A DNA stretch of 64,000 nucleotides from Methanoregula sp. (GTDB lineage Archaea; Halobacteriota; Methanomicrobia; Methanomicrobiales; Methanospirillaceae). Both the position numbers and the translations under genes were made by a program. The notes below the pieces were generated by a model. The model was not told where the DNA came from. It made no database searches and was given only the letters and a program-made list of their open reading frames with translations. The stretch covers positions 1 to 64,000 of the forward strand of contig NZ_JAJRCG010000006.1 of the NCBI RefSeq assembly GCF_028679125.1, read 5' to 3'. Positions 1 to 64,000 of this stretch are shown here, piece after piece. Every line of letters begins with the position of its first letter. Within the stretch, counting starts at the first letter, position 1.

Positions 1-260
1 AGGTCTTTTGTCGGGATCGGCTCGCTCACCCCGGTGACCGTGGCATAGAATCCGCTTCCCTGCCAGTACCCCGTGTTCACGACTTTCACATCCATGGAGA
101 GCGTCGGGGCCTTCTTTGCGGAACTTCCGCTCATCAGGTTTCCCGAGAACCCGGAGACGATGGCCGCGATGATGATCACGACAACGAGCATCAGCATCAC
201 GCCAACCACCGGTGAGACCCCACGCTCACTCCCGTACGGACGGCTGTTCTTGGTCATCAT
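1..260 (-). CDS. Archaeal type IV pilin-like protein, long type (C-terminus beyond the window)
   Basis: The first 86 codons are visible; the gene runs off the left edge. The leader MMTKNSRPYGSERG precedes a class III prepilin signal (VSPVVGVMLMLVVV, then a hydrophobic helix through IIIAAIVSGFSG), the DUF1628 / Pilin_N pattern of pilins exported through the membrane and trimmed by an EppA/PibD-type peptidase. The segments APTLSMDVKVVNTG and VTGVSEPIPTKDL match the long-type pilins at 8504, 10132, 11581 and 15556. The start at 260 is chosen because GAGGGTATT lies just before ATG. It sits 7 bp after the stop of the short-type gene and is probably the third gene of the transcription unit starting near 1590. 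Role in a surface filament is inferred from family. Confidence 0.85.
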   Translation of the reverse strand, partial: MMTKNSRPYGSERGVSPVVGVMLMLVVVIIIAAIVSGFSGNLMSGSSAKKAPTLSMDVKVVNTGYWQGSGFYATVTGVSEPIPTKD

Positions 261-267
261 AATACCC

Positions 268-804
268 TCACGTGGCGATCGTCACGGTGCTCTGCCCGAT
301 GGACTTCCCTGCGGAATCCAGGAACAAAAGGTTAAACGAGAGCCCGATGTTCGCTGTATTGTTAAACCCGTACTCTGGGGAATCCGCATCGCCCGTCGAA
401 AAGTCGGGCCGCTGCTGGACATAGGTCAAGTTGCGCTTACTGACGGTGGCTGTGTCGCCCGGTTTGAATGCCTTGACGGCTGCTAAGGTCTGGCCCGAAC
501 TGGTGATGACATAACTCTTGTTGACAACCCAGGAATACCGGGTAACATTCTCCCCGAACGCTCGCGAAGGCTGCACCATGATCGTTGTCGAGCCCAGCGG
601 GATCGCATCCCCGCCGTTGTTGGAGATTGTCATCCCGTTCGACTGGCTGTAGGTGGCCTGAACAACTGCCGACGGGGCTTTCGTGGTCCCGCTCACGGCA
701 CTCCCGCTGAACGCAGAAACCAGTGCCGCGATGATGATCACGACCACGAGCATCAGCATCACGCCGATGACCGGTGAGACTGCCTGTTCATGACGCTGCA
801 TCAT
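268..804 (-). CDS. Archaeal type IV pilin-like protein, short type
   Basis: 178 aa with an eight-residue leader (MMQRHEQA), the processing motif VSPVIG and one N-terminal helix (about residues 9-35). The mature part contains ISNNGGDAIPLGS, the counterpart of the HAGGD block of the other short-type pilins, then a GDTATVSK segment and the ending GQSTVTIAT. It has no catalytic motif, so a structural filament or adhesin subunit is expected. Its ATG shares one base with the TAA of the long-type gene upstream, and the SD is inside the last codons of that gene, indicating translational coupling. It is the most divergent short-type copy and lacks the Trp-Ala-Leu-Cys block seen in the others. Confidence 0.85.
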   Translation of the reverse strand: MMQRHEQAVSPVIGVMLMLVVVIIIAALVSAFSGSAVSGTTKAPSAVVQATYSQSNGMTISNNGGDAIPLGSTTIMVQPSRAFGENVTRYSWVVNKSYVITSSGQTLAAVKAFKPGDTATVSKRNLTYVQQRPDFSTGDADSPEYGFNNTANIGLSFNLLFLDSAGKSIGQSTVTIAT

Positions 805-1490
805 TATCCCTCCACCATGACATTCTGGTCAACGAGCGTCTTTCCGGACTTCAAATCGACAACACGTACCGTCACGGTATCTCCCGTCCTCAGGTAACTC
901 CAGTTGCCGCCAAGGATCGACTGCATGGGATCGGGATTATGCGAAGTGCCATACGCATACGCTCCGTTTGCTGCCAGCCCGTACTGGGAGGGCCGGTCGA
1001 ACGTCGAGGTCCCGGATGTCAGGGTGAAGTTACCCCACATGGCATCCGGCGGGTGAGAGATGTCATTCGCCCATCCGGTCACCCCGTTGCCGTACCCGGT
1101 CGGTACCGTCAGGCCGTTTTGGGTTTCACCGTTAACAAAGACTCCACCGCGTCCGGCAGAACTCGTGTTTCCACCCGGCGGGATGCTCGTACCATCTGTC
1201 TTGTTGGTGGTCGTCCACGAGGTGATCAGCTGCAGGTTCCTGGTCGGGATCGGTTCGCTCACGCCAAGCACTTTCATGGAAAAGTACGATGTTGCATCAG
1301 TTCCCCCGTTTTTTATGTGGAACTCTGCGTTCAGTGTCGGTGCCTTCTGGCTCCCATTCATGGATCCCCCCGCAAATGCGGAGACTACCGCTGCAAGAAT
1401 GATCGTGACGACAAGCATCAGCATCACGCCGACTATCGGCGAGACGCCATCGTCGCCATTTTTTTTTGTTTGTCTTTTCAGATAATGCAT
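804..1490 (-). CDS. Archaeal type IV pilin-like protein, long type (first gene of unit A)
   Basis: 228 aa. The leader MHYLKRQTKKNGDDG is followed by VSPIVGVMLMLVVT and a hydrophobic helix, the standard archaeal pilin N-terminus. The mature domain has KAPTLNAEFHIKNGG, VSEPIPTRNLQLITSW and a C-terminal block with YLRTGDTVTVRVVDL and GKTLVDQNVMVEG. It is the shortest of the complete long-type pilins. The start is supported by AGAGG a few nt upstream and by the identical MHYL start in the first genes of the two other units. It is the promoter-proximal gene of unit A, about 100 nt downstream of the shared promoter block. It is probably glycosylated or assembled with the short-type partner; that is inference. 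Confidence 0.87.
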   Translation of the reverse strand: MHYLKRQTKKNGDDGVSPIVGVMLMLVVTIILAAVVSAFAGGSMNGSQKAPTLNAEFHIKNGGTDATSYFSMKVLGVSEPIPTRNLQLITSWTTTNKTDGTSIPPGGNTSSAGRGGVFVNGETQNGLTVPTGYGNGVTGWANDISHPPDAMWGNFTLTSGTSTFDRPSQYGLAANGAYAYGTSHNPDPMQSILGGNWSYLRTGDTVTVRVVDLKSGKTLVDQNVMVEG

Positions 1491-1590
1491 AGAATATTCC
1501 TCTTGCTCAAATTCCCATGAGTAGTATCATGACGGAGCACGAGCGGCAGCCGGCACGACTGCTAACAGGTTCGCCATGTCCACCAAAGGT

Positions 1591-1627
1591 ATTAATTAAA
1601 AATATTTAACAATGATCATTTGTTAAT
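1591..1627 (-). promoter_or_regulatory. Conserved promoter block of pilin unit A
   Basis: Read on the minus strand, an ATTAACAAATGATCATT segment is followed directly by GTTAAATATTTTTAATTAAT, a strong archaeal TATA-like stretch. The same block with the same spacing (100-102 nt to the first start codon) occurs at 12485 and 16485. The roughly 65 nt leader between block and gene also shares short words (CCGTCATGA, GCAGTCG). It is the only obvious promoter for unit A. Assignment as promoter is from base composition, conservation and position. Confidence 0.75.
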
Positions 1628-2990
1628 TTTTCGACGTTGTTTTAAATTTTTTTATTTGGATCAAAATCAATTTTATTGATTTAATTGATTATTAAAATTT
1701 CATCCTCGCCGGAGACGGATCAACACAGGATACTACGATAAAAATTAAAAGAAATTAATACTGATATTGAGGTACCGGACGTACCAGGAACTCTTTTTGA
1801 ACCCTACCTCACTCCCGTGTGCTACGGGAATCATCAAGGAGGAAAGACAGGGATTTCGGGATCCGGTTTTTCCCGATGCTGGTGATCTCTATGATGAGAA
1901 GATCATATGCATGAAAAACATTGCACGATACTCTCCGATCCCGGTACTTCACTAAATTTAAGCCCGAATTAAGGGAAAGCGTAAGATCTCAACAGGCAGC
2001 GGGTGCCGGATATGGTCACTATATGGCAAAAAAAGCCAGCCGGATACTAAGACATCTTCCAGAAACAGTGCGATCCGGTACCTGCTGACCATCATCTTGT
2101 TCCTGTACAAGAATATCCGGGTGTCTCTTCGATGGATTTGCCTGGCCCGTGTTCTCCGTGGTCCCAGAACGATTGACGAAGATTTATTCCGGTTTGATCT
2201 CTTCTGGCTCTTCGTCCGGGAAGGGATCTGGAAAAAAACCCAAATCTGTTACTTTTGTTACGGTTCTTCGTAGTTTCAGATGATTGAGATGTGATACGGG
2301 TTGCTGACTATCCACTATGCACGGAAGAAATTTCTGAGACGTACCGGGTTCATACAATTTGTCTTGACTCAGGTATTCTCCAGGGCATATTTTTTCAAGC
2401 AGACTCTGCTGAAAAAATTTCAATCGCGATCATGAGGTGTCAGTTGATGAGGCTACAATCGGATAATTATCCGACAATATGTATGTACATGCTACAAAAT
2501 TTTTGATTTGCCGGCGTGAGAGAGGTTGCCGATCAACCGGACCCTGCCTGAAAAATTTTGAGCTGGGGGTGAGGGGGTGGTTGAAATTTTTTTGCCGGAG
2601 ATCGATTGCGATGCTCATAATGGTGAAACTCACTCAGGTTTTTGGCAGGTAGTGTACACTGCCAGGATTCACGAAGAAATTATGAGAGAAGTACTGGATC
2701 CTGAACTAATACCCTGGTACACCCCAGGGACTGTCCTTTACCTTCACCACGTCATACTTCTGATCCGGGCCGGATGGATCCGGTCAGGGTGCAGGTGTAC
2801 GTTTTATTTTTACCGGTTCCCGATACTTGCCCGTGGCGCAGCTTATCTGTGTATCCCCTGAAAAATCATTGGATTGGGTGAAGAATCCTGCAAGATCTCC
2901 GTCGGAGAACCTTACCGTAGAGTACTCCTCCTGCCAGGGAACCCTGTTTCCCAAAACAACCTCATTTTGCAAAACGGAGTTCATTTTGAA
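1628..2990. other. Gene-poor A/T-rich intergenic DNA
   Basis: I see no convincing gene here. The sequence is more A/T-rich than the surrounding coding DNA. The best open frame is 79 codons on the minus strand (2184-2423), ending in an acidic tail (DEEPEEIKPE), with no recognisable domain or ribosome-binding site; it may be a decayed gene remnant. Other frames are short and lack start signals. The right end merges into the dispersed repeat at 2991. Confidence 0.55.
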
Positions 2991-3150
2991 CGATTCGTTC
3001 CAGCCCGGGAGATTTCGGGTACCCGAAAAACTTCGTAATTCACCTAAAACACCCCACTAATTCATTTTAAATCGTTCTATAATGACCCGGATTCCCGGAT
3101 TTTACGCCGGAGGGGCAAAACTTCGTAAATAGACCCCTTGTAATTTCGTG
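2991..3150. repeat. Dispersed intergenic repeat, copy 1
   Basis: About 160 bp that recurs at 4689-4850 and, from its central part on, at 13021-13140. Shared landmarks in order are CGATTCGTTCC, GCCCGGGAGATT, CTTCGTAATTCACC, ACTAATTCATTTT, CTATAATGACCCGGATT, TTTTACGCCGGA, GCAAAACTTCGTAAATAG and ACCCCTTGTAATTT. The element contains internal near-direct repeats of AAAACTTCGTAA. It lies just downstream of the AAA ATPase gene; copy 2 lies just upstream of it in the same orientation. No open frame spans the copies, so it is non-coding. Confidence 0.85.
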
Positions 3151-3212
3151 ATCAGCATGCAAAACAGGCTGCGGAAGGTGCCGGAAAAAGGGGATGTCTG
3201 GGGATCCGGCAG

Positions 3213-4481
3213 TTATCGTACACTCTCTTCCAAAAGCCACTTCCAGACCGGTTTCAGGACAATCGTTTTTCCCTCAGCCTGCAGCTCATCTTCCTGATCG
3301 TAGGTAAGGATCATGCCCCTCGAAAGATCGAATGTTTCCATCGCTTCAAGGAGACCTTTGGTCTCCCGCTCCCGGTTCTCCGCAGTGAATTCATAACAGA
3401 CCTGGATTGCCATGGTGATTTTTTTCTGGTCCTTGAGAATGAAATCGCACTCCCGCTTTCCGGCAAAGTAAAAGATCTCCCCGCCCCGCCTCTTCAGTTC
3501 AATGAAGACAACATTCTCAAGGAGCCTCCCGTTATTCGGTGTGAGGGAAAAACCGTTCAGGACACACAGGGCAGTGTCGATGCAGTAAATCTTACGGGGG
3601 GAACCGAGCTGCTTTTTCAGGGAATAATCAAACCGCAGGAGTTCAAAGAAGAGATATGCGCCACTTAAGTACGAGATGTATTCCTTGACCGTGATCGCAT
3701 TCATCAGCCCGAGGTTTTTTTTCAGTGAATTATACGTGAACGGAAGCGTTACGGTGGATGCAAGGATCCCGACGAGTTCGCGGATCAGTCTCTGCCTGCG
3801 GATGGAATACCGTGCAATGATATCCCGGTACAGGATGTTGTCATACAGGGTTTTGAGGTACTCGGGATCATTGTTCCGGAGATATTCCGGCATCCCTCCG
3901 CTCTCGACATACCGGCCAAATGCCCGGGTCAGGTTTACTTTCTCCTCCACAAGATACAGCGACTCTTTGCGTACTGCGGTTTTTATAAAGCGTAAGTATT
4001 CGATAAACGAGAACGGGTATACTTCAAAGAGCTTGTATCTCCCGGTGAGCCGGGTGCCGAATTCCCGGCTGAGCAGGGATGCATTGGAGCCGGTGAGAAT
4101 AATTTTCTTGCCGTTGTCCTGAAGGCGACGGACAAAGGTCTCGAACTTTTCCACGTTCTGGATCTCGTCAAAGAAGTAAGTACCGGCCGACCCGTATACT
4201 TCAATGAGGACTTCGTCGAGTATCCCGAAATCCTCTGCGCGGAAACTGAGCAGCCGCTCGTCCTCGAAATTGATGTAACAGTAATTCTTCGCACCCTGCA
4301 TGAGCTGCTTGAGGAGCGTGGACTTCCCGCATCTCCTGATCCCGGTAAGGATCAGCACCCGGTTGTCGTTCATGGCATCGAGTACATGGCTGAATATGGT
4401 CCGTTCAACAAGATCCCCCGGTTGTTCTATCTGGGTTTTCTGCTGGATAACGAGATGTCGCAGGACCTCTTTTGAGACCAT
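3213..4481 (-). CDS. AAA-type ATPase with DUF4143 domain
   Basis: 422 aa. An AAA_14-type ATPase domain has Walker A GIRRCGKST (residues 47-55), Walker B YFFDEIQ and a sensor-like KIILTGSNASLLSRE; the C-terminal part (about 220 to the end) matches the DUF4143 pattern with YFAGKRECDFIL, a nuclease-like fold in this family. These proteins are common, often lone, accessory genes in archaea and bacteria with no firmly known role; defence or mobility functions have been suggested. The ATG overlaps a short TACTAATTAGTAATTAGTA repeat. The gene stands alone and is bracketed by direct copies of the dispersed repeat at 2991 and 4689, which suggests acquired DNA. Confidence 0.85.
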   Translation of the reverse strand: MVSKEVLRHLVIQQKTQIEQPGDLVERTIFSHVLDAMNDNRVLILTGIRRCGKSTLLKQLMQGAKNYCYINFEDERLLSFRAEDFGILDEVLIEVYGSAGTYFFDEIQNVEKFETFVRRLQDNGKKIILTGSNASLLSREFGTRLTGRYKLFEVYPFSFIEYLRFIKTAVRKESLYLVEEKVNLTRAFGRYVESGGMPEYLRNNDPEYLKTLYDNILYRDIIARYSIRRQRLIRELVGILASTVTLPFTYNSLKKNLGLMNAITVKEYISYLSGAYLFFELLRFDYSLKKQLGSPRKIYCIDTALCVLNGFSLTPNNGRLLENVVFIELKRRGGEIFYFAGKRECDFILKDQKKITMAIQVCYEFTAENRERETKGLLEAMETFDLSRGMILTYDQEDELQAEGKTIVLKPVWKWLLEESVR

Positions 4482-4688
4482 ACTAATTAGTAATTAGTAA
4501 AAAGCAATGAATGTTTTCATTGGCAGTTAGTGGCAGGGTGATCATGCGGGAGGATCGGACAGCCCCCCTGAGAGGCTTCCCGTTAGTGCGGCCTCACGGG
4601 GGAGGACGATCGCGTGATGAGGACTGCCCCTGCAGTTGCCCCATGATCTGAAATCAGCCCCCGTTTGGCAATCAGGCCTTGTTACGGG

Positions 4689-4850
4689 CGATTCGTTCCT
4701 GCCCGGGAGATTCAGGGTCCCCGAAAAACTTCGTAATTCACCCAAAACACCCTACTAATTCATTTTTAATCGGCCTATAATGACCCGGATTTATGGATTT
4801 TACGCCGGATGGGCAAAACTTTGTAAATAGACCCCTTGTAATTTGACGAT
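4689..4850. repeat. Dispersed intergenic repeat, copy 2
   Basis: Direct-orientation copy of the element at 2991-3150, with only scattered substitutions over about 160 bp. It begins CGATTCGTTCCTGCCCGGG and ends CCTTGTAATTTGACGAT. It lies about 200 bp upstream of the AAA ATPase start codon, so the two copies frame that gene. The 3' part is more like copy 3 (both continue TTTGACGA) than copy 1. Confidence 0.85.
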
Positions 4851-4979
4851 CTGCCCCTCACGAGGGGTTTGGGACGTGTGCGGGGACCGGCCGTGGGGTC
4901 AGGATCGGGGGATCCGGGTGAGAGACGCGGGAGTTGTTATAGGGTCTCAGTAGATAACGGACCGGGAATCAAACGCCGG

Positions 4980-5085
4980 TTTGCAATCATTTGGATCCGG
5001 GAAAATTTTTTATCCCGGGCAAGTCTGCCGGGTTTTTGCATCACGTAGGCTGGTGCACGATCAGTTTGTAAAAAGAAACATAATG
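4980..5085. repeat. Degenerate right arm of the dispersed repeat
   Basis: Downstream of copy 2 the sequence reads CAATCATTTGGATCCGGG, then ATTTTTTATCCCGGGC, CTGCCGG, a GTTTTTGCATCACGTAGG-like stretch and CACGATCAGTTTGTAAAAAG. A related string of words in the same order follows copy 3 (13270-13390) and occurs alone at 5925-6010. Conservation is low and patchy, so the boundaries are approximate. Confidence 0.5.
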
Positions 5086-5147
5086 GACAACGCTGCATTT
5101 TTCCATCTATCACCCATGAAATACCGGATGACAGAATATGTTAAAAA

Positions 5148-5453
5148 TTATTCAGAAAAAGATTTGAAATTACCATATTTTTTATGAGCCTGTCCGATAG
5201 GCATCACATCCAGGATCTTTACGATCTTTTCCGTATCATAGACTCGATAAAATGCAGTCCAGGATCTTCCAATGTGCTGTCGGTAAAGAATATAGCCACC
5301 CTTAAGACAAAATTTTTCTTTATCGCCCCGCTTACCCGGACAGGGATTTTTCCGAAGGGTTTCAAGATGTTCTTTAATGATCCTTCGGCTTTTCTCATCG
5401 AATCCGTTGATCTTATCTACCTGATCCTGTTCGATAAGAATCTTGAACGTCAA
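5148..5453 (-). CDS. RelE/ParE-family toxin-like protein
   Basis: 101 aa, the usual size for this superfamily. The pattern is a short N-terminal strand, two helices (EKSRRIIKEHLETLRKNPCP), then GDKEKFCLKGGYILYRQHIG, AFYRVYDTEKIVKILDVMPIGQAHKKYG, typical of the RelE/ParE beta-sheet core ending in a basic region. RelE-type members cleave mRNA on the ribosome and ParE-type members poison gyrase; the sequence alone does not say which. Its start overlaps the stop of the upstream small gene by 4 bp, the normal antitoxin-toxin order. The Arg/Tyr/His/Lys content fits an mRNA interferase better; that is a guess. Confidence 0.8.
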   Translation of the reverse strand: MTFKILIEQDQVDKINGFDEKSRRIIKEHLETLRKNPCPGKRGDKEKFCLKGGYILYRQHIGRSWTAFYRVYDTEKIVKILDVMPIGQAHKKYGNFKSFSE

Positions 5454-5644
5454 TCGTCAATCTCCGAGAGTGAGACAAATTTTCCCTCTTCTTCAATGCG
5501 TTTCATATCGGAGACGAGCCGCTCCTTTTTTTTGGTCTCCATCAAATCTTCCAGAAGTTCCGCGTAGGTCTGGCCGGCTGAACGCATCTCGGATAGTTCT
5601 TTCCATACCGGTTCTGTTACGGGGATCCGCTTCACTACAGACAT
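5450..5644 (-). CDS. Antitoxin of the RelE/ParE-like pair
   Basis: 64 aa from ATG at 5644 (MSVVKRIPVTEPVWKEL); an earlier in-frame ATG at 5668 is possible. The protein has an N-terminal strand VVKRIPVTE followed by a helix, SAGQTYAELLEDLME, and an acidic end SLSEIDD, the ribbon-helix-helix-like layout of short archaeal antitoxins. It precedes the toxin with a 4-bp overlap. No SD is visible before 5644, so a leaderless or short-leader transcript is possible. Such antitoxins usually bind their own promoter; no clear operator palindrome was found. Confidence 0.72.
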   Translation of the reverse strand: MSVVKRIPVTEPVWKELSEMRSAGQTYAELLEDLMETKKKERLVSDMKRIEEEGKFVSLSEIDD

Positions 5645-5710
5645 GATACTATGGTAAACATGGCACATATGAATACTTTTGGAATGTTGTATTCATGGGG
5701 CATCGCAATC

Positions 5711-5744
5711 GGGGGATACCCACGCGGCAAGGGGCGAAAGCCCC
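5711..5744. repeat. Short repeat with GNRA hairpin
   Basis: Contains GGGGGATACCCACGCGGC followed by a perfect hairpin, GGGGC-GAAA-GCCCC (5731-5744), five G/C pairs closed by a GAAA tetraloop. A related 38-bp segment lies at 13792-13829. It is intergenic, about 70 bp upstream of the antitoxin start. Confidence 0.5.
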
Positions 5745-5924
5745 TAAAGAGCGAGATGAAAAATGAATGATTTTACCAAAAAAACAAGATGCTGATAGAG
5801 ATCTTTGTAACAACAATTTCAAAAATCGTCTGCCGGAAAATTGAATAGTGTTCTTTGGTTTTGTTCCCCTCAAAAGAGACGGAGAAATGTCATTTTCATT
5901 GTTCGGGTACGAACGTCCGTTCAT

Positions 5925-6010
5925 GCTCATTTTTTTAAGCAGAATTTTTTCTCCGGACGCTCTGCAGGAATTTTTTCATCACGTACACAGATGCCCGATC
6001 ATTTCAGAAA
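5925..6010. repeat. Solitary copy of the repeat right arm
   Basis: Words shared with 4980-5085 and 13270-13390 in the same order: CATTTTTTTAAGC, CTCTGCAGG, TTTTTTCATCACGTACACAG, ATGCCCGATCATTTCAG and AAAAAAG. It covers the point where the truncated methyltransferase gene (6004-6306) ends, so its arrival may have removed the rest of that gene. Confidence 0.45.
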
Positions 6011-6306
6011 AAAGAATCCATCGTGAAATTGCGGCAGAGTATCAGGAACGATTTGCATGCCAGTTCATACATTTTACACGAATTGTCGATTGCCGTTACG
6101 CGGAGATCCGAAAGGTGGGAGCGGGCAATCGCCAGCAATCCTGGCCCGGATCCCCCATCAAGGCAGGTGCCCCGGGTGATCCGGGTCCGTTCAACGATCT
6201 GGTCCGCAATGACAGGATAGATCCGGGCAAAGGTGGCCCATGCAAACTCGTCGTACTGCCTGGCATCTTCTTCGGATTTCCAGAGCAGGTCACAGGTCTC
6301 GGTCAT
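6004..6306 (-). pseudogene. Truncated class I SAM methyltransferase
   Basis: Only 100 codons remain. MTETCDLLWKSEEDARQYDEFAW through ARIYPVIADQIVERT and the SAM-binding motif I CLDGGSGPGLLAIA, followed by a motif II-like VTAIDNS, give a convincing start of a class I methyltransferase. It then reads into an unrelated tail and stops at a repeat-like segment; motifs III-IV and the substrate domain are missing. A working class I enzyme is normally about 200 aa or more. The fragment lies 50 bp downstream of another methyltransferase gene on the same strand. No SD is obvious. I regard it as a decayed gene. Confidence 0.7.
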
Positions 6307-6355
6307 AGCGGGATTATGATGGGGTATCGATCAGAGGACCGGAGATCCGGGAATT

Positions 6356-7258
6356 TCAGCGGTTCCGGGACGTACAGGAACTGTTGACATTCCACCAGAT
6401 GTGCGCCCCGAGCGCCTCTCCTGCAACACAGTATCCCCGTTCAGTCTTTGCAAGGGACGTCCCGCAGTACTCGCGGACCGCACGCTCCTGCTCCGGCGTC
6501 GTGCAGTCAAGACGTTTGCAGAAGTCGTTTGCCGCATCATCAACCGAGGGGAAGTACGCAGGCTCGCAACTCGCTTCCACGGCAAGATTTGCAGGGATTC
6601 CCATTGCGTAGAGCATCTGCCAGAGGCAGTCTGCCGTAGGTTCGCCGGGGAATTCCGCACCATGGACTTTTGGCCAGAGCGCGGTATTGAGGATGGCGGT
6701 GTATGGCTGGGTCAAAAACCAGTAGAGGTGTACCTGGCCGGTACAGACTGCCTGCATCTTCCGGATCGCATCGCCAATGTCGGTGATCATGAGGCTGTAG
6801 GATGCGATCACGATATCGAAGGGCGCACCCAGTTCCTCCGGTGTCACGTCTTCCCAGCGCTTCGGGATGATCGTGACAGGCCGGACCTGCTGCTGTTTTT
6901 CATACAGCACGAGAGCATCGCGCATTGCTTCACCGGGTTCCACGGCCACGACATCGCAGCCATGGGCTGCGAGGGGAACGCTCAGGACGCCGGTGCCGGC
7001 CCCGATATCGAGCACCCGCGACCCGTCGCGGATCCCCATGGTGGCAATCCGTTCCTCCGCGTCCTTCCTCCCGCTGTCCAGATTCCGGATGAAGTGATCC
7101 GAGAGCCGTTTTTTATTGTTCCAGAATGAATCCGGGGAACCGGTGCGTGGCACGGCAAGCCGGGCAAGGCGCTGCTCCTTCCACCGCTCCTGCCAGTATG
7201 TTTCCGGGGAGTGTTCTGATTCAGCTGCTGGCGCATTCATGGAAGATCTATAGTTCAT
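6356..7258 (-). CDS. Class I SAM-dependent methyltransferase
   Basis: 300 aa from ATG at 7258 (an in-frame GTG lies at 7267). Motif I VLDIGAGTGVLSVPLA (about 85-100), motif II VVAVEPG, then PFDIVIASYSLMITDIGDAI as motif IV place it in the class I family. An N-terminal helical region of about 75 aa with ETYWQERWKEQRL and a C-terminal region ending WWNVNSS flank the core. Similar methanogen proteins occur beside metal- or corrinoid-related genes, but nothing here identifies the substrate. It is upstream of and collinear with the truncated methyltransferase. Residue content looks normal, and no lesion is seen. Confidence 0.82.
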   Translation of the reverse strand: MNYRSSMNAPAAESEHSPETYWQERWKEQRLARLAVPRTGSPDSFWNNKKRLSDHFIRNLDSGRKDAEERIATMGIRDGSRVLDIGAGTGVLSVPLAAHGCDVVAVEPGEAMRDALVLYEKQQQVRPVTIIPKRWEDVTPEELGAPFDIVIASYSLMITDIGDAIRKMQAVCTGQVHLYWFLTQPYTAILNTALWPKVHGAEFPGEPTADCLWQMLYAMGIPANLAVEASCEPAYFPSVDDAANDFCKRLDCTTPEQERAVREYCGTSLAKTERGYCVAGEALGAHIWWNVNSSCTSRNR

Positions 7259-7842
7259 GATTACCACATTTGATTAATTTTTGTGGTTATCAAGTACAAT
7301 GATTTTATATCGTGGACCAGCCTGAAGGCGCTGTATGTGGCCGGGAGTAATCTGCCCGATACAGGAATATTCTGGAACATATCCGGTGATGAGTCGGGAG
7401 AAAGGCCACTTCTCCAACAAGCCCGTTCAACTGCGTTCCGGTACATGGCACTGGACAACCCGGGCGGGAATTATCGTGTCGGAATGTTCACCGGGTGCGG
7501 AGTGGCACCCGGGAAAATCCGGGAAAAACGCAAAAAAACGCTGGAGAGATCATTCAATTCCCCGTGTAACACACCTGGGGACTTATCCCGCCATGGGGCA
7601 TTCCCGATTGCGATAGTACCGTATTGCACATAAAAACGCAAAAATTTTCTGTGCAGATACACCGGGATATCGCAAGAGGGGCGCAATCATATCACAAAAA
7701 AGGTTCTACCGAGCACAAAAAAGAGGATGTACAGGGTAAGCGGCAGGAAGCCTGCCTCCACCCGACGTGATTCCCTGGCAGATTTTATTGCCGTTGTATG
7801 AGATCCCGTTTAATTTGAGTCTTCTCTTTCCGACGCTTCCCG
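7259..7842. other. Intergenic region without a recognised gene
   Basis: Open frames here are short and lack domains or SD sequences. The part at 7262-7300 is A/T-rich and probably carries the methyltransferase promoter (minus strand CACAAAAATTAATC). The part at 7690-7842 follows the stop of the last pilin gene of unit B and likely contains its transcript end. Confidence 0.5.
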
Positions 7843-8493
7843 TTACGGTGTGATCTTTACCTCACTCTTTGCGATCAGGTTTCCGGCCTTGTCACTTGTC
7901 TGGATGATGAAAACCTTACCTACATTGTTAGGATTCCGGAAACAGAGCTGCCAGAATGCGCCGCAGCCTCCCTTATATGTTGTTGGGCTGGTTACAGGGT
8001 TCCACCATGGACTACATTTCGTATTCCCACGAGATGGACCGATCAACGCCTCAGATATCACGGGTTGCAGGGGATAGCACGTACTGTTCTCTGCACTGAT
8101 GAAGAGCGTGTCCCCGGGCTTGAAAGATGTCTTACCGGTGATCTGGCCGGTCGAAAACACCGGGTTCCCATCCTGATCGGTGATCAGATTCGTATTGATG
8201 TTCTGCGTAGAAACCGATTCTGTATTTGGTCCGAATCCGGGTCCAGTCTTAATAATGAAGACGAGATTATTGTAGGGAATTGCATCCCCACCAGCATGAC
8301 GGATGGTCATGCCGTCCGCGACGCTGAATGTAGCCTTGATCGTTGCCTGGGGGGTCTTGGACTGACCGCTGGCAATCCCGCCACCAAATGCGGAGACGAT
8401 CGCCGCGATGATGATCACCACGACCAGCATCAGCATTACGCCAACTACAGGTGAAACTGCATCGGCATTATGAGTGTTATGAAAATTCATCAT
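7843..8493 (-). CDS. Archaeal type IV pilin-like protein, short type (last gene of unit B)
   Basis: 216 aa. Leader MMNFHNTHNADA, processing motif VSPVVGVMLMLVVV, one helix, then TPQATIKATFSVADGMTI, HAGGDAIPYNNLVFII, FKPGDTLFIS, FWQLCFRNPNNVGKVF and a lysine/valine-rich end KSEVKITP. Compared with the other short copies it has a longer insert near 150-175 with two extra cysteines (NTKCSPWW and YKGGCGAFW). Sixth and last gene of unit B, 10 bp after its long-type partner. Extracellular filament subunit by family. Confidence 0.87.
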   Translation of the reverse strand: MMNFHNTHNADAVSPVVGVMLMLVVVIIIAAIVSAFGGGIASGQSKTPQATIKATFSVADGMTIRHAGGDAIPYNNLVFIIKTGPGFGPNTESVSTQNINTNLITDQDGNPVFSTGQITGKTSFKPGDTLFISAENSTCYPLQPVISEALIGPSRGNTKCSPWWNPVTSPTTYKGGCGAFWQLCFRNPNNVGKVFIIQTSDKAGNLIAKSEVKITP

Positions 8494-8503
8494 GATGATC
8501 GCC

Positions 8504-9457
8504 TCATGTAGAACTCACCACGATATTCTTATCGAATATCGTCTTCCCGGACGGGACATGGACAATCTTCATGTTCACAATATCCCCGGCCCGCAGATTC
8601 TCCCAGCCGCATCCCAACAGGGCCTGCATACCATCGATCTCACCATTGTCCGCGAGAATCTCCTGAGGGTTGGTTTTACTCCCGGTATATAGACGATAGA
8701 AATTCCCACTTACGTATGTATACGGATTTGTTTTACTACCTGCCAAAGAGCCATACCCTCCCATATCGTAGGAATCTGGTATTCCCCCGGTCGTGGGCCA
8801 GTTAAGACACCGCCCGCCCGCTTCGGCCATCATCACGGTTCCCTGCTGCAGGCTGTAATTGCCGAAGTGAGTTACCGTGAAAGCCTGCCAGTTGAATGCG
8901 GGAACCACCGCACCCCCGGTAGATCCTGTTGCCAAATCAGAGGTGGAAGTGTTTTCAACACCAGGTCCAAACCCGTACGGTGCTACGCTACAAGGAGTTC
9001 TCCCCGTACACGAATTTGTGATACCCGGTATGACTTCAGCACCGCCATGATAGACGGTTCCGTTTGGAAGATTGACGATACAGCCGACACCTGCTACCGA
9101 GGGTTCACGATAATCATCGTCGTCGATATAGTAATTCTGTTTAATTGTCGTCGTCCATGAAGTGATAATCTTCAGATCCTTTGTCGGGATTGGTTCGCTC
9201 AAACCATTGACTATCGCCGATAGTTCTGTGCTACGGTAGCTTCCCGAATTGATGATCTTCACATCCATGTTGAGGGTCGGGGCTTTCTGGTTGTTGCCCC
9301 CGACCAGTCCCCCACCAAATGCACTCACGATTGCCGCAATGATGACAACGACAGCTAGCATCAGCATCACACCAATTACTGGTGAAACGGCATAATCACA
9401 GTTCTGGTTATGTGTTTCTTTTCCATTACGGGGGTTTGTCTTTTTTTTGTTTTTCAT
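8504..9457 (-). CDS. Archaeal type IV pilin-like protein, long type
   Basis: 317 aa, the largest pilin of the window. A lysine-rich leader (MKNKKKTNPRNGKETHNQN) precedes YAVSPVIGVMLMLAVVV. The mature protein has APTLNMDVKIINSGS, GLSEPIPTKDLKIITSW, an enlarged variable centre with a cysteine-containing loop (TNSCTGRTPCSVAP), and the conserved WENLRAGDIVNMKIV, SGKTIFDKNIVV end. Unlike the other long copies it ends in SST rather than TEG/VEG, and the next gene uses GAGG just after its stop. It lies 25 bp after the short gene at 9483, the widest gap in unit B apart from 10917-10965. Confidence 0.87.
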   Translation of the reverse strand: MKNKKKTNPRNGKETHNQNCDYAVSPVIGVMLMLAVVVIIAAIVSAFGGGLVGGNNQKAPTLNMDVKIINSGSYRSTELSAIVNGLSEPIPTKDLKIITSWTTTIKQNYYIDDDDYREPSVAGVGCIVNLPNGTVYHGGAEVIPGITNSCTGRTPCSVAPYGFGPGVENTSTSDLATGSTGGAVVPAFNWQAFTVTHFGNYSLQQGTVMMAEAGGRCLNWPTTGGIPDSYDMGGYGSLAGSKTNPYTYVSGNFYRLYTGSKTNPQEILADNGEIDGMQALLGCGWENLRAGDIVNMKIVHVPSGKTIFDKNIVVSST

Positions 9458-9482
9458 GATATCATGACTCCCAAAAAAGGGA

Positions 9483-10124
9483 TTATGCAGTAATCACCAC
9501 ATCACTTTTTGAGATCGTGTGCCCTGCTGTGTCACTCACTTCGAGCGTGAAGCTCTTGCCAATGCTGTTCTGGTTTCGGATACAGAGTGCCCAGACTGCA
9601 GGTTGTGCACCGGTGTGTTCTGTGTCGTACGTGTAACCATCGGATCCTACATTCGCGGCAAAATCCGTTGGTACAATTCCCTTCTGGAGAATGTTGCAGG
9701 TACAGTCAGCCGGTTTAATCGTTACCATGTCTCCGGGATTGAATGAGGTCATATAAAATGCCGCGTCAACTGTCATCATTGGGCCGGCTGCTCCAGTTCT
9801 GCTCAATCTTGCACTGACCTGAATTGTCGACATGTTCACGGTCTGTGCAGTGGACGATTCAAGGTTTGCCCCGAACGTCGGGCTGTCACGGATCGTGAAG
9901 ACCAGGTCCTTGGTCGCCAGCGAATCCCCGCCGGCGTGTATGATGGTCATGCCATCCGCTATGCTGAACGTCCCTTTGATCTGAGCCTGCGGTGCTTTGG
10001 AATGACCGCTGGCAATCCCGCCACCGAATGCGGAGACAATGGCCGCGATGATGATGACAACGACCAGCATCAACATCACACCGATAACCGGGGAGACTGC
10101 ACTGTCGTTATGATTCCTTGTCAT
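9483..10124 (-). CDS. Archaeal type IV pilin-like protein, short type
   Basis: 213 aa. The nine-residue leader MTRNHNDSA, VSPVIGVMLMLVVV and helix are followed by APQAQIKGTFSIADGMTI, HAGGDSLATKDLVFTI, SPTFGANLESSTAQT, FNPGDMVTIKPADC, VWALCIRNQNSIGKSF and SKSDVVITA. These blocks match the short copies at 7843, 10965 and 14925. The start is fixed by GGAGG supplied by the final codons and stop of the long gene upstream (10132). It forms the second long-short pair of unit B. Confidence 0.87.
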   Translation of the reverse strand: MTRNHNDSAVSPVIGVMLMLVVVIIIAAIVSAFGGGIASGHSKAPQAQIKGTFSIADGMTIIHAGGDSLATKDLVFTIRDSPTFGANLESSTAQTVNMSTIQVSARLSRTGAAGPMMTVDAAFYMTSFNPGDMVTIKPADCTCNILQKGIVPTDFAANVGSDGYTYDTEHTGAQPAVWALCIRNQNSIGKSFTLEVSDTAGHTISKSDVVITA

Positions 10125-10131
10125 GATCTTA

Positions 10132-10917
10132 TCAGCCCTCCGTTACTGCAACATCTTTGGAGTACAACGTCTTTCCGCTCGGGATATGGACAAATTTTAC
10201 GGTCACGATATCACCGGCACGAAGTTCCTCCCAACCATAGCCCAGCACTGCCTGTATAGGATCGGTATACACATCGCTGTCCGTGGTGTAGGCAAAGGGG
10301 TACTTGAGTCCATATCCGTTGGTATAAGGATCCCCGGTTCCATCCTGTTTGCTTCCATACGGTTTTGCGCTCATACTTACGCCAGGTGACAGGGAATAAT
10401 TCCCAAACTGCTGGTCCAGATTTTTATAGGGGGTTTCCTGGCTCTGGGGAATTGCAGCCTGCCCGGCAGCCTGCGGCATCCCGAATCCATAAGGTGCAAT
10501 GCTCATGACAGATTCAGTCAGACTGTGATCCGGTTCCACCACAATGACATTTGCTCTCCCACCGAGAGTGGTATTCCCACCGCTAATGACAGTCCCGTTA
10601 TTAATCAGGCTCAAATCGGTATTCGCAGTCCCGAGATTGTTTTTCATCCTCGTCTTCCAGGATGTGATGATCTTAAGATCGCTGGTGAGGATGGGCTCAC
10701 TCACACCGGTAACGGTTGCGGAGAACCCACTCGCAGTCCACGACCCTGAGTTCACAATTTTCACATCCATGGTGAGGGAGGGGGTCTTCTGATTGCTCCC
10801 GCCAACCAGCCCTCCGGCAAATCCGCTGACAACCGCTGCGATGATGATCACAACGACCAGCATCAGCATCACGCCTACCACCGGGGACACTGCCATATCT
10901 CTCTGGTTTTTCATCAT
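10132..10917 (-). CDS. Archaeal type IV pilin-like protein, long type
   Basis: 261 aa from ATG at 10917 (MMKNQRDMAVSPVVG); earlier in-frame ATGs at 10938 and 10968 would give a leader longer than in its paralogs, and TAGGTG sits just before 10917. After the helix come TPSLTMDVKIVNSGSW, VTGVSEPILTSDLKIITSW, a variable glycine-rich centre, and GYGWEELRAGDIVTVKFV, SGKTLYSKDVAVTEG. If the earliest ATG were used it would overlap the TGA of the short gene upstream by 4 bp. The last codons contain the SD of the gene at 9483. Confidence 0.84.
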   Translation of the reverse strand: MMKNQRDMAVSPVVGVMLMLVVVIIIAAVVSGFAGGLVGGSNQKTPSLTMDVKIVNSGSWTASGFSATVTGVSEPILTSDLKIITSWKTRMKNNLGTANTDLSLINNGTVISGGNTTLGGRANVIVVEPDHSLTESVMSIAPYGFGMPQAAGQAAIPQSQETPYKNLDQQFGNYSLSPGVSMSAKPYGSKQDGTGDPYTNGYGLKYPFAYTTDSDVYTDPIQAVLGYGWEELRAGDIVTVKFVHIPSGKTLYSKDVAVTEG

Positions 10918-10964
10918 GTATTCACCTAGTTCACTCATTGATCCGTTCCGTACACATCGCCGGA

Positions 10965-11576
10965 TCATGAGGCGATCGTTACCTCGCTACGGGAGATGAG
11001 GTTTCCGTTCTTATCGCTGATGTCGAAATAGAAGGTTTTGCCGATGTTATCATTATTCTTGAAACAGAGACCCCAGCGCTGCGTCTCCCCTCCGGTATAC
11101 GTGAATTCGTCTTTTGACGAGATCGCGGACTCATAATTAGTGGGGACTATGACCGGCTGGAGCCAGTCGCACCGGATATAGGTACTGTTGATGAACAGGG
11201 TATCCCCGGATTTGAACGATGTCACATTCGTGCTGCCGTCGCCATTATCGAGCCACAGGCCAGTCCTGTCCTGGATCGTTGACTTGTTGAGGATCTGTGC
11301 CGTGGTCTGCTCAAGGTTCGGCCCGAAGACCGGGCTGTTCCTGACCGTGAAGACAAGATCGTTTGTTGCAAGCGCATTCCCGCCCGCGTGGGTGATCTCC
11401 ATACCGGTGGCTACACTGAACTTTCCCTGGATGGTTGCCTGGGGAACTTTCTTCTGGCTGCCCACCGCACTACCGGCAAATGCAGATACAACTGCCGCTA
11501 TGATGATCACCACGACAAGCATCAGCATCACACCTACGACCGGTGAGACTGCACGTTCTGTATATTTCCTTGTCAT
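10965..11576 (-). CDS. Archaeal type IV pilin-like protein, short type
   Basis: 203 aa. Leader MTRKYTERA, then VSPVVGVMLMLVVV and one helix; VPQATIQGKFSVATGMEI, HAGGNALATNDLVFTV, SPVFGPNLEQTTAQI, FKSGDTLFINS, RWGLCFKNNDNIGKTF and SRSEVTIAS follow the short-type template. It starts 4 bp after the stop of the long gene 11581, using GGAGG that lies inside that gene's last codons. Partner of the first long gene of unit B. Confidence 0.87.
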   Translation of the reverse strand: MTRKYTERAVSPVVGVMLMLVVVIIIAAVVSAFAGSAVGSQKKVPQATIQGKFSVATGMEITHAGGNALATNDLVFTVRNSPVFGPNLEQTTAQILNKSTIQDRTGLWLDNGDGSTNVTSFKSGDTLFINSTYIRCDWLQPVIVPTNYESAISSKDEFTYTGGETQRWGLCFKNNDNIGKTFYFDISDKNGNLISRSEVTIAS

Positions 11577-11580
11577 GATC

Positions 11581-12384
11581 TCAGCCCTCCGTTACCACAA
11601 CATCCTTGTCAAAAATTACCTTGCCAGTCGGCAGATAGACCACCCGTACATTCACGGTATCCCCGACTCTCAGGTTCTCCCACCCGGTTCCGAGCACGGC
11701 CTGGGTTGCATCAAGAGATCCCTTGACAAAATAACCCGCCACTGTCGTATATTTATACGGTCCTTTCGACGACGGGTTGACCGAGACCGGGATGCCATAC
11801 CCGCCAAGATCGCTCTGACCCGTTGCAGAACCGATAGCCGTTGCAAGATAACTTCCGTAAGGTACTGCGGTCAGGCCGGTTCCCTGTACCAGGGTGTAGT
11901 TGCCGAACTGCTGGTCCGGCTTTGAATAGGGATCGGTCAGGCTCTGTGCACCGGTCGATCCATTCACACCGGAACCGGTGCCATAGGGTGCATTGCTGGA
12001 AAGGAGTTCGCCACTTCCAATCTTCGGACTCCGTACATTTTTCACCAGCGGCATTGAGGTATTGCCCCCGGAGAGACTGGCCCCGGTATCCTTATTGGTA
12101 GTCTTCCACGAAGTCACGAGTTTGAGGTTCTTCGTGGCAATCGGTTCGCTCACGCTGGTGACCGTTGCCGTAAACCCGCTGCCGATCCAGCTTCCCGTGT
12201 TCGAGATCTTCACATCCATCGTAAGGGTCGGGGCTTTCTGGTTGTTCCCCCCGATCAATCCGCCTGAAAATCCGCTCACTACTGCCGCGATGATGATCGT
12301 CACAACCAGCATCAGCATCACGCCAATCACCGGTGAAACTCCCTCGTCGCCATATTTTCCGGATAATCGATTCAGATAATGCAT
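11581..12384 (-). CDS. Archaeal type IV pilin-like protein, long type (first gene of unit B)
   Basis: 267 aa. The leader MHYLNRLSGKYGDEG, VSPVIGVMLMLVVT and helix resemble the first genes of units A and C. The mature domain has APTLTMDVKISNTGSW, VTSVSEPIATKNLKLVTSW, a Gly/Ser/Thr-rich centre, then GTGWENLRVGDTVNVRVV, TGKVIFDKDVVVTEG. CAGAGG is placed a few nt before ATG. It is the promoter-proximal gene of the six-gene unit B, 101 nt from the shared promoter block. Confidence 0.88.
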   Translation of the reverse strand: MHYLNRLSGKYGDEGVSPVIGVMLMLVVTIIIAAVVSGFSGGLIGGNNQKAPTLTMDVKISNTGSWIGSGFTATVTSVSEPIATKNLKLVTSWKTTNKDTGASLSGGNTSMPLVKNVRSPKIGSGELLSSNAPYGTGSGVNGSTGAQSLTDPYSKPDQQFGNYTLVQGTGLTAVPYGSYLATAIGSATGQSDLGGYGIPVSVNPSSKGPYKYTTVAGYFVKGSLDATQAVLGTGWENLRVGDTVNVRVVYLPTGKVIFDKDVVVTEG

Positions 12385-12484
12385 AGAAAATCCTCTGATT
12401 ATTCTCCCTAAGAGAACACACCATGACGGGACCTAAAAAACAGCCACACGACTGCCCACCTGACCCGACATGCCCTCTACCGTT

Positions 12485-12521
12485 ATTAATTAAAAATATT
12501 TAACCGTGATCATTTGTCAAT
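12485..12521 (-). promoter_or_regulatory. Conserved promoter block of pilin unit B
   Basis: The minus-strand segment ATTGACAAATGATCACG followed by GTTAAATATTTTTAATTAAT is nearly identical to the block at 1591-1627. It lies 101 nt upstream of the first start codon. The leader between them shares CCGTCATGG and GGGCAGTCG with the leaders of the other units. Confidence 0.75.
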
Positions 12522-13020
12522 TTATTCGCATTAACTTAAATTTTTTCATACCGGAATACATCGTTTTTATTGATTTTTGATTAATTCCAGCCAGCTCATA
12601 CGCGTCGCAGAAAACCCACATTTATATCGCAGATAAAAAACAAACGAGTGAATTAATTCCGCCACCCCGAAACCGGTCCGATCGGATCTCTTTCCGGATT
12701 ATATTGTACTCCCTCGCGCCATGGCAATCATCCGGAAAAAAGAGGGGACGCCGGCAGGTATCGTGTATTCATATCTGAAAGCCGCTTCCGGTACTATCAT
12801 CACAATCATTACCCCGCAGTACGCAACTCACCTGCCTTATCAGGGATGGGGATTATGTGCTCTCCGGGAGACGCCCCGGTAACAGGGTCTCACGAGGGAG
12901 AGCCGGCCTATCCGGAAGCCGACCTCCCCGTATTCCGTGATCTGAAATCTGCCTTATTTCGGCAAAATAAGGTCATTTTGAACGCTTTTTAAAATCAAAA
13001 GGAATACTGTGCATAGTAAC
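12522..13020. other. Intergenic region upstream of pilin unit B
   Basis: A/T-rich near the promoter, then mixed composition. No gene seen. The part at 12885-13000 shares words with the DNA before repeat copy 2 (GATCTGAAATC followed by a run ending in CTTCGTAATTCACC), so the repeat family may extend leftward in a degraded form. Confidence 0.5.
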
Positions 13021-13140
13021 CTTCGTAATTCACCCAAAACACCCTGCTAATTCATTTTTAATCGCGCTATAATGCCCCGGATTACCCGATTTTACACCGG
13101 AGGGCAAAACTTCGCTAATAGACCCCTTGTAATTTGACGA
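13021..13140. repeat. Dispersed intergenic repeat, copy 3
   Basis: Starts CTTCGTAATTCACCCAAAA and carries ACTAATT-like GCTAATTCATTTTTAATC, CTATAATGCCCCGGATT, TTTTACACCGGAGGGCAAAA and ACCCCTTGTAATTTGACGA. It lacks the CGATTCGTTCC left end of copies 1 and 2. Same orientation as both. Confidence 0.82.
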
Positions 13141-13889
13141 ACTACCTCTCGATCAGGGGATGGTGGGCGGGATCGGCAAGAAGGCCTGATCCGGGATGGA
13201 TCGGGGGAGAACAGGGAACGTGCCGAATGAGAGTCCTGCCGGGTTCATGGCAGGGCACTCTTGCCGGTTCACGATCATTTGACCCCGGGGATCTTTTTAT
13301 CCCAGGGAGAGCTGCCGGACCTTTTTCATCACCCGCTGATGCCGGATCTTTTTTTCATTTCAACAGAAAACAGAAAATTTGTAAAACGAATCGGCAGAGA
13401 TCCGGCGCATACCGGATCAGCGTTCGATACGTTTCCATTTTCAAACTGGTTTAAACGATCCACCGGTATCATTTGCACATCAGGAAAGTGGCTCTGGTAC
13501 ACTCAAACGTCCAGGAGATCTTACAAAAAAGTGTCTGGTGAAACGCACATGAACGAGCGTGAGCGTCCACACCCGGACTATGAAAATTAAAAATCCAGAT
13601 TTTGTTCTGATATGAATCGTTAACTCAACTTAGTAATTTTTCATGGGAAAACCGGATTCAGCCGATAGGATCACTCCCCTCTCATACCACCAGTCCCCCC
13701 AGGAGACGGGGTGTTATTAACGAGGTCTCCGGTAAATGCAATTTATCCACAATACCGGGTAATTCTTCCGGTAATGCAGCGGAATTGCACCCGGGGGATT
13801 CCCACGCGGCGGGGGCGAATTCCCCAACGGGCGTCACGTAAAGGATCAGATGATTTCTCCAGATAAAAAATTTCTACTTCCGGGAAAAA
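13141..13889. other. Intergenic region with degenerate repeat arm and short hairpin repeat
   Basis: No gene is supported. Positions 13270-13390 carry the degenerate right arm seen after copy 2 (CGATCATTTGACCCCGGG, CTTTTTATCCCAGGG, GCTGCCGG, TTTTTCATCACCCGCTG). Positions 13792-13829 repeat the CGGGGGAT, CCCACGCGGC motif found at 5711. The stretch between 13600 and 13760 shows nothing I can name. Confidence 0.5.
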
Positions 13890-14750
13890 TCACAAATTCA
13901 TCCCATAAATGGAAGTGATGTTCGGGTTGTATGCATAGTTTTGTCTGGCACCGCTTCCATCTACCCGGACAACAACCACCGTGTTTCCGGATATCTCGAT
14001 TGTCCCGGACAGGGAATCGATACCAATATTCCGGTTCAATGCCCCGCTTGAGTTAACGAGTACGCGTCCACCGGAGATCCTGACACCGCCATAGGTTTTT
14101 TCAGCATCCAGCTCGCCAGAGTCAAGACCAAAGGTATTGCTCCCGCCGTGCTGGGTAACATTGACAAGACCACCGGCGATGAGGACGAATCGTGATGCAT
14201 AGATTCCTTTATTCTTGTGGCGCGGGGTTTCAACGGTAGTGAATACCGATCCACCGGAGATCGAGACATTATCGGATTCTGCACAGATTCCATAGGCATT
14301 GCTGGTGCCGTTCTGGTTCTTCCCCTTTACGACTATGTTGATATGACCGCTCTCAATGGAGACCGAGGGTGCCCTGATTCCATAGATCATCTCAGATTCA
14401 TTCGTTACCTGAATCGAAAGTGTCCTGCCATCCGGGGACCTGATCGTCACCGGGGCCGCAGATTCAATGCCGGCATCGGTGTTGCTCTCGATGGTGACGT
14501 CATCTTCGATCCCGATAACCAGTTCATCCGATCCCGTGTAGCTGATGCCCTGTCTGAACTGTTCAATCGATGTGGTGTTGAGGGTATATTCCGTTGCGGA
14601 CGCCGCAGGGATGACGAGGAGAAGGCAGATTGAAAGTATCACCAGCATGCTGCACAAACGGGGTACGGGACAGCGGATGGCTGGTTTTTCTAACCCGACC
14701 GGGTTCACGGGTTCTTTCCATGCGAGGGTATCTGGTATCTGAACAGGCAT
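13890..14750 (-). CDS. Secreted beta-rich protein (carbohydrate-binding-domain-like)
   Basis: 286 aa with a hydrophobic segment LCSMLVILSICLLLVIPAASA at about residues 32-52 serving as signal peptide or anchor, preceded by an unusually long N-terminal extension. The rest is strand-rich with repeated turns such as ISGGSVFTTVET, ISGGRVLVNSSG and IEISGNTVVVV, the look of a right-handed beta helix as in Cthe_2159/DUF4353-like proteins. Several NxS/T sites could be glycosylated. AGGGATAA directly precedes the ATG and a TTTTTTATACTTAAC box lies about 50 nt upstream, so it is a single-gene unit. Probably a surface or extracellular protein; no enzymatic residue is recognisable. Confidence 0.6.
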   Translation of the reverse strand: MPVQIPDTLAWKEPVNPVGLEKPAIRCPVPRLCSMLVILSICLLLVIPAASATEYTLNTTSIEQFRQGISYTGSDELVIGIEDDVTIESNTDAGIESAAPVTIRSPDGRTLSIQVTNESEMIYGIRAPSVSIESGHINIVVKGKNQNGTSNAYGICAESDNVSISGGSVFTTVETPRHKNKGIYASRFVLIAGGLVNVTQHGGSNTFGLDSGELDAEKTYGGVRISGGRVLVNSSGALNRNIGIDSLSGTIEISGNTVVVVRVDGSGARQNYAYNPNITSIYGMNL

Positions 14751-14924
14751 TTATCCCTATTAGGAAAAATGGTAATTAAAAGTGTTGAATTTATTCTTAT
14801 TGTTAAGTATAAAAAACAGGATTCTTAAAAAAATGTGGCGGGACAGTACCGGCATGATCAACCTGTTGACTGCAGATCTGTTCTGGTCATAGAGACATTT
14901 ATTCGTATGACTTCACAATCCCCG

Positions 14925-15551
14925 TTACCCGGTGATCTTGACCACTGACCGTGAGATCAAAGCTCCACTTGCCTTGTCACTCACATCGAGATAGAACGTC
15001 TTCCCGATGTTGGCTGGGTTGACGAAGTTCAGTGCCCAGAAACTGTCTCCTGATTTGCTGAACGTCCAGTGGGTGCCATCGTATGTATAAGTTCCCTTAG
15101 ATGAATATACCGTTTTTTGGAAGAATGTCGGTTCACAATTTGTGATGTTTACAAAGTATGTGTCTCCCGGGCTGAACGCGGTGATGTTGTACCCGTCAAT
15201 CTGTCCGGATGTAGGGTTACGGAACGCAACTGGTGTTCCCGCTGCATTGGTAACATTTGCCATGTCCACGGTATTGAGCGTGTAGGACTCCAGGTTCGAA
15301 CCAAATGCCGGGCCGTTTGCAACGGTGATGACCAGACCATTTGTCGGGAGCACGTCGCCGCCTGCATGGATGATCTGCAGGCCGGAGGTGACACTGAACT
15401 CTCCCTGGATGGTTGCCTGGGGAGATTTTGTCTGGCCTTTTGCCATGCCACCTGCAACTCCGCTCACGATTGCAGCAATAATGACAACAACGACCAGCAT
15501 CAGCATGACACCGACAACTGGTGAAACTGCATGTTCATTGAATATCTTCAT
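14925..15551 (-). CDS. Archaeal type IV pilin-like protein, short type (unit C)
   Basis: 208 aa from ATG at 15551 (MKIFNEHAVSPVVG); an in-frame ATG at 15599 lies inside the long gene and would give an atypical leader. The helix is followed by SPQATIQGEFSVTSGLQI, HAGGDVLPTNGLVITV, GPAFGSNLESYTLNT, FSPGDTYFVNITNC, FWALNFVNPANIGKTF and SRSVVKITG. It matches the other short-type pilins except that the conserved Cys of WALC is Asn. The SD is again provided by the end of the long gene (GGAGGGATAA). Last gene of unit C. Confidence 0.87.
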   Translation of the reverse strand: MKIFNEHAVSPVVGVMLMLVVVVIIAAIVSGVAGGMAKGQTKSPQATIQGEFSVTSGLQIIHAGGDVLPTNGLVITVANGPAFGSNLESYTLNTVDMANVTNAAGTPVAFRNPTSGQIDGYNITAFSPGDTYFVNITNCEPTFFQKTVYSSKGTYTYDGTHWTFSKSGDSFWALNFVNPANIGKTFYLDVSDKASGALISRSVVKITG

Positions 15552-15555
15552 GATC

Positions 15556-16383
15556 TTATCCCTCCGTAACCGAAACATCCTTGGTGAAGATCGCGGCACC
15601 GGTTGGTGTATAGATCACCTTGACACGCACGGTGTCCCCGGCCCGGAGCTGTTCCCAGCCGTTTCCAAGTACCGCTGCTGTGGGATCAATCTGTCCTTGA
15701 GCATAACTGCCAGTGGCATACGCAAACGGAGTCACGCCGTTATATCCACTGGTCGATGCAGCTCCGGAAGCCCCACCAATTGCCATGCCGGAATCAGATC
15801 CGTACGGATAAGCAAAGAGATTGACACCCTGTTGGACTGTGTATTGTCCGAACCAGCCCGCCTTCCGATCGCTTTGTGAGGTTAAACTACCGATGGGATC
15901 GGTCGGATTTGACTGATTAATACCCACTCCCACTGCGAAGGGAGCTGTCGCCCAAGTAGTAACGGTTTTTGTCTTCATTCCCTGGTAACAATTTACATTT
16001 GCGCTGTTCGGAAGCGTGGTGTTTCCTCCGGTAAAGATATTTCCCTCAGGTACACCTTTCTGGGTATCGGACAGATCCACACTTTCATTATCCTTCATTG
16101 TCGTGGTCCACGTTGTTACAATCTTGAGATCCTTGGAAGCGATTGGCTGGCTTACTCCGAGCACATTTGCCGAGAAACCACTACCGATATAACTCCCGGT
16201 ATTCGAAATCTTCACTTCCATAGATAGTGTCGGGGACTTCTGCTGCCCGCCAATCAGCCCGCCGGAAAATCCGCTCACCACTGCCGCGATGATGATCGTC
16301 ACGACCAGCATCAGCATGACGCCAACCACCGGTGAGACGCCATCGTCGCCATTTTTTCTTGAAACTCGTTTCAGGTAATGCAT
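15556..16383 (-). CDS. Archaeal type IV pilin-like protein, long type (first gene of unit C)
   Basis: 275 aa from ATG at 16383 (MHYLKRVSRKNGDDG), chosen because GAGGG lies 6 nt upstream and the same start is used in units A and B; an ATG at 16410 is also in frame. Mature domain: SPTLSMEVKISNTGSY, VLGVSQPIASKDLKIVTTW, a variable centre, and GNGWEQLRAGDTVRVKVI, TGAAIFTKDVSVTEG. Unit C consists of only this gene and the short gene after it. Confidence 0.87.
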   Translation of the reverse strand: MHYLKRVSRKNGDDGVSPVVGVMLMLVVTIIIAAVVSGFSGGLIGGQQKSPTLSMEVKISNTGSYIGSGFSANVLGVSQPIASKDLKIVTTWTTTMKDNESVDLSDTQKGVPEGNIFTGGNTTLPNSANVNCYQGMKTKTVTTWATAPFAVGVGINQSNPTDPIGSLTSQSDRKAGWFGQYTVQQGVNLFAYPYGSDSGMAIGGASGAASTSGYNGVTPFAYATGSYAQGQIDPTAAVLGNGWEQLRAGDTVRVKVIYTPTGAAIFTKDVSVTEG

Positions 16384-16484
16384 TGAATAACCCTCGTAAT
16401 TATTTTCCATGAGAACACGTCATGACGGGGTACATACAGCAGTCCTTTAACTGCCCGACTGTCCAGCCATGCCAATTATGAATT

Positions 16485-16521
16485 CTTAACTTAGTATATT
16501 TAACTACGATCATTTGTTAAT
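16485..16521 (-). promoter_or_regulatory. Conserved promoter block of pilin unit C
   Basis: Minus-strand ATTAACAAATGATCG followed by TAGTTAAATATACTAAG, the third copy of the pilin promoter block, slightly more diverged in the TATA part. It lies 102 nt upstream of the start codon at 16383, the same spacing as in units A and B. Confidence 0.7.
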
Positions 16522-16628
16522 CATTTTATGTTAATTATTAAGGTTTCGATCCTGGAATGACCAATCGGATCAGTCGGAATTTAAAAAGAGGGGACAATCA
16601 AGCGATCCTACCCGTTACCGGCGCTATA

Positions 16629-17417
16629 TTATTTATCTTTCCCGAACCACTCCTCGCTCTCCCGTGCTGCTTCGAGAAGGCGAATTGTGTACGGATCGGA
16701 AGGCCGGCGCAGGATCGCATCGGTCTTCCCGGACTCCACGAGTCTTCCTTCGTGCAGTACCGCCATGGAATCGCTCATCCTCCCAATGAGCTGGAGATCG
16801 TGGGAGATGAAGAGGAGCGTGAGATTCATCCTCTTCTGGAGCACCTGGACAAGACTCAGGATCTGTGCCTGGACTGAGAGATCGAGCGCCGCGGTCGGCT
16901 CATCAAGGACAAGGAACTCCGGTTCCAGCGCAATAGCCCGGGCAAGCGCAGCCCGCTGCTTCTGGCCGCCGGAGAGCTCGAACGGGCGGCGGTCAGCGAG
17001 CTCCGGTTGCAGGCCCACCATCCCGAACAGCTCTATGACCCGGTCGTCACGCTCATGCCGGCCGGCCTTCTGCCAGACCACGAGCGGTTCGGCAACGGAT
17101 GCCCCGATCGTGAGCCGGGGATCGAGCGAGGTATCGGGATCCTGGAACACGATCTGCATCCGGGGCCGGAGCTGCCGCAGGGCCGGTTTTTTCAGTGCAA
17201 GCAGGTCGATCCCGTCAAACACGATCCTTCCTGCGCTTGGCTCCACGAGCCGGATCATCATCCTCGCGAGCGTTGACTTCCCGCTGCCGCTCTCGCCCGC
17301 AAGCCCCAGGGTCTCGCCTTTCCGGATGGCAAGCGACACGTCATTGACAACATATGCTCGTTTCCTGCACAGGAACCCTGATGAATAATACTTCGAGACC
17401 GAGGTGAGTTCAATCAT
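16629..17417 (-). CDS. Peptide/nickel-type ABC transporter ATPase (OppF/DppF/NikE-like)
   Basis: 262 aa with a full set of ABC motifs: Walker A GESGSGKST (about 39-47), Q-loop VFQDPDTSLDP, signature ELSGGQKQRAALARA, Walker B FLVLDEPTAALD and switch His in FISHDLQL. It powers import of the ligand captured by the binding protein at 20165. It overlaps the preceding ATPase gene by 8 bp and ends the five-gene unit. The order (binding protein, two permeases, two ATPases) is the usual Dpp/Opp/Nik layout. It lacks the C-terminal cysteine-containing extension seen in the partner ATPase. Confidence 0.92.
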   Translation of the reverse strand: MIELTSVSKYYSSGFLCRKRAYVVNDVSLAIRKGETLGLAGESGSGKSTLARMMIRLVEPSAGRIVFDGIDLLALKKPALRQLRPRMQIVFQDPDTSLDPRLTIGASVAEPLVVWQKAGRHERDDRVIELFGMVGLQPELADRRPFELSGGQKQRAALARAIALEPEFLVLDEPTAALDLSVQAQILSLVQVLQKRMNLTLLFISHDLQLIGRMSDSMAVLHEGRLVESGKTDAILRRPSDPYTIRLLEAARESEEWFGKDK

Positions 17418-18345
17418 ACCGGAGACACCTGACCTGCCGGTTGTTCCCGGACTTCTTCAGGGAGGGATGGGTCGAGTTGCACCGGTCCATGGCACTTGAG
17501 CATCGCGGGCAGAACCGGCAGCCGTGCGGCACCTGCCCCGGTGCCGGGCTCATCCCGGGAATCGGGTGGAACCCTGCGGACGGGGATGACGCGAGGAGCC
17601 CCTGCGTGTACGGGTGCATGGGATGCCGGAACAGCTCATGGGTCGGGCCGTACTCCACGATCTCTCCCGCATACAGCACGGCCGTATGGGATGCAAGAGC
17701 GGATGCGGTCCCGAGATCATGGGTGATCAAAAGGAGCGTCCGGTCCTGCATCACAGACTTAAGGAGCCGGAGCGTCTGGGCCTTCACCAGCGCATCGAGC
17801 CCGGAAGTCGGCTCGTCCGCAATCACCAGATCCGGATTGCAGGCAAGCGCCATGGCGATCAGGATACGCTCCCGCATGCCCCCGGAGAATTCGTGCGGGT
17901 ACTTCTGCATATTCTCTTTTGGGCGCTCGATCCCCAGGCTCGTGAGCAGCCGGATCACCTCCCGCTCCAGGCCCTCGCCCCTGCATGACGTGTGAAGGGT
18001 GAGGGATTCTGCGATCTGGTCGCCAACCGTAAGGACCGGGTTGAGGGCGAATGCGGAGTTCTGGGAGATCATGGCGATCTTTTTCCCGCGGATCTGCTGC
18101 ATCTCCCGCTCGGAAGCCCGCAGGATATCCCGGCCGGCATACAGGGCGGATCCCGTGATCCGGGCATTCGACGGGAGCAAGCGCATCACCGACATCCCAA
18201 ACACGGTCTTGCCGCACCCCGATTCCCCGATCAAAGCCACCCGTTCGCCCGTGTTGATCGCAAAATCAATGTGGTCAAGCACCGGCACCGTGCCGGACCT
18301 GCTCTCGAACTGCACGGACAGGTCCGCGATCGCAAGCAGGCTCAT
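17410..18345 (-). CDS. Peptide/nickel-type ABC transporter ATPase (OppD/DppD/NikD-like)
   Basis: 311 aa. Walker A GESGCGKT (about 38-45), Q-loop ISQNSAFALNP, signature EFSGGMRERILIAMA, Walker B LVIADEPTSGLD, switch LLITHD. The last 60 aa form the oligopeptide/dipeptide transporter C-terminal extension with CRFCPRCSSAMDRC; in some relatives such cysteines bind an iron-sulfur cluster. Its ATG overlaps the stop of the permease gene by 4 bp. It acts as a heterodimer with the ATPase at 16629 under the two permeases. Confidence 0.92.
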   Translation of the reverse strand: MSLLAIADLSVQFESRSGTVPVLDHIDFAINTGERVALIGESGCGKTVFGMSVMRLLPSNARITGSALYAGRDILRASEREMQQIRGKKIAMISQNSAFALNPVLTVGDQIAESLTLHTSCRGEGLEREVIRLLTSLGIERPKENMQKYPHEFSGGMRERILIAMALACNPDLVIADEPTSGLDALVKAQTLRLLKSVMQDRTLLLITHDLGTASALASHTAVLYAGEIVEYGPTHELFRHPMHPYTQGLLASSPSAGFHPIPGMSPAPGQVPHGCRFCPRCSSAMDRCNSTHPSLKKSGNNRQVRCLRYD

Positions 18346-19163
18346 ATGCGGTTCACCTCCAGCCGGGGATTGAAAGATTCCTCAAGACTGTAACCGGCAA
18401 GCGCAAGGGCAAGCGAGATCCCGACAACCGCGAGGCCGGGCGGGAGGATCCACCACCAGAGACCAAGGGAGAGTGCCCCGCCGGAATAGGCGTTCTGGAT
18501 CATCGAACCCCAGTCTACGGTCATGGTATCCCAGAGCCCGATAAAGCTGAGCCCCACCCCCATTACGAGAAAATGCTGCGAGGCCGTGACGAACTTTACG
18601 GTCACGATAGGCATCAGGTTGGGAAGGATGTGGCGGGACATGATACGAAGATCAGAAGCGCCGATCGATTTTGCCCCTTCGATAAACGGCGTCTCCGCAA
18701 GCGAGAGCGCCGGGGCCCGGATGAGACGGATCCCGTGGATGCTCCCGAGGACCCCCATCACGATACTGACCTGCACTACCCCGGGATTAAAGAAGGTTGT
18801 CAGCACGATAAGCAGCGGGAAGATGGGGATGGGCATCAGGACATCGAGGACCCGGCAGACCACCTCGTCGACACTGCCCCCGTAATACCCGAGGACAATA
18901 CCGGCACAGGTGCTGATCGAGACCGACAACAGCGCAGAGCAGAACCCGAAGATCAGGGTGACCTGCGATCCGTACACCAGCTGGGAAAAGATATCCTGGC
19001 CCACGTTGTTTGTCCCGAGCAGGTGTTCGCTGTCCGGGGGCTGGAGGGGAGCGCCGACAATCGCCGTGGCACCATAGGGTGCGATGAAGGGAGCCAAAAG
19101 CGCGACCGCGAAGTAGAGGAACAGAATCGCAACACTTACCCGGAGGAGAATATTCCGGGTCAT
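18342..19163 (-). CDS. Peptide/nickel-type ABC transporter permease (DppC/NikC-like)
   Basis: 273 aa from ATG at 19163, which overlaps the stop of the other permease gene (ATGA). The frame stays open far upstream, but that part is the shadow of the neighbouring permease. About six membrane segments are predicted; the first is FLYFAVALLAPFIAPY, followed by the typical DppC periplasmic sentence HLLGTNNVGQDIFSQLVYGS and the EAA-like loop LSLAETPFIEGAKSIGASD with HILPNLMPI. With the protein at 19160 it forms the membrane channel of the importer. Confidence 0.92.
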   Translation of the reverse strand: MTRNILLRVSVAILFLYFAVALLAPFIAPYGATAIVGAPLQPPDSEHLLGTNNVGQDIFSQLVYGSQVTLIFGFCSALLSVSISTCAGIVLGYYGGSVDEVVCRVLDVLMPIPIFPLLIVLTTFFNPGVVQVSIVMGVLGSIHGIRLIRAPALSLAETPFIEGAKSIGASDLRIMSRHILPNLMPIVTVKFVTASQHFLVMGVGLSFIGLWDTMTVDWGSMIQNAYSGGALSLGLWWWILPPGLAVVGISLALALAGYSLEESFNPRLEVNRI

Positions 19164-20140
19164 TGGCCGCCCATCCTGATCCGCGGATCGAGATATGAAA
19201 CAAGAATATCGGCAACCAGCATGGCGCCAATGGTCATGAGGGCATCCAGGAGGAAGATCCCTTCGAGAAGGGGCAGGTCCCGCATCGTGAGCGCTTCGGT
19301 GGTCAGGAGCCCGATCCCCGGCCAGGAGAAGACCGTCTCGATGAAGACATTGCCCATGATGATGCCGGCAACCTGGAAGGTCGTCATCGTCACCATGGGC
19401 AGGAGGGCGTTCTTCAGCGCATGGTTCCAGAGGACCGCATGCTCGTCCAGCCCCTTTGCCCGGGCCGTCGTGATGTAATCCTCGCCGATGACCGCGATCA
19501 TCGAATTGCGCATCACGTAGTAGTTCCCGGTCGCGACAAAGGAAGTCATCAGGCAGATCGGGAGGATGGCATGGTACAGGACATCCCACGGGTCCAGGCC
19601 GGAATCCAGGACGCTGATGCTGGAGAATCCCCCGAGCGGGAACCACTGCAGGGAAAAGGCAAAGACCCACACCGCCATGATTGCCCACCAGAATTCCGGG
19701 ATCGCACGGAATACGATCATGAAATTGAAGAGCGCCAGGTCCTTTTTTCCCCCGGACCTCCACCCGGACCATGCCCCGAGCACGATGCCGATGATAATCC
19801 CAAAGAGGACTGCGGGGAGCAGGATGACGAGCGACCAGGTGAGTTTCTCCATGATCAGGGGAAAGACCGGGAGGCCGTACTGGTACGAGTACCCCCACTG
19901 CCCCTGCAGAATATTGTAAATATAGATGAGGTACTGTTCCCAGGGGGGACGGTCAAGCCCGTACTGCTGGTAAAACTGCGCTACAACTTCCTTGGGCAGG
20001 GTGTTCGATAAGGAGAGGAGGTAATTGGTGATATAATCCCCGGGCATCAGGTGCAGGATGAAAAACGTAATCGAAACGCAGACGAAGAACGCGGCACCGC
20101 TATAGCCGATCCTCCGCAGCAGGTACTGCCCATCGATCAT
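19160..20140 (-). CDS. Peptide/nickel-type ABC transporter permease (DppB/NikB-like)
   Basis: 326 aa, the normal DppB length. It has an N-terminal membrane helix (GAAFFVCVSITFFILHL) followed by the DppB signature PGDYI, an extracellular loop with YQQYGLDRPPWEQYL, and the coupling loop VIGEDYITTARAKGLDEHAVLW before HALKNALLPMVT. A GLLTTEALTMRDLPLLEGIFLL segment near the end is also typical. Second gene of the transporter unit, 25 bp after the binding-protein gene. Confidence 0.92.
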   Translation of the reverse strand: MIDGQYLLRRIGYSGAAFFVCVSITFFILHLMPGDYITNYLLSLSNTLPKEVVAQFYQQYGLDRPPWEQYLIYIYNILQGQWGYSYQYGLPVFPLIMEKLTWSLVILLPAVLFGIIIGIVLGAWSGWRSGGKKDLALFNFMIVFRAIPEFWWAIMAVWVFAFSLQWFPLGGFSSISVLDSGLDPWDVLYHAILPICLMTSFVATGNYYVMRNSMIAVIGEDYITTARAKGLDEHAVLWNHALKNALLPMVTMTTFQVAGIIMGNVFIETVFSWPGIGLLTTEALTMRDLPLLEGIFLLDALMTIGAMLVADILVSYLDPRIRMGGQ

Positions 20141-20164
20141 GCCACTCCGTACGGATTACCCCGG

Positions 20165-21802
20165 TCACTGCACCGGGGTAAGGTTGGTCAGCACCCGCGG
20201 ATCCGTGACCGTATAGTATCCCGGCCCGAGATCCCACCCGGTGAACCGGTCGGAACGGTACGCGACAATCGTATCGGATGTACAGATCGGGACGGTCGGA
20301 ATATCCTCGGCAAGAATATCCTGGAGCTGGTATGCCATCCGCAGGATCGCCTGCTGGTCTGCGGTATTATGAATCGAATCCAGCAGGGCATTGTACCTGG
20401 CATTGTTGTAATTGTAATAATTCGTCTCCTGGAGGGGAGTGACCGCAAAATCCGACAGCGCATCTGCATCGTCATGCAGGGTCACCGGGAATGAATCGAT
20501 GAAGACCGCGTTGGCACCGACTGCTTTGCGGTACTGCTTCTTGTCTTCGTACGCAACCGTGCTCACCTTAATCCCGAGGGTGCCCCAGTCATTCTTCAGG
20601 ACCGATACGATCTTCTGGATATTGCTGTCCGAGCTCAGGGTGTTCATCGGGATGGTCAGGGTAACCGCTTTCCCATCCGGGCTCAGGAGGGTCCCCTCAT
20701 TGTCCCAAGTAAACCCGGCACTCTTCAGGATCTCCCGAGCCTCGGTCAGGTTATAATTATACATCCCTACGTCAGCCGGGTTCACGTAACTGCCGGCAAG
20801 GCTGGGGACCAGGAAGGTGGTCTCGGTAGGCCTGCCGGTGCCGAACAGGGAACTGATCAGGTCACGGTTGACAGCATGGCTCATTGCTTTCCTGAAGGCG
20901 GTGATGTTGGATGGGTACTGCCCGAGGTTGAAAGCAACTTCGTATGCACCGGTATCGTTGATCGTGTACATGGCGATATTCTTCTCGCCCTTCAGGCTCT
21001 CTGCCACGGCGGGAGTGATATCGGAGACAACATCGACCTCGCCGTTCTTCAGGGCAAGCACCTGGCTGTCCGGGTTGGTGATCACCTTGAGGACCACTCC
21101 GGTGACCTGCGCCTTCTTTCCGTAGTAGGCATCGTTTCTCAGCAGCCGGACATACCCGGCGGTGTCCTGGTCAAAGACAAACGGGCCGGTGCCGATGAAC
21201 TGGTTATCCTCGTAGTGCTGCGGGTCGGTGATGTTCTGCCAGATGTGCTGGGGGGAGATCGTGATACCCGGCTGGCGCGAGATCTGGTCGAGGAACCCGG
21301 AATAGGAAGTTTTCAGCGTGACGACTGCCGTGTTGTCATCGGGACAGTCAACAGTCTCTACGTCATGGAGTACGTATGCCAGCGTGAGGTTGTTAGCTTT
21401 CATGTAATCATTGGTGAACTTCACATCGGCACAGGTGAACGGGACGCCATCGCTCCATGAGGCATCCTTCACAAGGTGAAAGGTCCAGACTTTTGCATCG
21501 GCAGAGATATCCCAGCTTTCTGCAAGAGCGGGATCGAACGTGCCGTTGAGATCCTTGATGACAAGCCCCTGGTAAACCCCCGGAGGGGTCCCGCCTTTCT
21601 GCATGTTGCTGGAATAGGTAATGGATGAGGACGAGTCCTCAGGAATGATGACTTCTGTCGTGGACGGGGTCTTCGTCACACTGCCGGCAGCAGTGCCAGA
21701 CCCTGTACCCCATGCAGCAACGCATATGGCAGCAATTCCGATGATGCATAAACACGCGTAGATAATGATACGGTTTCTCTTCAGGTCTGGCTTTTGTTCC
21801 AT
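20165..21802 (-). CDS. ABC transporter substrate-binding protein, family 5 (DppA/OppA/NikA-like)
   Basis: 545 aa. An N-terminal hydrophobic segment IIIYACLCIIGIAAICVAAW anchors or exports it, and a Ser/Thr-rich linker follows. The family 5 core is clear: VYQGLVIKDLNGTFDPALAESWDIS, DAKVWTFHLVKDASWSDGVPFTCADV and FRKAMSHAVNRDLIS. It should capture the transported ligand outside the membrane. Family members bind peptides, nickel complexes, sugars or heme; the pocket cannot be assigned by eye, although nickel would suit a methanogen. The start codon is followed upstream by an A/T-rich TTAAATAAACC box near 21855. First gene of the unit. Confidence 0.9.
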   Translation of the reverse strand: MEQKPDLKRNRIIIYACLCIIGIAAICVAAWGTGSGTAAGSVTKTPSTTEVIIPEDSSSSITYSSNMQKGGTPPGVYQGLVIKDLNGTFDPALAESWDISADAKVWTFHLVKDASWSDGVPFTCADVKFTNDYMKANNLTLAYVLHDVETVDCPDDNTAVVTLKTSYSGFLDQISRQPGITISPQHIWQNITDPQHYEDNQFIGTGPFVFDQDTAGYVRLLRNDAYYGKKAQVTGVVLKVITNPDSQVLALKNGEVDVVSDITPAVAESLKGEKNIAMYTINDTGAYEVAFNLGQYPSNITAFRKAMSHAVNRDLISSLFGTGRPTETTFLVPSLAGSYVNPADVGMYNYNLTEAREILKSAGFTWDNEGTLLSPDGKAVTLTIPMNTLSSDSNIQKIVSVLKNDWGTLGIKVSTVAYEDKKQYRKAVGANAVFIDSFPVTLHDDADALSDFAVTPLQETNYYNYNNARYNALLDSIHNTADQQAILRMAYQLQDILAEDIPTVPICTSDTIVAYRSDRFTGWDLGPGYYTVTDPRVLTNLTPVQ

Positions 21803-21945
21803 GAATCTTCACCCAAAACGGTACTCCGAGTAGCCAGTACCAATCGACCACGGGTTTATTTAACCATTTTTGTTTAATTTTTACTGAAGTAAAACACATT
21901 TCCTAAAACTTATAAGATCGCACTTCCAAACGGAGTCTGATACAT

Positions 21946-22365
21946 ATGGGCTCGCAAAAAGATGTCATGGAACTGTTTGCGGAGCGCGATCTCCGCCAGA
22001 TTTTTTCCGAACGCGATGGATGGAAGATAACACCGGCCAGCACCACCAAATCTGACGGGGTACTGTACCGTATCTCCCGGAGCAAATGGGTTGGCGAGGA
22101 AGTCGCCTTTGTTGCCGCATCGTTCACGCAGGTTCCTTCTGATGAGACGATCGCAGCACTCGATACCCTGCCAAACGGCAGCAACACCGCCCGCATAAAG
22201 AAATACCTGCTCACACCGCAGGCAACCGATACCTCGTGCGTCCCGCCCCATGTCCGGGTCATGCCGATGCAGGCATTTGCCTTTGTGCAGGGAGAACTGG
22301 TCTGGCTGACAAAGAAGAAGAATGCCAAGAAATTCACTGCACCGGAACAGGCTGCCACAGCGTAA
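21946..22365 (+). CDS. Conserved hypothetical protein
   Basis: 139 aa, soluble, no cysteine pairs except a single Cys near 99. The sequence MGSQKDVMELFAERDLRQIFSERDGWKITPAS and the ending VWLTKKKNAKKF do not match a domain I can name. A TATA-like CTTATAAG lies about 35 nt upstream and the gene is divergent from the ABC importer. The next gene on the same strand begins 30 bp after its stop. Function unknown. Confidence 0.65.
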   Translation: MGSQKDVMELFAERDLRQIFSERDGWKITPASTTKSDGVLYRISRSKWVGEEVAFVAASFTQVPSDETIAALDTLPNGSNTARIKKYLLTPQATDTSCVPPHVRVMPMQAFAFVQGELVWLTKKKNAKKFTAPEQAATA

Positions 22366-22394
22366 CCTGCGCTCACCCTTCTTTTTCACCGTTA

Positions 22395-23138
22395 ATGATC
22401 ACCCGTCATCATGTCGTGCTCGGGCTGTTCTGCAGCCTGATCCTGGGCAGCGCCATAGCGGAGATGAATCCGGTTCCTGCGGTTCTCGTGACCACAGGGA
22501 CGGTTGCCGGTGTCATTCTCCCGGATATCCACATGACGCGATCAAAAAGCAACATTCTCCGGAGGATGGGATGGTGGGTCGTCCGGGCAGGCAGATGGAT
22601 CTGTGTGCCGGTACTGTGTTTTATCTACCGCCGGTTCCTGAACATCGCGTGCGAACCGGATGACAAGCGGCTGACCCATTCCCTCCCGGGGATTGTCGGG
22701 TATTTCGTGATCCTGGCCGTAATTACATCTCTCCTCACGATCCCGTTCAGGAGTTTTATTTCGGTCTCCATGGTCATGGTGTTTCTCGGGGGACTGCTGC
22801 TGGGACTCCTCCTTCACCTTGGCCAGGATCTCTGCACCCACAAGGGAATCTTCCCGTTCTACCCGTTCAATGACATCCGGTTTGCCGGGTCCATCCGGCC
22901 CTGCGACATATTCGATAAAAGAATTCCCCGCATTCAGATCTGCCACGGGCTGGTCCTTATCCTCTTTCTTGTGCTCCTGTATACCCTGCACTGGCCGATC
23001 TACGACCTGCTGATCTGCAGTTACCTGGGTGTCTGTACCTGTATCGGGTACATGTTCTGCGTTTCAGAGATCAGCATCAAAAGACCCTTGAGGGATAATT
23101 CCGTCAGCCCGTATGCAGCCGCTGTGCGGAGAACCTGA
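22395..23138 (+). CDS. Membrane-bound metal-dependent hydrolase, YdjM-like
   Basis: 247 aa from ATG at 22395. About five membrane segments (for example VVLGLFCSLILGSAIAEM, MVMVFLGGLLLGLLLHLG, ICHGLVLILFLVLLYTL) and the YdjM/PF04307 pattern: VILPDIH near 45, RLTHSLPGI near 100 and LHLGQDLCTHKGIFPFYPF near 145, which supply His/Asp ligands. Such proteins are annotated as membrane-embedded hydrolases; E. coli YdjM is an SOS gene of unknown reaction. The hydrolase role is inferred only from family. Confidence 0.78.
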   Translation: MITRHHVVLGLFCSLILGSAIAEMNPVPAVLVTTGTVAGVILPDIHMTRSKSNILRRMGWWVVRAGRWICVPVLCFIYRRFLNIACEPDDKRLTHSLPGIVGYFVILAVITSLLTIPFRSFISVSMVMVFLGGLLLGLLLHLGQDLCTHKGIFPFYPFNDIRFAGSIRPCDIFDKRIPRIQICHGLVLILFLVLLYTLHWPIYDLLICSYLGVCTCIGYMFCVSEISIKRPLRDNSVSPYAAAVRRT

Positions 23139-23239
23139 CGCGATCGGGTAAGCTCTGGGTCAGGGACAGATGCAGATTCCCGCAGTAAAAGTACAGCGCT
23201 AAGAAAAATCGTGAACGCCAAAAAACGATTGCGGGCTCA

Positions 23240-23662
23240 TCAGGAGTTTTTTCCCGCACCGTGCGCATGCTCGCCCGGCACCCACCGCCCGCCATCTTTG
23301 GTGAGTTCCTTCTTCCAGATCGGGACGCCCTTCTTGATCTCCTCGATGATATAGCGCGAGCCTGCGTACGCATCGGGGCGGTGACCGGCGCTGACCACGA
23401 TGATGAGGATATTCTCGCTGACAGAGAGCCTGCCGATCCGGTGGATGATATCAACGTGGAGAAGGTTGTGCAGCCGTGTTGCATCGCCTGCGATCTTCTC
23501 CAGTTCCCTGAGGGCTACTTCCTCGTAGGCCTCCAGTTCCATCTCCCGGATGTTATCGTCACGGACTACGCCGTCAAAGACAACAACCGCACCGGTCCCG
23601 GCACTCTTGGCCGCGCTTATCAGGTTCCCGATATCCACATCTTCATGCTGGATGGCAATCAT
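23240..23662 (-). CDS. moaE: Molybdopterin synthase catalytic subunit MoaE
   Basis: 140 aa, normal length. The sequence has GTGAVVVFDGVVRD, LELEAYEEVA-like MELEAYEEVALREL, HRIGRLSVSENILIIVVSAGHR and the terminal catalytic lysine block GVPIWKKELTKDGGRWVPG, in which the two lysines and the Trp are hallmarks of MoaE. It transfers sulfur from MoaD thiocarboxylate to cyclic pyranopterin phosphate to give molybdopterin, needed here for formate dehydrogenase and formylmethanofuran dehydrogenase. It follows moaD by 15 bp. Confidence 0.93.
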   Translation of the reverse strand: MIAIQHEDVDIGNLISAAKSAGTGAVVVFDGVVRDDNIREMELEAYEEVALRELEKIAGDATRLHNLLHVDIIHRIGRLSVSENILIIVVSAGHRPDAYAGSRYIIEEIKKGVPIWKKELTKDGGRWVPGEHAHGAGKNS

Positions 23663-23677
23663 GTCAAACCCCTGTCC

Positions 23678-23956
23678 TCACCCACCGGCAACCGGCGGGA
23701 AGACCGCAATCTCATCGCCGTCAACAACAGCCGTCTTTCCCGCATCGGCAATCTCGACGCGTTTGCCATTCCGCATCACGATGACGAACTCGCGGAAGCT
23801 GCCCTGCTCGTCGAAGATGGCATCATACCCTTCTTTGTTCTTCTGTGCAATATCCCGGACAAGGTTTGCCAGGACTGTCCCGTTCCCGGGCTCTGTGATG
23901 ATATCCGTCCCGAGCAGTTCCCGGAACCGTGCAAAAAAACGTACTTTTACGGTCAT
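23678..23956 (-). CDS. moaD: Molybdopterin synthase sulfur carrier MoaD
   Basis: 92 aa with a ubiquitin-like fold: KVRFFARFRELLGTD at the N-terminus, NGKRVEIADAGKTAVVDGDEIAVFPPVAGG at the end. The terminal Gly-Gly is the site of adenylation and thiocarboxylation. It overlaps the ThiF/MoeB gene by 4 bp, so the E1-like enzyme and its carrier are coupled. Confidence 0.93.
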   Translation of the reverse strand: MTVKVRFFARFRELLGTDIITEPGNGTVLANLVRDIAQKNKEGYDAIFDEQGSFREFVIVMRNGKRVEIADAGKTAVVDGDEIAVFPPVAGG

Positions 23957-24702
23957 TTCTTCTTCCCCTCACTCTTTTTTGCTGATCCGCAGGCAGGGCA
24001 TGCCGGGTTCCTGGCAATGGCGATCTCCTCAGCGGTCGAGGTCAGCCCGTCCCAGATGAAGAGACGACCGGACAACAGCTTCCCGCTCTTGGTGAGATAC
24101 TTGATCACCTCGGTTGCCTGCACCGTCCCGATGACACCCGGGGTCACGCCGACCACCGGGAAGACCTCCTTTGGCGGGGCTTTCGGGAAGATGCATTCAA
24201 GGCAGGGGGTTTCCCCCGGCAGGATCGTGGTCACCTGCCCGTAGAACCCCCGGATGGCTCCATGGAAGAACGGGATCTTCTTCTCAAGCGCCGTCCGGTT
24301 CAGCAGGTAGCGGACGGGATAGTTATCCATAGCATCGACAATTCCGTCGGCCCTGCCCACAAGGTCGCGGACGTTTTCAGCGCTGATGGTTGTGTCGATC
24401 GCATTGATGGTGATGTCCGGATTATACTCCCGCAGTTTTGCAATGGCGGAGACCGTCTTCTTCTTCCCCACATCCCGGTCGGTGTGCAGGATCTGGCGGT
24501 TCAGGTTGGACTGGTCAACGCGATCCATGTCCACGATCGTGATCGTTCCCACGCCGGCAACCGCGAGATAGATGGCAATGGGCGAGCCAAGACCTCCCGC
24601 CCCGGCAATGAAGATATGCGCACCTTTCAGCCGCTCCTGCCCCTCCTCACCGAAGAGGAGGATCTGCCGCTTGTACCGTTCGCGTTCACGCTCTGAAAAC
24701 AT
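23953..24702 (-). CDS. ThiF/MoeB/HesA-family adenylyltransferase
   Basis: 249 aa. The ATP-binding loop GAGGLGSPIAIYLAVAGVG (about 35-53), the Arg/Asn finger SNLNRQILH, DAMDNYPVRYLLN and Zn-binding CLEC and CPAC pairs place it in the MoeB/ThiF group. It adenylates the C-terminal glycine of a ubiquitin-like sulfur carrier, most likely the adjacent MoaD. The segment where MoeB proteins usually carry a cysteine (before PGVIGT) reads EVFPVVGVTPGVIG and has none. The same enzyme may also serve the ThiS-like carrier at 29559, since no second E1-like gene is visible. Confidence 0.9.
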   Translation of the reverse strand: MFSERERERYKRQILLFGEEGQERLKGAHIFIAGAGGLGSPIAIYLAVAGVGTITIVDMDRVDQSNLNRQILHTDRDVGKKKTVSAIAKLREYNPDITINAIDTTISAENVRDLVGRADGIVDAMDNYPVRYLLNRTALEKKIPFFHGAIRGFYGQVTTILPGETPCLECIFPKAPPKEVFPVVGVTPGVIGTVQATEVIKYLTKSGKLLSGRLFIWDGLTSTAEEIAIARNPACPACGSAKKSEGKKK

Positions 24703-24805
24703 GATTCACCAGTTGCCGTATCGCTGATCTCCTGTTGGATGAGGCGATTATATATGCCGTCTTGTTCCGGCGGGGGTTACCGCTATCCGGTTCCTGCCAT
24801 CACAT

Positions 24806-25243
24806 CTAGTGCTGGCAGGTTGCGCCTTCCCCATCCTCATCATGGGAGTGGGGATTCTTCTCTTCCCAGAGAGGGAGGCCCTGCTTCTTCCGGTATGCGT
24901 TGATCGCCTTGTGGATGCCTTCCTCGGCCAGAACCGAGCAGTGCATCTTGATCGGTGGAAGGCCTTCGAGGGCTTCCGCGACTGCCTTGTTGGAGACCTC
25001 CCAGGCCTCTTCGAGCGTCTTGCCCCGGACCAGTTCCGTTGCCATGCTGCTCGATGCGATCGCAGCCCCGCAGCCAAAGGTCTTGAACTTCGCGTCGGTG
25101 ATGACGTTGTTCTCGATCTTCAGGTAAATGTTCATGATGTCCCCGCAGACCGGGTTACCAACCTCGCCGACACCGTCAGCGTTCTCGATCTCACCCACGT
25201 TCCGCGGGTGTTTGAAATGGTCCATGACCTTGTCACTGTACAT
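24806..25243 (-). CDS. iscU: Iron-sulfur cluster scaffold IscU
   Basis: 145 aa from ATG at 25243 (MYSDKVMDHFKHPRNVG), with AAGGAAGGTGG upstream; the open frame continues upstream only inside the desulfurase gene. The three cluster ligands are present in NPVCGD, TFGCGAA and KMHCSVLA, together with the conserved Asp after the first Cys. A His-rich tail (NPHSHDEDGEGATCQH) is extra. It receives sulfur from the cysteine desulfurase, whose gene it overlaps by 11 bp, and iron to build clusters. Confidence 0.93.
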   Translation of the reverse strand: MYSDKVMDHFKHPRNVGEIENADGVGEVGNPVCGDIMNIYLKIENNVITDAKFKTFGCGAAIASSSMATELVRGKTLEEAWEVSNKAVAEALEGLPPIKMHCSVLAEEGIHKAINAYRKKQGLPLWEEKNPHSHDEDGEGATCQH

Positions 25244-26435
25244 TGCAGCCACCTTCCTTTTTGCCCTTATACAAGGGTGACATCTCCCGCAGGCGGGATA
25301 CCACCTTGGGTAATTCTTCGAGCACGAAATCCACGTCCGCGTCCGTGTTCGCATCCCCCAGCGTCAGCCGGAGCGACCCGTGAGAGATCTCAACCGGCAG
25401 GCCGGTTGCGAGCAGGACATGCGACGGTTCGAGCGAACCGGATGTGCAGGCGCTGCCGGTCGAGGCACAGATCCCTTCGTCATCCAGCCAGAGGAGCATC
25501 GATTCGCCCTCGATGAACTCGAAACTGATGTTGATATTGCCGGGCAGGCGTTTCTCCGGGTGCCCGTTGAGATAGGCATGCGGGATCTTCGCCATGATCC
25601 CCGAGAGGAGCCGGTCGCGGAGGGCACGGATACGCTTGTTGTGTCCTTCGATGTCAGCAGTTGCCAGCTCGATCGCCTTGCCGAGCCCGACAATCCCGGC
25701 GATATTCTCTGTTCCCGCCCGGCGCCGCCGCTCCTGGCCGCCGCCATGGATCAGGTTGTCGATCTTCGTCCCTTTCCGGATATAGAGAACGCCTACGCCT
25801 TTTGGGCCATAGAACTTGTGGGCGGAGAGGGAGAGCAGGTCGATGTTCTGGGCCTTTACATCGATCGGGACATTGCCGATTGCCTGCACGGCATCGGTGT
25901 GGAACGGGATCCTGTGCTTTCGTGCGATTGCACCGAGTTCGGCGATGGGCTCGATCGTGCCGATCTCGTTGTTGGCATACATGATCGTAATGAGGATCGT
26001 CTTGTCGGTGATCGCCCGTTCGAGCTCGGTCGGGTCCACGAGGCCGTACTTGTCAACCGGGAGGTACGTGATCTCGAACCCCTCTTTTGCCAGGTACTCG
26101 CAGGTGTGGATGACTGCGTGGTGTTCGATCTTCGTGGTGATGATGTGGTTGCCCTTCTTCCCGTTCGCGTACGCGATACCCTTGATCGCCCAGTTGTCGG
26201 ACTCGCTCCCGCAGGAGGTGAAGTAGACCTCATCCGGTTCGGCGCCAAGGGCCTTTGCTGCCTGTGCCCGGGCCGTATCGATCGCTTTCTTCGAGTCTCC
26301 GGCAAGGTGGTAGATGGACGAGGGGTTGCCAAAATGTTCGGTGAAATAGGGGATCATAGCATCGAGTACGTCCTTCCTGACGTACGTGGTCGCGGAATGA
26401 TCCATGTAGACTGTGCGTTTCTCTCCCATGCTCAT
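25233..26435 (-). CDS. Cysteine desulfurase, NifS/IscS type
   Basis: 400 aa from ATG at 26435 (MSMGEKRTVYMDHSATTYV); the frame is open further upstream but the conserved domain begins here. Pyridoxal-phosphate motifs: KIEHHAVIHTCEYL, SLSAHKFYGPKGVGVLYIR containing the Schiff-base Lys, and GICASTGSACTSGSLEPSHVL with the active-site Cys. It makes persulfide from cysteine and delivers it to IscU; in this neighbourhood the carriers MoaD and the ThiS-like protein may also be served. Divergent from the HTH gene at 26626 across a palindrome-rich spacer. Confidence 0.93.
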   Translation of the reverse strand: MSMGEKRTVYMDHSATTYVRKDVLDAMIPYFTEHFGNPSSIYHLAGDSKKAIDTARAQAAKALGAEPDEVYFTSCGSESDNWAIKGIAYANGKKGNHIITTKIEHHAVIHTCEYLAKEGFEITYLPVDKYGLVDPTELERAITDKTILITIMYANNEIGTIEPIAELGAIARKHRIPFHTDAVQAIGNVPIDVKAQNIDLLSLSAHKFYGPKGVGVLYIRKGTKIDNLIHGGGQERRRRAGTENIAGIVGLGKAIELATADIEGHNKRIRALRDRLLSGIMAKIPHAYLNGHPEKRLPGNINISFEFIEGESMLLWLDDEGICASTGSACTSGSLEPSHVLLATGLPVEISHGSLRLTLGDANTDADVDFVLEELPKVVSRLREMSPLYKGKKEGGCNVQ

Positions 26436-26563
26436 CACGGTTACCTGAATATGTGCGCTGGTCGTCTGATTATTCTTTCCATAATGGAACGGGGCTGCAC
26501 CGTGCAAAACCGGTGCCGGCAACCTTCCGTATCAGGAGTAAATTATATGTGCTGACACAACCA

Positions 26564-26579
26564 ATTCACAATTGTGAAT
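26564..26579. promoter_or_regulatory. 16-bp perfect palindrome in divergent promoter region
   Basis: ATTCACAATTGTGAAT lies between the cysteine desulfurase gene and the HTH gene. Wider inverted repeats surround it or lie nearby: ACACAACC (26555-26562) with GGTTGTGT (26614-26621), and TTATGT (26588) with ACATAA (26607). A minus-strand CATATAATT at about 26545 could be the TATA box for the desulfurase unit. Likely operator for the adjacent regulator. Confidence 0.6.
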
Positions 26580-26625
26580 ACAATCTCTTATGTCAGATAT
26601 GTAACAACATAAAGGTTGTGTTGTG

Positions 26626-26970
26626 ATGGAAGCTCCGTGTCAGAAGATCGTATGGGACGTCCTGCCGGCCATCCGTGCCGCCATCGCGGTGGAGCTGGTC
26701 CGGTGCGGCGTATCCCAGGTGGAAGCCGCGAGGATGCTTGAGATAGCGCCCTCAGCGGTATCGCAGTACCTGTCGGGAAAACGCGGGTACCGGATAGAAT
26801 TTGAGAACGATGTGAAGCACTCCATCGAGCTGCTGGCGCAGGACTTAAAAGAGGGAAAGAACCTCAACCTTGTCCAGCGCACCTGCGACATCTGCCACCA
26901 GCTTCGCGAAGGGGAAGAGAACCAGTGCGGCGGTTCCGCTGCCTCCTCCCACGAGCGGTGCGGTTCGTAA
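26626..26970 (+). CDS. HTH (XRE-like) transcriptional regulator with cysteine-rich tail
   Basis: 114 aa from ATG at 26626. The middle (about 25-55), VELVRCGVSQVEAARMLEIAPSAVSQYLSGKRGYRI, is a clear XRE-type helix-turn-helix of the COG2522 kind found in archaea. After a short linker comes a tail with CDICHQL and two more cysteines (NQCGG and ERCGS), four in total, arranged as CxxC plus two singles. The site could hold an iron-sulfur cluster or zinc. It is divergent from the desulfurase-iscU unit and upstream of larE, so it may regulate cluster or sulfur metabolism; that is inference. Confidence 0.82.
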   Translation: MEAPCQKIVWDVLPAIRAAIAVELVRCGVSQVEAARMLEIAPSAVSQYLSGKRGYRIEFENDVKHSIELLAQDLKEGKNLNLVQRTCDICHQLREGEENQCGGSAASSHERCGS

Positions 26971-26996
26971 CATCATCTAATCCCGTTTTTTCGTTT

Positions 26997-27806
26997 ATGA
27001 TGACCATGAGTATTTCCGGGAAGAAACAGGCGCTTCTGGAGAATATCCGGAACCATGGCTCCATGCTGGTCGCATTCTCCGGCGGAACCGACAGCACGCT
27101 CCTTGCAGCCCTTGCTCGCGAGGCAATGGGAAAGAAGAGCCATTGTGTCCTCCTCGACAGCCCCGTGGTCCCCCGGGCCGCGGTGGAGCAGGCAAAGCAG
27201 ATCGCAGCAGACCTCGGGCTCACTCTGGATATTATTCCCGTTCCCCACCTTGAGGACGGGAACTTCTGCAGCAACCCGGAGAACCGCTGTTATCACTGCA
27301 AGAAGATCTCGGCCATACACCTCAAAAAACGGGCGGGGGAACTCGGCCTTACCTGCATTGCGGATGGCATGAATGTCTCGGATACGAACGAGCACCGGCC
27401 GGGGCTTGTCGCATCCAATGAGGAGGGAATCCTCCACCCGTTCATCGAGACCGGGTGCACGAAACAGGACATCCGGGAGATCGCCCGGGAGATGGGCCTC
27501 TCGGTCTGGAGGAAGCCCTCGGCAGCCTGCCTCTCCTCCCGTATCCCGTACGGCGACCCGATCACCACGGAGAACCTCTCTATGATCGAGGAGGCCGAGG
27601 CATTCCTGGAAGCCAGGGGGTTCGGCCAGCTCCGTGTCCGGCTGCATGGGAACATTGCACGGATAGAAGTACATAAAGAGGATATGGGCAGAATACTGGA
27701 ACAGAAAGATGCCGTGACAAAAAAACTCCGGTCCCTCGGGTTCGCGTATGTCACGCTCGATCTCACAGGCTACCGCACCGGCAGCATGGACGAGGTGCTG
27801 AAATGA
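26997..27806 (+). CDS. larE: LarE-family ATP-dependent sulfur transferase
   Basis: 269 aa from ATG at 26997 (further in-frame ATGs at 27000 and 27006). PP-loop MLVAFSGGTDSTLLA, CYHCKK, then KPSAACLSSRIPYG; in Lactobacillus LarE the Cys in the matching ACLxSR segment is the sacrificial sulfur donor. LarE makes the nickel-pincer cofactor precursor. Cluster-type LarE homologs instead use three cysteines; here CYHC is present as well, so both modes are open. It sits between the HTH gene and fdhD and overlaps fdhD by 4 bp. No larB, larC or larA is visible in the window. Confidence 0.85.
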   Translation: MMTMSISGKKQALLENIRNHGSMLVAFSGGTDSTLLAALAREAMGKKSHCVLLDSPVVPRAAVEQAKQIAADLGLTLDIIPVPHLEDGNFCSNPENRCYHCKKISAIHLKKRAGELGLTCIADGMNVSDTNEHRPGLVASNEEGILHPFIETGCTKQDIREIAREMGLSVWRKPSAACLSSRIPYGDPITTENLSMIEEAEAFLEARGFGQLRVRLHGNIARIEVHKEDMGRILEQKDAVTKKLRSLGFAYVTLDLTGYRTGSMDEVLK

Positions 27807-28621
27807 GCCGGCCAACCGGTTCCCCCGGAGATCATGAGAAAACGGGCGTCACCATGTTCAAGAGACTTCCCTGTATCAAGGTCGATGGCGAGACAACGAA
27901 AAAAGACCTCCACGAAGTGATCGAGGAGGTACCCCTGGCCCTTTTCGTGAACGGCCGGCACGCGATGACCGCGATGATGAGCCCGGTGCAGCTCGAGGAC
28001 TTCGTGACCGGCTACCTCTTCACCGAGCAGATCATCAAGGGAGTGGACGAGATCGAGTCGATCAAGATCGACAAGAACCGGATGAGCGTCATAACGAAGA
28101 ACCTCTTCAAGGTGCTGGGCCCGAAAAAGACGATCCTATCAGGATGCGGAGGGAGCACATCCTATATCGACACCGAAAAACTCCCGAAGATCCAGTCCGG
28201 TTACGCGATCAGTACCGCGAATATCTGGACTTCGGTCAAGGCCGTGCTGAACTCCGAACTCCATATAACAACCGGGGGAATCCATATCGTGGCACTGCTG
28301 GACAAGGAGAAGGTGATCGCGGTCTCCGAGGACATCGGGCGGCACAACGCGCTCGACCGGGTGATCGGGTATGCCCTCCGCAACAAAATCGACCTTTCCA
28401 GGACCTACGTCATCGTCTCCGGGCGGATCTCCTCCGAGATGGTGCGCAAGTGCCTGATCGCGAACATCCCCATCATCGTCTCCCGCGGGGCAACCACCAC
28501 GCTCGCTGTTGAAACCGCAGAAAATACCGGCCTTACCGTGGTCGGGTTTGCGCGGGGCGGCAAGATGGTCATCTACACCCACGCGGAACGCATTGAGGGC
28601 GCTGCACCCGTCCCCCGGTGA
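27803..28621 (+). CDS. fdhD: Formate dehydrogenase accessory sulfurtransferase FdhD
   Basis: 272 aa (a shorter start at 27854 is possible). Core motifs: EEVPLALFVNGRHAMTAMMSP, FVTGYLFTEQIIKG, ILSGCGGSTSY, EDIGRHNALDRVIGYAL and GRISSEMVRKCLIANIPIIVSRGATT. FdhD passes sulfur from a desulfurase to the Mo/W-bisPGD cofactor of formate dehydrogenase. In E. coli two cysteines occur in the loop; here the second is serine (SGCGGS). It is translationally coupled to larE and convergent with the thiolase at 28622 with no gap. Confidence 0.9.
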   Translation: MSRPTGSPGDHEKTGVTMFKRLPCIKVDGETTKKDLHEVIEEVPLALFVNGRHAMTAMMSPVQLEDFVTGYLFTEQIIKGVDEIESIKIDKNRMSVITKNLFKVLGPKKTILSGCGGSTSYIDTEKLPKIQSGYAISTANIWTSVKAVLNSELHITTGGIHIVALLDKEKVIAVSEDIGRHNALDRVIGYALRNKIDLSRTYVIVSGRISSEMVRKCLIANIPIIVSRGATTTLAVETAENTGLTVVGFARGGKMVIYTHAERIEGAAPVPR

Positions 28622-29554
28622 TTATTTTTTCAGGGTTTTCTTCAACTGGCAGAGCTGGCAGATTGCCCCGCTGCACGGGTCGCCGCACTCAGCACAGGGA
28701 CGAATCGCTTCCTCTTCCAGCCTGCCGGCGCACTGCACCTCGATCTTCGCCTTGCTCTCCATCAGGTGCAGCATCGTGCCCGGGTGCTTTGATTCAAGCG
28801 TTGCCAGCATGCCCCGCACCTCTCCGCGAAGGGCGTGGACCGCATACGGGCATTCGGGAAGGTCCGGCCATGCCCCATGCAGCATGAGGTACACGGCAAT
28901 CTCCTTCTCCGAGACAAACATGAGTGGTTTGATGCGGGGGATGAACCTCCCCTGCGAATCGCTGCCGGAGTCCCGCACGAGCCGGGGCAGGTCGCCCCGG
29001 AGCACGTTCATGAAGACCGACTGGGCTTCATCGTCAAGATTGTGCCCGGTGGCAAGTTTTGTTGCCCCGGTCCGCTCTGCTGCAACATTGAGCGCCTTCC
29101 GCCGCAGGATCCCGCAGACGCTGCATGCCTCGGGCTCCCTTCCGTTGAGGAAGGCATCGAGCGTTCCCCCGAAGAGTTCCGTAAAAGAGACCGTTGAATG
29201 GGAGAGCCCGTACTTCGCCACCAGATCGTCCGCGGACCGGATAGTATCCTCGCGGTACCCGTGAATTCCCTCATCAATGGTGATAGCAGAAAGGCGGACT
29301 GATTCCCACGAGGGCAGGAGGCGGGCAAGGATCATCAGGAGGGCAGTACTGTCCTTACCCCCACTGAGGGCAATGACCACATGATCGCCCGGCACGATCA
29401 GGTTCCGGGAGCGGATGGTTTCTGCAACGCGCTCTTCGATACCAGCGATGAAATGCCCGCGGCAGAGGTGACGGCCCGTCATCCGGTCATGAAAAACAGC
29501 CGGCTCATCGCAGAGCGAGCACCGGGGCGTTTTCACCGGAACATCAGGAGCCAC
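28622..29554 (-). CDS. TtuA/Ncs6-family tRNA 2-thiolation protein
   Basis: 310 aa from GTG at 29554, preceded by GGGGGATGA. The family layout is intact: N-terminal zinc pair CSLC with CRGHF, PP-loop VIALSGGKDSTALL, catalytic/cluster cysteines in ACSVCGILRRKALN and in ECPYA, and a C-terminal zinc group CAECGDPCSGAICQLCQ. These enzymes use ATP and a sulfur carrier to thiolate a tRNA uridine, in archaea through an iron-sulfur cluster. It lies 4 bp downstream of the ubiquitin-like gene, its expected carrier. Confidence 0.88.
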   Translation of the reverse strand: MAPDVPVKTPRCSLCDEPAVFHDRMTGRHLCRGHFIAGIEERVAETIRSRNLIVPGDHVVIALSGGKDSTALLMILARLLPSWESVRLSAITIDEGIHGYREDTIRSADDLVAKYGLSHSTVSFTELFGGTLDAFLNGREPEACSVCGILRRKALNVAAERTGATKLATGHNLDDEAQSVFMNVLRGDLPRLVRDSGSDSQGRFIPRIKPLMFVSEKEIAVYLMLHGAWPDLPECPYAVHALRGEVRGMLATLESKHPGTMLHLMESKAKIEVQCAGRLEEEAIRPCAECGDPCSGAICQLCQLKKTLKK

Positions 29555-29558
29555 AATC

Positions 29559-29753
29559 TCATCCCCCGTGGGCGATCCGGATGATCCGGACCTCGTCACT
29601 GTTCTCCACGAGGGCATCTTCCGTAACAAGCGTCCCGTTCCGTGCAACGATCACCCCGATGGGATCGATCCCGAGATCCCGCAGGAGCGCTTCCACGGTT
29701 ACGGAACCCGCATCTGCCTCGCGGCAGCTCTTGTCCGGAAGGAAGATCTTCAT
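29559..29753 (-). CDS. Ubiquitin-like sulfur carrier (ThiS/TtuB/SAMP-like)
   Basis: 64 aa. MKIFLPDKSCREADAGSVTV, ALLRDLGIDPIGVIVARNGTLV and DEVRIIRIAHGG give the ThiS-like beta-grasp fold with the terminal Gly-Gly. It is adenylated by an E1-like enzyme (the one at 23953 is the nearest candidate) and carries sulfur to the thiolase encoded just downstream. Pairing with a TtuA-type gene rather than thiamin genes favours tRNA thiolation. Confidence 0.88.
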   Translation of the reverse strand: MKIFLPDKSCREADAGSVTVEALLRDLGIDPIGVIVARNGTLVTEDALVENSDEVRIIRIAHGG

Positions 29754-29857
29754 AGCCTGATGTAGGTACTGGGTGGGCTGTATGCATAAATATCCGGTCC
29801 AAAGATCCCCGGGAGCGTCGGTTTAATAAAAACCTGCGATGAACAGGATACAGGAAT

Positions 29858-30778
29858 ATGGACAGGATGGCTGGCACTGCGCAGATCATTGACGATATCC
29901 GGCAGCTCAAAGCGGAGCGCGATGCAATCCTCCTTGTCCACAACTACCAGCCGGATGAGATCCAGGATCTCGCGGATCTCACCGGCGATTCCCTGGAACT
30001 CTCGCGGGCGGCAGCAACAATGGAGGGCGAGGTCATCGTCTTCTGCGGTGTGGACTTCATGGCCGAGACCGCGGCGATCCTCTCTCCCAAAAAGACCGTC
30101 CTGCTCCCCGCGGAAGATGCCTGCTGCCCCATGGCGCAGATGATCACGGCCGCCGAACTGAACCTTGCAAAGGAACGGTACCCCGATGCAGCCGTGGTCT
30201 GCTACGTAAACACGAGTGCCGAAGTCAAGGCCGGGAGCGACATCTGCTGCACGTCCGCAAACGCGGTGAAAGTGGTCAACTCCGTGAAGGAGGACACCAT
30301 CATCTTTGTTCCCGACCGGAACCTCGGGCAGTACGCCCAGCGGTTCACGAAGAAGAAGATCCTCCCGTGGGAAGGGTTCTGTATCGTCCACGACCGGATC
30401 ACCCCGACACAGGTAAAGGCCGCACGGGCAGCCCACCCGGATGCCGAGGTGCTCGTGCACCCGGAGTGCCGGCCGGAGGTCATCGATCTCGCGAACCATG
30501 TGGCCAGCACCTCCGGCATAATCCGGGAGGTTGCCACCTCAGCGAAGAAGGAGTTCATCATCGGGACAGAGGTCGGTATCCTGCACCGGCTCAAAAAAGA
30601 GTGCCCGGGCAAGTCCTGTTACCCGCTCGCTTCCGGGGCGATCTGCCGGAACATGAAGAAGACGAGCCTTGAGAAGGTGCGGGACTCCCTTGCAACCCTC
30701 AAACCCCGGATCACCGTGCCGGATGATATTGCCGCACGGGCCCGTACCGCCATCGAACGGATGCTCGCCCTGCCATGA
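29858..30778 (+). CDS. nadA: Quinolinate synthase NadA
   Basis: 306 aa, normal length. Characteristic blocks are AILLVHNYQPDEIQDLAD, GDSLELSR, VIVFCGVDFMAETA, EDACCPMAQMI, YVNTSAEVKAGSDICCTSANAV, HPECRPEV and SCYPLASGAICRNMKK; the cluster cysteines lie in DACCPM, HPEC and the last block (GAIC). It condenses iminoaspartate with dihydroxyacetone phosphate to quinolinate using a [4Fe-4S] cluster, the first steps of NAD synthesis. The expected partner (nadB or aspartate dehydrogenase) is not in the window. Divergent from the ThiS-like gene. Confidence 0.93.
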   Translation: MDRMAGTAQIIDDIRQLKAERDAILLVHNYQPDEIQDLADLTGDSLELSRAAATMEGEVIVFCGVDFMAETAAILSPKKTVLLPAEDACCPMAQMITAAELNLAKERYPDAAVVCYVNTSAEVKAGSDICCTSANAVKVVNSVKEDTIIFVPDRNLGQYAQRFTKKKILPWEGFCIVHDRITPTQVKAARAAHPDAEVLVHPECRPEVIDLANHVASTSGIIREVATSAKKEFIIGTEVGILHRLKKECPGKSCYPLASGAICRNMKKTSLEKVRDSLATLKPRITVPDDIAARARTAIERMLALP

Positions 30779-30841
30779 AAATGGCATATATTTATACAAA
30801 CATATATTATCCCTGACTGAAGATACTACGATTGATAAAGT

Positions 30842-31243
30842 ATGGACAATAGTAAAACGGCGGGGATAAAAGCAGGACGGTCACCACTCGCGCGGTTGGT
30901 GGTATTCATGGTTGCTCTGTCGGTTGCTGGAATTTTGTTGGTTGGAGCAACGTATGGGATCTCAGGAATCCCTCACCAGATGCAGGAATCCGCAGGCATA
31001 CCCGACGGGCAACAATGTCAGTGTTATATATTCGAGCATCAGCAGGATGGGAGCGGACTGGGCGTCCAGCACGCAGAGATAGGATCGCCAATAGAGTGCA
31101 CAATCCGCGGAGGCACGTGCGTTGAAGCACCAAGAAACAACCGGTTCGGCCTTACCGGGGTTGACATATATGATTGCATATTATACGGGTGGGTGTATAA
31201 CGCCTGCTGCTGGAACGGTTATCAGCACTGTGAGTTGGGATGA
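30842..31243 (+). CDS. Small secreted or anchored cysteine-rich protein
   Basis: 133 aa. A hydrophobic segment (LVVFMVALSVAGILLVGATYG, trimmed view) at residues 19-39 suggests export or anchoring. The outer part has nine cysteines, including QCQCYIF, YDCILYG and NACCWNGYQHC, consistent with several disulfides or a metal site. An A/T-rich TATA-like stretch (ACATATATTAT) is at 30800. No family recognised. Confidence 0.6.
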   Translation: MDNSKTAGIKAGRSPLARLVVFMVALSVAGILLVGATYGISGIPHQMQESAGIPDGQQCQCYIFEHQQDGSGLGVQHAEIGSPIECTIRGGTCVEAPRNNRFGLTGVDIYDCILYGWVYNACCWNGYQHCELG

Positions 31244-31492
31244 CAAAATCTCACATGACACCAACCGGGTTAAGGGCTCGCAACCTCTCATAAAAAGGGA
31301 CCCGGGTTCATGGTAAAAGCTGGGCATGCCATGGGAATCAGGTGTGAGATATTCACGCAGTACCCTCTCATACTATCAATGCCATCCGGCCAGCCGGACG
31401 CATGAAAAACCAACAGACTTTTCAGAACCGGTAAATGAGATATTGAAGTCGTTCCCTTCATTTTTTTGGTGAGGGTATTGTACCATTACCAG
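31244..31492. other. Intergenic region
   Basis: About 250 bp between the cysteine-rich gene and a minus-strand gene. No open frame, RNA gene or repeat was recognised. Confidence 0.5.
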
Positions 31493-31741
31493 TTATTTTC
31501 TCTCCTGCGCTTTCACCCGTGCCATGATCTTGTTGTATGTCTCCTCGCCCACGCACTCCTTTGCGTACTTGCACCACTGGACGCAGGAGATGGTATCGTT
31601 GTACACGACAAAACCGCAGGTGCTGCACGGTACCGATATATCGTTCGAGAAGAGTTCAACCTCCTCACCGCACTGCGGGCACTTCTTGATCGCGAGGGTG
31701 GGGGTGCGCAGGTTCGCTGCACCCGGGCAGTGATCGAGCAT
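31493..31741 (-). CDS. Small zinc-ribbon-like protein
   Basis: 82 aa. One zinc site is plain: CPQCGEEVELF with CSTCGFVVYN, a classic ribbon. A second cysteine group CVQWCKYAKEC follows, and an N-terminal DHCPG adds one more. It could bind zinc and a cluster. It lies 3 bp after the SRAP gene on the same strand, so it is probably cotranscribed with it. Function unknown. Confidence 0.72.
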   Translation of the reverse strand: MLDHCPGAANLRTPTLAIKKCPQCGEEVELFSNDISVPCSTCGFVVYNDTISCVQWCKYAKECVGEETYNKIMARVKAQERK

Positions 31742-31744
31742 GAT

Positions 31745-32443
31745 CTAGTCCGTCAGGTAGGTCTGCCTGCCGGCAGATGAAGGCAGCGGTCGTACCATCC
31801 GCTCGTCGTCCACGGCAGGATTATTCACAAAATCCGCAACCGGCATCCCCGCCATTGCCGAGTCAGAAAAGGGCGTAAGAATTTCCGCAAGGTTATCGGT
31901 GGTGAGTGGACCCTGCGAGAGCCAGCGGTCCTCCACTTCGCGGGAAAGGATCACCGGCATCCGGTCATGGACTTTGGCCATCAGGGCATTGGGCCGGCAG
32001 GTGATGATCGTATACGATGAGACCGTCTGACCGTCCGCTCCCTGCCACGAATCATACAACCCGGCAAAGGCAAAGAGCGGGCTCTCTGGCAGATGGAAGT
32101 AAAACGGGATCTTCCGCCTGCCTTCCGTCTTCCATTCAAAGAACCCTGAGGCAGGCACAAGGCAGCGCCCTGATTCGAGAAGGCGGCGGAACACCGGCTT
32201 CTCTGCAAGGCTCTCTGCCCGGGCATTGATCAGCCGTGGTGCAGCGGCACTCCCCGTTCTTCCCTGCGGCACGAGTCCCCAGGTCATGAGGGCAATCTCC
32301 GATCTTCCCCCGTTGCGGACAATGACCGGCAGCCCGCTCCCCGGCGCAATATTGAACCGCGAGCGGGCGCCGATCATCGGGTTGTGCACCCGGAAACGGT
32401 TGCCAAGATCATCGATACAGACAAGCGAGTACCTGCCGCACAT
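31745..32443 (-). CDS. SRAP-domain protein (HMCES/YedK-like)
   Basis: 232 aa from ATG at 32443, chosen because the catalytic Cys must be residue 2 (MCGRYSL); GGAGGAGGTG lies upstream. Other SRAP residues are visible: FNIAPGSGLPVI, MTWGLVP, LINARAESL, RCLVPASGFFEWK with the conserved Glu, and KVHDRMPVIL with the catalytic His. SRAP proteins covalently trap abasic sites in single-stranded DNA and shield them during replication. It is divergent from the PolB2 operon across 84 bp, which suggests a common role in damage tolerance. Confidence 0.92.
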   Translation of the reverse strand: MCGRYSLVCIDDLGNRFRVHNPMIGARSRFNIAPGSGLPVIVRNGGRSEIALMTWGLVPQGRTGSAAAPRLINARAESLAEKPVFRRLLESGRCLVPASGFFEWKTEGRRKIPFYFHLPESPLFAFAGLYDSWQGADGQTVSSYTIITCRPNALMAKVHDRMPVILSREVEDRWLSQGPLTTDNLAEILTPFSDSAMAGMPVADFVNNPAVDDERMVRPLPSSAGRQTYLTD

Positions 32444-32527
32444 CACAGTTCACTTCACCTCCTCCCGTTCATCAATCTTGCGATACATCCCGGGCACTTT
32501 CACCCCCCGCCAGCCTGAGCCTTATCC

Positions 32528-33082
32528 ATGCGGGTGCAGCAGCGATCCGGTGCCATGCTGATCGAACTCTCGCGGGGGATCACCCTCCAACCGGGCACGT
32601 TTACCGCCGTTATCGCACCGGAGAAGAAGATCCTCTCCGCGCTCAACAGCAACAGGGATCTCCAGCGCTTCCTCTTCCTCTACGTCAGCGGCAACTACTC
32701 GCGCATTCTCACCGGCATCAGCCGCACTTCGGGGAATTTCGAGACCCGCAGGCCATTTACCGCCGACCAGCTCCTGACCGTGATCCAGGAATCAGGCCAC
32801 ACGATCCTCTTTGTCGAGCACGACCCGACCCTCTTTGACGGGGCGGAGCGGCTCTATGACCCGGTTGCCTCGGCACTCCGTCAGGCAGGGAGGGAGTCCC
32901 TGGTGATCCTCTGGGCACCGGCAAGCGACCGCTCGTTTGCGGCACTGGCCCGGAGGGCAGACCGGATCATCGAGATCATTGCCGATAATACGGGTGACGC
33001 GGGGCACGGTATCCCCTCCCGCAGGTCATGCCGGGAACAGGGCAGGGCATCCGGGGCGCAGAGGACACTGGAGGTGTCCTGA
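32528..33082 (+). CDS. Probable inactivated RadA/RecA-like protein in the PolB2 operon
   Basis: 184 aa; an internal ATG at 32555 (MLIELSRGITL) is an alternative start. The text LSRGITLQPGTFTAVIAPEKKILSAL looks like the start of a RecA-type core in which the Walker A lysine/threonine pattern is lost. HTILFVEHDPTLFD resembles a Walker B strand, and SLVILWAPASDRSFAALARRADRIIEI resembles the following strands. It therefore reads as a RadA paralog without ATPase motifs. It is the first of three tightly packed genes ending with the PolB2-like gene. Assignment rests on visual similarity and context. Confidence 0.55.
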   Translation: MRVQQRSGAMLIELSRGITLQPGTFTAVIAPEKKILSALNSNRDLQRFLFLYVSGNYSRILTGISRTSGNFETRRPFTADQLLTVIQESGHTILFVEHDPTLFDGAERLYDPVASALRQAGRESLVILWAPASDRSFAALARRADRIIEIIADNTGDAGHGIPSRRSCREQGRASGAQRTLEVS

Positions 33083-33352
33083 ATGGGCAGGAGTTTTGTG
33101 AGTATACGGCAGGGAGTGAAGAGTATGACAGAACGCTGGACCCGGTCCCCACGGGCATGCAGGCAGGAAGATCAGGGGCACGTTGAGCACATCGCAACAT
33201 CTGCACGGAAACATTCGAGCGAGGCATTCTATGGCTGCAACGACCCGCTGGAGGCGGCGATCTTCTCGGCACTGGTCGAGATCGCACGGCAGCGTGCGGA
33301 GCGCTTTGTTGACGGAGAGACAGAGGGGGAGGTGCCCGGTGTGGATCCTTGA
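33083..33352 (+). CDS. Small protein of the PolB2 operon
   Basis: 89 aa; starts directly after the stop of the previous gene with GGAGGTG upstream (a start at 33125 is possible). The C-terminal half is helical: NDPLEAAIFSALVEIARQRAERFVDGE. It overlaps the polymerase gene by 14 bp and contains that gene's SD (GGGGGAGGTG). No family recognised. Coupling suggests a partner of the polymerase or the RadA-like protein. Confidence 0.68.
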   Translation: MGRSFVSIRQGVKSMTERWTRSPRACRQEDQGHVEHIATSARKHSSEAFYGCNDPLEAAIFSALVEIARQRAERFVDGETEGEVPGVDP

Positions 33353-35390
33353 CTCGGCATACCGCGAAGGGGGCGTTGACCTGTGGAGCAAAGGTGAAAA
33401 CGGGACAGTACAGCGAATCCACCATGCATACGATCCGCCATTCTGTCTCACGCTCCCGGACCCGGACGCCCACCATGAGATGCTCGTTGCACTCGAAGAG
33501 GAGTACCGTGCAGAACCCTGCCGGTTTTCAACCATCTTTGGCGAATGCGAAGGATACCGGGTCTTTGCCGGGCGCCCGGTGGCGGAGGCGATCGAGCAGC
33601 AGACGGGGTTTGCCGTTCAGCTCTTCAACGTGGACGTGCGGCGCGACCAGCGCTTCATGGCGGAACACGGGATCGTCCCGTGCAGCACGGATATGACAAC
33701 CCGGTTCTCACCGGAGATTGCCCATGACCTGAAGATCATGGAGATCCGGATCAAAGGCAACCCATCCCCAACCCGCTCCTGCACCGCAATCGAAGTCATC
33801 CACGACCGCACCGAACACCTTGCCGGAAGCGAACAGGAAGTGCTCTTTGATCTCTGCACGCTCCTTACCTCCTGTGACCCGGATGTCATCCTCATGCCCC
33901 ATGCCGATCTCTGGATGCCGATCCTGGCAGCAAAGGCGGGTAACGCCGGGCTCACCCTGCCCTTCAGCCGGAACGGGAAGTACCGCTCCATAGGCTCCCG
34001 CTCCTACTGGAGTTACGGGAGGGTCGAGCACAAGGATGCCGCACTCATCCCGGACGGCAGGATCCTGATCGATACCGAGCAGTCCTTCGTGTACCGCGAA
34101 GGGGGTCTTGCCGGCGTGCTCATGGGTGCCCGGCTCTCGGGACTTAACCCCTGTCTCGTCTCCCGGCTCACCCCGGGCACCCTCATCTCATCCTACGAGA
34201 CGTACGAGGCGGTGAGACGGGGGATCGCGGTGCCGTTCCGCAAGAGCGATGCAGAATCCTTACGGAAACTCGCCTCGCTCCGGACCGGCGACCGGGGCGG
34301 GATGATGTTCCAGCCGGAGCCCGGTATCTTTGAAAACGTGGACGAGATCGATTTCACCTCCATGTACCCCTCCATCATCGTCAAGGCAAACCTCTCACCG
34401 GAGACCATCCGGCACACGGATACAGAAAAACGGGGATTCCTCCCCATTGCCCTCGAACCCCTGCTCGACATGAGGATTGCCACAAAGCAGCGGAAGAAGA
34501 TCGATCCATCCCTTGCCGGCATCGACGCGATCCTCAAGTGGATGCTCGTCACCTGCTTCGGCTACACCGGTTATAAGAACGCGAAGTTCGGCAGGATCGA
34601 GGTGCACGAGGCGATCACCGAACGGTCGCGCGAGATCCTGCTCGGGGCAAAAACGATTGCCGATACCTTGGGGTTTGCCGTGCTGCACGGGAACGTGGAC
34701 TGCCTCTGGGTCCAGGGCTCACCGGTCACTGCACTCCAGGACGCGATCAACCGGCAGTCCGGGCTATCCTCTGAGATCGATCACTATGACTGGATCGTCT
34801 TTCTCCCGCTCAAAAACGGCTCCGGTGCCTACACCCGCTACTATGGCCGGCTTGCCGATGGCAGCGTGAAGGTGCGGGGCATTGCTGCACGCCGGCACGA
34901 CACGCCGGAGTATATCCGGACCATGCAGGCAGCCATGCTCGCCGCAATGGGCCGGGCACGGACGGTTTCAGAACTGGCCGGAGCGTGGGACGACGTCCGC
35001 AGCATCTACCACCAGGCAGCGGAGCGTCTCCCCTCGGCACCCGCAGGCGAACTGGTCATCAGCCGGAGGATCAGCCGGCTGAACTACTCCCACCGCTGCA
35101 TCGAGGGGGCGGCAGTTGACGCGTACCGGAAGAGCGGCACGGAGCTTGCCCCGGGCATGAAGATCCGGTACGTTGTCCGGGATGCACGCACGTACCGGGT
35201 GGACCCCGCCGGGAGTGCAGAGACCTTTGATCTCCCGTACTACCGGCAGCTGCTGGAGAAGGCATGGGACGAGATCGCGTACGCGTTCCGGGCGGGACGA
35301 TCCAGGAGCGGGGGATCCGGTTGGCCTGCCGGCGGGTCAGCACCCGCAGACACGGAACCCATGCAGGGATTGTGTCCTGACGAATTCTGA
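33339..35390 (+). CDS. Family B DNA polymerase, PolB2-like, with altered motif C
   Basis: 683 aa from GTG at 33339; the frame is open upstream but GGGGGAGGTG precedes this GTG. Motif A EIDFTSMYPSIIVKANL is intact (Asp at residue 338). Motif B is KWMLVTCFGYTGYKN (Lys 400), with Cys-Phe where Asn-Ser is usual. Motif C reads HGNVDC (450-455) in place of YGDTDS, so the first Asp is Asn. The N-terminal exonuclease region has lost its Asp/Glu signatures (LKIMEIRI instead of LSFDIE). This is the state described for the archaeal PolB2 branch. Members have been called inactivated, yet some appear to act in damage bypass. Confidence 0.85.
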   Translation: MWILDSAYREGGVDLWSKGENGTVQRIHHAYDPPFCLTLPDPDAHHEMLVALEEEYRAEPCRFSTIFGECEGYRVFAGRPVAEAIEQQTGFAVQLFNVDVRRDQRFMAEHGIVPCSTDMTTRFSPEIAHDLKIMEIRIKGNPSPTRSCTAIEVIHDRTEHLAGSEQEVLFDLCTLLTSCDPDVILMPHADLWMPILAAKAGNAGLTLPFSRNGKYRSIGSRSYWSYGRVEHKDAALIPDGRILIDTEQSFVYREGGLAGVLMGARLSGLNPCLVSRLTPGTLISSYETYEAVRRGIAVPFRKSDAESLRKLASLRTGDRGGMMFQPEPGIFENVDEIDFTSMYPSIIVKANLSPETIRHTDTEKRGFLPIALEPLLDMRIATKQRKKIDPSLAGIDAILKWMLVTCFGYTGYKNAKFGRIEVHEAITERSREILLGAKTIADTLGFAVLHGNVDCLWVQGSPVTALQDAINRQSGLSSEIDHYDWIVFLPLKNGSGAYTRYYGRLADGSVKVRGIAARRHDTPEYIRTMQAAMLAAMGRARTVSELAGAWDDVRSIYHQAAERLPSAPAGELVISRRISRLNYSHRCIEGAAVDAYRKSGTELAPGMKIRYVVRDARTYRVDPAGSAETFDLPYYRQLLEKAWDEIAYAFRAGRSRSGGSGWPAGGSAPADTEPMQGLCPDEF

Positions 35391-35432
35391 CGAAAGATGT
35401 ATGTGGGCGGGTCACCAACTATCCGGCAGGAT

Positions 35433-36962
35433 ATGGCCGGAAACACGCTGATCTCTACCATAAAATATGTTGCCGGGACAAAACCGGTCTTTCGTCTCTC
35501 CGAGATCATCCCCTATCTCGATGAGCCAAAACCGGTCGATGACCTCTACCAGAGTATTGCCCCGGAACTGGCCCGTCTCGGCCTTGTGGCAAGAAAGGTT
35601 GGCGGGGATGTGGAGATCTCGCGGATCCTTCCGACAGAGCCATTTGTCCTGAATACCGGGGAACAGGAGCGCACCGCAGCGTTCCTCGACAGGAAGGAGA
35701 TGCCGGCTGCCCTTGCCGAAGCGATCGAGCGGTACATCACCAGGAAGGTGGGAACCGCATGGGACGACCCCGTCATCCTCGACCGGCTCCGAAAGGCCAT
35801 CGTTGCCCAGAAAGACGATTACTGGAAACCGCTGCAGAAGCGTTCCCTCCGGTACACAAAGGGGTACAGCGTGCTCGGCTACCTCGCCTACCATTTCCCG
35901 GTCTACTTCATGCAGACGGAGCACCTGCTCGCCCGGCTCGCGAGCGACGGGATGCTGAAGCGATCGATGACCATCCTCGATGTCGGCACCGGGCCGGGCG
36001 TTGTCCCGCTCGCCATCGCCGACTTCTTCTCACGGCTTGACGAAGTAAAAGCCAGCGTCTATTCTATCGAGCGTTCCGAAGAGCACGTAGAAGCATTCCT
36101 TGCCCTGCGGGAAGCATATGTCCCCATAGGGGGAAAGGTCTCGATCAAGAATCCCGCAAAAGCAGACATCCGCGACCCTCTCCCGTCTTCGCTTCCGGAA
36201 AAATTCGACCTCATCATCTTCTCCAATGTCCTGGGCGAACTGGCGGATCCGGCAGATGATCGCAGGGCAGAGATCGTGGAGAGGATCGCAGGGAGGCTGG
36301 TACCGGACGGCGTGATCCTGATCATTGAACCTGCCGACGAGGAGAATTCCCTTCGCATGCGGAACCTTGTAGTCGGGCTTGCGGAGAAAGGGCTTGCCGT
36401 GCATGCCCCCTGCCCGTTCATCCGGGGCACACCCTGCACAGCCCCGCGGTGCTGGAGTTTTGCCACGGCTCCTGCCATCCGGCAGACCCGGCTGATGGAG
36501 ACCCTTTCCCACTGCGAGGAGTACTACCGGTACATGAATACCGACATCAAGTACAGTTATGCAGTCCTGCGCCATGCCGGGCTGAACCGTGACGGTTACC
36601 GGGTTACTTCCGAGGCAAAGTTCCCCCGGCTCTCGAAACTGCAGCTGCACGTGGAGAAACGGATCAATGTGGTTGTCGCAAAGATGAGCGGCGATCTGGG
36701 GGATGCAAAAAACCATCTCTTCAAGATCTGCGACGGGACCGCAAAGACACCCGTCTACGCTGTCGTTCCGGCGTTCCATATGACGCCGGAAAACGAGGTT
36801 ATCAGGGAAGCACCGTATGGCACGGTGCTGGAGATACGGGGTGTCCTCGTCCGGTACAACAAGGAGCACAATGCCTACAACCTGCTCGTGAACCGGAACA
36901 CGGAGATCCGCGAATCCCAGGCGGGCGAACGATCGTATGCAGCGGGCCGAACGACCCGGTGA
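35433..36962 (+). CDS. Rsm22-family rRNA methyltransferase
   Basis: 509 aa from ATG at 35433 (GGCAGGAT upstream). The N-terminal 130 aa are helical; the SAM domain starts at SMTILDVGTGPGVVPLAIADF, with FDLIIFSNVLGELAD as motif IV and PDGVILIIEPADEEN. A four-cysteine set, HAPCPFIRGTPCTAPRCW and SHCEEYY, matches the cluster-binding cysteines of Rsm22/METTL17 proteins. The C-terminal 120 aa (VYAVVPAFHM and so on) form an OB-like tail. It is expected to act on the small ribosomal subunit. It follows the polymerase gene by 42 bp and may be read from the same transcript. Confidence 0.83.
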   Translation: MAGNTLISTIKYVAGTKPVFRLSEIIPYLDEPKPVDDLYQSIAPELARLGLVARKVGGDVEISRILPTEPFVLNTGEQERTAAFLDRKEMPAALAEAIERYITRKVGTAWDDPVILDRLRKAIVAQKDDYWKPLQKRSLRYTKGYSVLGYLAYHFPVYFMQTEHLLARLASDGMLKRSMTILDVGTGPGVVPLAIADFFSRLDEVKASVYSIERSEEHVEAFLALREAYVPIGGKVSIKNPAKADIRDPLPSSLPEKFDLIIFSNVLGELADPADDRRAEIVERIAGRLVPDGVILIIEPADEENSLRMRNLVVGLAEKGLAVHAPCPFIRGTPCTAPRCWSFATAPAIRQTRLMETLSHCEEYYRYMNTDIKYSYAVLRHAGLNRDGYRVTSEAKFPRLSKLQLHVEKRINVVVAKMSGDLGDAKNHLFKICDGTAKTPVYAVVPAFHMTPENEVIREAPYGTVLEIRGVLVRYNKEHNAYNLLVNRNTEIRESQAGERSYAAGRTTR

Positions 36963-37020
36963 TTACGCAGTGATTATAATGAGGGATACATACAGTAATT
37001 AGAGTGGAGACCGGTGCCCC

Positions 37021-38388
37021 ATGGATAACCTGAACCTCGATGATAATGAGGCCGTCATGCATACCACGCAGAGGCTTATCATCAACGGGGTCAGTTACGA
37101 AGGGGTTTTCACCGACAGCCGTCTCATTCTCGTGAACACGGAGTCACGGATTCCGGCAGAGAACATCCCTTTTGCCAGCATCGCACTTGCCGTTGCAGAC
37201 ACCAACAAACTGTACGAACCATACATACGCCTGACACTCCCCCTGCCGGAGGGCGGTACACGGGATATCATCCTCATTTATATTCACCTGGACGCCGGCA
37301 GGAATGTCCAGAACCGTGACAAAGGGATGGCAATCCTGAAGGATCATGACGTCCCGATCCGGATTGCCCCGAACCAGCCCCCCTTCCCCACGCGCAGTAT
37401 CCATGAGGAACTGGATCCCGTCATCCCCGTAGGAGGTCTGGCATCGGGCCGTCCTGCAGCCCCGGAATGGACCGTGTATGGCATGCTGGGGGGCACTACC
37501 AGTCCTCTCCCGGAGGAACCAAAGCCCCCGTCACCGCTCGTGACAATCCTGTCGATAATTCTCATTATCGCGTTACTGATTGGCGCCATGATCGTCCCGA
37601 TACCGGGGCCTGAGGATAAGGCCGCCTCATCCGGCCTTGCCGGGGGAAAATCCGGCATCACGCCAGCACCCTCCCCAGCACCAGGCCCGGCCACGACACC
37701 CGTGCCCGTTGCAACTGCCACGCCGGAGGTGCCCCTTCCGCCCGGATCGGTACCGGGAAAAGGTATCTACGCAAAGATCATGTGCCCGGGGAATTATACC
37801 GGCTTCCTCTCGGCAGGGGGTTGGCGTATGGACGTGAACAGTTCCGGGACGCATGTGTACCAGCTGCCGGTCCAGGATACCATGATCACGGCGTTCATTG
37901 AGAAGCTCGAGGGATCCTCAGACCCCCTTGAAGTGGGGATCTATAATGGCGGGGTTCCCGTTGAACGACAGGAAACCACCAAACCCGGGGGCATTGTCGA
38001 GATGCATGTCTCCGTTGGACCGGCAATTGCAGGAACCGCCCTTCCCGCAACGGCAGCCCCGACCGTGACAATTACCCCTGTCACACCAGAACCGACCGCT
38101 TTCCCGGTGCAGTATTCCATACCCGCGACCGGTGTCTGGGTGCATGTTGCCTACCCGGGGAACTATACCGGCACCCTCAGCCCGAACGGTCAGCGACAGG
38201 AGATCAATGCATCCGGGGACCGGATCTACCAGATGGTGATGAAGAACGGGACCATTGATGCCGTGCTGGAGAAGGCGGACGGGTCTGCAAATGCCCTGGC
38301 AGTGGAAGTGTATAAAGACGGGACCGTGATTGATCTCGCCAATACCACAATCCCCCTGGGCAGCGTGGAGATCCATACGAGAATCTAA
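37021..38388 (+). CDS. Membrane protein with duplicated extracytoplasmic domain
   Basis: 455 aa. The N-terminal 125 aa are soluble and PH-like in look (RLIINGVSYEGVFTDSRLILVNT). One membrane helix, LVTILSIILIIALLIGAMIV, lies near 178-197, and then a Pro/Ala/Thr-rich stalk. Two related beta domains follow, each starting with PGNYTG, with the words INASGDRIYQM against VNSSGTHVYQL, and VEVYKDGTVI against VGIYNGGVPV. The topology (soluble inside, repeats outside) is inferred. It stands alone, with AGAGTGGAG a short way before ATG. No enzyme motif. Confidence 0.65.
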   Translation: MDNLNLDDNEAVMHTTQRLIINGVSYEGVFTDSRLILVNTESRIPAENIPFASIALAVADTNKLYEPYIRLTLPLPEGGTRDIILIYIHLDAGRNVQNRDKGMAILKDHDVPIRIAPNQPPFPTRSIHEELDPVIPVGGLASGRPAAPEWTVYGMLGGTTSPLPEEPKPPSPLVTILSIILIIALLIGAMIVPIPGPEDKAASSGLAGGKSGITPAPSPAPGPATTPVPVATATPEVPLPPGSVPGKGIYAKIMCPGNYTGFLSAGGWRMDVNSSGTHVYQLPVQDTMITAFIEKLEGSSDPLEVGIYNGGVPVERQETTKPGGIVEMHVSVGPAIAGTALPATAAPTVTITPVTPEPTAFPVQYSIPATGVWVHVAYPGNYTGTLSPNGQRQEINASGDRIYQMVMKNGTIDAVLEKADGSANALAVEVYKDGTVIDLANTTIPLGSVEIHTRI

Positions 38389-38719
38389 GCCTGCCCGGGG
38401 TGTTCCGGGCAGATGACTGCAATAACGGTGTAACACCGGTTACAGCAGTTGAAATAACCTCAATCAAGGCGTGCAGAACGACCCCGACTCACATCAAATA
38501 GTACAGATTCGGATGCACGGCACGCGGTGTATCAGGTCATAGTACAATAATCATCAGGTCATGCCTTCGGTATCATGCATGGTTCTTTTGTGATTCTGCC
38601 GGGTCAATAAGGGGAATACTGCATGCGCATGATGTTCTGTCCGTACAACTGGATTACCGATGAGACGATTACATGCCATGTTACACTACGGGTACATCAA
38701 CAGGGCTCCACTAAAAAAA
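38389..38719. other. Convergent intergenic region
   Basis: 330 bp between a plus-strand and a minus-strand gene end. No open frame or RNA gene was recognised; it likely contains both transcript ends. The minus-strand reading TTCTGATTTTTTTAGTGG (38705-38730) gives the T-run expected after the PKD pilin gene. Confidence 0.5.
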
Positions 38720-40543
38720 TCAGAAGGGATAATCAGCTGAGCTGCTGAAATAGTCAGCAAGATTCTTGAACGTTACCGTAGTTCCGCCATTATAAACATA
38801 GAAACCATCCTTCGCGATGACCAGCCCTTCAAAGTCACCTCCGGTAAAGCTCACCCTCCCCCCGGGGGCAAATAAAACCCCGGTAAGATCTCCCCAACCT
38901 CCACCCTGGGCCAGGGTGATATCTCCCGTGCGGGCGACAATGACCACGTTGCTCGCCGCAGATCCCCAGGAACTGGACGAATAACCCGTATCCGCAATGA
39001 TCTTCATATTGCTGACCAGCGGTCCACTTGACGATGAAGTATATCCGTTCGTTGCATACCAGGCAGGGGTTTTCGCCGCAGGTATCGTAAGGTCGGGCAT
39101 AGTCCTGGTTGGCACCGTTGCCTGCTTGACACACTTGTCTAATATTGCCTGATTATAGGAGGAGGGATGATTGAGCGTACCGGTATAGTAAATATATGAA
39201 TTGGCATCAAGTGTTGGTGTCCAGCCAAGGGTAACATCACCATCTACATAGACAGTTCCATGGATCTTTGCATCTTTTATATCGAAATTATCCGCAACAT
39301 ATACGTCACCGTAGAGATCACGTCCCCCGGACAATACCGTCATGTCCCCGTTGACAAAGATGATCCCGGGACTGGATGACGAACCCCAGCTTGCACTGCC
39401 AGTATTCAGATTAACATCCCCGTCAACGTAGATATTACTGACATCTATAAAGGCACCGCCATTAAAGTCACCGGTGGTTATGGAGGTTCCGGTAATGATA
39501 ACCGTGGAGCCGGGCCCGGTTACGCGTTTACCCTGGAAATACAGCTTGCTGCCATAGACAAAAACATTCTCGTCGGAAACGTACTGGGCAAAGGTCTTTA
39601 CCAGGATGTAGTCTGCTTTCGTCCGCGTATTGGTTACACCAGAGGATGTATTTGTCACGGTCAGGGAGACCGTGTACGTCCCGGCAACGGTATACTGATG
39701 AGTGGGGTTCTGGAGGACTGACGTTCCACCATCACCGAAGTTCCATGACCAGGTGGTCGGGCTGTTTGTCGACAGATCGGTGAATGCAACGGTCTGCGGG
39801 GCATAGCCGGATAACGGAGTTCCGCTGAAGTTCGCTACGGGTCCATTACCCGCAGTGACCGTGATGTACTGTGATTGGGTCTCTGAATCACTACCCGCAG
39901 AATTTGTTGCAGTCAACGTCACCGTGTACACCCCCACCAGCGTGTACGTGTGGGAGGGGTTTTGTTCCGTCGATGTGGTCTCATCACCAAAATCCCATAA
40001 CCATGATGTCGGGGTGTTGAGGGAAGTATCCGTGAAGTTCACCGGGAATGTGATATACACGGATCTCGGGGTCGCGTTAAAACTGGCATCAGGGACATGT
40101 ACGACGGGAACCGGGGTAGATATACCTTCAGGCCCGAACTGCGCTTCCGAGAGAACTGATGAGGCAGCGCCGCCACGGGCATAGATGATCTTCACATTGC
40201 TGATGGGATCTGTACCGGGAACGGTATATGCCAGTGTATCCCCGACACCCCAGGTGGTCCAGTTGAAATCACGGTTCTTGGAGAACGATCGCTGCTGATC
40301 GTTGACAAGAATGATCGCATCACTGCTGGACAGTGCATCCCCGCCATTATGGTAAATATAGACGGTGCGATCGATATTGGAGATAACCGCATCAAGGGCA
40401 GGGACTCTTTGGGGAGTTCCTGCTGAGGTGAGCATCACGCCGATAATGGCTATTCCCGCAATGACGATGGAGATGAGTAAAATAGCGCCGATAAGTTCGG
40501 ATGCACCGGATTCACGGGCATGTGGCAGGGATTGTCGCGGCAT
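38720..40543 (-). CDS. Pilin-signal surface protein with two PKD domains and beta-helix-like repeats
   Basis: 607 aa. The leader MPRQSLPHARESG precedes ASELIGAILLISIVIAGIAI, a class III signal. Two PKD domains follow (about 150-235 and 237-320), with SWLWDFGDETTSTEQNPSHTY and TWSWNFGDGGTSVLQNPTHQY as their cores. The C-terminal half has repeated strands: IYVDGDVNL, IFVNGDMTV, GDVYVADNFDI, GTVYVDGDVTLGW, like a polymer-forming beta helix. It ends ADYFSSSADYPF, as does its neighbour (ETYFSSPDDYPF). Extracellular adhesive or structural role inferred. Third gene of the unit, 178 bp after gene 40722. Confidence 0.78.
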   Translation of the reverse strand: MPRQSLPHARESGASELIGAILLISIVIAGIAIIGVMLTSAGTPQRVPALDAVISNIDRTVYIYHNGGDALSSSDAIILVNDQQRSFSKNRDFNWTTWGVGDTLAYTVPGTDPISNVKIIYARGGAASSVLSEAQFGPEGISTPVPVVHVPDASFNATPRSVYITFPVNFTDTSLNTPTSWLWDFGDETTSTEQNPSHTYTLVGVYTVTLTATNSAGSDSETQSQYITVTAGNGPVANFSGTPLSGYAPQTVAFTDLSTNSPTTWSWNFGDGGTSVLQNPTHQYTVAGTYTVSLTVTNTSSGVTNTRTKADYILVKTFAQYVSDENVFVYGSKLYFQGKRVTGPGSTVIITGTSITTGDFNGGAFIDVSNIYVDGDVNLNTGSASWGSSSSPGIIFVNGDMTVLSGGRDLYGDVYVADNFDIKDAKIHGTVYVDGDVTLGWTPTLDANSYIYYTGTLNHPSSYNQAILDKCVKQATVPTRTMPDLTIPAAKTPAWYATNGYTSSSSGPLVSNMKIIADTGYSSSSWGSAASNVVIVARTGDITLAQGGGWGDLTGVLFAPGGRVSFTGGDFEGLVIAKDGFYVYNGGTTVTFKNLADYFSSSADYPF

Positions 40544-40721
40544 GAATTACCTACTTTTTTAGTTCACTCTTAAATTATGTAATGCATTCTCTTCTCATTA
40601 GTATTTCTTGCCTGCAGGCCCGTGCCGTCTGACCGTTGAGCAGTGAGTATGGCGGCCATTCAGCAAAGACGAAAGAACCGTCCGAAGCCCGGATATCAGG
40701 GAGATTCTCCCTATAAAAAAA

Positions 40722-42356
40722 TCAGAAGGGATAATCATCAGGACTGCTGAAGTAGGTCTCAAGATTCGTGAAGGTCACGAGTGTCCCTCCGCTGGTGACA
40801 TCAAACCCGTCACGGGCGATTACCACCCCTTCGAAGAATCCTCCACTGAACGTCACCCTCCCGTTGGGGGCAAACAACACACCCCGGACACCGCTCCCGC
40901 CAAGTCCGGTGATGGAGATATCGCCCGTGCTCGCGATAATGACCACATCGCTGACAGAGGTGGTCCATGAACTGGAGGTGTAACTGTTGGCAAATATTTT
41001 GAGGTTGTCTGCCAGGGCCCCGCTCGATACATATCCCCGAGCCGCGTACCATGCTGCAGATTTTACCGAGGGGATCTCCTGCGTGGGCATGGAAAATCCC
41101 GGAACGGTATCCACGTGGAGACATTTGGTGACAATTTCCGGATGATTATAATTATCAGGAATCGTGAGCGTGCCGGTGTAATAGATGTAGGAATCCGCAT
41201 CAAGCGTGGGAGTCCAGCCCAGGGTAACGTCGCCGTTCACATACACGTTCCCATGGATCAGTGCATCCTTTAACGCGAAATTACCGTTGACATAGACATC
41301 CCCATAGATATCCCGTTGACCATTCCACAGGGTCATATCACCGTTGACATAGATATTCCCGGGATTGGTAGACGAGCCCAGTCCGGCACTTCCCCCGTCA
41401 AGGTAGACATCACCATCGACATAGAGAGTGTGTACTGCAATTGAGGTTCCCCCGTTAAGGTCACTGGTGATCAGTGATTCTGTGAGGATGACCGTGGCAT
41501 TGGGTCCGGTAACATAATCACCGGAGAAACTCAGCTGGTTTCCGTAGACAAAGACATCATTCTCTATGACATACGTCACAAAAGGCACCTCAGTTACCTG
41601 GATGTAGTCCATCTTTGTCAGGGTACTGGAACCCGACGCACTGGTGACCGTCAGGCTGACCGTGTAATTTCCGATCGCGGTATAGTTGTGTACCGGGTTC
41701 TGCACCGAGGACATATTGCCATCGCCAAAGGACCAGTTCCATGCAGTAACCGGGCCGGTTGATTGATCGGTAAACTGCACCGAGAGCGGTACATAGCCGC
41801 TCGTGGGTGTGGCGTTGAACAGGACAAACAGGGGTACCGGTGTCGGGGTTGTCGTGACCGGTGTTGAAGTCGAGGTCGTGATTGAGGTAGTGACCGTGGT
41901 CGTTGTTGCGGTGGGAGAGAGGGTTGCGGTTACCGTTGTGTCCGGGCTGACCGGTTCACCCCAGGATTGAATCAGGTAGGAGTTTTGCCCGTTCAGATAG
42001 ATGATCTGCACACCTCTGGGGAACTGCTGACCCGATGGAACCTGGTACACAAGGGTATCACCCACGGTCCAGCTCGACCACGGATTGCCATTCAGGAGCG
42101 TGAATGCAGCCGTTTTATCCACCCCGTCAACCATAATTGCCATCTCGGATTTCCGGATAGTGTCGCCCCCGTTATGGGATACCAGGAGCTGGTTGTCCAG
42201 AGGTAACACTTCAGAAGACACGGCAGGGATTGTCTGCTTCTGGGGACTGGAGAGGATTGTCACTCCCGCGATGGCGATGCCAAGCGTGATGACGGATACC
42301 AGGATAATGGCACCGAGAACTTCCGATACCCCGGTTTCCCGGTGCTGCTGGTTCAT
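40722..42356 (-). CDS. Pilin-signal surface protein with one PKD domain and beta-helix-like repeats
   Basis: 544 aa. MNQQHRETG then VSEVLGAIILVSVITLGIAI is the class III signal. A Thr-rich linker (TVTATLSPTATTTTVTTSIT) precedes one PKD domain with AWNWSFGDGNMSSVQNPVHNY. The C-terminal region runs in parallel with that of the protein at 38720: LYVDGDVYL, IYVNGDMTL, GDVYVNGNFAL, GNVYVNGDVTLGWTP. The start overlaps the stop of the preceding gene by 4 bp. The two proteins are clear paralogs differing by one PKD domain. Confidence 0.8.
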   Translation of the reverse strand: MNQQHRETGVSEVLGAIILVSVITLGIAIAGVTILSSPQKQTIPAVSSEVLPLDNQLLVSHNGGDTIRKSEMAIMVDGVDKTAAFTLLNGNPWSSWTVGDTLVYQVPSGQQFPRGVQIIYLNGQNSYLIQSWGEPVSPDTTVTATLSPTATTTTVTTSITTSTSTPVTTTPTPVPLFVLFNATPTSGYVPLSVQFTDQSTGPVTAWNWSFGDGNMSSVQNPVHNYTAIGNYTVSLTVTSASGSSTLTKMDYIQVTEVPFVTYVIENDVFVYGNQLSFSGDYVTGPNATVILTESLITSDLNGGTSIAVHTLYVDGDVYLDGGSAGLGSSTNPGNIYVNGDMTLWNGQRDIYGDVYVNGNFALKDALIHGNVYVNGDVTLGWTPTLDADSYIYYTGTLTIPDNYNHPEIVTKCLHVDTVPGFSMPTQEIPSVKSAAWYAARGYVSSGALADNLKIFANSYTSSSWTTSVSDVVIIASTGDISITGLGGSGVRGVLFAPNGRVTFSGGFFEGVVIARDGFDVTSGGTLVTFTNLETYFSSPDDYPF

Positions 42357-43879
42357 TCGAGTGTTCCGCCAATCCCGTGGATGGAGGTCGAATAAATTGC
42401 TTCCGATGCTATCACGTTGATATCATAGACAGATGACGCAGTGACCGTGTCATCATAATACCCGTTGATACGGATGAAGACTTCCGTCCCGTCTTCACCA
42501 ACCGTGTAATGGGGGATGTTATTGACGGTTGCCGAGTAGTCAAAATAATTCTTCCACATTTCCCGTGCCTGGCTGTCGGAAGTGTTCACCGCAATTCGGA
42601 TCCATTTGGTATTGGCTTTACCCGTTGCATAGGGTAACTGCGTAACATTGGTCATCTGGGTTTTTATCTGGACCGGGCTGTTCCCTCCGACAATCCCGCG
42701 GTTATTGAGATCGATTACCAGGGCGTTGATGTTCACGGTCACGATATTCCTGGTGGGATCGGTGAGAGAGACATTGTCGTAGGAGAAGGTGATCTCCGGG
42801 GGAAGTTTATAGGTGGTGTTGCCATCGTTCTGGGAGAGGAAGATCCCTCCCATCTGGTAATAATAATCCTGGGCAATCCAGTAACTGTTCTGGGCGCGGT
42901 ATTCAACCGCTCCGAGCGGGATCGGGGATATCGTGTAGGGATTTAATTCAGTAAAACCATAACTGATATTTCCCGTTGCATTGATCGATCCAAGTGGCAT
43001 ATCCGTTTTGATACTGATACCATCAACAGTCTGAATCGATGAACTGATGCCGTATGCCGGATCCATGAGGTCAATAGTATAGGTTGAACCAGCCTTGACA
43101 TTCCGGTATACCGGGTAATTCTCCATCGTAACGACACCCCCGCGATTTACAGAAATGGAGAGATCCGTGCCATTGAAGGCATATGCGTTCATAGGGACGA
43201 GACAGATGCTGTTACTAATAAAAATAGGAGTCCCATTTTGATTTCGAGGGGAGGCTAGACAATCATTAGAAGACGTTGGATCATATGTCTGGTACCATTG
43301 ATAGAACGATGTTTCCGGCGTGAGGTTCACATAAACAGCCCATGTGGTCGTATTAACCGTTGCCCCGAATCTATTGCTGGCGGAGAGATCCGAGCTCTGT
43401 ATTCCTGAAATATTGACATACACATGGCTTGGCGTATAATTAGCCTGCGCCGGAAGATCGACCGAAGTGCGGTATGTATTATTCAGGATCAGCGATCGGG
43501 ACGAGATATTCAGCGTCTCGGGCGTCGTGGTCCTCTGGTTGATCGCGATCGTACCACCGGAATTGACCGGGCTCATAATAGGGATGAAGCTCAGCATCCC
43601 CTCCGTATATCCCCCGCTCGTACCTAGCGTGAACGAATTGCTCAGGGTGGTACCCACCTTGTCATTGGTAAAGAGCGAGTCAAGACTGAGTTTGAACGCG
43701 ACAAACTGGTCCTTGATCGCGTTCATATGGAGGATCTCGTTCTCGCGGCCCTGGGCGGGAACACCATAGGCAAGGTACAGTGATGCGACAACAACCAGCA
43801 ATCCGAGGATCAGCACAAACCCGATCACTTCGGAGAGGCCGGTATCCCGGCTTCCTCCCGCAACACCGTCACTCATCAT
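42353..43879 (-). CDS. Large pilin-signal membrane-anchored surface protein
   Basis: 508 aa from ATG at 43879 (MMSDGVAGGSRDTG). LSEVIGFVLILGLLVVVASLYLAYGV is the N-terminal class III signal and helix; VPAQGRENEILHMNAIKDQFVAFK follows, as in large archaeal pilin-like proteins. The rest is a strand-rich ectodomain rich in NxS/T sites, ending GIGGTLE, with no known domain. It is promoter-proximal in a three-gene operon with the two PKD proteins, all of which share xSE(V/L)(I/L)G at the signal. It may be the assembly or tip component; that is inference. Confidence 0.75.
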   Translation of the reverse strand: MMSDGVAGGSRDTGLSEVIGFVLILGLLVVVASLYLAYGVPAQGRENEILHMNAIKDQFVAFKLSLDSLFTNDKVGTTLSNSFTLGTSGGYTEGMLSFIPIMSPVNSGGTIAINQRTTTPETLNISSRSLILNNTYRTSVDLPAQANYTPSHVYVNISGIQSSDLSASNRFGATVNTTTWAVYVNLTPETSFYQWYQTYDPTSSNDCLASPRNQNGTPIFISNSICLVPMNAYAFNGTDLSISVNRGGVVTMENYPVYRNVKAGSTYTIDLMDPAYGISSSIQTVDGISIKTDMPLGSINATGNISYGFTELNPYTISPIPLGAVEYRAQNSYWIAQDYYYQMGGIFLSQNDGNTTYKLPPEITFSYDNVSLTDPTRNIVTVNINALVIDLNNRGIVGGNSPVQIKTQMTNVTQLPYATGKANTKWIRIAVNTSDSQAREMWKNYFDYSATVNNIPHYTVGEDGTEVFIRINGYYDDTVTASSVYDINVIASEAIYSTSIHGIGGTLE

Positions 43880-44380
43880 CCAATAACTCGTGTATGGCTT
43901 GGCTAATAAAGGTGCCAGTGCCGTAAATGCGGGCATCCGGAATTCTCATAGTACCGGACCCCGCACGGGGCCAGAAGGGGGTCGGGCACATAATTACAGA
44001 TCCCCGTACACCCGGTCTCCTGCGGGATTCACCACCGTAAAATTTCACGCTGTTTCCTTGCCAGACATCCCGATCCAATCGAAAAAAGTGGTCCGACCCC
44101 CTACATCCCCTTCCGGATTTCCGCTGAAAAACAGGCACTTTTTACACCGGAGAACCGGATAAATTAGGGCCTTTTTGGGTGAGGGGGGTCGGATGGGTAC
44201 AAATCGATCTCCCGGGGGATTGCAGGCAGGGCCCGGGCACCATTACCGGGATCTTCCGGCATTGATATGACCAGCCGCTTTACCGGGCCCTGCACAGAAG
44301 GGTTTTGATGCCGGCACACCAATACTGAGATCACATTTCATTTCCGCTCTCCCCACCGGAGTACGGGAACAGGTGCAATT
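43880..44380. other. Divergent intergenic region with repeated GGGGGTCGG words
   Basis: 500 bp between two divergently read genes. It holds GGGGGTCGG at 43977-43985, its inverse CCGACCCCC at 44094-44102, and GGGGGGTCGG at 44184-44193. No open frame has coding character, and no RNA gene was recognised. AGGTG lies just before the GTG at 44381. Confidence 0.5.
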
Positions 44381-45373
44381 GTGTCGCTCGCAAAAGGATG
44401 TGTGCTCTGCCACCAGGGCGCAAAGATGGTGCTCTTTGTTACGGGACGCTGCCACCGCTCCTGCTGGTACTGCCCCCTCTCATCGGAGCGGAAGGGAACC
44501 GACACGGTCTATGCGAACGAAGTCCCCGTTGATATCCCGTCCCAGATCATCGAAGTGGCAGAGATGATGAGCGCCCTCGGGACCGGGGTCACCGGCGGCG
44601 AACCGCTCCTCTGCCTCGATAAGGTAACGCTGTATTGCCGGATGCTCAAGGAGCATTTCGGACCTGAACACCAGATCCACCTGTATACCGCAAAAGCGCC
44701 GACAGACGAGGAACTGGGGCAGATGAAGGGGCTCGTTGACGAGATCCGCCTCCACCCGCCCCGCGAATTGTGGGACACGATCCTCGATACGGACTATATC
44801 CGGTCTGCGAAGAGGGCAAAGGAGATGGGATTCGATATCGGCATCGAAGTCCCCGCACTCCCGGGGCTCGAACTGCTCATCCCGGCACTCCCGTACCTTG
44901 ACTTCCTCAACATCAACGAGCTCGAATGGGGGGAGACCAACGCGTATGCAATGCGGGAACGCGGGTATGACCTTGCCGACGAGCTGCACAATGCCATTGA
45001 CGGGGCAAAGGCATGGGCGGAAGAACTCTGCCGGCACGGGAAGGTGCACTGGTGCTCCTCGGGCTTCAAGGACTCCGTCCAGCTCCGCGAACGCCTGAAG
45101 CGGATCGCTGAGAACACCGCACGGCCGTTCGATGAGATTACGGACGACGGCACTATTGTCTACGGGGTTCTTGAACCTCTCGAAGGCCGGAAAGAGGCCA
45201 TGATCCAGGTCTGTGGCGAGCGGCTGGAACCGGACAGTTTCGAGGAACGCGACGATCATATCGAGATGGCATGGTGGCTCCTTGAGAAATATGCCGGTGA
45301 GTTCCCGGGCAACAAGTACGTGATCGAACGCTACCCGAACCGGGGCATGGTCGTGGAGATGACACCGCTATGA
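44381..45373 (+). CDS. Radical SAM protein (archaeal PFL-activase-related)
   Basis: 330 aa, GTG start with AGGTG 6 nt upstream. The radical SAM cluster motif is CHRSCWYC near residue 25, preceded by CVLCHQGAKMVLFVTGR. GVTGGEPLL is the SAM-binding GGE motif. Further parts, LDFLNINELEWGETNAYAM and KVHWCSSGFKDSVQL, are typical of the COG2108 group of archaeal proteins, whose reaction is unknown. Its stop overlaps the start of the cis-prenyltransferase gene (ATGA), so the two are coupled; a shared pathway is possible. Confidence 0.83.
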   Translation: MSLAKGCVLCHQGAKMVLFVTGRCHRSCWYCPLSSERKGTDTVYANEVPVDIPSQIIEVAEMMSALGTGVTGGEPLLCLDKVTLYCRMLKEHFGPEHQIHLYTAKAPTDEELGQMKGLVDEIRLHPPRELWDTILDTDYIRSAKRAKEMGFDIGIEVPALPGLELLIPALPYLDFLNINELEWGETNAYAMRERGYDLADELHNAIDGAKAWAEELCRHGKVHWCSSGFKDSVQLRERLKRIAENTARPFDEITDDGTIVYGVLEPLEGRKEAMIQVCGERLEPDSFEERDDHIEMAWWLLEKYAGEFPGNKYVIERYPNRGMVVEMTPL

Positions 45374-46137
45374 CCTGGCGCGAGCTGCTCGAACCAGTAT
45401 ACGAACGACAGCTTGTGCGGCAGTGCCGGCACATTCCCAACCACATTGCCATCATCATGGATGGCAACCGCAGGTATGCAAAGATGCTCGGGTTCGATAC
45501 CACCTACGGCCACAAGGCAGGTGCCGATAAGCTGGAGGAGGTGCTCGACTGGGCGCAGGAACTGGGCATCCGCCATATCACGCTGTACTCGTTCTCCACC
45601 GAGAATTTTTCCCGGAAGAAGGATGAAGTCGGCTATCTCTTCACGATGTTCCGGGAGAAGTTCCTCGGCGTCCTGACGGATGAGCGGGTGACCCGGTACA
45701 AGATCCACGTGCAGATGGTCGGCGACCCCTCGCTGCTGCCGGATGATCTCCGGGAAGCAGTCCGGAAGGCTGAAGAAGCCACGAAAGATCATACGGGTTT
45801 CCACCTCAACATTGCGCTGGCATACGGGGGAAGAAACGAGATCGTGCTTGCCGCACGGGATATCCTTGACGAGGTCAGGAAAGAGGGCATCGATCCGGAG
45901 AAGATCGATGTCCGCATGGTCGAGGAGCACCTCCACCAGGGAAAGGGCATCCCCCCGGTTGACCTGATCATCCGGACCGGCAATGAATGCCGTACCTCGA
46001 ACTTCCTGCCATGGCTGGCGGCAGGTTATGAATCGGCAGTCTACTTCTGCGCACCGTACTGGCCGCTGTTCCGGAAGATCGATCTCCTGCGGGCGATCCG
46101 CATCTACGACCAGAGAATTGCCCAGAAGAACACCTGA
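45370..46137 (+). CDS. uppS: cis-Prenyltransferase, catalytic subunit (UppS-like)
   Basis: 255 aa, normal size. HIAIIMDGNRRYAKMLG carries the catalytic Asp; YGHKAGADKLEEVL, LYSFSTENFSRKKDEV and LNIALAYGGRNEIV follow, then DLIIRTGNECRTSNFLPW and ESAVYFCAPYWPLFRKIDLLRAI. It makes long-chain polyprenyl diphosphate for the lipid carrier of glycans. The C-terminus (YDQRIAQKNT) lacks the RxG motif, which the degenerate paralog at 46930 possesses. The gene overlaps the radical SAM gene and is followed by a T8 run. Confidence 0.92.
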   Translation: MTWRELLEPVYERQLVRQCRHIPNHIAIIMDGNRRYAKMLGFDTTYGHKAGADKLEEVLDWAQELGIRHITLYSFSTENFSRKKDEVGYLFTMFREKFLGVLTDERVTRYKIHVQMVGDPSLLPDDLREAVRKAEEATKDHTGFHLNIALAYGGRNEIVLAARDILDEVRKEGIDPEKIDVRMVEEHLHQGKGIPPVDLIIRTGNECRTSNFLPWLAAGYESAVYFCAPYWPLFRKIDLLRAIRIYDQRIAQKNT

Positions 46138-46141
46138 ACCC

Positions 46142-46149
46142 TTTTTTTT
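46142..46149 (+). terminator. T-run terminator after the cis-prenyltransferase gene
   Basis: Eight consecutive T, five bases after the stop codon; archaeal RNA polymerase stops at such runs without a hairpin. Confidence 0.55.
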
Positions 46150-46212
46150 GCACCGCCGCGTATCAATCGCTTACCTTATTTCTCTTGAACAACAGATCAG
46201 GACTGATCGGTT

Positions 46213-46920
46213 ATGACGGCAAAGAAAGGAGTGGGGGTACAATGGTGCCAGACAACCGTTGTCCTCAGGGAAGATATCCTCGTACAGGCGCAGGCATCCG
46301 GTCTTGATATCAATGATATCTGCAACCGGGCGCTGGCCGGTGCAGCCGGGATCGATTACCGCCCGCAGGAACCTGCCGGTGCAATCCCCGCTGCCCCGGT
46401 TATTGTTGCACAGAACGGTGCCCTGTCACCAGGAGAAACCGTCCCCCCTGCGACCTCCCGACCTGCACCCCCGGCGGGAATCCATCCGGTCATCAATGCC
46501 GACGACCCGCATTCCCCTGTTGCCGTGAAACTGGTGCCGCGGCTACCGGCCTCCAAACAACCAGCCGTCCTGCCCGGGCGCGTCACTCCGCAGGAAAAAA
46601 CAGAGGCGCATCCCGTTCCGGAACCCGCCCCGTCATTGCCAAAAACCAGGAAAACCGATACCCGGCCGGGAAGGAAAGGGACGGCAAAGGAGTCCCCGAT
46701 CAGACGGTTCGTTGCCGAGGCGATCTCCCGCGATGACGGGCAGGAGACACCGGTTCCCAAGGATCTCCTCTACCAGACCTTTACCCGGTGGTGCAGGGAA
46801 CACAAGGTAACACCGGTGCCGGACCGGAGAGCGGTCACGATAGCCCTCAAGAACCAGTTTGCCCTGACGGAGAAGACGGTTGGCGGCGAGCCCTGCTGGA
46901 TGAATATCCGGCTTAAATGA
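46213..46920 (+). CDS. Hypothetical protein with CcdA-like N-terminus and winged-helix-like C-terminus
   Basis: 235 aa. The N-terminal 50 aa, TTVVLREDILVQAQASGLDINDICNRALAGAAG (split view), resemble CcdA/ribbon-helix-helix antitoxins that are widespread in archaea. A Pro/Ala-rich linker of about 100 aa follows. The last 75 aa, SPIRRFVAEAISRDDG, LLYQTFTRWCREHKVTPV, resemble a winged-helix tail of D5-type primases. This suggests DNA binding. Convergent with the degenerate cis-prenyltransferase gene, 9 bp apart. Function unknown. Confidence 0.6.
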   Translation: MTAKKGVGVQWCQTTVVLREDILVQAQASGLDINDICNRALAGAAGIDYRPQEPAGAIPAAPVIVAQNGALSPGETVPPATSRPAPPAGIHPVINADDPHSPVAVKLVPRLPASKQPAVLPGRVTPQEKTEAHPVPEPAPSLPKTRKTDTRPGRKGTAKESPIRRFVAEAISRDDGQETPVPKDLLYQTFTRWCREHKVTPVPDRRAVTIALKNQFALTEKTVGGEPCWMNIRLK

Positions 46921-46929
46921 ACATTTTTG

Positions 46930-47556
46930 TTATTTCCCGAACCGCCGGATCCGCGCCTGGTAATCGCGCAGTATCCGCAGGAAGTCCACTTTCCGGAACA
47001 GCCCCCAGTTCACATCGGAGAAGAAGAGCTCCGAATAGACCGACTGCCAGATCAGGAAGTCGGTGAGGTGGTCGCCCCCGCTCTTGATCACCATATCCGG
47101 CGTATACTGGAAGGTCAGGTAGGACTCGATCAGTTTCTCGTTCACGGATTCCGGGGCGACATGGTCCTCTGCCATCTTCCGGATGCACGCGGTGATCTCC
47201 TCTCTCCCGCTTTTGCCGATCGCCACCATGACATCCATACCGGTACCTGATACTTCCCGGTGGTCACCGATAAAAAGGCTGAGCCGGGCGATTGTGCTGA
47301 TCTTCCGGATCGCGGGCAGGTACTGATCCAGGTCTCCGGGAGCGGGTGTGGCGATATGGAACATAAGGCCCTGGATCCCCTCCGTTGCGGACCCGTACCG
47401 GGAAACACGGGAGGTGATCTCGTTGCACCAGGACGTTACGTGATACAGGGAGTCCGGTGCACGGGCAAGCTCCTGCCCGCTGATCATGAAACAGACCTGC
47501 GCAGGCAGATCGGTAATCTGCCGCCTGAGCAGCTGTTCATAGAGCCAGTAGATCAT
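46930..47556 (-). CDS. Degenerate cis-prenyltransferase subunit (NgBR/Nus1-like)
   Basis: 208 aa from ATG at 47556 (MIYWLYEQLLRRQI); the frame is open further upstream but there it overlaps feoB. It aligns with the UppS architecture: LPAQVCFMISGQELAR stands where catalytic subunits have HIAIIMDGN and the Asp is lost; PDMVIKSGGDHLTDFLIWQ matches DLIIRTGNECRTSNFLPW; SELFFSDVNWGLFRKVDFLRIL matches the final block. The C-terminus IRRFGK contains R-x-G, the motif supplied by the NgBR-type partner in heteromeric enzymes. It is likely the non-catalytic partner of the protein at 45370. Confidence 0.8.
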   Translation of the reverse strand: MIYWLYEQLLRRQITDLPAQVCFMISGQELARAPDSLYHVTSWCNEITSRVSRYGSATEGIQGLMFHIATPAPGDLDQYLPAIRKISTIARLSLFIGDHREVSGTGMDVMVAIGKSGREEITACIRKMAEDHVAPESVNEKLIESYLTFQYTPDMVIKSGGDHLTDFLIWQSVYSELFFSDVNWGLFRKVDFLRILRDYQARIRRFGK

Positions 47557-47629
47557 TCCACACTGTATTGCGGTTCCATGGTAAATATCCTTGAGGATCG
47601 GTCTGACGGGGGACCTGCCGGCTTTCCGG

Positions 47630-49612
47630 TTACATGAACAGGGAGAGAATCCGGAACGCAACCGCCCCGAGCGCGATGGCGAGCCCCGTCTCGAGTGCCG
47701 TGATGGAGAGCGCCCGTTTCCAGCCAAACTCATGAGCGAGCGCAAGGATGGTGGAGATGCAGGGTGCATAGAGCATCGCCACAAGGGCAAAGACGATCAG
47801 CTGCACAGGGGTAAGGACCGATGAGAAGACGGTGGTGCCAAAGAGGGCTGCAAGGGCAAGGATCGTCATCTCTTTCCGGATGATGCCGAAGACGAACACA
47901 ACACCGGTGATGGCAGGGAGACCGAGCAGGAGGACGGTGATGGGGGAAAGGGCTGCATTGATCGGTTCAAGGAGTCCCAGGGCATATGCGGCAGTGATGG
48001 CAATGCTGCCTGCGATATACGCGGGGAGCACGATCCCGATGAGCGAGCGGGTCCGCTGCCAAGTCTGGCCGACCACGCCCGGGAGGTGCGGGACATGGTA
48101 CTCCGGCATCTCCATGATCATACCCACTGACTCGCCCGGCAGGAGTTTGAACGCGAGCCGTCCGAGGATGATGATCAGGACAAAGTCGAGCAGGTAAAGG
48201 GCGAGCGCCCACCAGATGTTCACGAAGAGCGCAACAATACCGAGGATCACGATCGTCCGGGCCGAGCAGGGCACGAGCGTGACCAGGAATGCGGCAAGGA
48301 ACTTCTGCTTGGGCGATTCGATGATCCGGCACGAGAGGCAGGCCGGGACCGTGCAGCCGAATCCCAGCACCAGGGGGATGATCGCCTTTCCGTGCAGCCC
48401 CATCTTGTGCATGCCCTGGTCAAGCATGAGAGAGAAGCGGGTGAGAAAGCCCGAATCCTCGATGAGCGCGAGGAAGAGGTAGAAGGGGATGACATACGGG
48501 ATGATGAGCGTGACTGCCGCGACAAGGCCGGTCCATGCTCCGTTGAAGAGGATATCCACCACCGAACCCGTGGCCAGCGACCTGAGGGGCGCTATGCCGG
48601 ACAGGAATGCCGTGAGCGCTTCAGAGATCCAGGCCCCGACAATGAAGGTCCAGACCAGCAGTCCCCCGAGCATGAGTGCGAGGAGAATATACCCGAGCAC
48701 CGGGTGGAGGGCGACCCGGTCGATCCGTTCCGTGAGGGTGACTTCCTGGTCGCCGGGCGACCGGAATGCGACGGTGTCCGAGACCAGCTGTTCGGCAACA
48801 TGGTAGCGTTCCCCGCTCAGGATCGTGGATGCCTGTTCTCCATGGATCTTCTCCAGTTCCCGGGCAAATCCCTGTGCGGCAGTTACCGCATCGGGCGCCA
48901 GTTTCTTCACCTCCCAGAGAGTGTCCGGGTCACCCTCCAGCAGTTTGATCGCCGTCCAGCGGGGAGGGTAGCCTCCTGCACCGGCAGGCAGGAGATCCCG
49001 GATGCGGGTGATCCGGTCTTCAACTTCCCTGCCGAACGGCATGAGGTGCGGTCTGGGACGGGCGTGGATGGCTTCAACGATGGCATCCGAGAGTTCCAGG
49101 ATCCCCTTTCCCTGGATCGCGACCATCGGGATGACCGGTATGCCCAGCAGGCCGGAGAGCTTTGCATGGTCGAGCACGATCCCTTTCTGTGCCGCAAGAT
49201 CCATCTGGTTCACGGCAAGGATGAGCGGGCTCTCCAGTTCCACCAGCTGGAGGGTGAAGAAGAGGTTCCGTTCCAGCGCAGATGCATCCACGATGTTGAC
49301 AACCACATCGGGATGGTCGTGGGCGATGAACTCGCGGGAGACCTGCTCTTCGGTCGAGAGGGCCGAGATCGAGTAGATACCCGGAAGGTCGATCACCCGG
49401 ATCCGCAGGCCCCGGTACTGGAGGATGCCTTCTGCCCGTTCCACGGTCTTGCCCGGCCAGTTGCCGGTCTCCTGGTCCACGCCGGTGAGCTGGTTGAACG
49501 TGACGCTCTTGCCGACATTGGCATTGCCGGCAAGGGCAACAACGTATTCCGCCTTTTTGACCATTGGGGGGTGGGATGCACAGTTCCCGCCACAGCCCGG
49601 GCAGCCGTTCAT
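47630..49612 (-). CDS. feoB: Ferrous iron transport protein B
   Basis: 660 aa. The N-terminal GTPase domain has G1 GNANVGKSVTFNQLTG (about 31-46), G3 DLPGIYS, and G4 NQMD, after a cysteine-rich start CPGCGGNC. The membrane part has about 9-10 segments with two gate regions (for example VLGFGCTVPACLSCR, LVTLVPCSARTIVILG). It imports Fe(II) across the cytoplasmic membrane. The ATG overlaps the end of the DtxR-FeoA gene by 4 bp, so the regulator is coupled to the transporter. Confidence 0.94.
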   Translation of the reverse strand: MNGCPGCGGNCASHPPMVKKAEYVVALAGNANVGKSVTFNQLTGVDQETGNWPGKTVERAEGILQYRGLRIRVIDLPGIYSISALSTEEQVSREFIAHDHPDVVVNIVDASALERNLFFTLQLVELESPLILAVNQMDLAAQKGIVLDHAKLSGLLGIPVIPMVAIQGKGILELSDAIVEAIHARPRPHLMPFGREVEDRITRIRDLLPAGAGGYPPRWTAIKLLEGDPDTLWEVKKLAPDAVTAAQGFARELEKIHGEQASTILSGERYHVAEQLVSDTVAFRSPGDQEVTLTERIDRVALHPVLGYILLALMLGGLLVWTFIVGAWISEALTAFLSGIAPLRSLATGSVVDILFNGAWTGLVAAVTLIIPYVIPFYLFLALIEDSGFLTRFSLMLDQGMHKMGLHGKAIIPLVLGFGCTVPACLSCRIIESPKQKFLAAFLVTLVPCSARTIVILGIVALFVNIWWALALYLLDFVLIIILGRLAFKLLPGESVGMIMEMPEYHVPHLPGVVGQTWQRTRSLIGIVLPAYIAGSIAITAAYALGLLEPINAALSPITVLLLGLPAITGVVFVFGIIRKEMTILALAALFGTTVFSSVLTPVQLIVFALVAMLYAPCISTILALAHEFGWKRALSITALETGLAIALGAVAFRILSLFM

Positions 49613-50325
49613 CGGCCCTTCTCCCCGCAGGAAGCAACGAAGATATGGTCGGCAATGGCATGATCGATCGCCAGCCGCGTCTTGCGCACGGATATCTCAA
49701 CAGGGCCCTGCAAAGGAGCCTTCCGCACCAGCTGGATCTCGGTCTTCAGGGTGAGACCCAGATCCGTGAGGCGCTGGACAACGCTGTTGTCCCCGCGGAT
49801 GAACGCAATGGTACCCTTCTGGCCCGGGGCAAGGGAGGTGACCGGGATGAGCGGCTCGTCGCGGGAACCGGCAGCAACCGGTCTTGTCTCCTCAAGACAG
49901 GCCGAGCAGCTCTCGACCTGGCGGTTACAGGCCTCGATCAGGCTGCCGTGGGGGCAGCGGGCCGGGGCCTTGAGCAGCTTGCAGAGCGCACATTCCGTCT
50001 CGTCCGAGAGGGTGTGCTCCATCTTGCAGGCCTCGTCGTGCACGTTCTCCCGGTTGATATGAAGCACGTCGGTTAAAAAAACCTCGAGGAGCCGGTGACG
50101 GCGCTTCACCGTGCGTGCCATCTCCCGGCCGGTGTCGGTCAGGGTGGCACCCTTGTAGGGCTCATAGTGCACCAGCCCTTTCTCCGAGAGAACCTGGAGG
50201 ACTTCGGTGACGCTTGCAGGGGCAACCTTGAGGCACTTGGCAATTGCAGAGGTCCGGGCAATCCCCTGCTGCTCTTCGATATCGAGAATACTTTCAAGAT
50301 ACTCTTCGAGCTGCTCTGAAGCCAT
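49609..50325 (-). CDS. DtxR/MntR-type iron regulator fused to FeoA
   Basis: 238 aa from ATG at 50325. Residues 1-125 form the DtxR winged helix and dimer domain: EQLEEYLESILDIEEQQG, KVAPASVTEVLQVLSEKGLVHYEPYKGATLTDTG, and HRLLEVFLTDVLHINRENVHDEACKMEHTLSDE with metal-binding His/Cys/Glu. A cysteine-rich bridge CALCKLLKAPARCPHG and SCSACLEE follows. Residues 165-235 are a FeoA/SH3 domain (QKGTIAFIRGDNSVVQRLTDLGL). It should repress feoB when iron is sufficient. The gene start is 9 nt from a palindrome; no SD is seen, and a leaderless mRNA is likely. Confidence 0.9.
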   Translation of the reverse strand: MASEQLEEYLESILDIEEQQGIARTSAIAKCLKVAPASVTEVLQVLSEKGLVHYEPYKGATLTDTGREMARTVKRRHRLLEVFLTDVLHINRENVHDEACKMEHTLSDETECALCKLLKAPARCPHGSLIEACNRQVESCSACLEETRPVAAGSRDEPLIPVTSLAPGQKGTIAFIRGDNSVVQRLTDLGLTLKTEIQLVRKAPLQGPVEISVRKTRLAIDHAIADHIFVASCGEKGR

Positions 50326-50333
50326 GTACAATT

Positions 50334-50374
50334 TTTAGGTTTCCCTAAATTAATAGATTTCGGGAACCCTAAAT
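50334..50374. promoter_or_regulatory. Paired DtxR-type operators in a shared divergent promoter
   Basis: Site 1, TTTAGGTTTCCCTAAA (50334-50349), is a perfect inverted repeat around TTTC. Site 2, ATTTCGGGAACCCTAAAT (50357-50374), is one mismatch from the same form. Centres are 24 bp apart. Between them lies TAAATTAATAG, a TATA-like stretch that is about 25 nt from each start codon (50325 minus, 50381 plus). Sites therefore overlap both promoters. Confidence 0.7.
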
Positions 50375-50380
50375 CTCCGA

Positions 50381-51199
50381 ATGGCAGACGGGGAAATTTC
50401 CCGGACCCGCCAGCCCTATTCCGGGCCCGTTTTTACCGCCAGAATAGACAGGAGAGATTATAAGTATCGTGACGAAATGATCAATCGACTGATGTATACT
50501 TATAAATCCGGTATTGCACAGATCGACCAGATATCCGGGGGTTTTGATGCCGGGACAAATATCCTCATCCTTGCTCCGCCCATGAGCCTGGGCGATCAGC
50601 TGGCATACGCCCTCACCAGACCGCTCACGGGAGAATATGCGATTATTCTTTCCACCAACGAGCGTGCAGCCGAGGTGGTCGATGCCTTCAAGCTGGCCGG
50701 TGCAGACAAGCGGTTTACCGGTGTCATCGATGCCATTACCAAGAGTTCGACACCGACCATTGTCGATACGCCCCGCCTGATGTTCGTGTCGAGCCCCACC
50801 GACCTGACCGGGATCGGCATCAAGTTTTCCAATATGATCGAAACCATTTTCGAGGGCGATTTCTCTGACGGGGAAGCCGGACTCTTCCCGCCACCCATAC
50901 GGTTCTGCGTCAACTCAATCTCCACCCTGCTGATGTACCGCAGGCTCGAAGTCCTCTACCAGTTTCTCCACGTCCTCACCGCCAAACTGAAGAAGATCGA
51001 AGGCGTTGGCGTATATCTCCTCAACAGCGAGTCGTTCGATGAGAAGACCCTCTCCCTGATCAAACAGCTGATGACCTGTGTTATCGAGATCAAAGTGGAG
51101 CAGAACGTCAACTTCCTGCGCATCCGGGGAATTACCGGTGTGAGCGGGGACTGGATAAAATTCCAGGTTACGAAAGGCCAGGTCGTGATCCTGCCATGA
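50381..51199 (+). CDS. RecA/KaiC-like (RAD55-type) protein with degenerate nucleotide site
   Basis: 272 aa. The N-terminal 45 aa are followed by GIAQIDQISGGFDAGTNILILAPPMSLGDQLAYAL, in which the Walker A loop has become APPMSLGDQ without a Lys. Later strands PIRFCVNSISTLLMYRRLEVLYQFLHVL and KIEGVGVYLLNSESFD keep the KaiC/RAD55 look. The C-terminus (LRIRGITGVSGDWIKFQVT) is typical of the group. It starts from a region with DtxR-like palindromes and probably has a leaderless mRNA. It overlaps the next gene (RecA-GTPase fusion) by 4 bp. Function unknown. Confidence 0.75.
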   Translation: MADGEISRTRQPYSGPVFTARIDRRDYKYRDEMINRLMYTYKSGIAQIDQISGGFDAGTNILILAPPMSLGDQLAYALTRPLTGEYAIILSTNERAAEVVDAFKLAGADKRFTGVIDAITKSSTPTIVDTPRLMFVSSPTDLTGIGIKFSNMIETIFEGDFSDGEAGLFPPPIRFCVNSISTLLMYRRLEVLYQFLHVLTAKLKKIEGVGVYLLNSESFDEKTLSLIKQLMTCVIEIKVEQNVNFLRIRGITGVSGDWIKFQVTKGQVVILP

Positions 51200-52368
51200 T
51201 ATCGACCGGCGTGAACGGTCTTGACGAGATGCTGGGCCGGGGCATCCCGCAGGGCAGCAGGGTTCTGTACAGCCTTGAACCGGGTGCCAACGGCCAGCTC
51301 TTCATGATCTCCACACTCTCCTGTGCCCTGGCACGGGGGCACTCCTGCATGGTCATATTCCCGAATACGACCGTGGACGCGTACCGGAATGATGCTGCCA
51401 GGATGTATGGAGCACACCTGGATCTCACATCAGGACCGGTGACATTCCTGGATGCCATTGATCGTGAACGGATCGGGAAAAGCGCCGGTTCCGCTGAGGC
51501 ACGGGCCCGCGAATGGAAGGCGCGGATACAAAAACTCTGCCATGATCACAAGGTCACCGTGATCTTTGTCTATTTCGACCTGTTGTACGAGGAGTTCGGT
51601 CTTGAAACGGCCATGGAGATCCTCGAATCCGCACAAGAAGGCGCGGGGGGCATGAAGGTCACCATTATCCTGGAACACCTGAACCTTGAAGGGGCACCGC
51701 TGCTCGAACGGTTTATCCGGGATCTCTCCTTTGACTTTGTTCTTGCCATTCGTTCATCGTTCCGCCCCTTCCCGAATTTCAACTATTTCACGCTCGTCCA
51801 CACATCGTGGGGACCGGTACCGGTCCGGTCCCTGCCCTTCATCATTGCAGAAGGACGGGTCATTCCCTATATCCCGAGAATCGTGGTCACCGGCCCGGCA
51901 AATTCCGGGAAATCCACGTTTGTCATGAATGCCGCCGACGAGGGTCATTCCATAGACCGCCAGGAATCTGACGGGGGGTCAACAACCGTTGCCCTCGACT
52001 TCGGGTGGCTGCGCTGGAAAGATTTTGATATCACGCTGTACGGGACACCGGGACATACCCGGTTCGATCCCCTCATGCCCCCGTATCTCCGGCATGCGAT
52101 GGGGGCCATCGTGGTCATTGATGCCACAAAACCCGAGATGCTGCCGAGGGCCCGCCATATCATCAGCATGATCGAGAAACGGAGGATCGCCTATGCGATT
52201 GCCGCGAACAAGAACGACATGCCCGGTGTCATGAGTGCCGGGGAGATCCGGGAGGGTCTCGGCATAGGCGAGGATATCCCGGTCTTCCCGATCTCGGCAA
52301 CAAAGAAGGCCGATGTCCATTCTGTCCTCGAATCGCTGGTGGCTTCCATAACGCAGTTCTCCAACTAA
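51196..52368 (+). CDS. Fusion of RecA/KaiC-like domain and small GTPase
   Basis: 390 aa. Residues 1-220 are a second RecA/KaiC-like domain: [37 protein letters not shown] (P-loop degenerate), then [17 protein letters not shown] and [10 protein letters not shown]. Residues 228-385 are a Ras-like GTPase: G1 GPANSGKST (from residue 233), switch Thr in [10 protein letters not shown]3 [11 protein letters not shown]4 ANKNDM, G5 SATKK. The GTPGx form is that of COG2229/MglA-like GTPases. It is coupled with the RecA-like protein upstream. The two may form an ATP-independent scaffold controlled by GTP; that is inference. Confidence 0.82.
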
Positions 52369-52384
52369 AAAGGTGTCGCAGAGC

Positions 52385-53134
52385 ATGCTGACGTTTATTG
52401 GCCTGGGGCTTTTCGATAAGACTGACGTATCGGAGAAGGGACTCCGGCTGATCCATGCTGCCGACCGGGTCTTTCTTGAATGTTATACTTCGCGCCTTGG
52501 CGGCACGACCCGCGAGGAACTTGAGGAGTATTATGGCAAGGCGGTCACCCCGCTCTTCCGGGCGGACGTGGAACAGCACCCGGACGAACTGCTGGCAGCG
52601 GCAGAGAAAGGCAATGTGGTCTTCCTCTGTGCCGGCGATCCCATGGTCTCGACCACCCACTCGGACATCCGGATGCGGGCCGCTGCCCGGGGCATCAGAA
52701 CCGCGATCGTACACGGCGCATCCATCTCCAGCGCGATCTGCGGCCTCTCCGGCCTCCAGAACTACCGGTTCGGCAAGTCCTGTTCCCTGCCGTTCCCGCA
52801 GAAGAACTGGTTCCCCACCACCCCTCTCGACGTGATCCTTTCAAACCTCTCCCAGCGGCTCCACACGCTGGTCTTCCTCGATATCCAGGAAGAACGGTAC
52901 ATGACAGTACCGGAAGCAGTTGCCCTGCTGGAACAGATGGCGGCACCACGGAAAGCAGTGATTCCCCTGTACGTGGGGATTGCCCGTGCAGGGTCTGATG
53001 CGCCGGTGGTCCGGGCCGGATCTGCTGATACGGTACGGGCCACGGACTTTGGCCCGCCGCTCCACATCCTGGTGGTGCCGGCCGAGCTGCACGACATGGA
53101 ACGCGAGTACCTGGAGATGTTTGCCGGCCTATGA
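52385..53134 (+). CDS. dphB: Diphthine synthase DphB
   Basis: 249 aa from ATG at 52385. Tetrapyrrole methylase-like fold: [61 protein letters not shown], and [21 protein letters not shown]. DphB methylates the modified histidine of elongation factor 2, an archaeal/eukaryal step in diphthamide formation. It overlaps the DUF357 gene by 4 bp. It starts 16 bp after the stop of the GTPase fusion and may share that transcript. Confidence 0.93.
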
Positions 53135-53712
53135 AACGAGCGGAACTGCAGGCCCTGCTCTTCACCTCTCTTGCCATGACGGGGTGCACTGCCCCTGATG
53201 ACTCGCCGTACGGGAGATGCGGCCGTGCTATGATCCGCATGGCATCCGCATACGAGAGCGACGGGAAGACCTTCCTTGCCGGTGGCGATCCGGTCAATGC
53301 GCTGGCCGCGTTCCAGTACGGCCTCGGGTGGCTGCACTGCGGAGAGGCATCCGGCCTGCTGACCTGCCGGGGGGAACACCCGGGATGCCCGTTTAACGAG
53401 GCGTCCGAGCCGGTACCGGCTTCACACTCTGCAAAACTCGACGAGAAGACGAGGAGATACGCGCGACTGCTCGACACTGCCCTTGCGTCCGTTACTCCCG
53501 CACCCGATCCCGGGGCTTCCCCGTATACCTTTGCCGTGCAGGTTCAGTTCATCGCCATGATATACCTCAGGCAGGGAACAATGCTTGCAGCGTCCGGGAA
53601 ACGGGAAGATGCACTGGCCTGTTTCAGTTACGGGCACGGCTGGCTCGATGCCGGCGTTCAGGCAGGGCTTTTTATCATCCATGCAAACCGGGAGATCTTC
53701 ACGGTGGACTAA
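53131..53712 (+). CDS. DUF357-family protein
   Basis: 193 aa with the DUF357 pattern: a helical domain with [16 protein letters not shown] at the C-terminal end and an internal counterpart [16 protein letters not shown] near residue 70, showing a duplication. TPR-like helices surround both. Cysteines near 19, 30 and 80-90 have no visible metal arrangement. The function of the family is unknown, although members frequently lie near the diphthamide or translation genes of archaea. Confidence 0.78.
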
Positions 53713-53832
53713 AAGCGCCATCCCGTTTCCCGTCATCAGGGGTTTTCACGAGATAAAGAGGTAAATACTATGGCTCATAACCTGTTAGGTTAACAGCCGA
53801 TCCAGGATAGATCGTGCAAGAGCGGGGAGATC

Positions 53833-54864
53833 ATGGATAAATCACAGGTAAAATGGCTCTATATTTCCGTTGGTTTCTCCCTTGCAGTCCTCGTTGTCAT
53901 CCTCATTCTCACCATCAACGAGAACACCCTTTCCTACCTCACCAAGATCAATCCCTGGTTCCTCCTCCTCGCATTCCTCACCCACCTCCTGACCATGTGC
54001 TTCTGGGCAATGCGGGTCAAGACTATGTCCGGTTCGCTTGGCTACCGGGTCGGGTTCTGGTACAGCCTTAACCTCGTCTTTGCCAACCTGCTCGCCTCGG
54101 CCATCACCCCGGCCCAGGCCGGCGGGGAACCGGTCAGGGTTCACGAGCTCTACAAGGCAAATATTCCCCTCGGCGATGCAACCGCCGTGGTCATCATGGA
54201 GCGGGTGCTGGACGGGATCGCACTCGCCGGACTGGCAGCATTTGCCATGATTTTCCTGACCGACCAGTGGAAGAGCCTTGGCTCGATCTCCGAGATCATG
54301 GTCTTCATCACCTGGATCTTCGTTGTCGGGTGCCTCTTCCTGTTCTACCTGGCAATCCGGCGTCCCGACGTGGTAAAACGCGTGGTGGCCCGGTGCACGG
54401 TCTGGCTGACAAGGAAGTGGGAGAATTCCCGCGTCGAGGCACTCCAGAACCGGGCAGACAAGGAGATCGACAACTTCCAGGGGGCAACGATCAAGTTCGT
54501 CCATACCGCCAAGTGGGGTCTTGTCCTGGGCATGATCTTTACCCTCCTCTACTGGGTCTCCGAGATCGTCACGGCGTCCCTCATCCTCATGGGCCTGGGA
54601 CAGCCGCCCCTCTTCCTCGAATCGTTCGTGATCCAGCTCATCCTCGCCATCCTGATGATGATCCCGCTCACACCGGGCAGCTCGGGTATTGCCGAGGTCG
54701 GTGCAACCACCATGTACGCCCTCTTCATACCGGCCTCTGTTGTCGGCATCTTCGTTGTCCTCTGGCGTATCGTCCTCTACTACTTCAATATCGCCCTGGG
54801 CATCCTCTCCAGCATCATCATCGTACGCAGGGAAGCCCGGAACAGCCTGAACGAGAAGACCTGA
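53833..54864 (+). CDS. Flippase-like membrane protein (UPF0104, lysylphosphatidylglycerol synthase TM family)
   Basis: 343 aa with about eight membrane segments. N-terminal WLYISVGFSLAVLVVILILT, the conserved ITPAQAGGEPVRVHELYKANI loop and VVIMERVLDGIALAG, and a second half with MMIPLTPGSSGIAEVGATTMYALFI, are the marks of PF03706. Such proteins may flip or modify lipids in the envelope, but the archaeal reaction is unknown. The gene is preceded by GGGGAG. It is likely an independent unit. Confidence 0.88.
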   Translation: MDKSQVKWLYISVGFSLAVLVVILILTINENTLSYLTKINPWFLLLAFLTHLLTMCFWAMRVKTMSGSLGYRVGFWYSLNLVFANLLASAITPAQAGGEPVRVHELYKANIPLGDATAVVIMERVLDGIALAGLAAFAMIFLTDQWKSLGSISEIMVFITWIFVVGCLFLFYLAIRRPDVVKRVVARCTVWLTRKWENSRVEALQNRADKEIDNFQGATIKFVHTAKWGLVLGMIFTLLYWVSEIVTASLILMGLGQPPLFLESFVIQLILAILMMIPLTPGSSGIAEVGATTMYALFIPASVVGIFVVLWRIVLYYFNIALGILSSIIIVRREARNSLNEKT

Positions 54865-54916
54865 CCATCGCTACCTGTATCCTTATCACGCTTGCCGGCA
54901 ATCTCTGTGCACAGGC

Positions 54917-55369
54917 ATGACACAGGTCCGGTGCGAGGTCAAAGGGGTATTCATGGCTATCAGCGATGCTGCCACGGTACCGCTCGTGATCCTCACGGAT
55001 GGTTCCGGCCGCCTCCTGCCGATCTTCATCGGCATCTGGGAAGCCGTCTCGATCAACAGCGCCAGGAACGGGGAGATCCTGCCCCGGCCGTTCACCCACG
55101 ATCTCTTCCTGGACCTGTGCGGGAAGTTCTCGATAACCCTGCGATCTCTCCAGATCGACAGTATCGAGGACGGGATCTATTACGCCCAGCTGGTCTTTGT
55201 CAACCACCGGCACGAGGAGTATCTTGACTGCCGCCCGAGCGATGGGATTGCCCTTGCACTCAGGGCCGATGTCCCGATCTTTGTGGAGGAGAGCGTGCTT
55301 GCATCCTCTGCACAGAAAGCAGAAGACCTGCCGCAGGTGGTCGAACTCTCCTCGTTCCTCCAGAAATAA
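54917..55369 (+). CDS. DUF151 (bifunctional nuclease-like) protein
   Basis: 150 aa. The DUF151 core is easy to follow: PLVILTDGSGRLLPIFIGIWEAVSI, RPFTHDLFLDLCGKFSITL, IYYAQLVFVNH and DCRPSDGIALALRADVPIFVEESVL. Plant and bacterial members have been reported to have nuclease activity, but the archaeal role is unknown. It lies 52 bp after the flippase gene and 51 bp from the minus-strand hisE end. Confidence 0.88.
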   Translation: MTQVRCEVKGVFMAISDAATVPLVILTDGSGRLLPIFIGIWEAVSINSARNGEILPRPFTHDLFLDLCGKFSITLRSLQIDSIEDGIYYAQLVFVNHRHEEYLDCRPSDGIALALRADVPIFVEESVLASSAQKAEDLPQVVELSSFLQK

Positions 55370-55420
55370 GCGGGAACCCAAGGGGAATACGGCTGGCCCC
55401 TCAGGAAAAAAGAGGGAGAA

Positions 55421-55735
55421 TTACTTCCTGCGGTGCTCCAGTTCCTGCATCACCAACGAGAGGTCGACATCTGCTGCCCGGAGTGCGACAAGCAGGTGGA
55501 AGAGGAGATCGGCTGCCTCGCTCGAAGTCCGCTCCGGGACACCGTTCTTGACGGCAAGAATGAACTCGGTCGACTCCTCGCCAACCTTCTCCAGCACCTT
55601 GTCGATCCCTTTCTTATCCGTGAAGAGGCTGGTGGTATAGGATCCGGTTTTCGGGTTCTCTGCACGATCGCAGATCACCTGCCAGAGTTCGGCAATGATC
55701 CGGGGATCCACGTCGGGTTTCATACTGGGCTTCAT
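55421..55735 (-). CDS. hisE: Phosphoribosyl-ATP pyrophosphatase
   Basis: 104 aa from ATG at 55735, with AAGGAAGAATC before it; the frame stays open upstream inside the NusA-like gene. MazG-type helices contain EESTEFILAVKNG and SEAADLLFHLLVAL, whose Glu/Asp residues bind magnesium. It hydrolyses phosphoribosyl-ATP in histidine synthesis. Its start overlaps the stop of the NusA-like gene (ATGA). The usual His partners are not in the window. Confidence 0.92.
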   Translation of the reverse strand: MKPSMKPDVDPRIIAELWQVICDRAENPKTGSYTTSLFTDKKGIDKVLEKVGEESTEFILAVKNGVPERTSSEAADLLFHLLVALRAADVDLSLVMQELEHRRK

Positions 55736-56175
55736 GATTCTTCCTTTTGCAGCAGGACTTCTCCCACTTCGATCCCATAAAACCTGCGGCAGAGGATGCG
55801 CGCTTTCTCGATATTGCACCCCGCTTTGCCGATAGCGATTCCTAGGTCGCTCCTCTGCCTGACGAACACGTTCACCGGCACGTCCTCTGCGGTCCGTTCG
55901 ACCCCGGTCACCTCGGCAGGCTTGAAGATATTGGCGATAAACGCATCAGGAGTGTCGGCAAACTCGACCATCTCGATCCGCTTGCCCAGCACATTCTGGA
56001 GCCGCTTGATATTCTCGCCCTTCTTGCCGATGGCAAGACCCATGTCACCCAGCCGGATCACGTAGATTACCCGGTCGAACCGGTCGTCTATCACGCAGTC
56101 GAGGGCTGTCGATTTCGTGAGGATCCGCAGTTCTTCAATGTACCTTCGCTCCTTAAAGCCGATATTGCGCTCCAT
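55732..56175 (-). CDS. nusA: Archaeal NusA-like KH-domain transcription factor
   Basis: 147 aa, the archaeal short form with two KH domains and no S1 domain. KH1 has VIYVIRLGDMGLAIGKKGENIKRLQNVL; KH2 has VFVRQRSDLGIAIGKAGCNIEKARIL; both carry the GxxG loop (GKKG, GKAG). It binds RNA during transcription elongation or termination. In many archaea this gene lies with RNA polymerase or ribosomal protein genes; here it is with hisE. Confidence 0.92.
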   Translation of the reverse strand: MERNIGFKERRYIEELRILTKSTALDCVIDDRFDRVIYVIRLGDMGLAIGKKGENIKRLQNVLGKRIEMVEFADTPDAFIANIFKPAEVTGVERTAEDVPVNVFVRQRSDLGIAIGKAGCNIEKARILCRRFYGIEVGEVLLQKEES

Positions 56176-56340
56176 GGTAAAATCAATCCTATTGTATCCG
56201 CTGATTCCTGGATATTCGAAATTTGAGAGATGTACGGGTCACGGGTGACCCGGCATCCGCACTGTGATTTTATGAAATGATCACACTGCTATTTTAAAAA
56301 AGTTGTGAAGAGTGTGTGAACGGGAGAGTTGCGAAAAAGG

Positions 56341-57081
56341 TTAGTTATAGGTGTAGGTCACCGAGACCTGGGCGGTCACCGTGATGTCACCGGACTTGAT
56401 GGGGGTTGCGACTGCGGATTTTCCCATTGCAGCGGTGTCCATCGCGTAATTGGAATAGACAACCGGCATGTATCCCTGGGAGATGTCAACGGTTCCCGTA
56501 CCGGTGATGGTGGCATTCATGGCACTGGCAACAGAATCCGCATCTGCACGGGCATTTGCCACTGCCTTCTTCAGCGCCTCGCTGCGGAGCGCCAGGGCCT
56601 GGGCATCGGAGAGCATGAACTGGATGGACTCTGCCTGGTTGACACCGTTTGCAACCGCGAGATCGATCACTTCACCGGTCTTGCTCACATCATGGAGCGT
56701 GACGGTGAGGGTGTTGGTAACCTGGTAGGTCTTGACCTTGGGGTTCAGGATACTGCTGCCGGACGACTCATCGTAGACGGTATTGATGTTATAACCGGTG
56801 GTCTTGAGGGCGTCTTCGGGAATACCGGAGGCAACAAGGGCGTTGATGACCTTGGTCATCTTTGCAGCATTGTCTGCCTGGGCAACCTTGACATCTGCGT
56901 TCTCCGTCTCCACGGAGAAGGTCACCTGGACGCGGTCGGGCGTTCCGATCACGTTCCCGCTGCCGGAGGCCTGGATCACTTTGTCGGTAACCGAATCAGA
57001 TGAGGCAGCGGATACGCTGCCAACTGCTGCCATCAGGAAGATGGCAAGGAGTGCACAGAGAAAACTCACATTTCGTTTCAT
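56341..57081 (-). CDS. Secreted SIMPL-domain (DUF541) protein
   Basis: 246 aa from ATG at 57081 (MKRNVSFLCALLAIFLMAAVGSVSA). The signal peptide is classical. The SIMPL domain shows IQASGSGNVIGTPDRVQVTFSVETEN, TTGYNINTVYDE, YQVTNTLTVTL, GVNQAESIQFMLSDAQALALRSEALKKAVANARADADSVA and ITVTAQVSVTY. It probably oligomerises outside the membrane; the family is of unclear function. Own unit, followed by an A/T-rich stretch. Confidence 0.88.
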   Translation of the reverse strand: MKRNVSFLCALLAIFLMAAVGSVSAASSDSVTDKVIQASGSGNVIGTPDRVQVTFSVETENADVKVAQADNAAKMTKVINALVASGIPEDALKTTGYNINTVYDESSGSSILNPKVKTYQVTNTLTVTLHDVSKTGEVIDLAVANGVNQAESIQFMLSDAQALALRSEALKKAVANARADADSVASAMNATITGTGTVDISQGYMPVVYSNYAMDTAAMGKSAVATPIKSGDITVTAQVSVTYTYN

Positions 57082-57223
57082 GGTGTTCGTACAGTCTTGA
57101 CCTGAAATGGGGTTAAACCTTGCTTTGACTGCGAATCTGGTCGCAGTTATCGGACGTGGTGCACCCGGGTGGTGCACGAGAAACTACATGATAGGGGAGT
57201 GTCAATAGTAGAGACGATCGAGC

Positions 57224-58474
57224 ATGACAGCGACAATCGTAGAGAAGATATTCTCGAGGAAGTGTGGCAGTGAGATCAGGGCGGGCGAAGTGGTCATGGC
57301 CCCCCTTGACGGGGCGATGATCCACGATATCACCGGCCCGCTTGCCATCCAGAAGTTCTACGAGATGGGTGGGAAGAAGGTCTTTGACTCAAAAGCGATT
57401 ATCATGCTCTTTGACCACCAGATTCCCGCCGATTCCATCGAGGCTGCGAGCAACCAGGTGTACATGCGGAAGTTTGCCGCGGAGCAGGGCATCCACAACT
57501 ATGATATCAACGAAGGTGTCTGCCACCAGGTGACGATCGAGAAGGGCCGGGCAGCACCCGGTGAGATCGTTGTCGGGGCGGACTCGCACACCTGTATGTA
57601 CGGTGCGACCGGGGCGTTTGCCACGGGTATCGGCTCAACCGACATGGGATTTGCCCTGAAGTTCGGCTCCCTGTACTTCAAGGTGCCGGAGACGATCCGC
57701 GCAGAGGTATCCGGAAAGTTCCCAAAAAGGGTCGGGGCAAAGGACCTGATCCTTGCGATTGCAGCCGATATCGGTGCTGACGGGGCCACCTACAAGGCAA
57801 TCGAATTCACCGGAAAGACCGTGCGGAAACTCGACATGTCCGGCAGGATGACACTCTGCAACATGGCCATCGAGATGGGCGCAAAAGCCGGTATCGTTGC
57901 ACCGGACAAGGTGACGTGGGAGTACATGAAAGGCCGGCGGAAGATGAAACCGTTCGAACTTGACAGCGACGAGGATGCGAAGTTCGCCGAGAAGCGGCCC
58001 TACAATGTTTCCGACCTTGAGCCGCAGGTTGCCGTGCCTCACAACGTTGACACGGGCGTCCCGGTCAGCAAGGTTGCAGGAACGCACGTTGACCAGGTCT
58101 TCATCGGCTCCTGTACGAACGGGCGCTTCGAGGACCTTGCCGAGGCCGCAGATGTGCTGGGCAGGAAAAAATTCAACCCGAAGATCCGGGTCATCATCAT
58201 CCCGGCATCCCGCGACGAATACCTCAAGACCTTGAAGGCCGGGCTCATCGAGAAGTTCGTGAAGGCGGGAGCACTTGTCGAAGCACCGTGCTGCGGGCCG
58301 TGCATGGGCGGGGCATTCGGCCTGATTGCACCGGGCGAAGTTTCGCTCTCGACATCCAACCGGAACTTCAAGGGCAGGCAGGGCAGCACGGATGGTAAGG
58401 TCTACCTCTGTTCTCCCGCAACAGCAGCAGCGAGCGCAATCACGGGCGAGATCACCGACCCGAGGGAGGTGTGA
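57224..58474 (+). CDS. leuC: Aconitase-family large subunit (3-isopropylmalate/homoaconitate type)
   Basis: 416 aa, the archaeal short LeuC form. Cluster ligands: Cys in [13 protein letters not shown] and the pair in [42 protein letters not shown] and LMFDHQ-like [11 protein letters not shown] are conserved. It isomerises 2-isopropylmalate (leucine) or dehydrates homocitrate (coenzyme B). Methanogens hold both paralogs and the large subunit cannot separate them by eye. First gene of a three-gene operon. Confidence 0.9.
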
Positions 58475-58476
58475 TC

Positions 58477-59031
58477 ATGGCAGCGAAGAAGACCGTTCCC
58501 GTCAGGAAGGTTGTTGTCAGGGAACCCCAGACAGCAAAGAACATGCGGGTCTGGAAGTTCGGCGACAATATCGATACCGATGCGATCATCCCGGGACGGT
58601 TCCTGACCCTCAACAACCCGGACGAGCTGGCAAAGCACGCCTTTGAAGGAACCCGCGACGAGTTTGCAAAGAAGGTGCAGCGGGGCGATGTTATCGTAGG
58701 GGGGCGCAACTTCGGCTGCGGTTCCTCCCGCGAACATGCACCCCTTGCCCTGATCGGTGCCGGCGTGAAGGTGGTCGTGGCCCGGTCATTTGCCCGCATC
58801 TTCTTCCGGAACTCGATCAACGTGGGAGTGCTTCCCGTGGTCTGCCCGGATGCAGACAAGATCGCTGACGGGGCAAAGGTTACCCTGAATATCAAGGAAG
58901 GATACCTTGAAGCGGACAAGACGAAGTACGCAATCGAGCCGGTGCCGGTGTTCATGCAGGGCATCATCGATGCCGGCGGGCTCGTGGAATATGCAAAGTC
59001 ATTGAAGGAGGTTCCGGTATGTACAAGATAG
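58477..59031 (+). CDS. leuD: Aconitase-family small subunit (LeuD/AksE type)
   Basis: 184 aa from ATG at 58477, with GGGAGGTGTG upstream. The swivelling-domain motif [17 protein letters not shown] is intact and [14 protein letters not shown] follows. The specificity loop after NIDTDAI reads [14 protein letters not shown]; archaeal isopropylmalate enzymes are often YLVY or YLVM and homoaconitases YLRT at this spot, so the site is neither. It ends inside the following gene by a 13-bp overlap. Confidence 0.9.
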
Positions 59032-60137
59032 CATCAATCGGAGGGGATGGAATCGGCCCGGAGATCGTGGTCGAGGGAAAGAAAGTCCTGGAAGCTGCAG
59101 GAGAGAAGTATAACTTCGATATCCAGTGGACGGACTTCGATATCGGCGCAGACCGGTATCTCGCAACAAAGCAGCTGGTAACCGAGGATGACTTAAAAGA
59201 ACTCAAAAAGTTCAAGGCGATCTACTTCGGTTCCATTGGTGACGAGCGGGTGAAGCCGGGCATCCTTGAGAAGGGCATCCTCCTTGCCCTCCGGTTCCAC
59301 TTCGACCAGTACGTGAACCTCCGGCCGATCAAGCTCCTCAAAGGAGTCGAGACCCCGCTTGCCGGGAAGGGTCCAAAGGAGATCGACTTCGTTGTCGTCC
59401 GCGAGAACACCGAGGACTTCTATGTCGGCATCGGCTCGCGGTTCAAGAAGCACCAGAAGATCGAGCTTGACGTTGTCCGCGACATCTACAACGTGAAGTT
59501 CGGGCTTGATGTGACAAGCGATGCCGAGGAGATCGCCTACCAGATCGGCGTCATCACCCGCGAAGGCTCCCGCCGGGTCCAGACCTATGCGTTCGATCTT
59601 GCGATGCAGCGGAAGAAGAAACTCACCTCCGTGGACAAAGCAAACGTGCTCTCGGATGTGTACGGCCTCTGGCGGGATGTCTTCAATGAGAACGCAAAGA
59701 AGTATCCTGAGGTCACGACAGAGTTCAACTTCGTTGACGCCGTTACCATGTGGTTTGTCAAGAACCCCGAGTGGTTCGATGTTGTGGTCACACCCAACAT
59801 GTTCGGGGACATCATCACCGATCTCGGCGCCATGATCCAGGGCGGGCTCGGTCTTGCCCCTGGCGGCAACATCAACCCGAAGGGGACCTCCATGTTCGAG
59901 CCGATCCACGGCTCTGCCCCGAAATACAAGGGCATGGACGTCGCAAACCCGATCGCAACCATCTGGGCGGGCTCGATCCTGCTCGATCACCTTGGCGAGC
60001 ACAAGGCGGCTGCCGGGATTGTCAAGGCCATCGAGAAGAGCATCAAGGATGGCGTGGTGACAAAGGATCTCGGCGGCAAAGCAGGGACGGCAAAGGCCGG
60101 GTCGTATATCGCCGAGTGCGTGAAGAAAGGAAAATAA
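59019..60137 (+). CDS. leuB: Beta-decarboxylating dehydrogenase, isopropylmalate/isohomocitrate/tartrate type
   Basis: 372 aa. [23 protein letters not shown] opens the protein; [56 protein letters not shown] and [18 protein letters not shown] follow, with substrate arginines and the catalytic Tyr/Lys. [18 protein letters not shown] is similar to the tartrate-dehydrogenase-like branch. In this operon the natural substrate is 3-isopropylmalate or isohomocitrate. A T6 run at 60147-60152 probably ends the transcript. Confidence 0.9.
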
Positions 60138-60146
60138 TTTTCACTC

Positions 60147-60152
60147 TTTTTT
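60147..60152 (+). terminator. T-run after the leuCDB operon
   Basis: Six T, ten bases beyond the stop of leuB, in a T-rich context (ATAATTTTCACTC). Confidence 0.45.
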
Positions 60153-60282
60153 CTGGTGCGGTCAGGATCGTATGATATCGTCTGCTTATAGGACGACCTG
60201 ATACACGATTATCCGCACCCCGCCTCGGACAAATGACCCGGCAAATCTCCCCATCCAAAAAAGGTACGGGGGGATACCAGTA

Positions 60283-60912
60283 TCAGGATAAGTATCGATC
60301 CACCACATAATCGACAACAGGAAGCGTCATGTAAAGGACCGTACTATACAAGGATCCTGTCAGTGCCACAAGAATGCATATGATGGAGACTACGGGGACG
60401 ACAAGATTTCCCCTCAGGACCCGCCGGATATATTCGGGTTTCAGCGTGGACTCTGCCAGACGGAAACCGGTTGTTGCATACCACCACTGGCAGGTCATGC
60501 CTATACCGATCACAAAGAGGTTTGCCTCAAATACCATTGCACCTATGGACGCGCCGGGGAAGTCACCGGAGAAGGAGGTGGAAAAGGGGAGGAGTGCCAC
60601 AAACATGAGGGTCACGAGGTTGATCCAGATGAACAACTTGTCAGGGACTCTCACAGAATGGAACTGCTGGTGCTGGCTGAGCCAGAATGCTCCCAGGATC
60701 ATGAATGCGAGGACATAATGGAAGAAATCGGAATAGAGCGAGAGGAGTGAATGCAGGGCAAATGCGTTCGACTGGATGAGCGTTGCCTTGTCCGGGAGAT
60801 CAATCCCGATGACCAGGAGTGTCATTGCGAACGCGAAGATGCCATCAGAAAGCGCTTCAAGCCTGCCCTTGGTGAGGTGGGGTTCCTCACTCCGGTTATT
60901 TTCTTCAGCCAT
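60283..60912 (-). CDS. TMEM175-family (DUF1211) potassium channel-like membrane protein
   Basis: 209 aa from ATG at 60912, with GGAGGAAGG before it. The hallmark RLEALSDGIFAFAMTLLVIGIDLP carries the FSD-like motif (here LSDGIFAFAMTL) that forms the filter of prokaryotic TMEM175 channels. About six membrane segments follow, with FWLSQHQQFHSV in helix 3. Bacterial homologs conduct K+ as tetramers. Single gene, convergent with leuB. Confidence 0.86.
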   Translation of the reverse strand: MAEENNRSEEPHLTKGRLEALSDGIFAFAMTLLVIGIDLPDKATLIQSNAFALHSLLSLYSDFFHYVLAFMILGAFWLSQHQQFHSVRVPDKLFIWINLVTLMFVALLPFSTSFSGDFPGASIGAMVFEANLFVIGIGMTCQWWYATTGFRLAESTLKPEYIRRVLRGNLVVPVVSIICILVALTGSLYSTVLYMTLPVVDYVVDRYLS

Positions 60913-60977
60913 AGTATCCTTCCTCCAAACCATGTTTCGGGGTGACTTCTGATCTTACGTTTCCCATCCCCGGGGGT

Positions 60978-61916
60978 TTATTTCAGGTTTTCCTGCGATA
61001 CCGCAGATACGTCCCCGACATTCTCCTCATCCGATGATTTCGAGAGAATGGATCGGAAATATCCAAGGGGCCCTTTTACCTTCCGGCCGGAAACCCGGGC
61101 ACGGTATTCGCTGACGGTCTGTTCACCGGACACATCCTTGATCAGGAATTCAGCCTCCGCACGGCCTTCCTCGACTGCCATCAGGTCAGTCACATCGGTA
61201 ACGGACCCGGCAATTACCATGGTCCTGCCGTTCTTTACTACCGGCACCTCATTGACCTCCACCCAGATCTTCCGCCCGTCGCGGGTGGCCATCTCCAGCC
61301 GGTACGGGGGCTCACGCTTTCCGGATGTAATCGCACGGATCGTCCGCTCAAGGCCGGAGGCGTTCATGGGATGATCGGTGAGGTAATCGGTCCAGGTCCG
61401 TTTCCCTTCTCCCGGGTGACAGCCCAGCAGATCACGGAACCGGGGGCTGACAAATATCAGGGTATGGTCGAGGGTATGGGTATAATACATCTGGCTGCCG
61501 CTCTCCAGCAGGACCATCAGTTCCTCATCCCGCTTCCGCAGGGATTTCTGGTCGTTTTTAAGCGGGGTGATATCCCTGCCTGTTGCAACAATGGATACTA
61601 CTGCCTTGTCAGCACCGAATACGGACTTTGCCGACCAGCTGATGCACCGCAGGCCCTTCTTTGTCTGCATCCACTGCTCCACGATACAGGCATGCGGTGG
61701 CCGGAAGAGCTTGGTCATCTGGGTGGCGATTACATCGGAATAGCGTTCTTCGGTCACCGGCATGAAGACGCTGCCTGCCAGATCTTCCCGGGTCTTCCCG
61801 ACAGTATCGCAATAGGCCTTATTGACAAAAAGGAGACGGCCTTCGAGATTGAACTGTACAATGAGATCCTGCTGGCTCTCAACAAGATCCCGGTATGCTG
61901 CATCCGTGGTATCCAT
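60978..61916 (-). CDS. Two-PAS-domain sensor protein
   Basis: 312 aa without membrane segments. PAS1 (about 8-118) with QDLIVQFNLEGRLLFVNKAYCDTVGKTREDL and SIVATGRDITPLKND; PAS2 (about 125-240) with MYYTHTLDHTLIFVSPRFRDLLG and VIAGSVTDVTDLMAVEEG. There is no histidine kinase, GGDEF or other output domain; the last 70 aa include VSGRKVKGPLGYFRSILSK. It may pass a signal by protein contact. Ligand unknown. Single gene. Confidence 0.86.
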   Translation of the reverse strand: MDTTDAAYRDLVESQQDLIVQFNLEGRLLFVNKAYCDTVGKTREDLAGSVFMPVTEERYSDVIATQMTKLFRPPHACIVEQWMQTKKGLRCISWSAKSVFGADKAVVSIVATGRDITPLKNDQKSLRKRDEELMVLLESGSQMYYTHTLDHTLIFVSPRFRDLLGCHPGEGKRTWTDYLTDHPMNASGLERTIRAITSGKREPPYRLEMATRDGRKIWVEVNEVPVVKNGRTMVIAGSVTDVTDLMAVEEGRAEAEFLIKDVSGEQTVSEYRARVSGRKVKGPLGYFRSILSKSSDEENVGDVSAVSQENLK

Positions 61917-62083
61917 TTCTGACCGCCATTACCTGTGCCGGTTCACGACCGTTTTACCGGAGTGTAAGGAGGGATTTCTCCACCTATGATCATCTGTTTT
62001 TTGACTATTAATGTTGCACGATGCCGTTAAAAAAGGGGGCCACCGCCAGAGAGGGAAGAGGCGGGTGGCCGGACAGTGGGGGA

Positions 62084-62494
62084 TCAGACAACCGCACTGA
62101 TCGTCTGCTGGCCTTCGGCAGCCCTGCGAATCCTGACCGCTGGTGTTTCCGGTATCCTTACGATCCCGACAGAGCGTTCCTTCCCGTATATTACCGCCCG
62201 GAGCATGGACAGGGAGAGGGTAAAATTCCCGGCCCCGAACAGGTCGATATTGAGAGCTTTGCCGGATACAGAGACATGGGCAAGACCCCGGGTCAGTCCG
62301 AGGTAATCGTTCCAGTTCCGGGTGACTTCCTCGACCTGCACGTACATCCGGCCTGAGAGGGCTTTCATGAGGTCAGACTTCCGTATGGCGTACCGGTTCC
62401 CGAGAATGTGCAGCTCGACAATGTCATGCACCTGGCCTTCGTTGTCAAACGCCTGCGACCTTGTCTGCTGGAGATATCCTGCTTTTTCCATCAT
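62084..62494 (-). CDS. Conserved hypothetical protein
   Basis: 136 aa from ATG at 62494 (MMEKAGYLQQTRSQ), with AAGGTGG upstream; the longer frame has no SD. HDIVELHILGNRYAIRKSDLMKALSGRMYVQVEEV and LGLTRGLAHVSVSGKALNIDLF are strand-helix-strand segments, and the end is SVGIVRIPETPAVRIRRAAEG. I do not recognise the family. It lies 113 bp downstream of the CfbD-like gene on the same strand. Confidence 0.62.
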   Translation of the reverse strand: MMEKAGYLQQTRSQAFDNEGQVHDIVELHILGNRYAIRKSDLMKALSGRMYVQVEEVTRNWNDYLGLTRGLAHVSVSGKALNIDLFGAGNFTLSLSMLRAVIYGKERSVGIVRIPETPAVRIRRAAEGQQTISAVV

Positions 62495-62606
62495 ACACGA
62501 CCACCTTTCTGTCGTATACTGGCATTGCCGCGGAGGGTATATATCCCCCCGCCATGCGCAGGGTGAAAGTGATCTGCCGACGAAGATAGTGGGGGGAAAA
62601 CAGGTT

Positions 62607-63728
62607 TCAGGGGGTATGATCCATGCAGGCATTCAGTACCTGCTCGACAAACGACAGGGTCCCGTTGATGCCGGCAAGCGGGGTTGGAGCCAGCCGTATA
62701 CTCCCCCGCAGGGGGGGGATGATACCGACGAAGGCCGCAGTCCCGCTGACCGAACGTTCGAATGAAGACCCGATGACAAGATCGGGATTGTGGATCTGGA
62801 TGAGGTTCTTCACCTGCGAAAGGCCGGCCGCCTCCACCATCGGGACTGGAGCATCACCGGGTGCCGTGCGGGAACCGATGCAGCAGATCTCCGCATCCAG
62901 GTACTGCCGGAGCACCCGGGCGGCAAACGCCGCATACGAGGAACCCGCAAAGACGGCAGCAACCGGGGGATCGTACCGGTGAAGATACTTGTCGCACGCC
63001 CGGACAACACGCTCCTCCTGCTGGTCCAGTTCGGCATAGACCGGATCGCACTCCGCTCCGTCGATCACCTCTCCTATCCTCGTGAACGTGGCACGGATCG
63101 CATCAAACCCCAGCATCCCGCCCAGGTATTCCCCGACACCCGAGGGAAAATCAGTATTGGTGCCAACCGTGAACGCTGATGCGCGGAACGCCCGGTCAAA
63201 CCGGTCGCGGGAGAAAACCGTCCCCACCGGAACCGAAGCAAGGGTAAACAACCGCCGGATCTCCTGCTCGTTCCCCACGGCAAACGGGTCGAACAGGCAT
63301 ACCCCGTCGATATTGACACTCGGGGAGGCGGGATTGATACGGGGCTCCAGCATGGCGAGAGCTTTGGCATACCCGGTCTCGACATTGCCGGAGAATCCCG
63401 GGCTGTCCACAAGGATCACGTCATGCCCGTCAAGCATGGACCGTATATCTTCTCCAAGGATTGCAGGCACGCAGGTCGTGATCACCGCTATCCGCTTGCC
63501 GGTTCCCGAAAGCCCGTCGATCACTTCCACGAGCCGACCCTCGGATCCGAAGATCACGTCATCCTCGCAGATGAACGTGCCATGAAGCGGGGCATGGAGA
63601 AGGGTGGTAGGATAATAGTAACACCCGCTGGAGCCATGGATGACAACCGCGATACCATCAAACCCGGCAAGGCAGGCCGCGGCACCGGTCATGGCACAGG
63701 GCCAGAGAGGATTGTTGCATTCAGGCAT
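62607..63728 (-). CDS. cfbD: Nitrogenase component 1-like protein, probably CfbD
   Basis: 373 aa from ATG at 63728, after GGAGGCGGGC. MPECNNPLWPCAMTGAAACLAGFDGIAVVIHGSSGCYYYP is the Cys pattern of Ni-sirohydrochlorin a,c-diamide reductive cyclase component D (Cys 4, 11, 19 and 36). VITTCVPAILGEDI, VDSPGFSGNVETGYAKAL and DLVIGSSFERSVS complete an NifD-like fold. With CfbC it carries out the reductive cyclisation toward coenzyme F430 of methyl-CoM reductase. The gene overlaps the preceding gene by 8 bp. The other cfb genes are outside the window. Confidence 0.8.
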   Translation of the reverse strand: MPECNNPLWPCAMTGAAACLAGFDGIAVVIHGSSGCYYYPTTLLHAPLHGTFICEDDVIFGSEGRLVEVIDGLSGTGKRIAVITTCVPAILGEDIRSMLDGHDVILVDSPGFSGNVETGYAKALAMLEPRINPASPSVNIDGVCLFDPFAVGNEQEIRRLFTLASVPVGTVFSRDRFDRAFRASAFTVGTNTDFPSGVGEYLGGMLGFDAIRATFTRIGEVIDGAECDPVYAELDQQEERVVRACDKYLHRYDPPVAAVFAGSSYAAFAARVLRQYLDAEICCIGSRTAPGDAPVPMVEAAGLSQVKNLIQIHNPDLVIGSSFERSVSGTAAFVGIIPPLRGSIRLAPTPLAGINGTLSFVEQVLNACMDHTP

Positions 63729-64000
63729 GGATAGCCCGCCTCCAGCGGTGGAGCATCCTCCGTGTCCCGACAGTTCCGATCGCTGCGCTGACCGGAAGGC
63801 GGGAACTCTTGCCAGGAGCGCCGACCACAAGATCCAGAACCGCGGCCAGTTCCTCGGCAGCCAGGATCTCCTCCGCACCTGAAAGGGTGTGGTCAAGTGA
63901 GGCCGGCTTGTTCGCTAGGTCAGAAAAGCCGGCAATCATCTCTTCCTGCCGTACGCATTCCCCGGAAACGGCCTCCTGCCCGTCAATACCGCAGGCACCG
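63721..64000 (-). CDS. Partial gene upstream of cfbD, C-terminal part only
   Basis: The reading frame enters from the right edge and ends at 63721 after about 92 codons: GACGIDGQEAVSGECVRQEEM and then two helical stretches, SGAEEILAAEELAAVLDLVV and GTVGTRRMLHRWRRAIHA. It is cotranscribed with cfbD (8-bp overlap). One of cfbB, cfbC or cfbE would be expected; the visible part does not allow a choice, and the cysteine spacing (C at the third visible codon and VSGEC) is compatible with a CfbC-like tail only as a guess. Confidence 0.5.
   Translation of the reverse strand, partial: GACGIDGQEAVSGECVRQEEMIAGFSDLANKPASLDHTLSGAEEILAAEELAAVLDLVVGAPGKSSRLPVSAAIGTVGTRRMLHRWRRAIHA

Follow-up and report, generated by a model that had tools for sequence, protein, structure and literature searches.

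What does a pair of overlapping genes do beside the ferrous iron uptake genes of a methanogen? The pair, here called P1 and P2, lies next to dtxR and feoB in a Methanoregula genome, within a stretch of 64,000 nucleotides that was analysed as a whole (the window). The locus has the following parts, in window coordinates.

47630..49612, minus strand: FeoB, the sole feoB detected in the genome (TIGR00437, 501.6 bits; genome search).
49609..50325, minus strand: DtxR-FeoA regulator, with its ATG at 50325 (Pfam Fe_dep_repress, Fe_dep_repr_C and FeoA).
50381..50491, plus strand: in-frame extension 5' of P1, 37 codons, probably untranslated (not conserved; stop at codon -1 in nine relatives).
50492..51199, plus strand: P1, a DUF7504 protein of 235 aa, a single KaiC/RecA-like domain without Walker A (Pfam PF24336, conserved start, AlphaFold, Foldseek matches to KaiC, PH0284 and FlaH).
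51196..52368, plus strand: P2, a KaiC-like domain (aa 1 to ~224) followed by an MglA-type GTPase (aa ~226-390) (Pfam, AlphaFold, Foldseek, PDB sequence matches).
52373..53134, plus strand: dph5 (diphthine synthase), a conserved neighbor 3' of P2 (TIGR00522; synteny).

An earlier note on this DNA described a coupled gene pair, and P1 and P2 do lie on the same strand with a 4-bp overlap (51196-51199). It also placed the start of P1 at 50381, which is wrong: this adds 37 codons that are absent from the relatives, and most orthologues begin at the position equivalent to the ATG at 50492. A stop codon occupies codon -1 of this ATG in nine of 20 relatives inspected, and protein matches extended 5' of it cross stops in many genomes. 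Because P1 starts at 50492 and not at 50381, the space between dtxR and P1 is 166 bp instead of the 55 bp first given. The dph5 gene is probably outside the P1-P2 module; the order dph5, ORF193, YbhN-like, BFN-like, hisE, nusA-like (window 52373-56175, 3' of the pair) is largely kept across the order Methanomicrobiales.

Two KaiC-like domains without an ATP site

P1 is a member of Pfam DUF7504 (PF24336, E 2e-24, 87.3 bits against a cut-off of 27), a family for which a literature search returned no papers, and the N-terminal half of P2 (P2-N) has a weak Pfam KaiC match over residues 2-124. The AlphaFold models are confident (pLDDT 93.6 for P1 and 87.8 for P2). Compared with the PDB by Foldseek, P1 matched KaiC, the RecA-superfamily protein PH0284 and FlaH, and P2 matched KaiC with a poor whole-chain superposition (TM ~0.45), as expected for a query with two domains. 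A PDB sequence search with P1 gave no matches. Aligned with hhalign, the profiles of P1 and P2-N prove homologous (E 1.3e-9). As modeled, both are KaiC/RecA-superfamily folds, in agreement with the first description of the locus as two degenerate KaiC-like domains, the second fused to a GTPase; Walker A is absent from both.

Not one of 77 P2-N domains has a canonical Walker A motif, and only four of 83 P1 proteins do, all from one family (f9) outside Methanomicrobiales. The other outgroup P1 proteins retain a GK pair, whereas those of Methanomicrobiales lack the lysine. This pattern indicates that the loss of the ATP site in P1 is derived within the Methanomicrobiales lineage; in P2-N, judging by the alignments, the loss is common to all homologues. 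The proposed loss of both ATPase sites thus stands for P2-N everywhere and for P1 throughout Methanomicrobiales, but not for the four distant P1 proteins with an intact P-loop. Close homologues with intact Walker motifs, which the earlier note had named as the observation that would count against it, were not found.

KaiC-like and inactivated KaiC-like proteins have been proposed as archaeal signaling hubs (a proposal relayed via PMC5847659). Two further DUF7504-like genes of the same genome (L278:4899-5591 and L279:4982-5557) adjoin genes for PAS-domain proteins, a neighborhood that fits a signaling role.

The MglA-type GTPase half of P2

The C-terminal half of P2 matches the Pfam families GTP_EFTU, Arf and Ras (E 3e-11 to 2e-7, residues ~228-386), and a PDB sequence search returned Rab3, Arl8 and Arf over aa 222-384. 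Three of its motifs were located as follows.

51892..51918, plus strand: G1 P-loop GPANSGKST (canonical in 77 of 77 homologues).
52042..52056, plus strand: G3 GTPGH, which is GTPGQ in most relatives (GTPG in 74 of 77).
52207..52218, plus strand: G4 NKND ([NT]KxD in 67 of 77; absent in L063, L072, L073 and others).

G1, G2, G4 and G5 are intact in the P2 of the window, with G3 reading GTPGH, and P2 homologues typically have TTV or TTI at G2, so that the threonine is present. A G2 threonine together with G3 GTPGQ is the pattern of MglA Groups 2-5 (PMC4316618), and the G1 consensus of these groups, GxxxxGK[ST], is found in every homologue. We considered the missing G3 aspartate as a sign of degeneration and set this aside, as the residue is absent in all MglA. 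The criteria for MglA also include a single domain of less than 240 aa and an MglB gene within a few genes. P2 is 390 aa long with an N-terminal KaiC-like domain, and an MglB-like gene is close by in 22 of 24 loci elsewhere, but neither in the window nor at any Methanomicrobiales locus; because of the latter, we file P2 as MglA-like and not as a standard MglA.

The GTPase motifs, said earlier to be kept, are indeed kept in the window, but G4 has been lost in some Methanoregula relatives (L063, L072 and L073). In the P2 proteins of these three loci, intact G2 and G3 are gone as well and G1 is retained. The predicted GTP switch on a KaiC/RecA-like scaffold is supported. The statement that no described system has this make-up was too strong, given a GTPase with the motifs of MglA Groups 2-5 and an MglB-like partner gene outside Methanomicrobiales.

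Distribution of the pair and origin of the fusion

In 99 relatives searched (cut-offs of E < 1e-30 for P1 and E < 1e-60 for P2), a P1 orthologue is present in 56 and a P2 orthologue in 40. Each of the 40 Methanomicrobiales genomes with P2 has P1 too, a conservation on which the first interpretation of the locus depended, and P1 occurs alone in 16. Full-length P2 fusions are found outside Methanomicrobiales in many families of the same phylum, and also in Ca. Alkanophaga, a Thermoplasmata MAG, Methanobacteriaceae and a nanohaloarchaeon; a P1-like gene adjoins P2 in 21 of 24 distinct loci outside the order.

In a tree built from 41 GTPase domains of fusions and 18 stand-alone ones, these two groups separate with support of 100/99, and the 17 Methanomicrobiales fusions form one branch (98/89). 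On this tree the P2 fusion has a single origin with respect to its near relatives, the stand-alone GTPases being those matched in the P2 search.

At four loci (L067, L069, L093 and L101), P1, P2 or both are broken up, shortened or present only as remnants, and the pair is therefore dispensable there.

A probable Roadblock partner

Outside Methanomicrobiales, 22 of 24 loci have a gene for a protein of 117-137 aa next to the pair, and one of the two loci without it (L142) stops at a contig edge. Three of these proteins were scanned and all are Roadblock/LC7 proteins (Pfam Robl_LC7, E 1e-13 to 2e-17); the remainder were assigned to Roadblock by similarity to these three. The Roadblock proteins beside the pair carry the Asp-Gly pair noted in PMC4316618. 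A V4R-domain gene is found near the module Roadblock in seven loci (L129, L130, L136, L137, L138, L139 and L188; two members scanned).

The window and all 40 Methanomicrobiales P1-P2 loci lack a Roadblock gene. In the same genome, the Roadblock closest to that of the three-gene module (triad type) is at C1:99649-100005, away from P1-P2. A Roadblock tree places the Methanomicrobiales protein on the triad side, apart from the pilus-linked type, with support of 100/98, although deeper placement is weak and branches are long. In each of 10 genomes examined, the Methanomicrobiales Roadblock gene is followed directly by a gene for a REC-MetOD2 response regulator. The two genes (L256:5650-6653, equal to C1:99649-100652 of the same genome) are near RNA polymerase genes and a MinD/ParA-like gene.

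This Methanomicrobiales Roadblock is present in 38 of 40 P2-positive genomes versus 25 of 43 that lack both P1 and P2 (Fisher p 8e-5, a value that ignores relatedness and was obtained with a profile for which several seed sequences came from P2-positive genomes). The association has p values of 0.007 within the genus and 7e-4 in genomes at least 90% complete, again ignoring relatedness, and the Roadblock is also retained where P2 has been lost. As the locus itself has no Roadblock gene in Methanomicrobiales, the partner named for this order is a guess.

From these observations we propose, with a probability of about 0.6, that archaea have a GTP switch of the MglA/MglB type that uses two KaiC-like subunits and a Roadblock protein as GAP/GEF, and that P1-P2 represents it in Methanomicrobiales. 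The GTPase half of P2 would be the switch. P1 and P2-N, KaiC-like but without ATP binding in Methanomicrobiales, would most likely form a pair that serves as scaffold or output platform. The Roadblock protein, presumably in contact with P2, may serve as its GAP/GEF by analogy with MglA/MglB; it is encoded beside the pair in most other archaea, and in Methanomicrobiales the best candidate would be the one encoded elsewhere, ahead of REC-MetOD2. MglB has both GAP and GEF activities, and the response regulator RomR takes part with MglA and MglB (PMC6785124); REC-MetOD2 might feed a signal in, as RomR does for MglA/MglB in Myxococcus. Weighing against an MglA/MglB-type switch are the lack of Roadblock at the locus, the 16 genomes with P1 but without P2, the G4 losses and the gene decay. 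A further point is that adjacency to feo genes is limited to one order, where many other gene neighborhoods are conserved too.

A more far-reaching proposal is that a three-part switch (KaiC-like GTPase fusion, DUF7504 partner and Roadblock), not described as a system, was recruited in Methanomicrobiales to an iron-uptake operon and its Roadblock wired to a response regulator, the GTP state linking two-component signaling to Fe(II) import. We regard this as rather improbable. The defined three-gene module, with its single-origin fusion and its presence in many archaeal families, can be tested in vitro at once, and would shed light on how KaiC-like, GTPase and two-component signaling are combined in archaea.

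Iron uptake genes and the feoB scar

The link to feo genes suggested earlier is real, as the pair adjoins dtxR-feoB in 35 of 40 Methanomicrobiales loci. In 20 loci from four families, P1 shares the strand of feoB and starts 1-14 bp 3' of it; in two more, feoB and P1 abut or overlap, so that P1 comes directly after feoB in about 22 of the 40. The FeoB proteins of these collinear loci are only 33-38% identical to that of the window. In loci with the feo type of the window (66-83% identical), the layout is divergent or the gap is close to 150 bp.

Although the window belongs to the divergent type, a trace of the collinear one can be recognized in front of its P1.

50450..50480, plus strand: scar left by the 3' end of a former collinear feoB, with 11 nt between it and the P1 start (alignment; conserved position in seven divergent loci).

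The window scar, 31 bp in length, reads AGGAGAGATTATAAGTATCGTGACGAAATGA, and in L070 the older collinear feoB has the 3' end AGGAGCAATTATAAACATTCTGATGAAATGA, which also stops 11 nt before P1. Against 300 shuffles, the alignment of the window scar exceeds all of them only with L070 (27 versus 23), and ties one with L068. The same stretch is found in the same place in L062, L063, L064, L069, L073 and L101, with scores of up to 50 versus null maxima of 22-33, and the descent of this group of sequences from a feoB end is well supported by these alignments. A genome search found no second feoB; one FeoB remains. Since the scar is retained before P1, the divergent layout of the window is the derived one, and we infer that a different dtxR-feoB set in reverse orientation took the place of the old feo genes. 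The locus offers a clear example of one feo set exchanged for another in situ, in which the scar fixes the direction of change.

The likely history is as follows. In the Methanomicrobiales ancestor or early in the order, the pair would have landed directly behind feoB, probably sharing a transcript with the iron-uptake genes. In the window lineage, the opposite-orientation dtxR-feoB set would then have displaced the old one, leaving the short scar.

Such a history raises the possibility that P1-P2 acts on iron uptake itself, binding FeoB or FeoA and gating or tuning Fe(II) import through a second GTP switch. The tight spacing behind feoB across four families speaks for this, as does the persistence of the feoB-P1 neighborhood through the exchange of one feo set for another. 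However, co-transcription is lost after that exchange, and 5 of 40 loci in the order have no feo neighbors. The 24 loci outside Methanomicrobiales are all without feo genes in the vicinity, and iron can therefore not be the ancestral role of the module. We consider a direct action on iron uptake unlikely.

Surface structures and motility

The feo adjacency would be incidental if the module controlled type IV pili or the archaellum, by analogy with MglA in Myxococcus. Pili are a target of MglA systems, the KaiC-like FlaH is a structural match of P1, and Roadblock proteins are common in archaeal pilus loci (PMC4858521). Yet no pilus or archaellum genes were seen at P1-P2 loci, as far as their partial annotation goes, and the pilus-linked Roadblock of the same genome, which we set aside as a partner of P2, falls in a different branch of the Roadblock tree. 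A role in surface structures or motility is doubtful on this evidence. At L257:6055-9823, two Roadblock genes of a separate branch lie directly 5' of a type II/IV secretion (PilB3-like) ATPase gene.

Palindromes upstream of dtxR

The region between dtxR and P1 was said to hold two palindromes, and these are present and conserved.

50334..50349, no strand: DtxR-type palindrome 1, TTTAGGTTTCCCTAAA, 9-24 bp upstream of dtxR (window count, position across loci).
50358..50373, no strand: DtxR-type palindrome 2, TTTCGGGAACCCTAAA, 33-48 bp upstream of dtxR (window count, position across loci).

They consist of TTTAGGnnnnCCTAAA and a copy with one mismatch, giving two matches in the 64-kb window versus 0.06 expected. 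An iron-controlled pair, in which DtxR binds the palindromes and represses P1-P2 from the shared intergenic region, has in its favor that these conserved sites lie between both genes, and a DtxR dimer bound there could in principle affect the more distant promoter. The sites are, however, 119-158 bp upstream of the P1 start, and their position is fixed relative to dtxR wherever P1 is: most loci that carry the feo type of the window, among them L075 (both sites) and L076 (first site only), have them at about -25 and -50 of dtxR, and in these two dtxR-feoB is collinear and the palindromes are ~2.8 kb from P1. Loci with the other feo type lack them. Thus the palindromes track dtxR and belong to the feo genes, and having followed their positions across the 40 loci, we set them aside as a P1-P2 operator; the earlier suggestion that they control the pair is not supported, and repression of P1-P2 from these sites appears improbable.

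Genome-wide, the palindrome pattern has five sites per strand, those of the window included, versus 21 for a reversed control, and is not enriched; with fewer sites than the control, no regulon can be derived from it. The three other sites have no obvious iron gene among the ORFs listed, which are themselves unannotated. A DNA hairpin in this region (z -2.9) is expected from the palindromes and was not used.

That P1 and P2 are relics in decay and do little in the genus of the window, as repeated P2 loss, split or truncated P1 and G4 loss in relatives might suggest, is distinctly improbable, given that P1 is 88% identical between the window and G033, that G1 is intact in all P2 proteins and that both genes of the window are intact.

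Comparison with known systems

P1 and P2-N share their fold with the archaeal KaiC family (KaiC, FlaH/ArlH and iKaiC), but differ in that P2-N lacks Walker A everywhere and P1 lacks it in Methanomicrobiales, and in that P2 carries a GTPase fusion. With the Feo ferrous iron uptake operons the pair shares its genomic position and, in most families of Methanomicrobiales, a probable co-transcription, but P1 and P2 match no known Feo component and stand without feo neighbors in other archaea.

The Asgard set of GTPase, Roadblock and TRAPPC3-V4R proteins (PMC10933270) resembles the module in its GTPase and Roadblock, and in seven loci in a V4R gene nearby. Unlike that set, the GTPase of the module is MglA-like instead of Rab-like and is fused to a KaiC-like domain, and the tie to V4R is one of gene order only.

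The module was also compared with MglA/MglB, and especially with the euryarchaeal Group 4 MglA (PMC4316618). P2 has the same G1-G5 motifs, the GTPGQ pattern and the G2 threonine, and outside Methanomicrobiales the pair has a Roadblock partner gene next door. The differences are the KaiC-like domain joined to the GTPase, the gene for another KaiC-like subunit alongside and, in Methanomicrobiales, the unlinked Roadblock gene. The 2014 survey by Wuichet and Sogaard-Andersen recorded Group 4 MglA in methanogens without conserved neighbors, and set aside sequences longer than 240 aa (PMC4316618). A module with a long fusion protein such as P2 bears on the euryarchaeal MglA-like GTPases, a class without assigned function.
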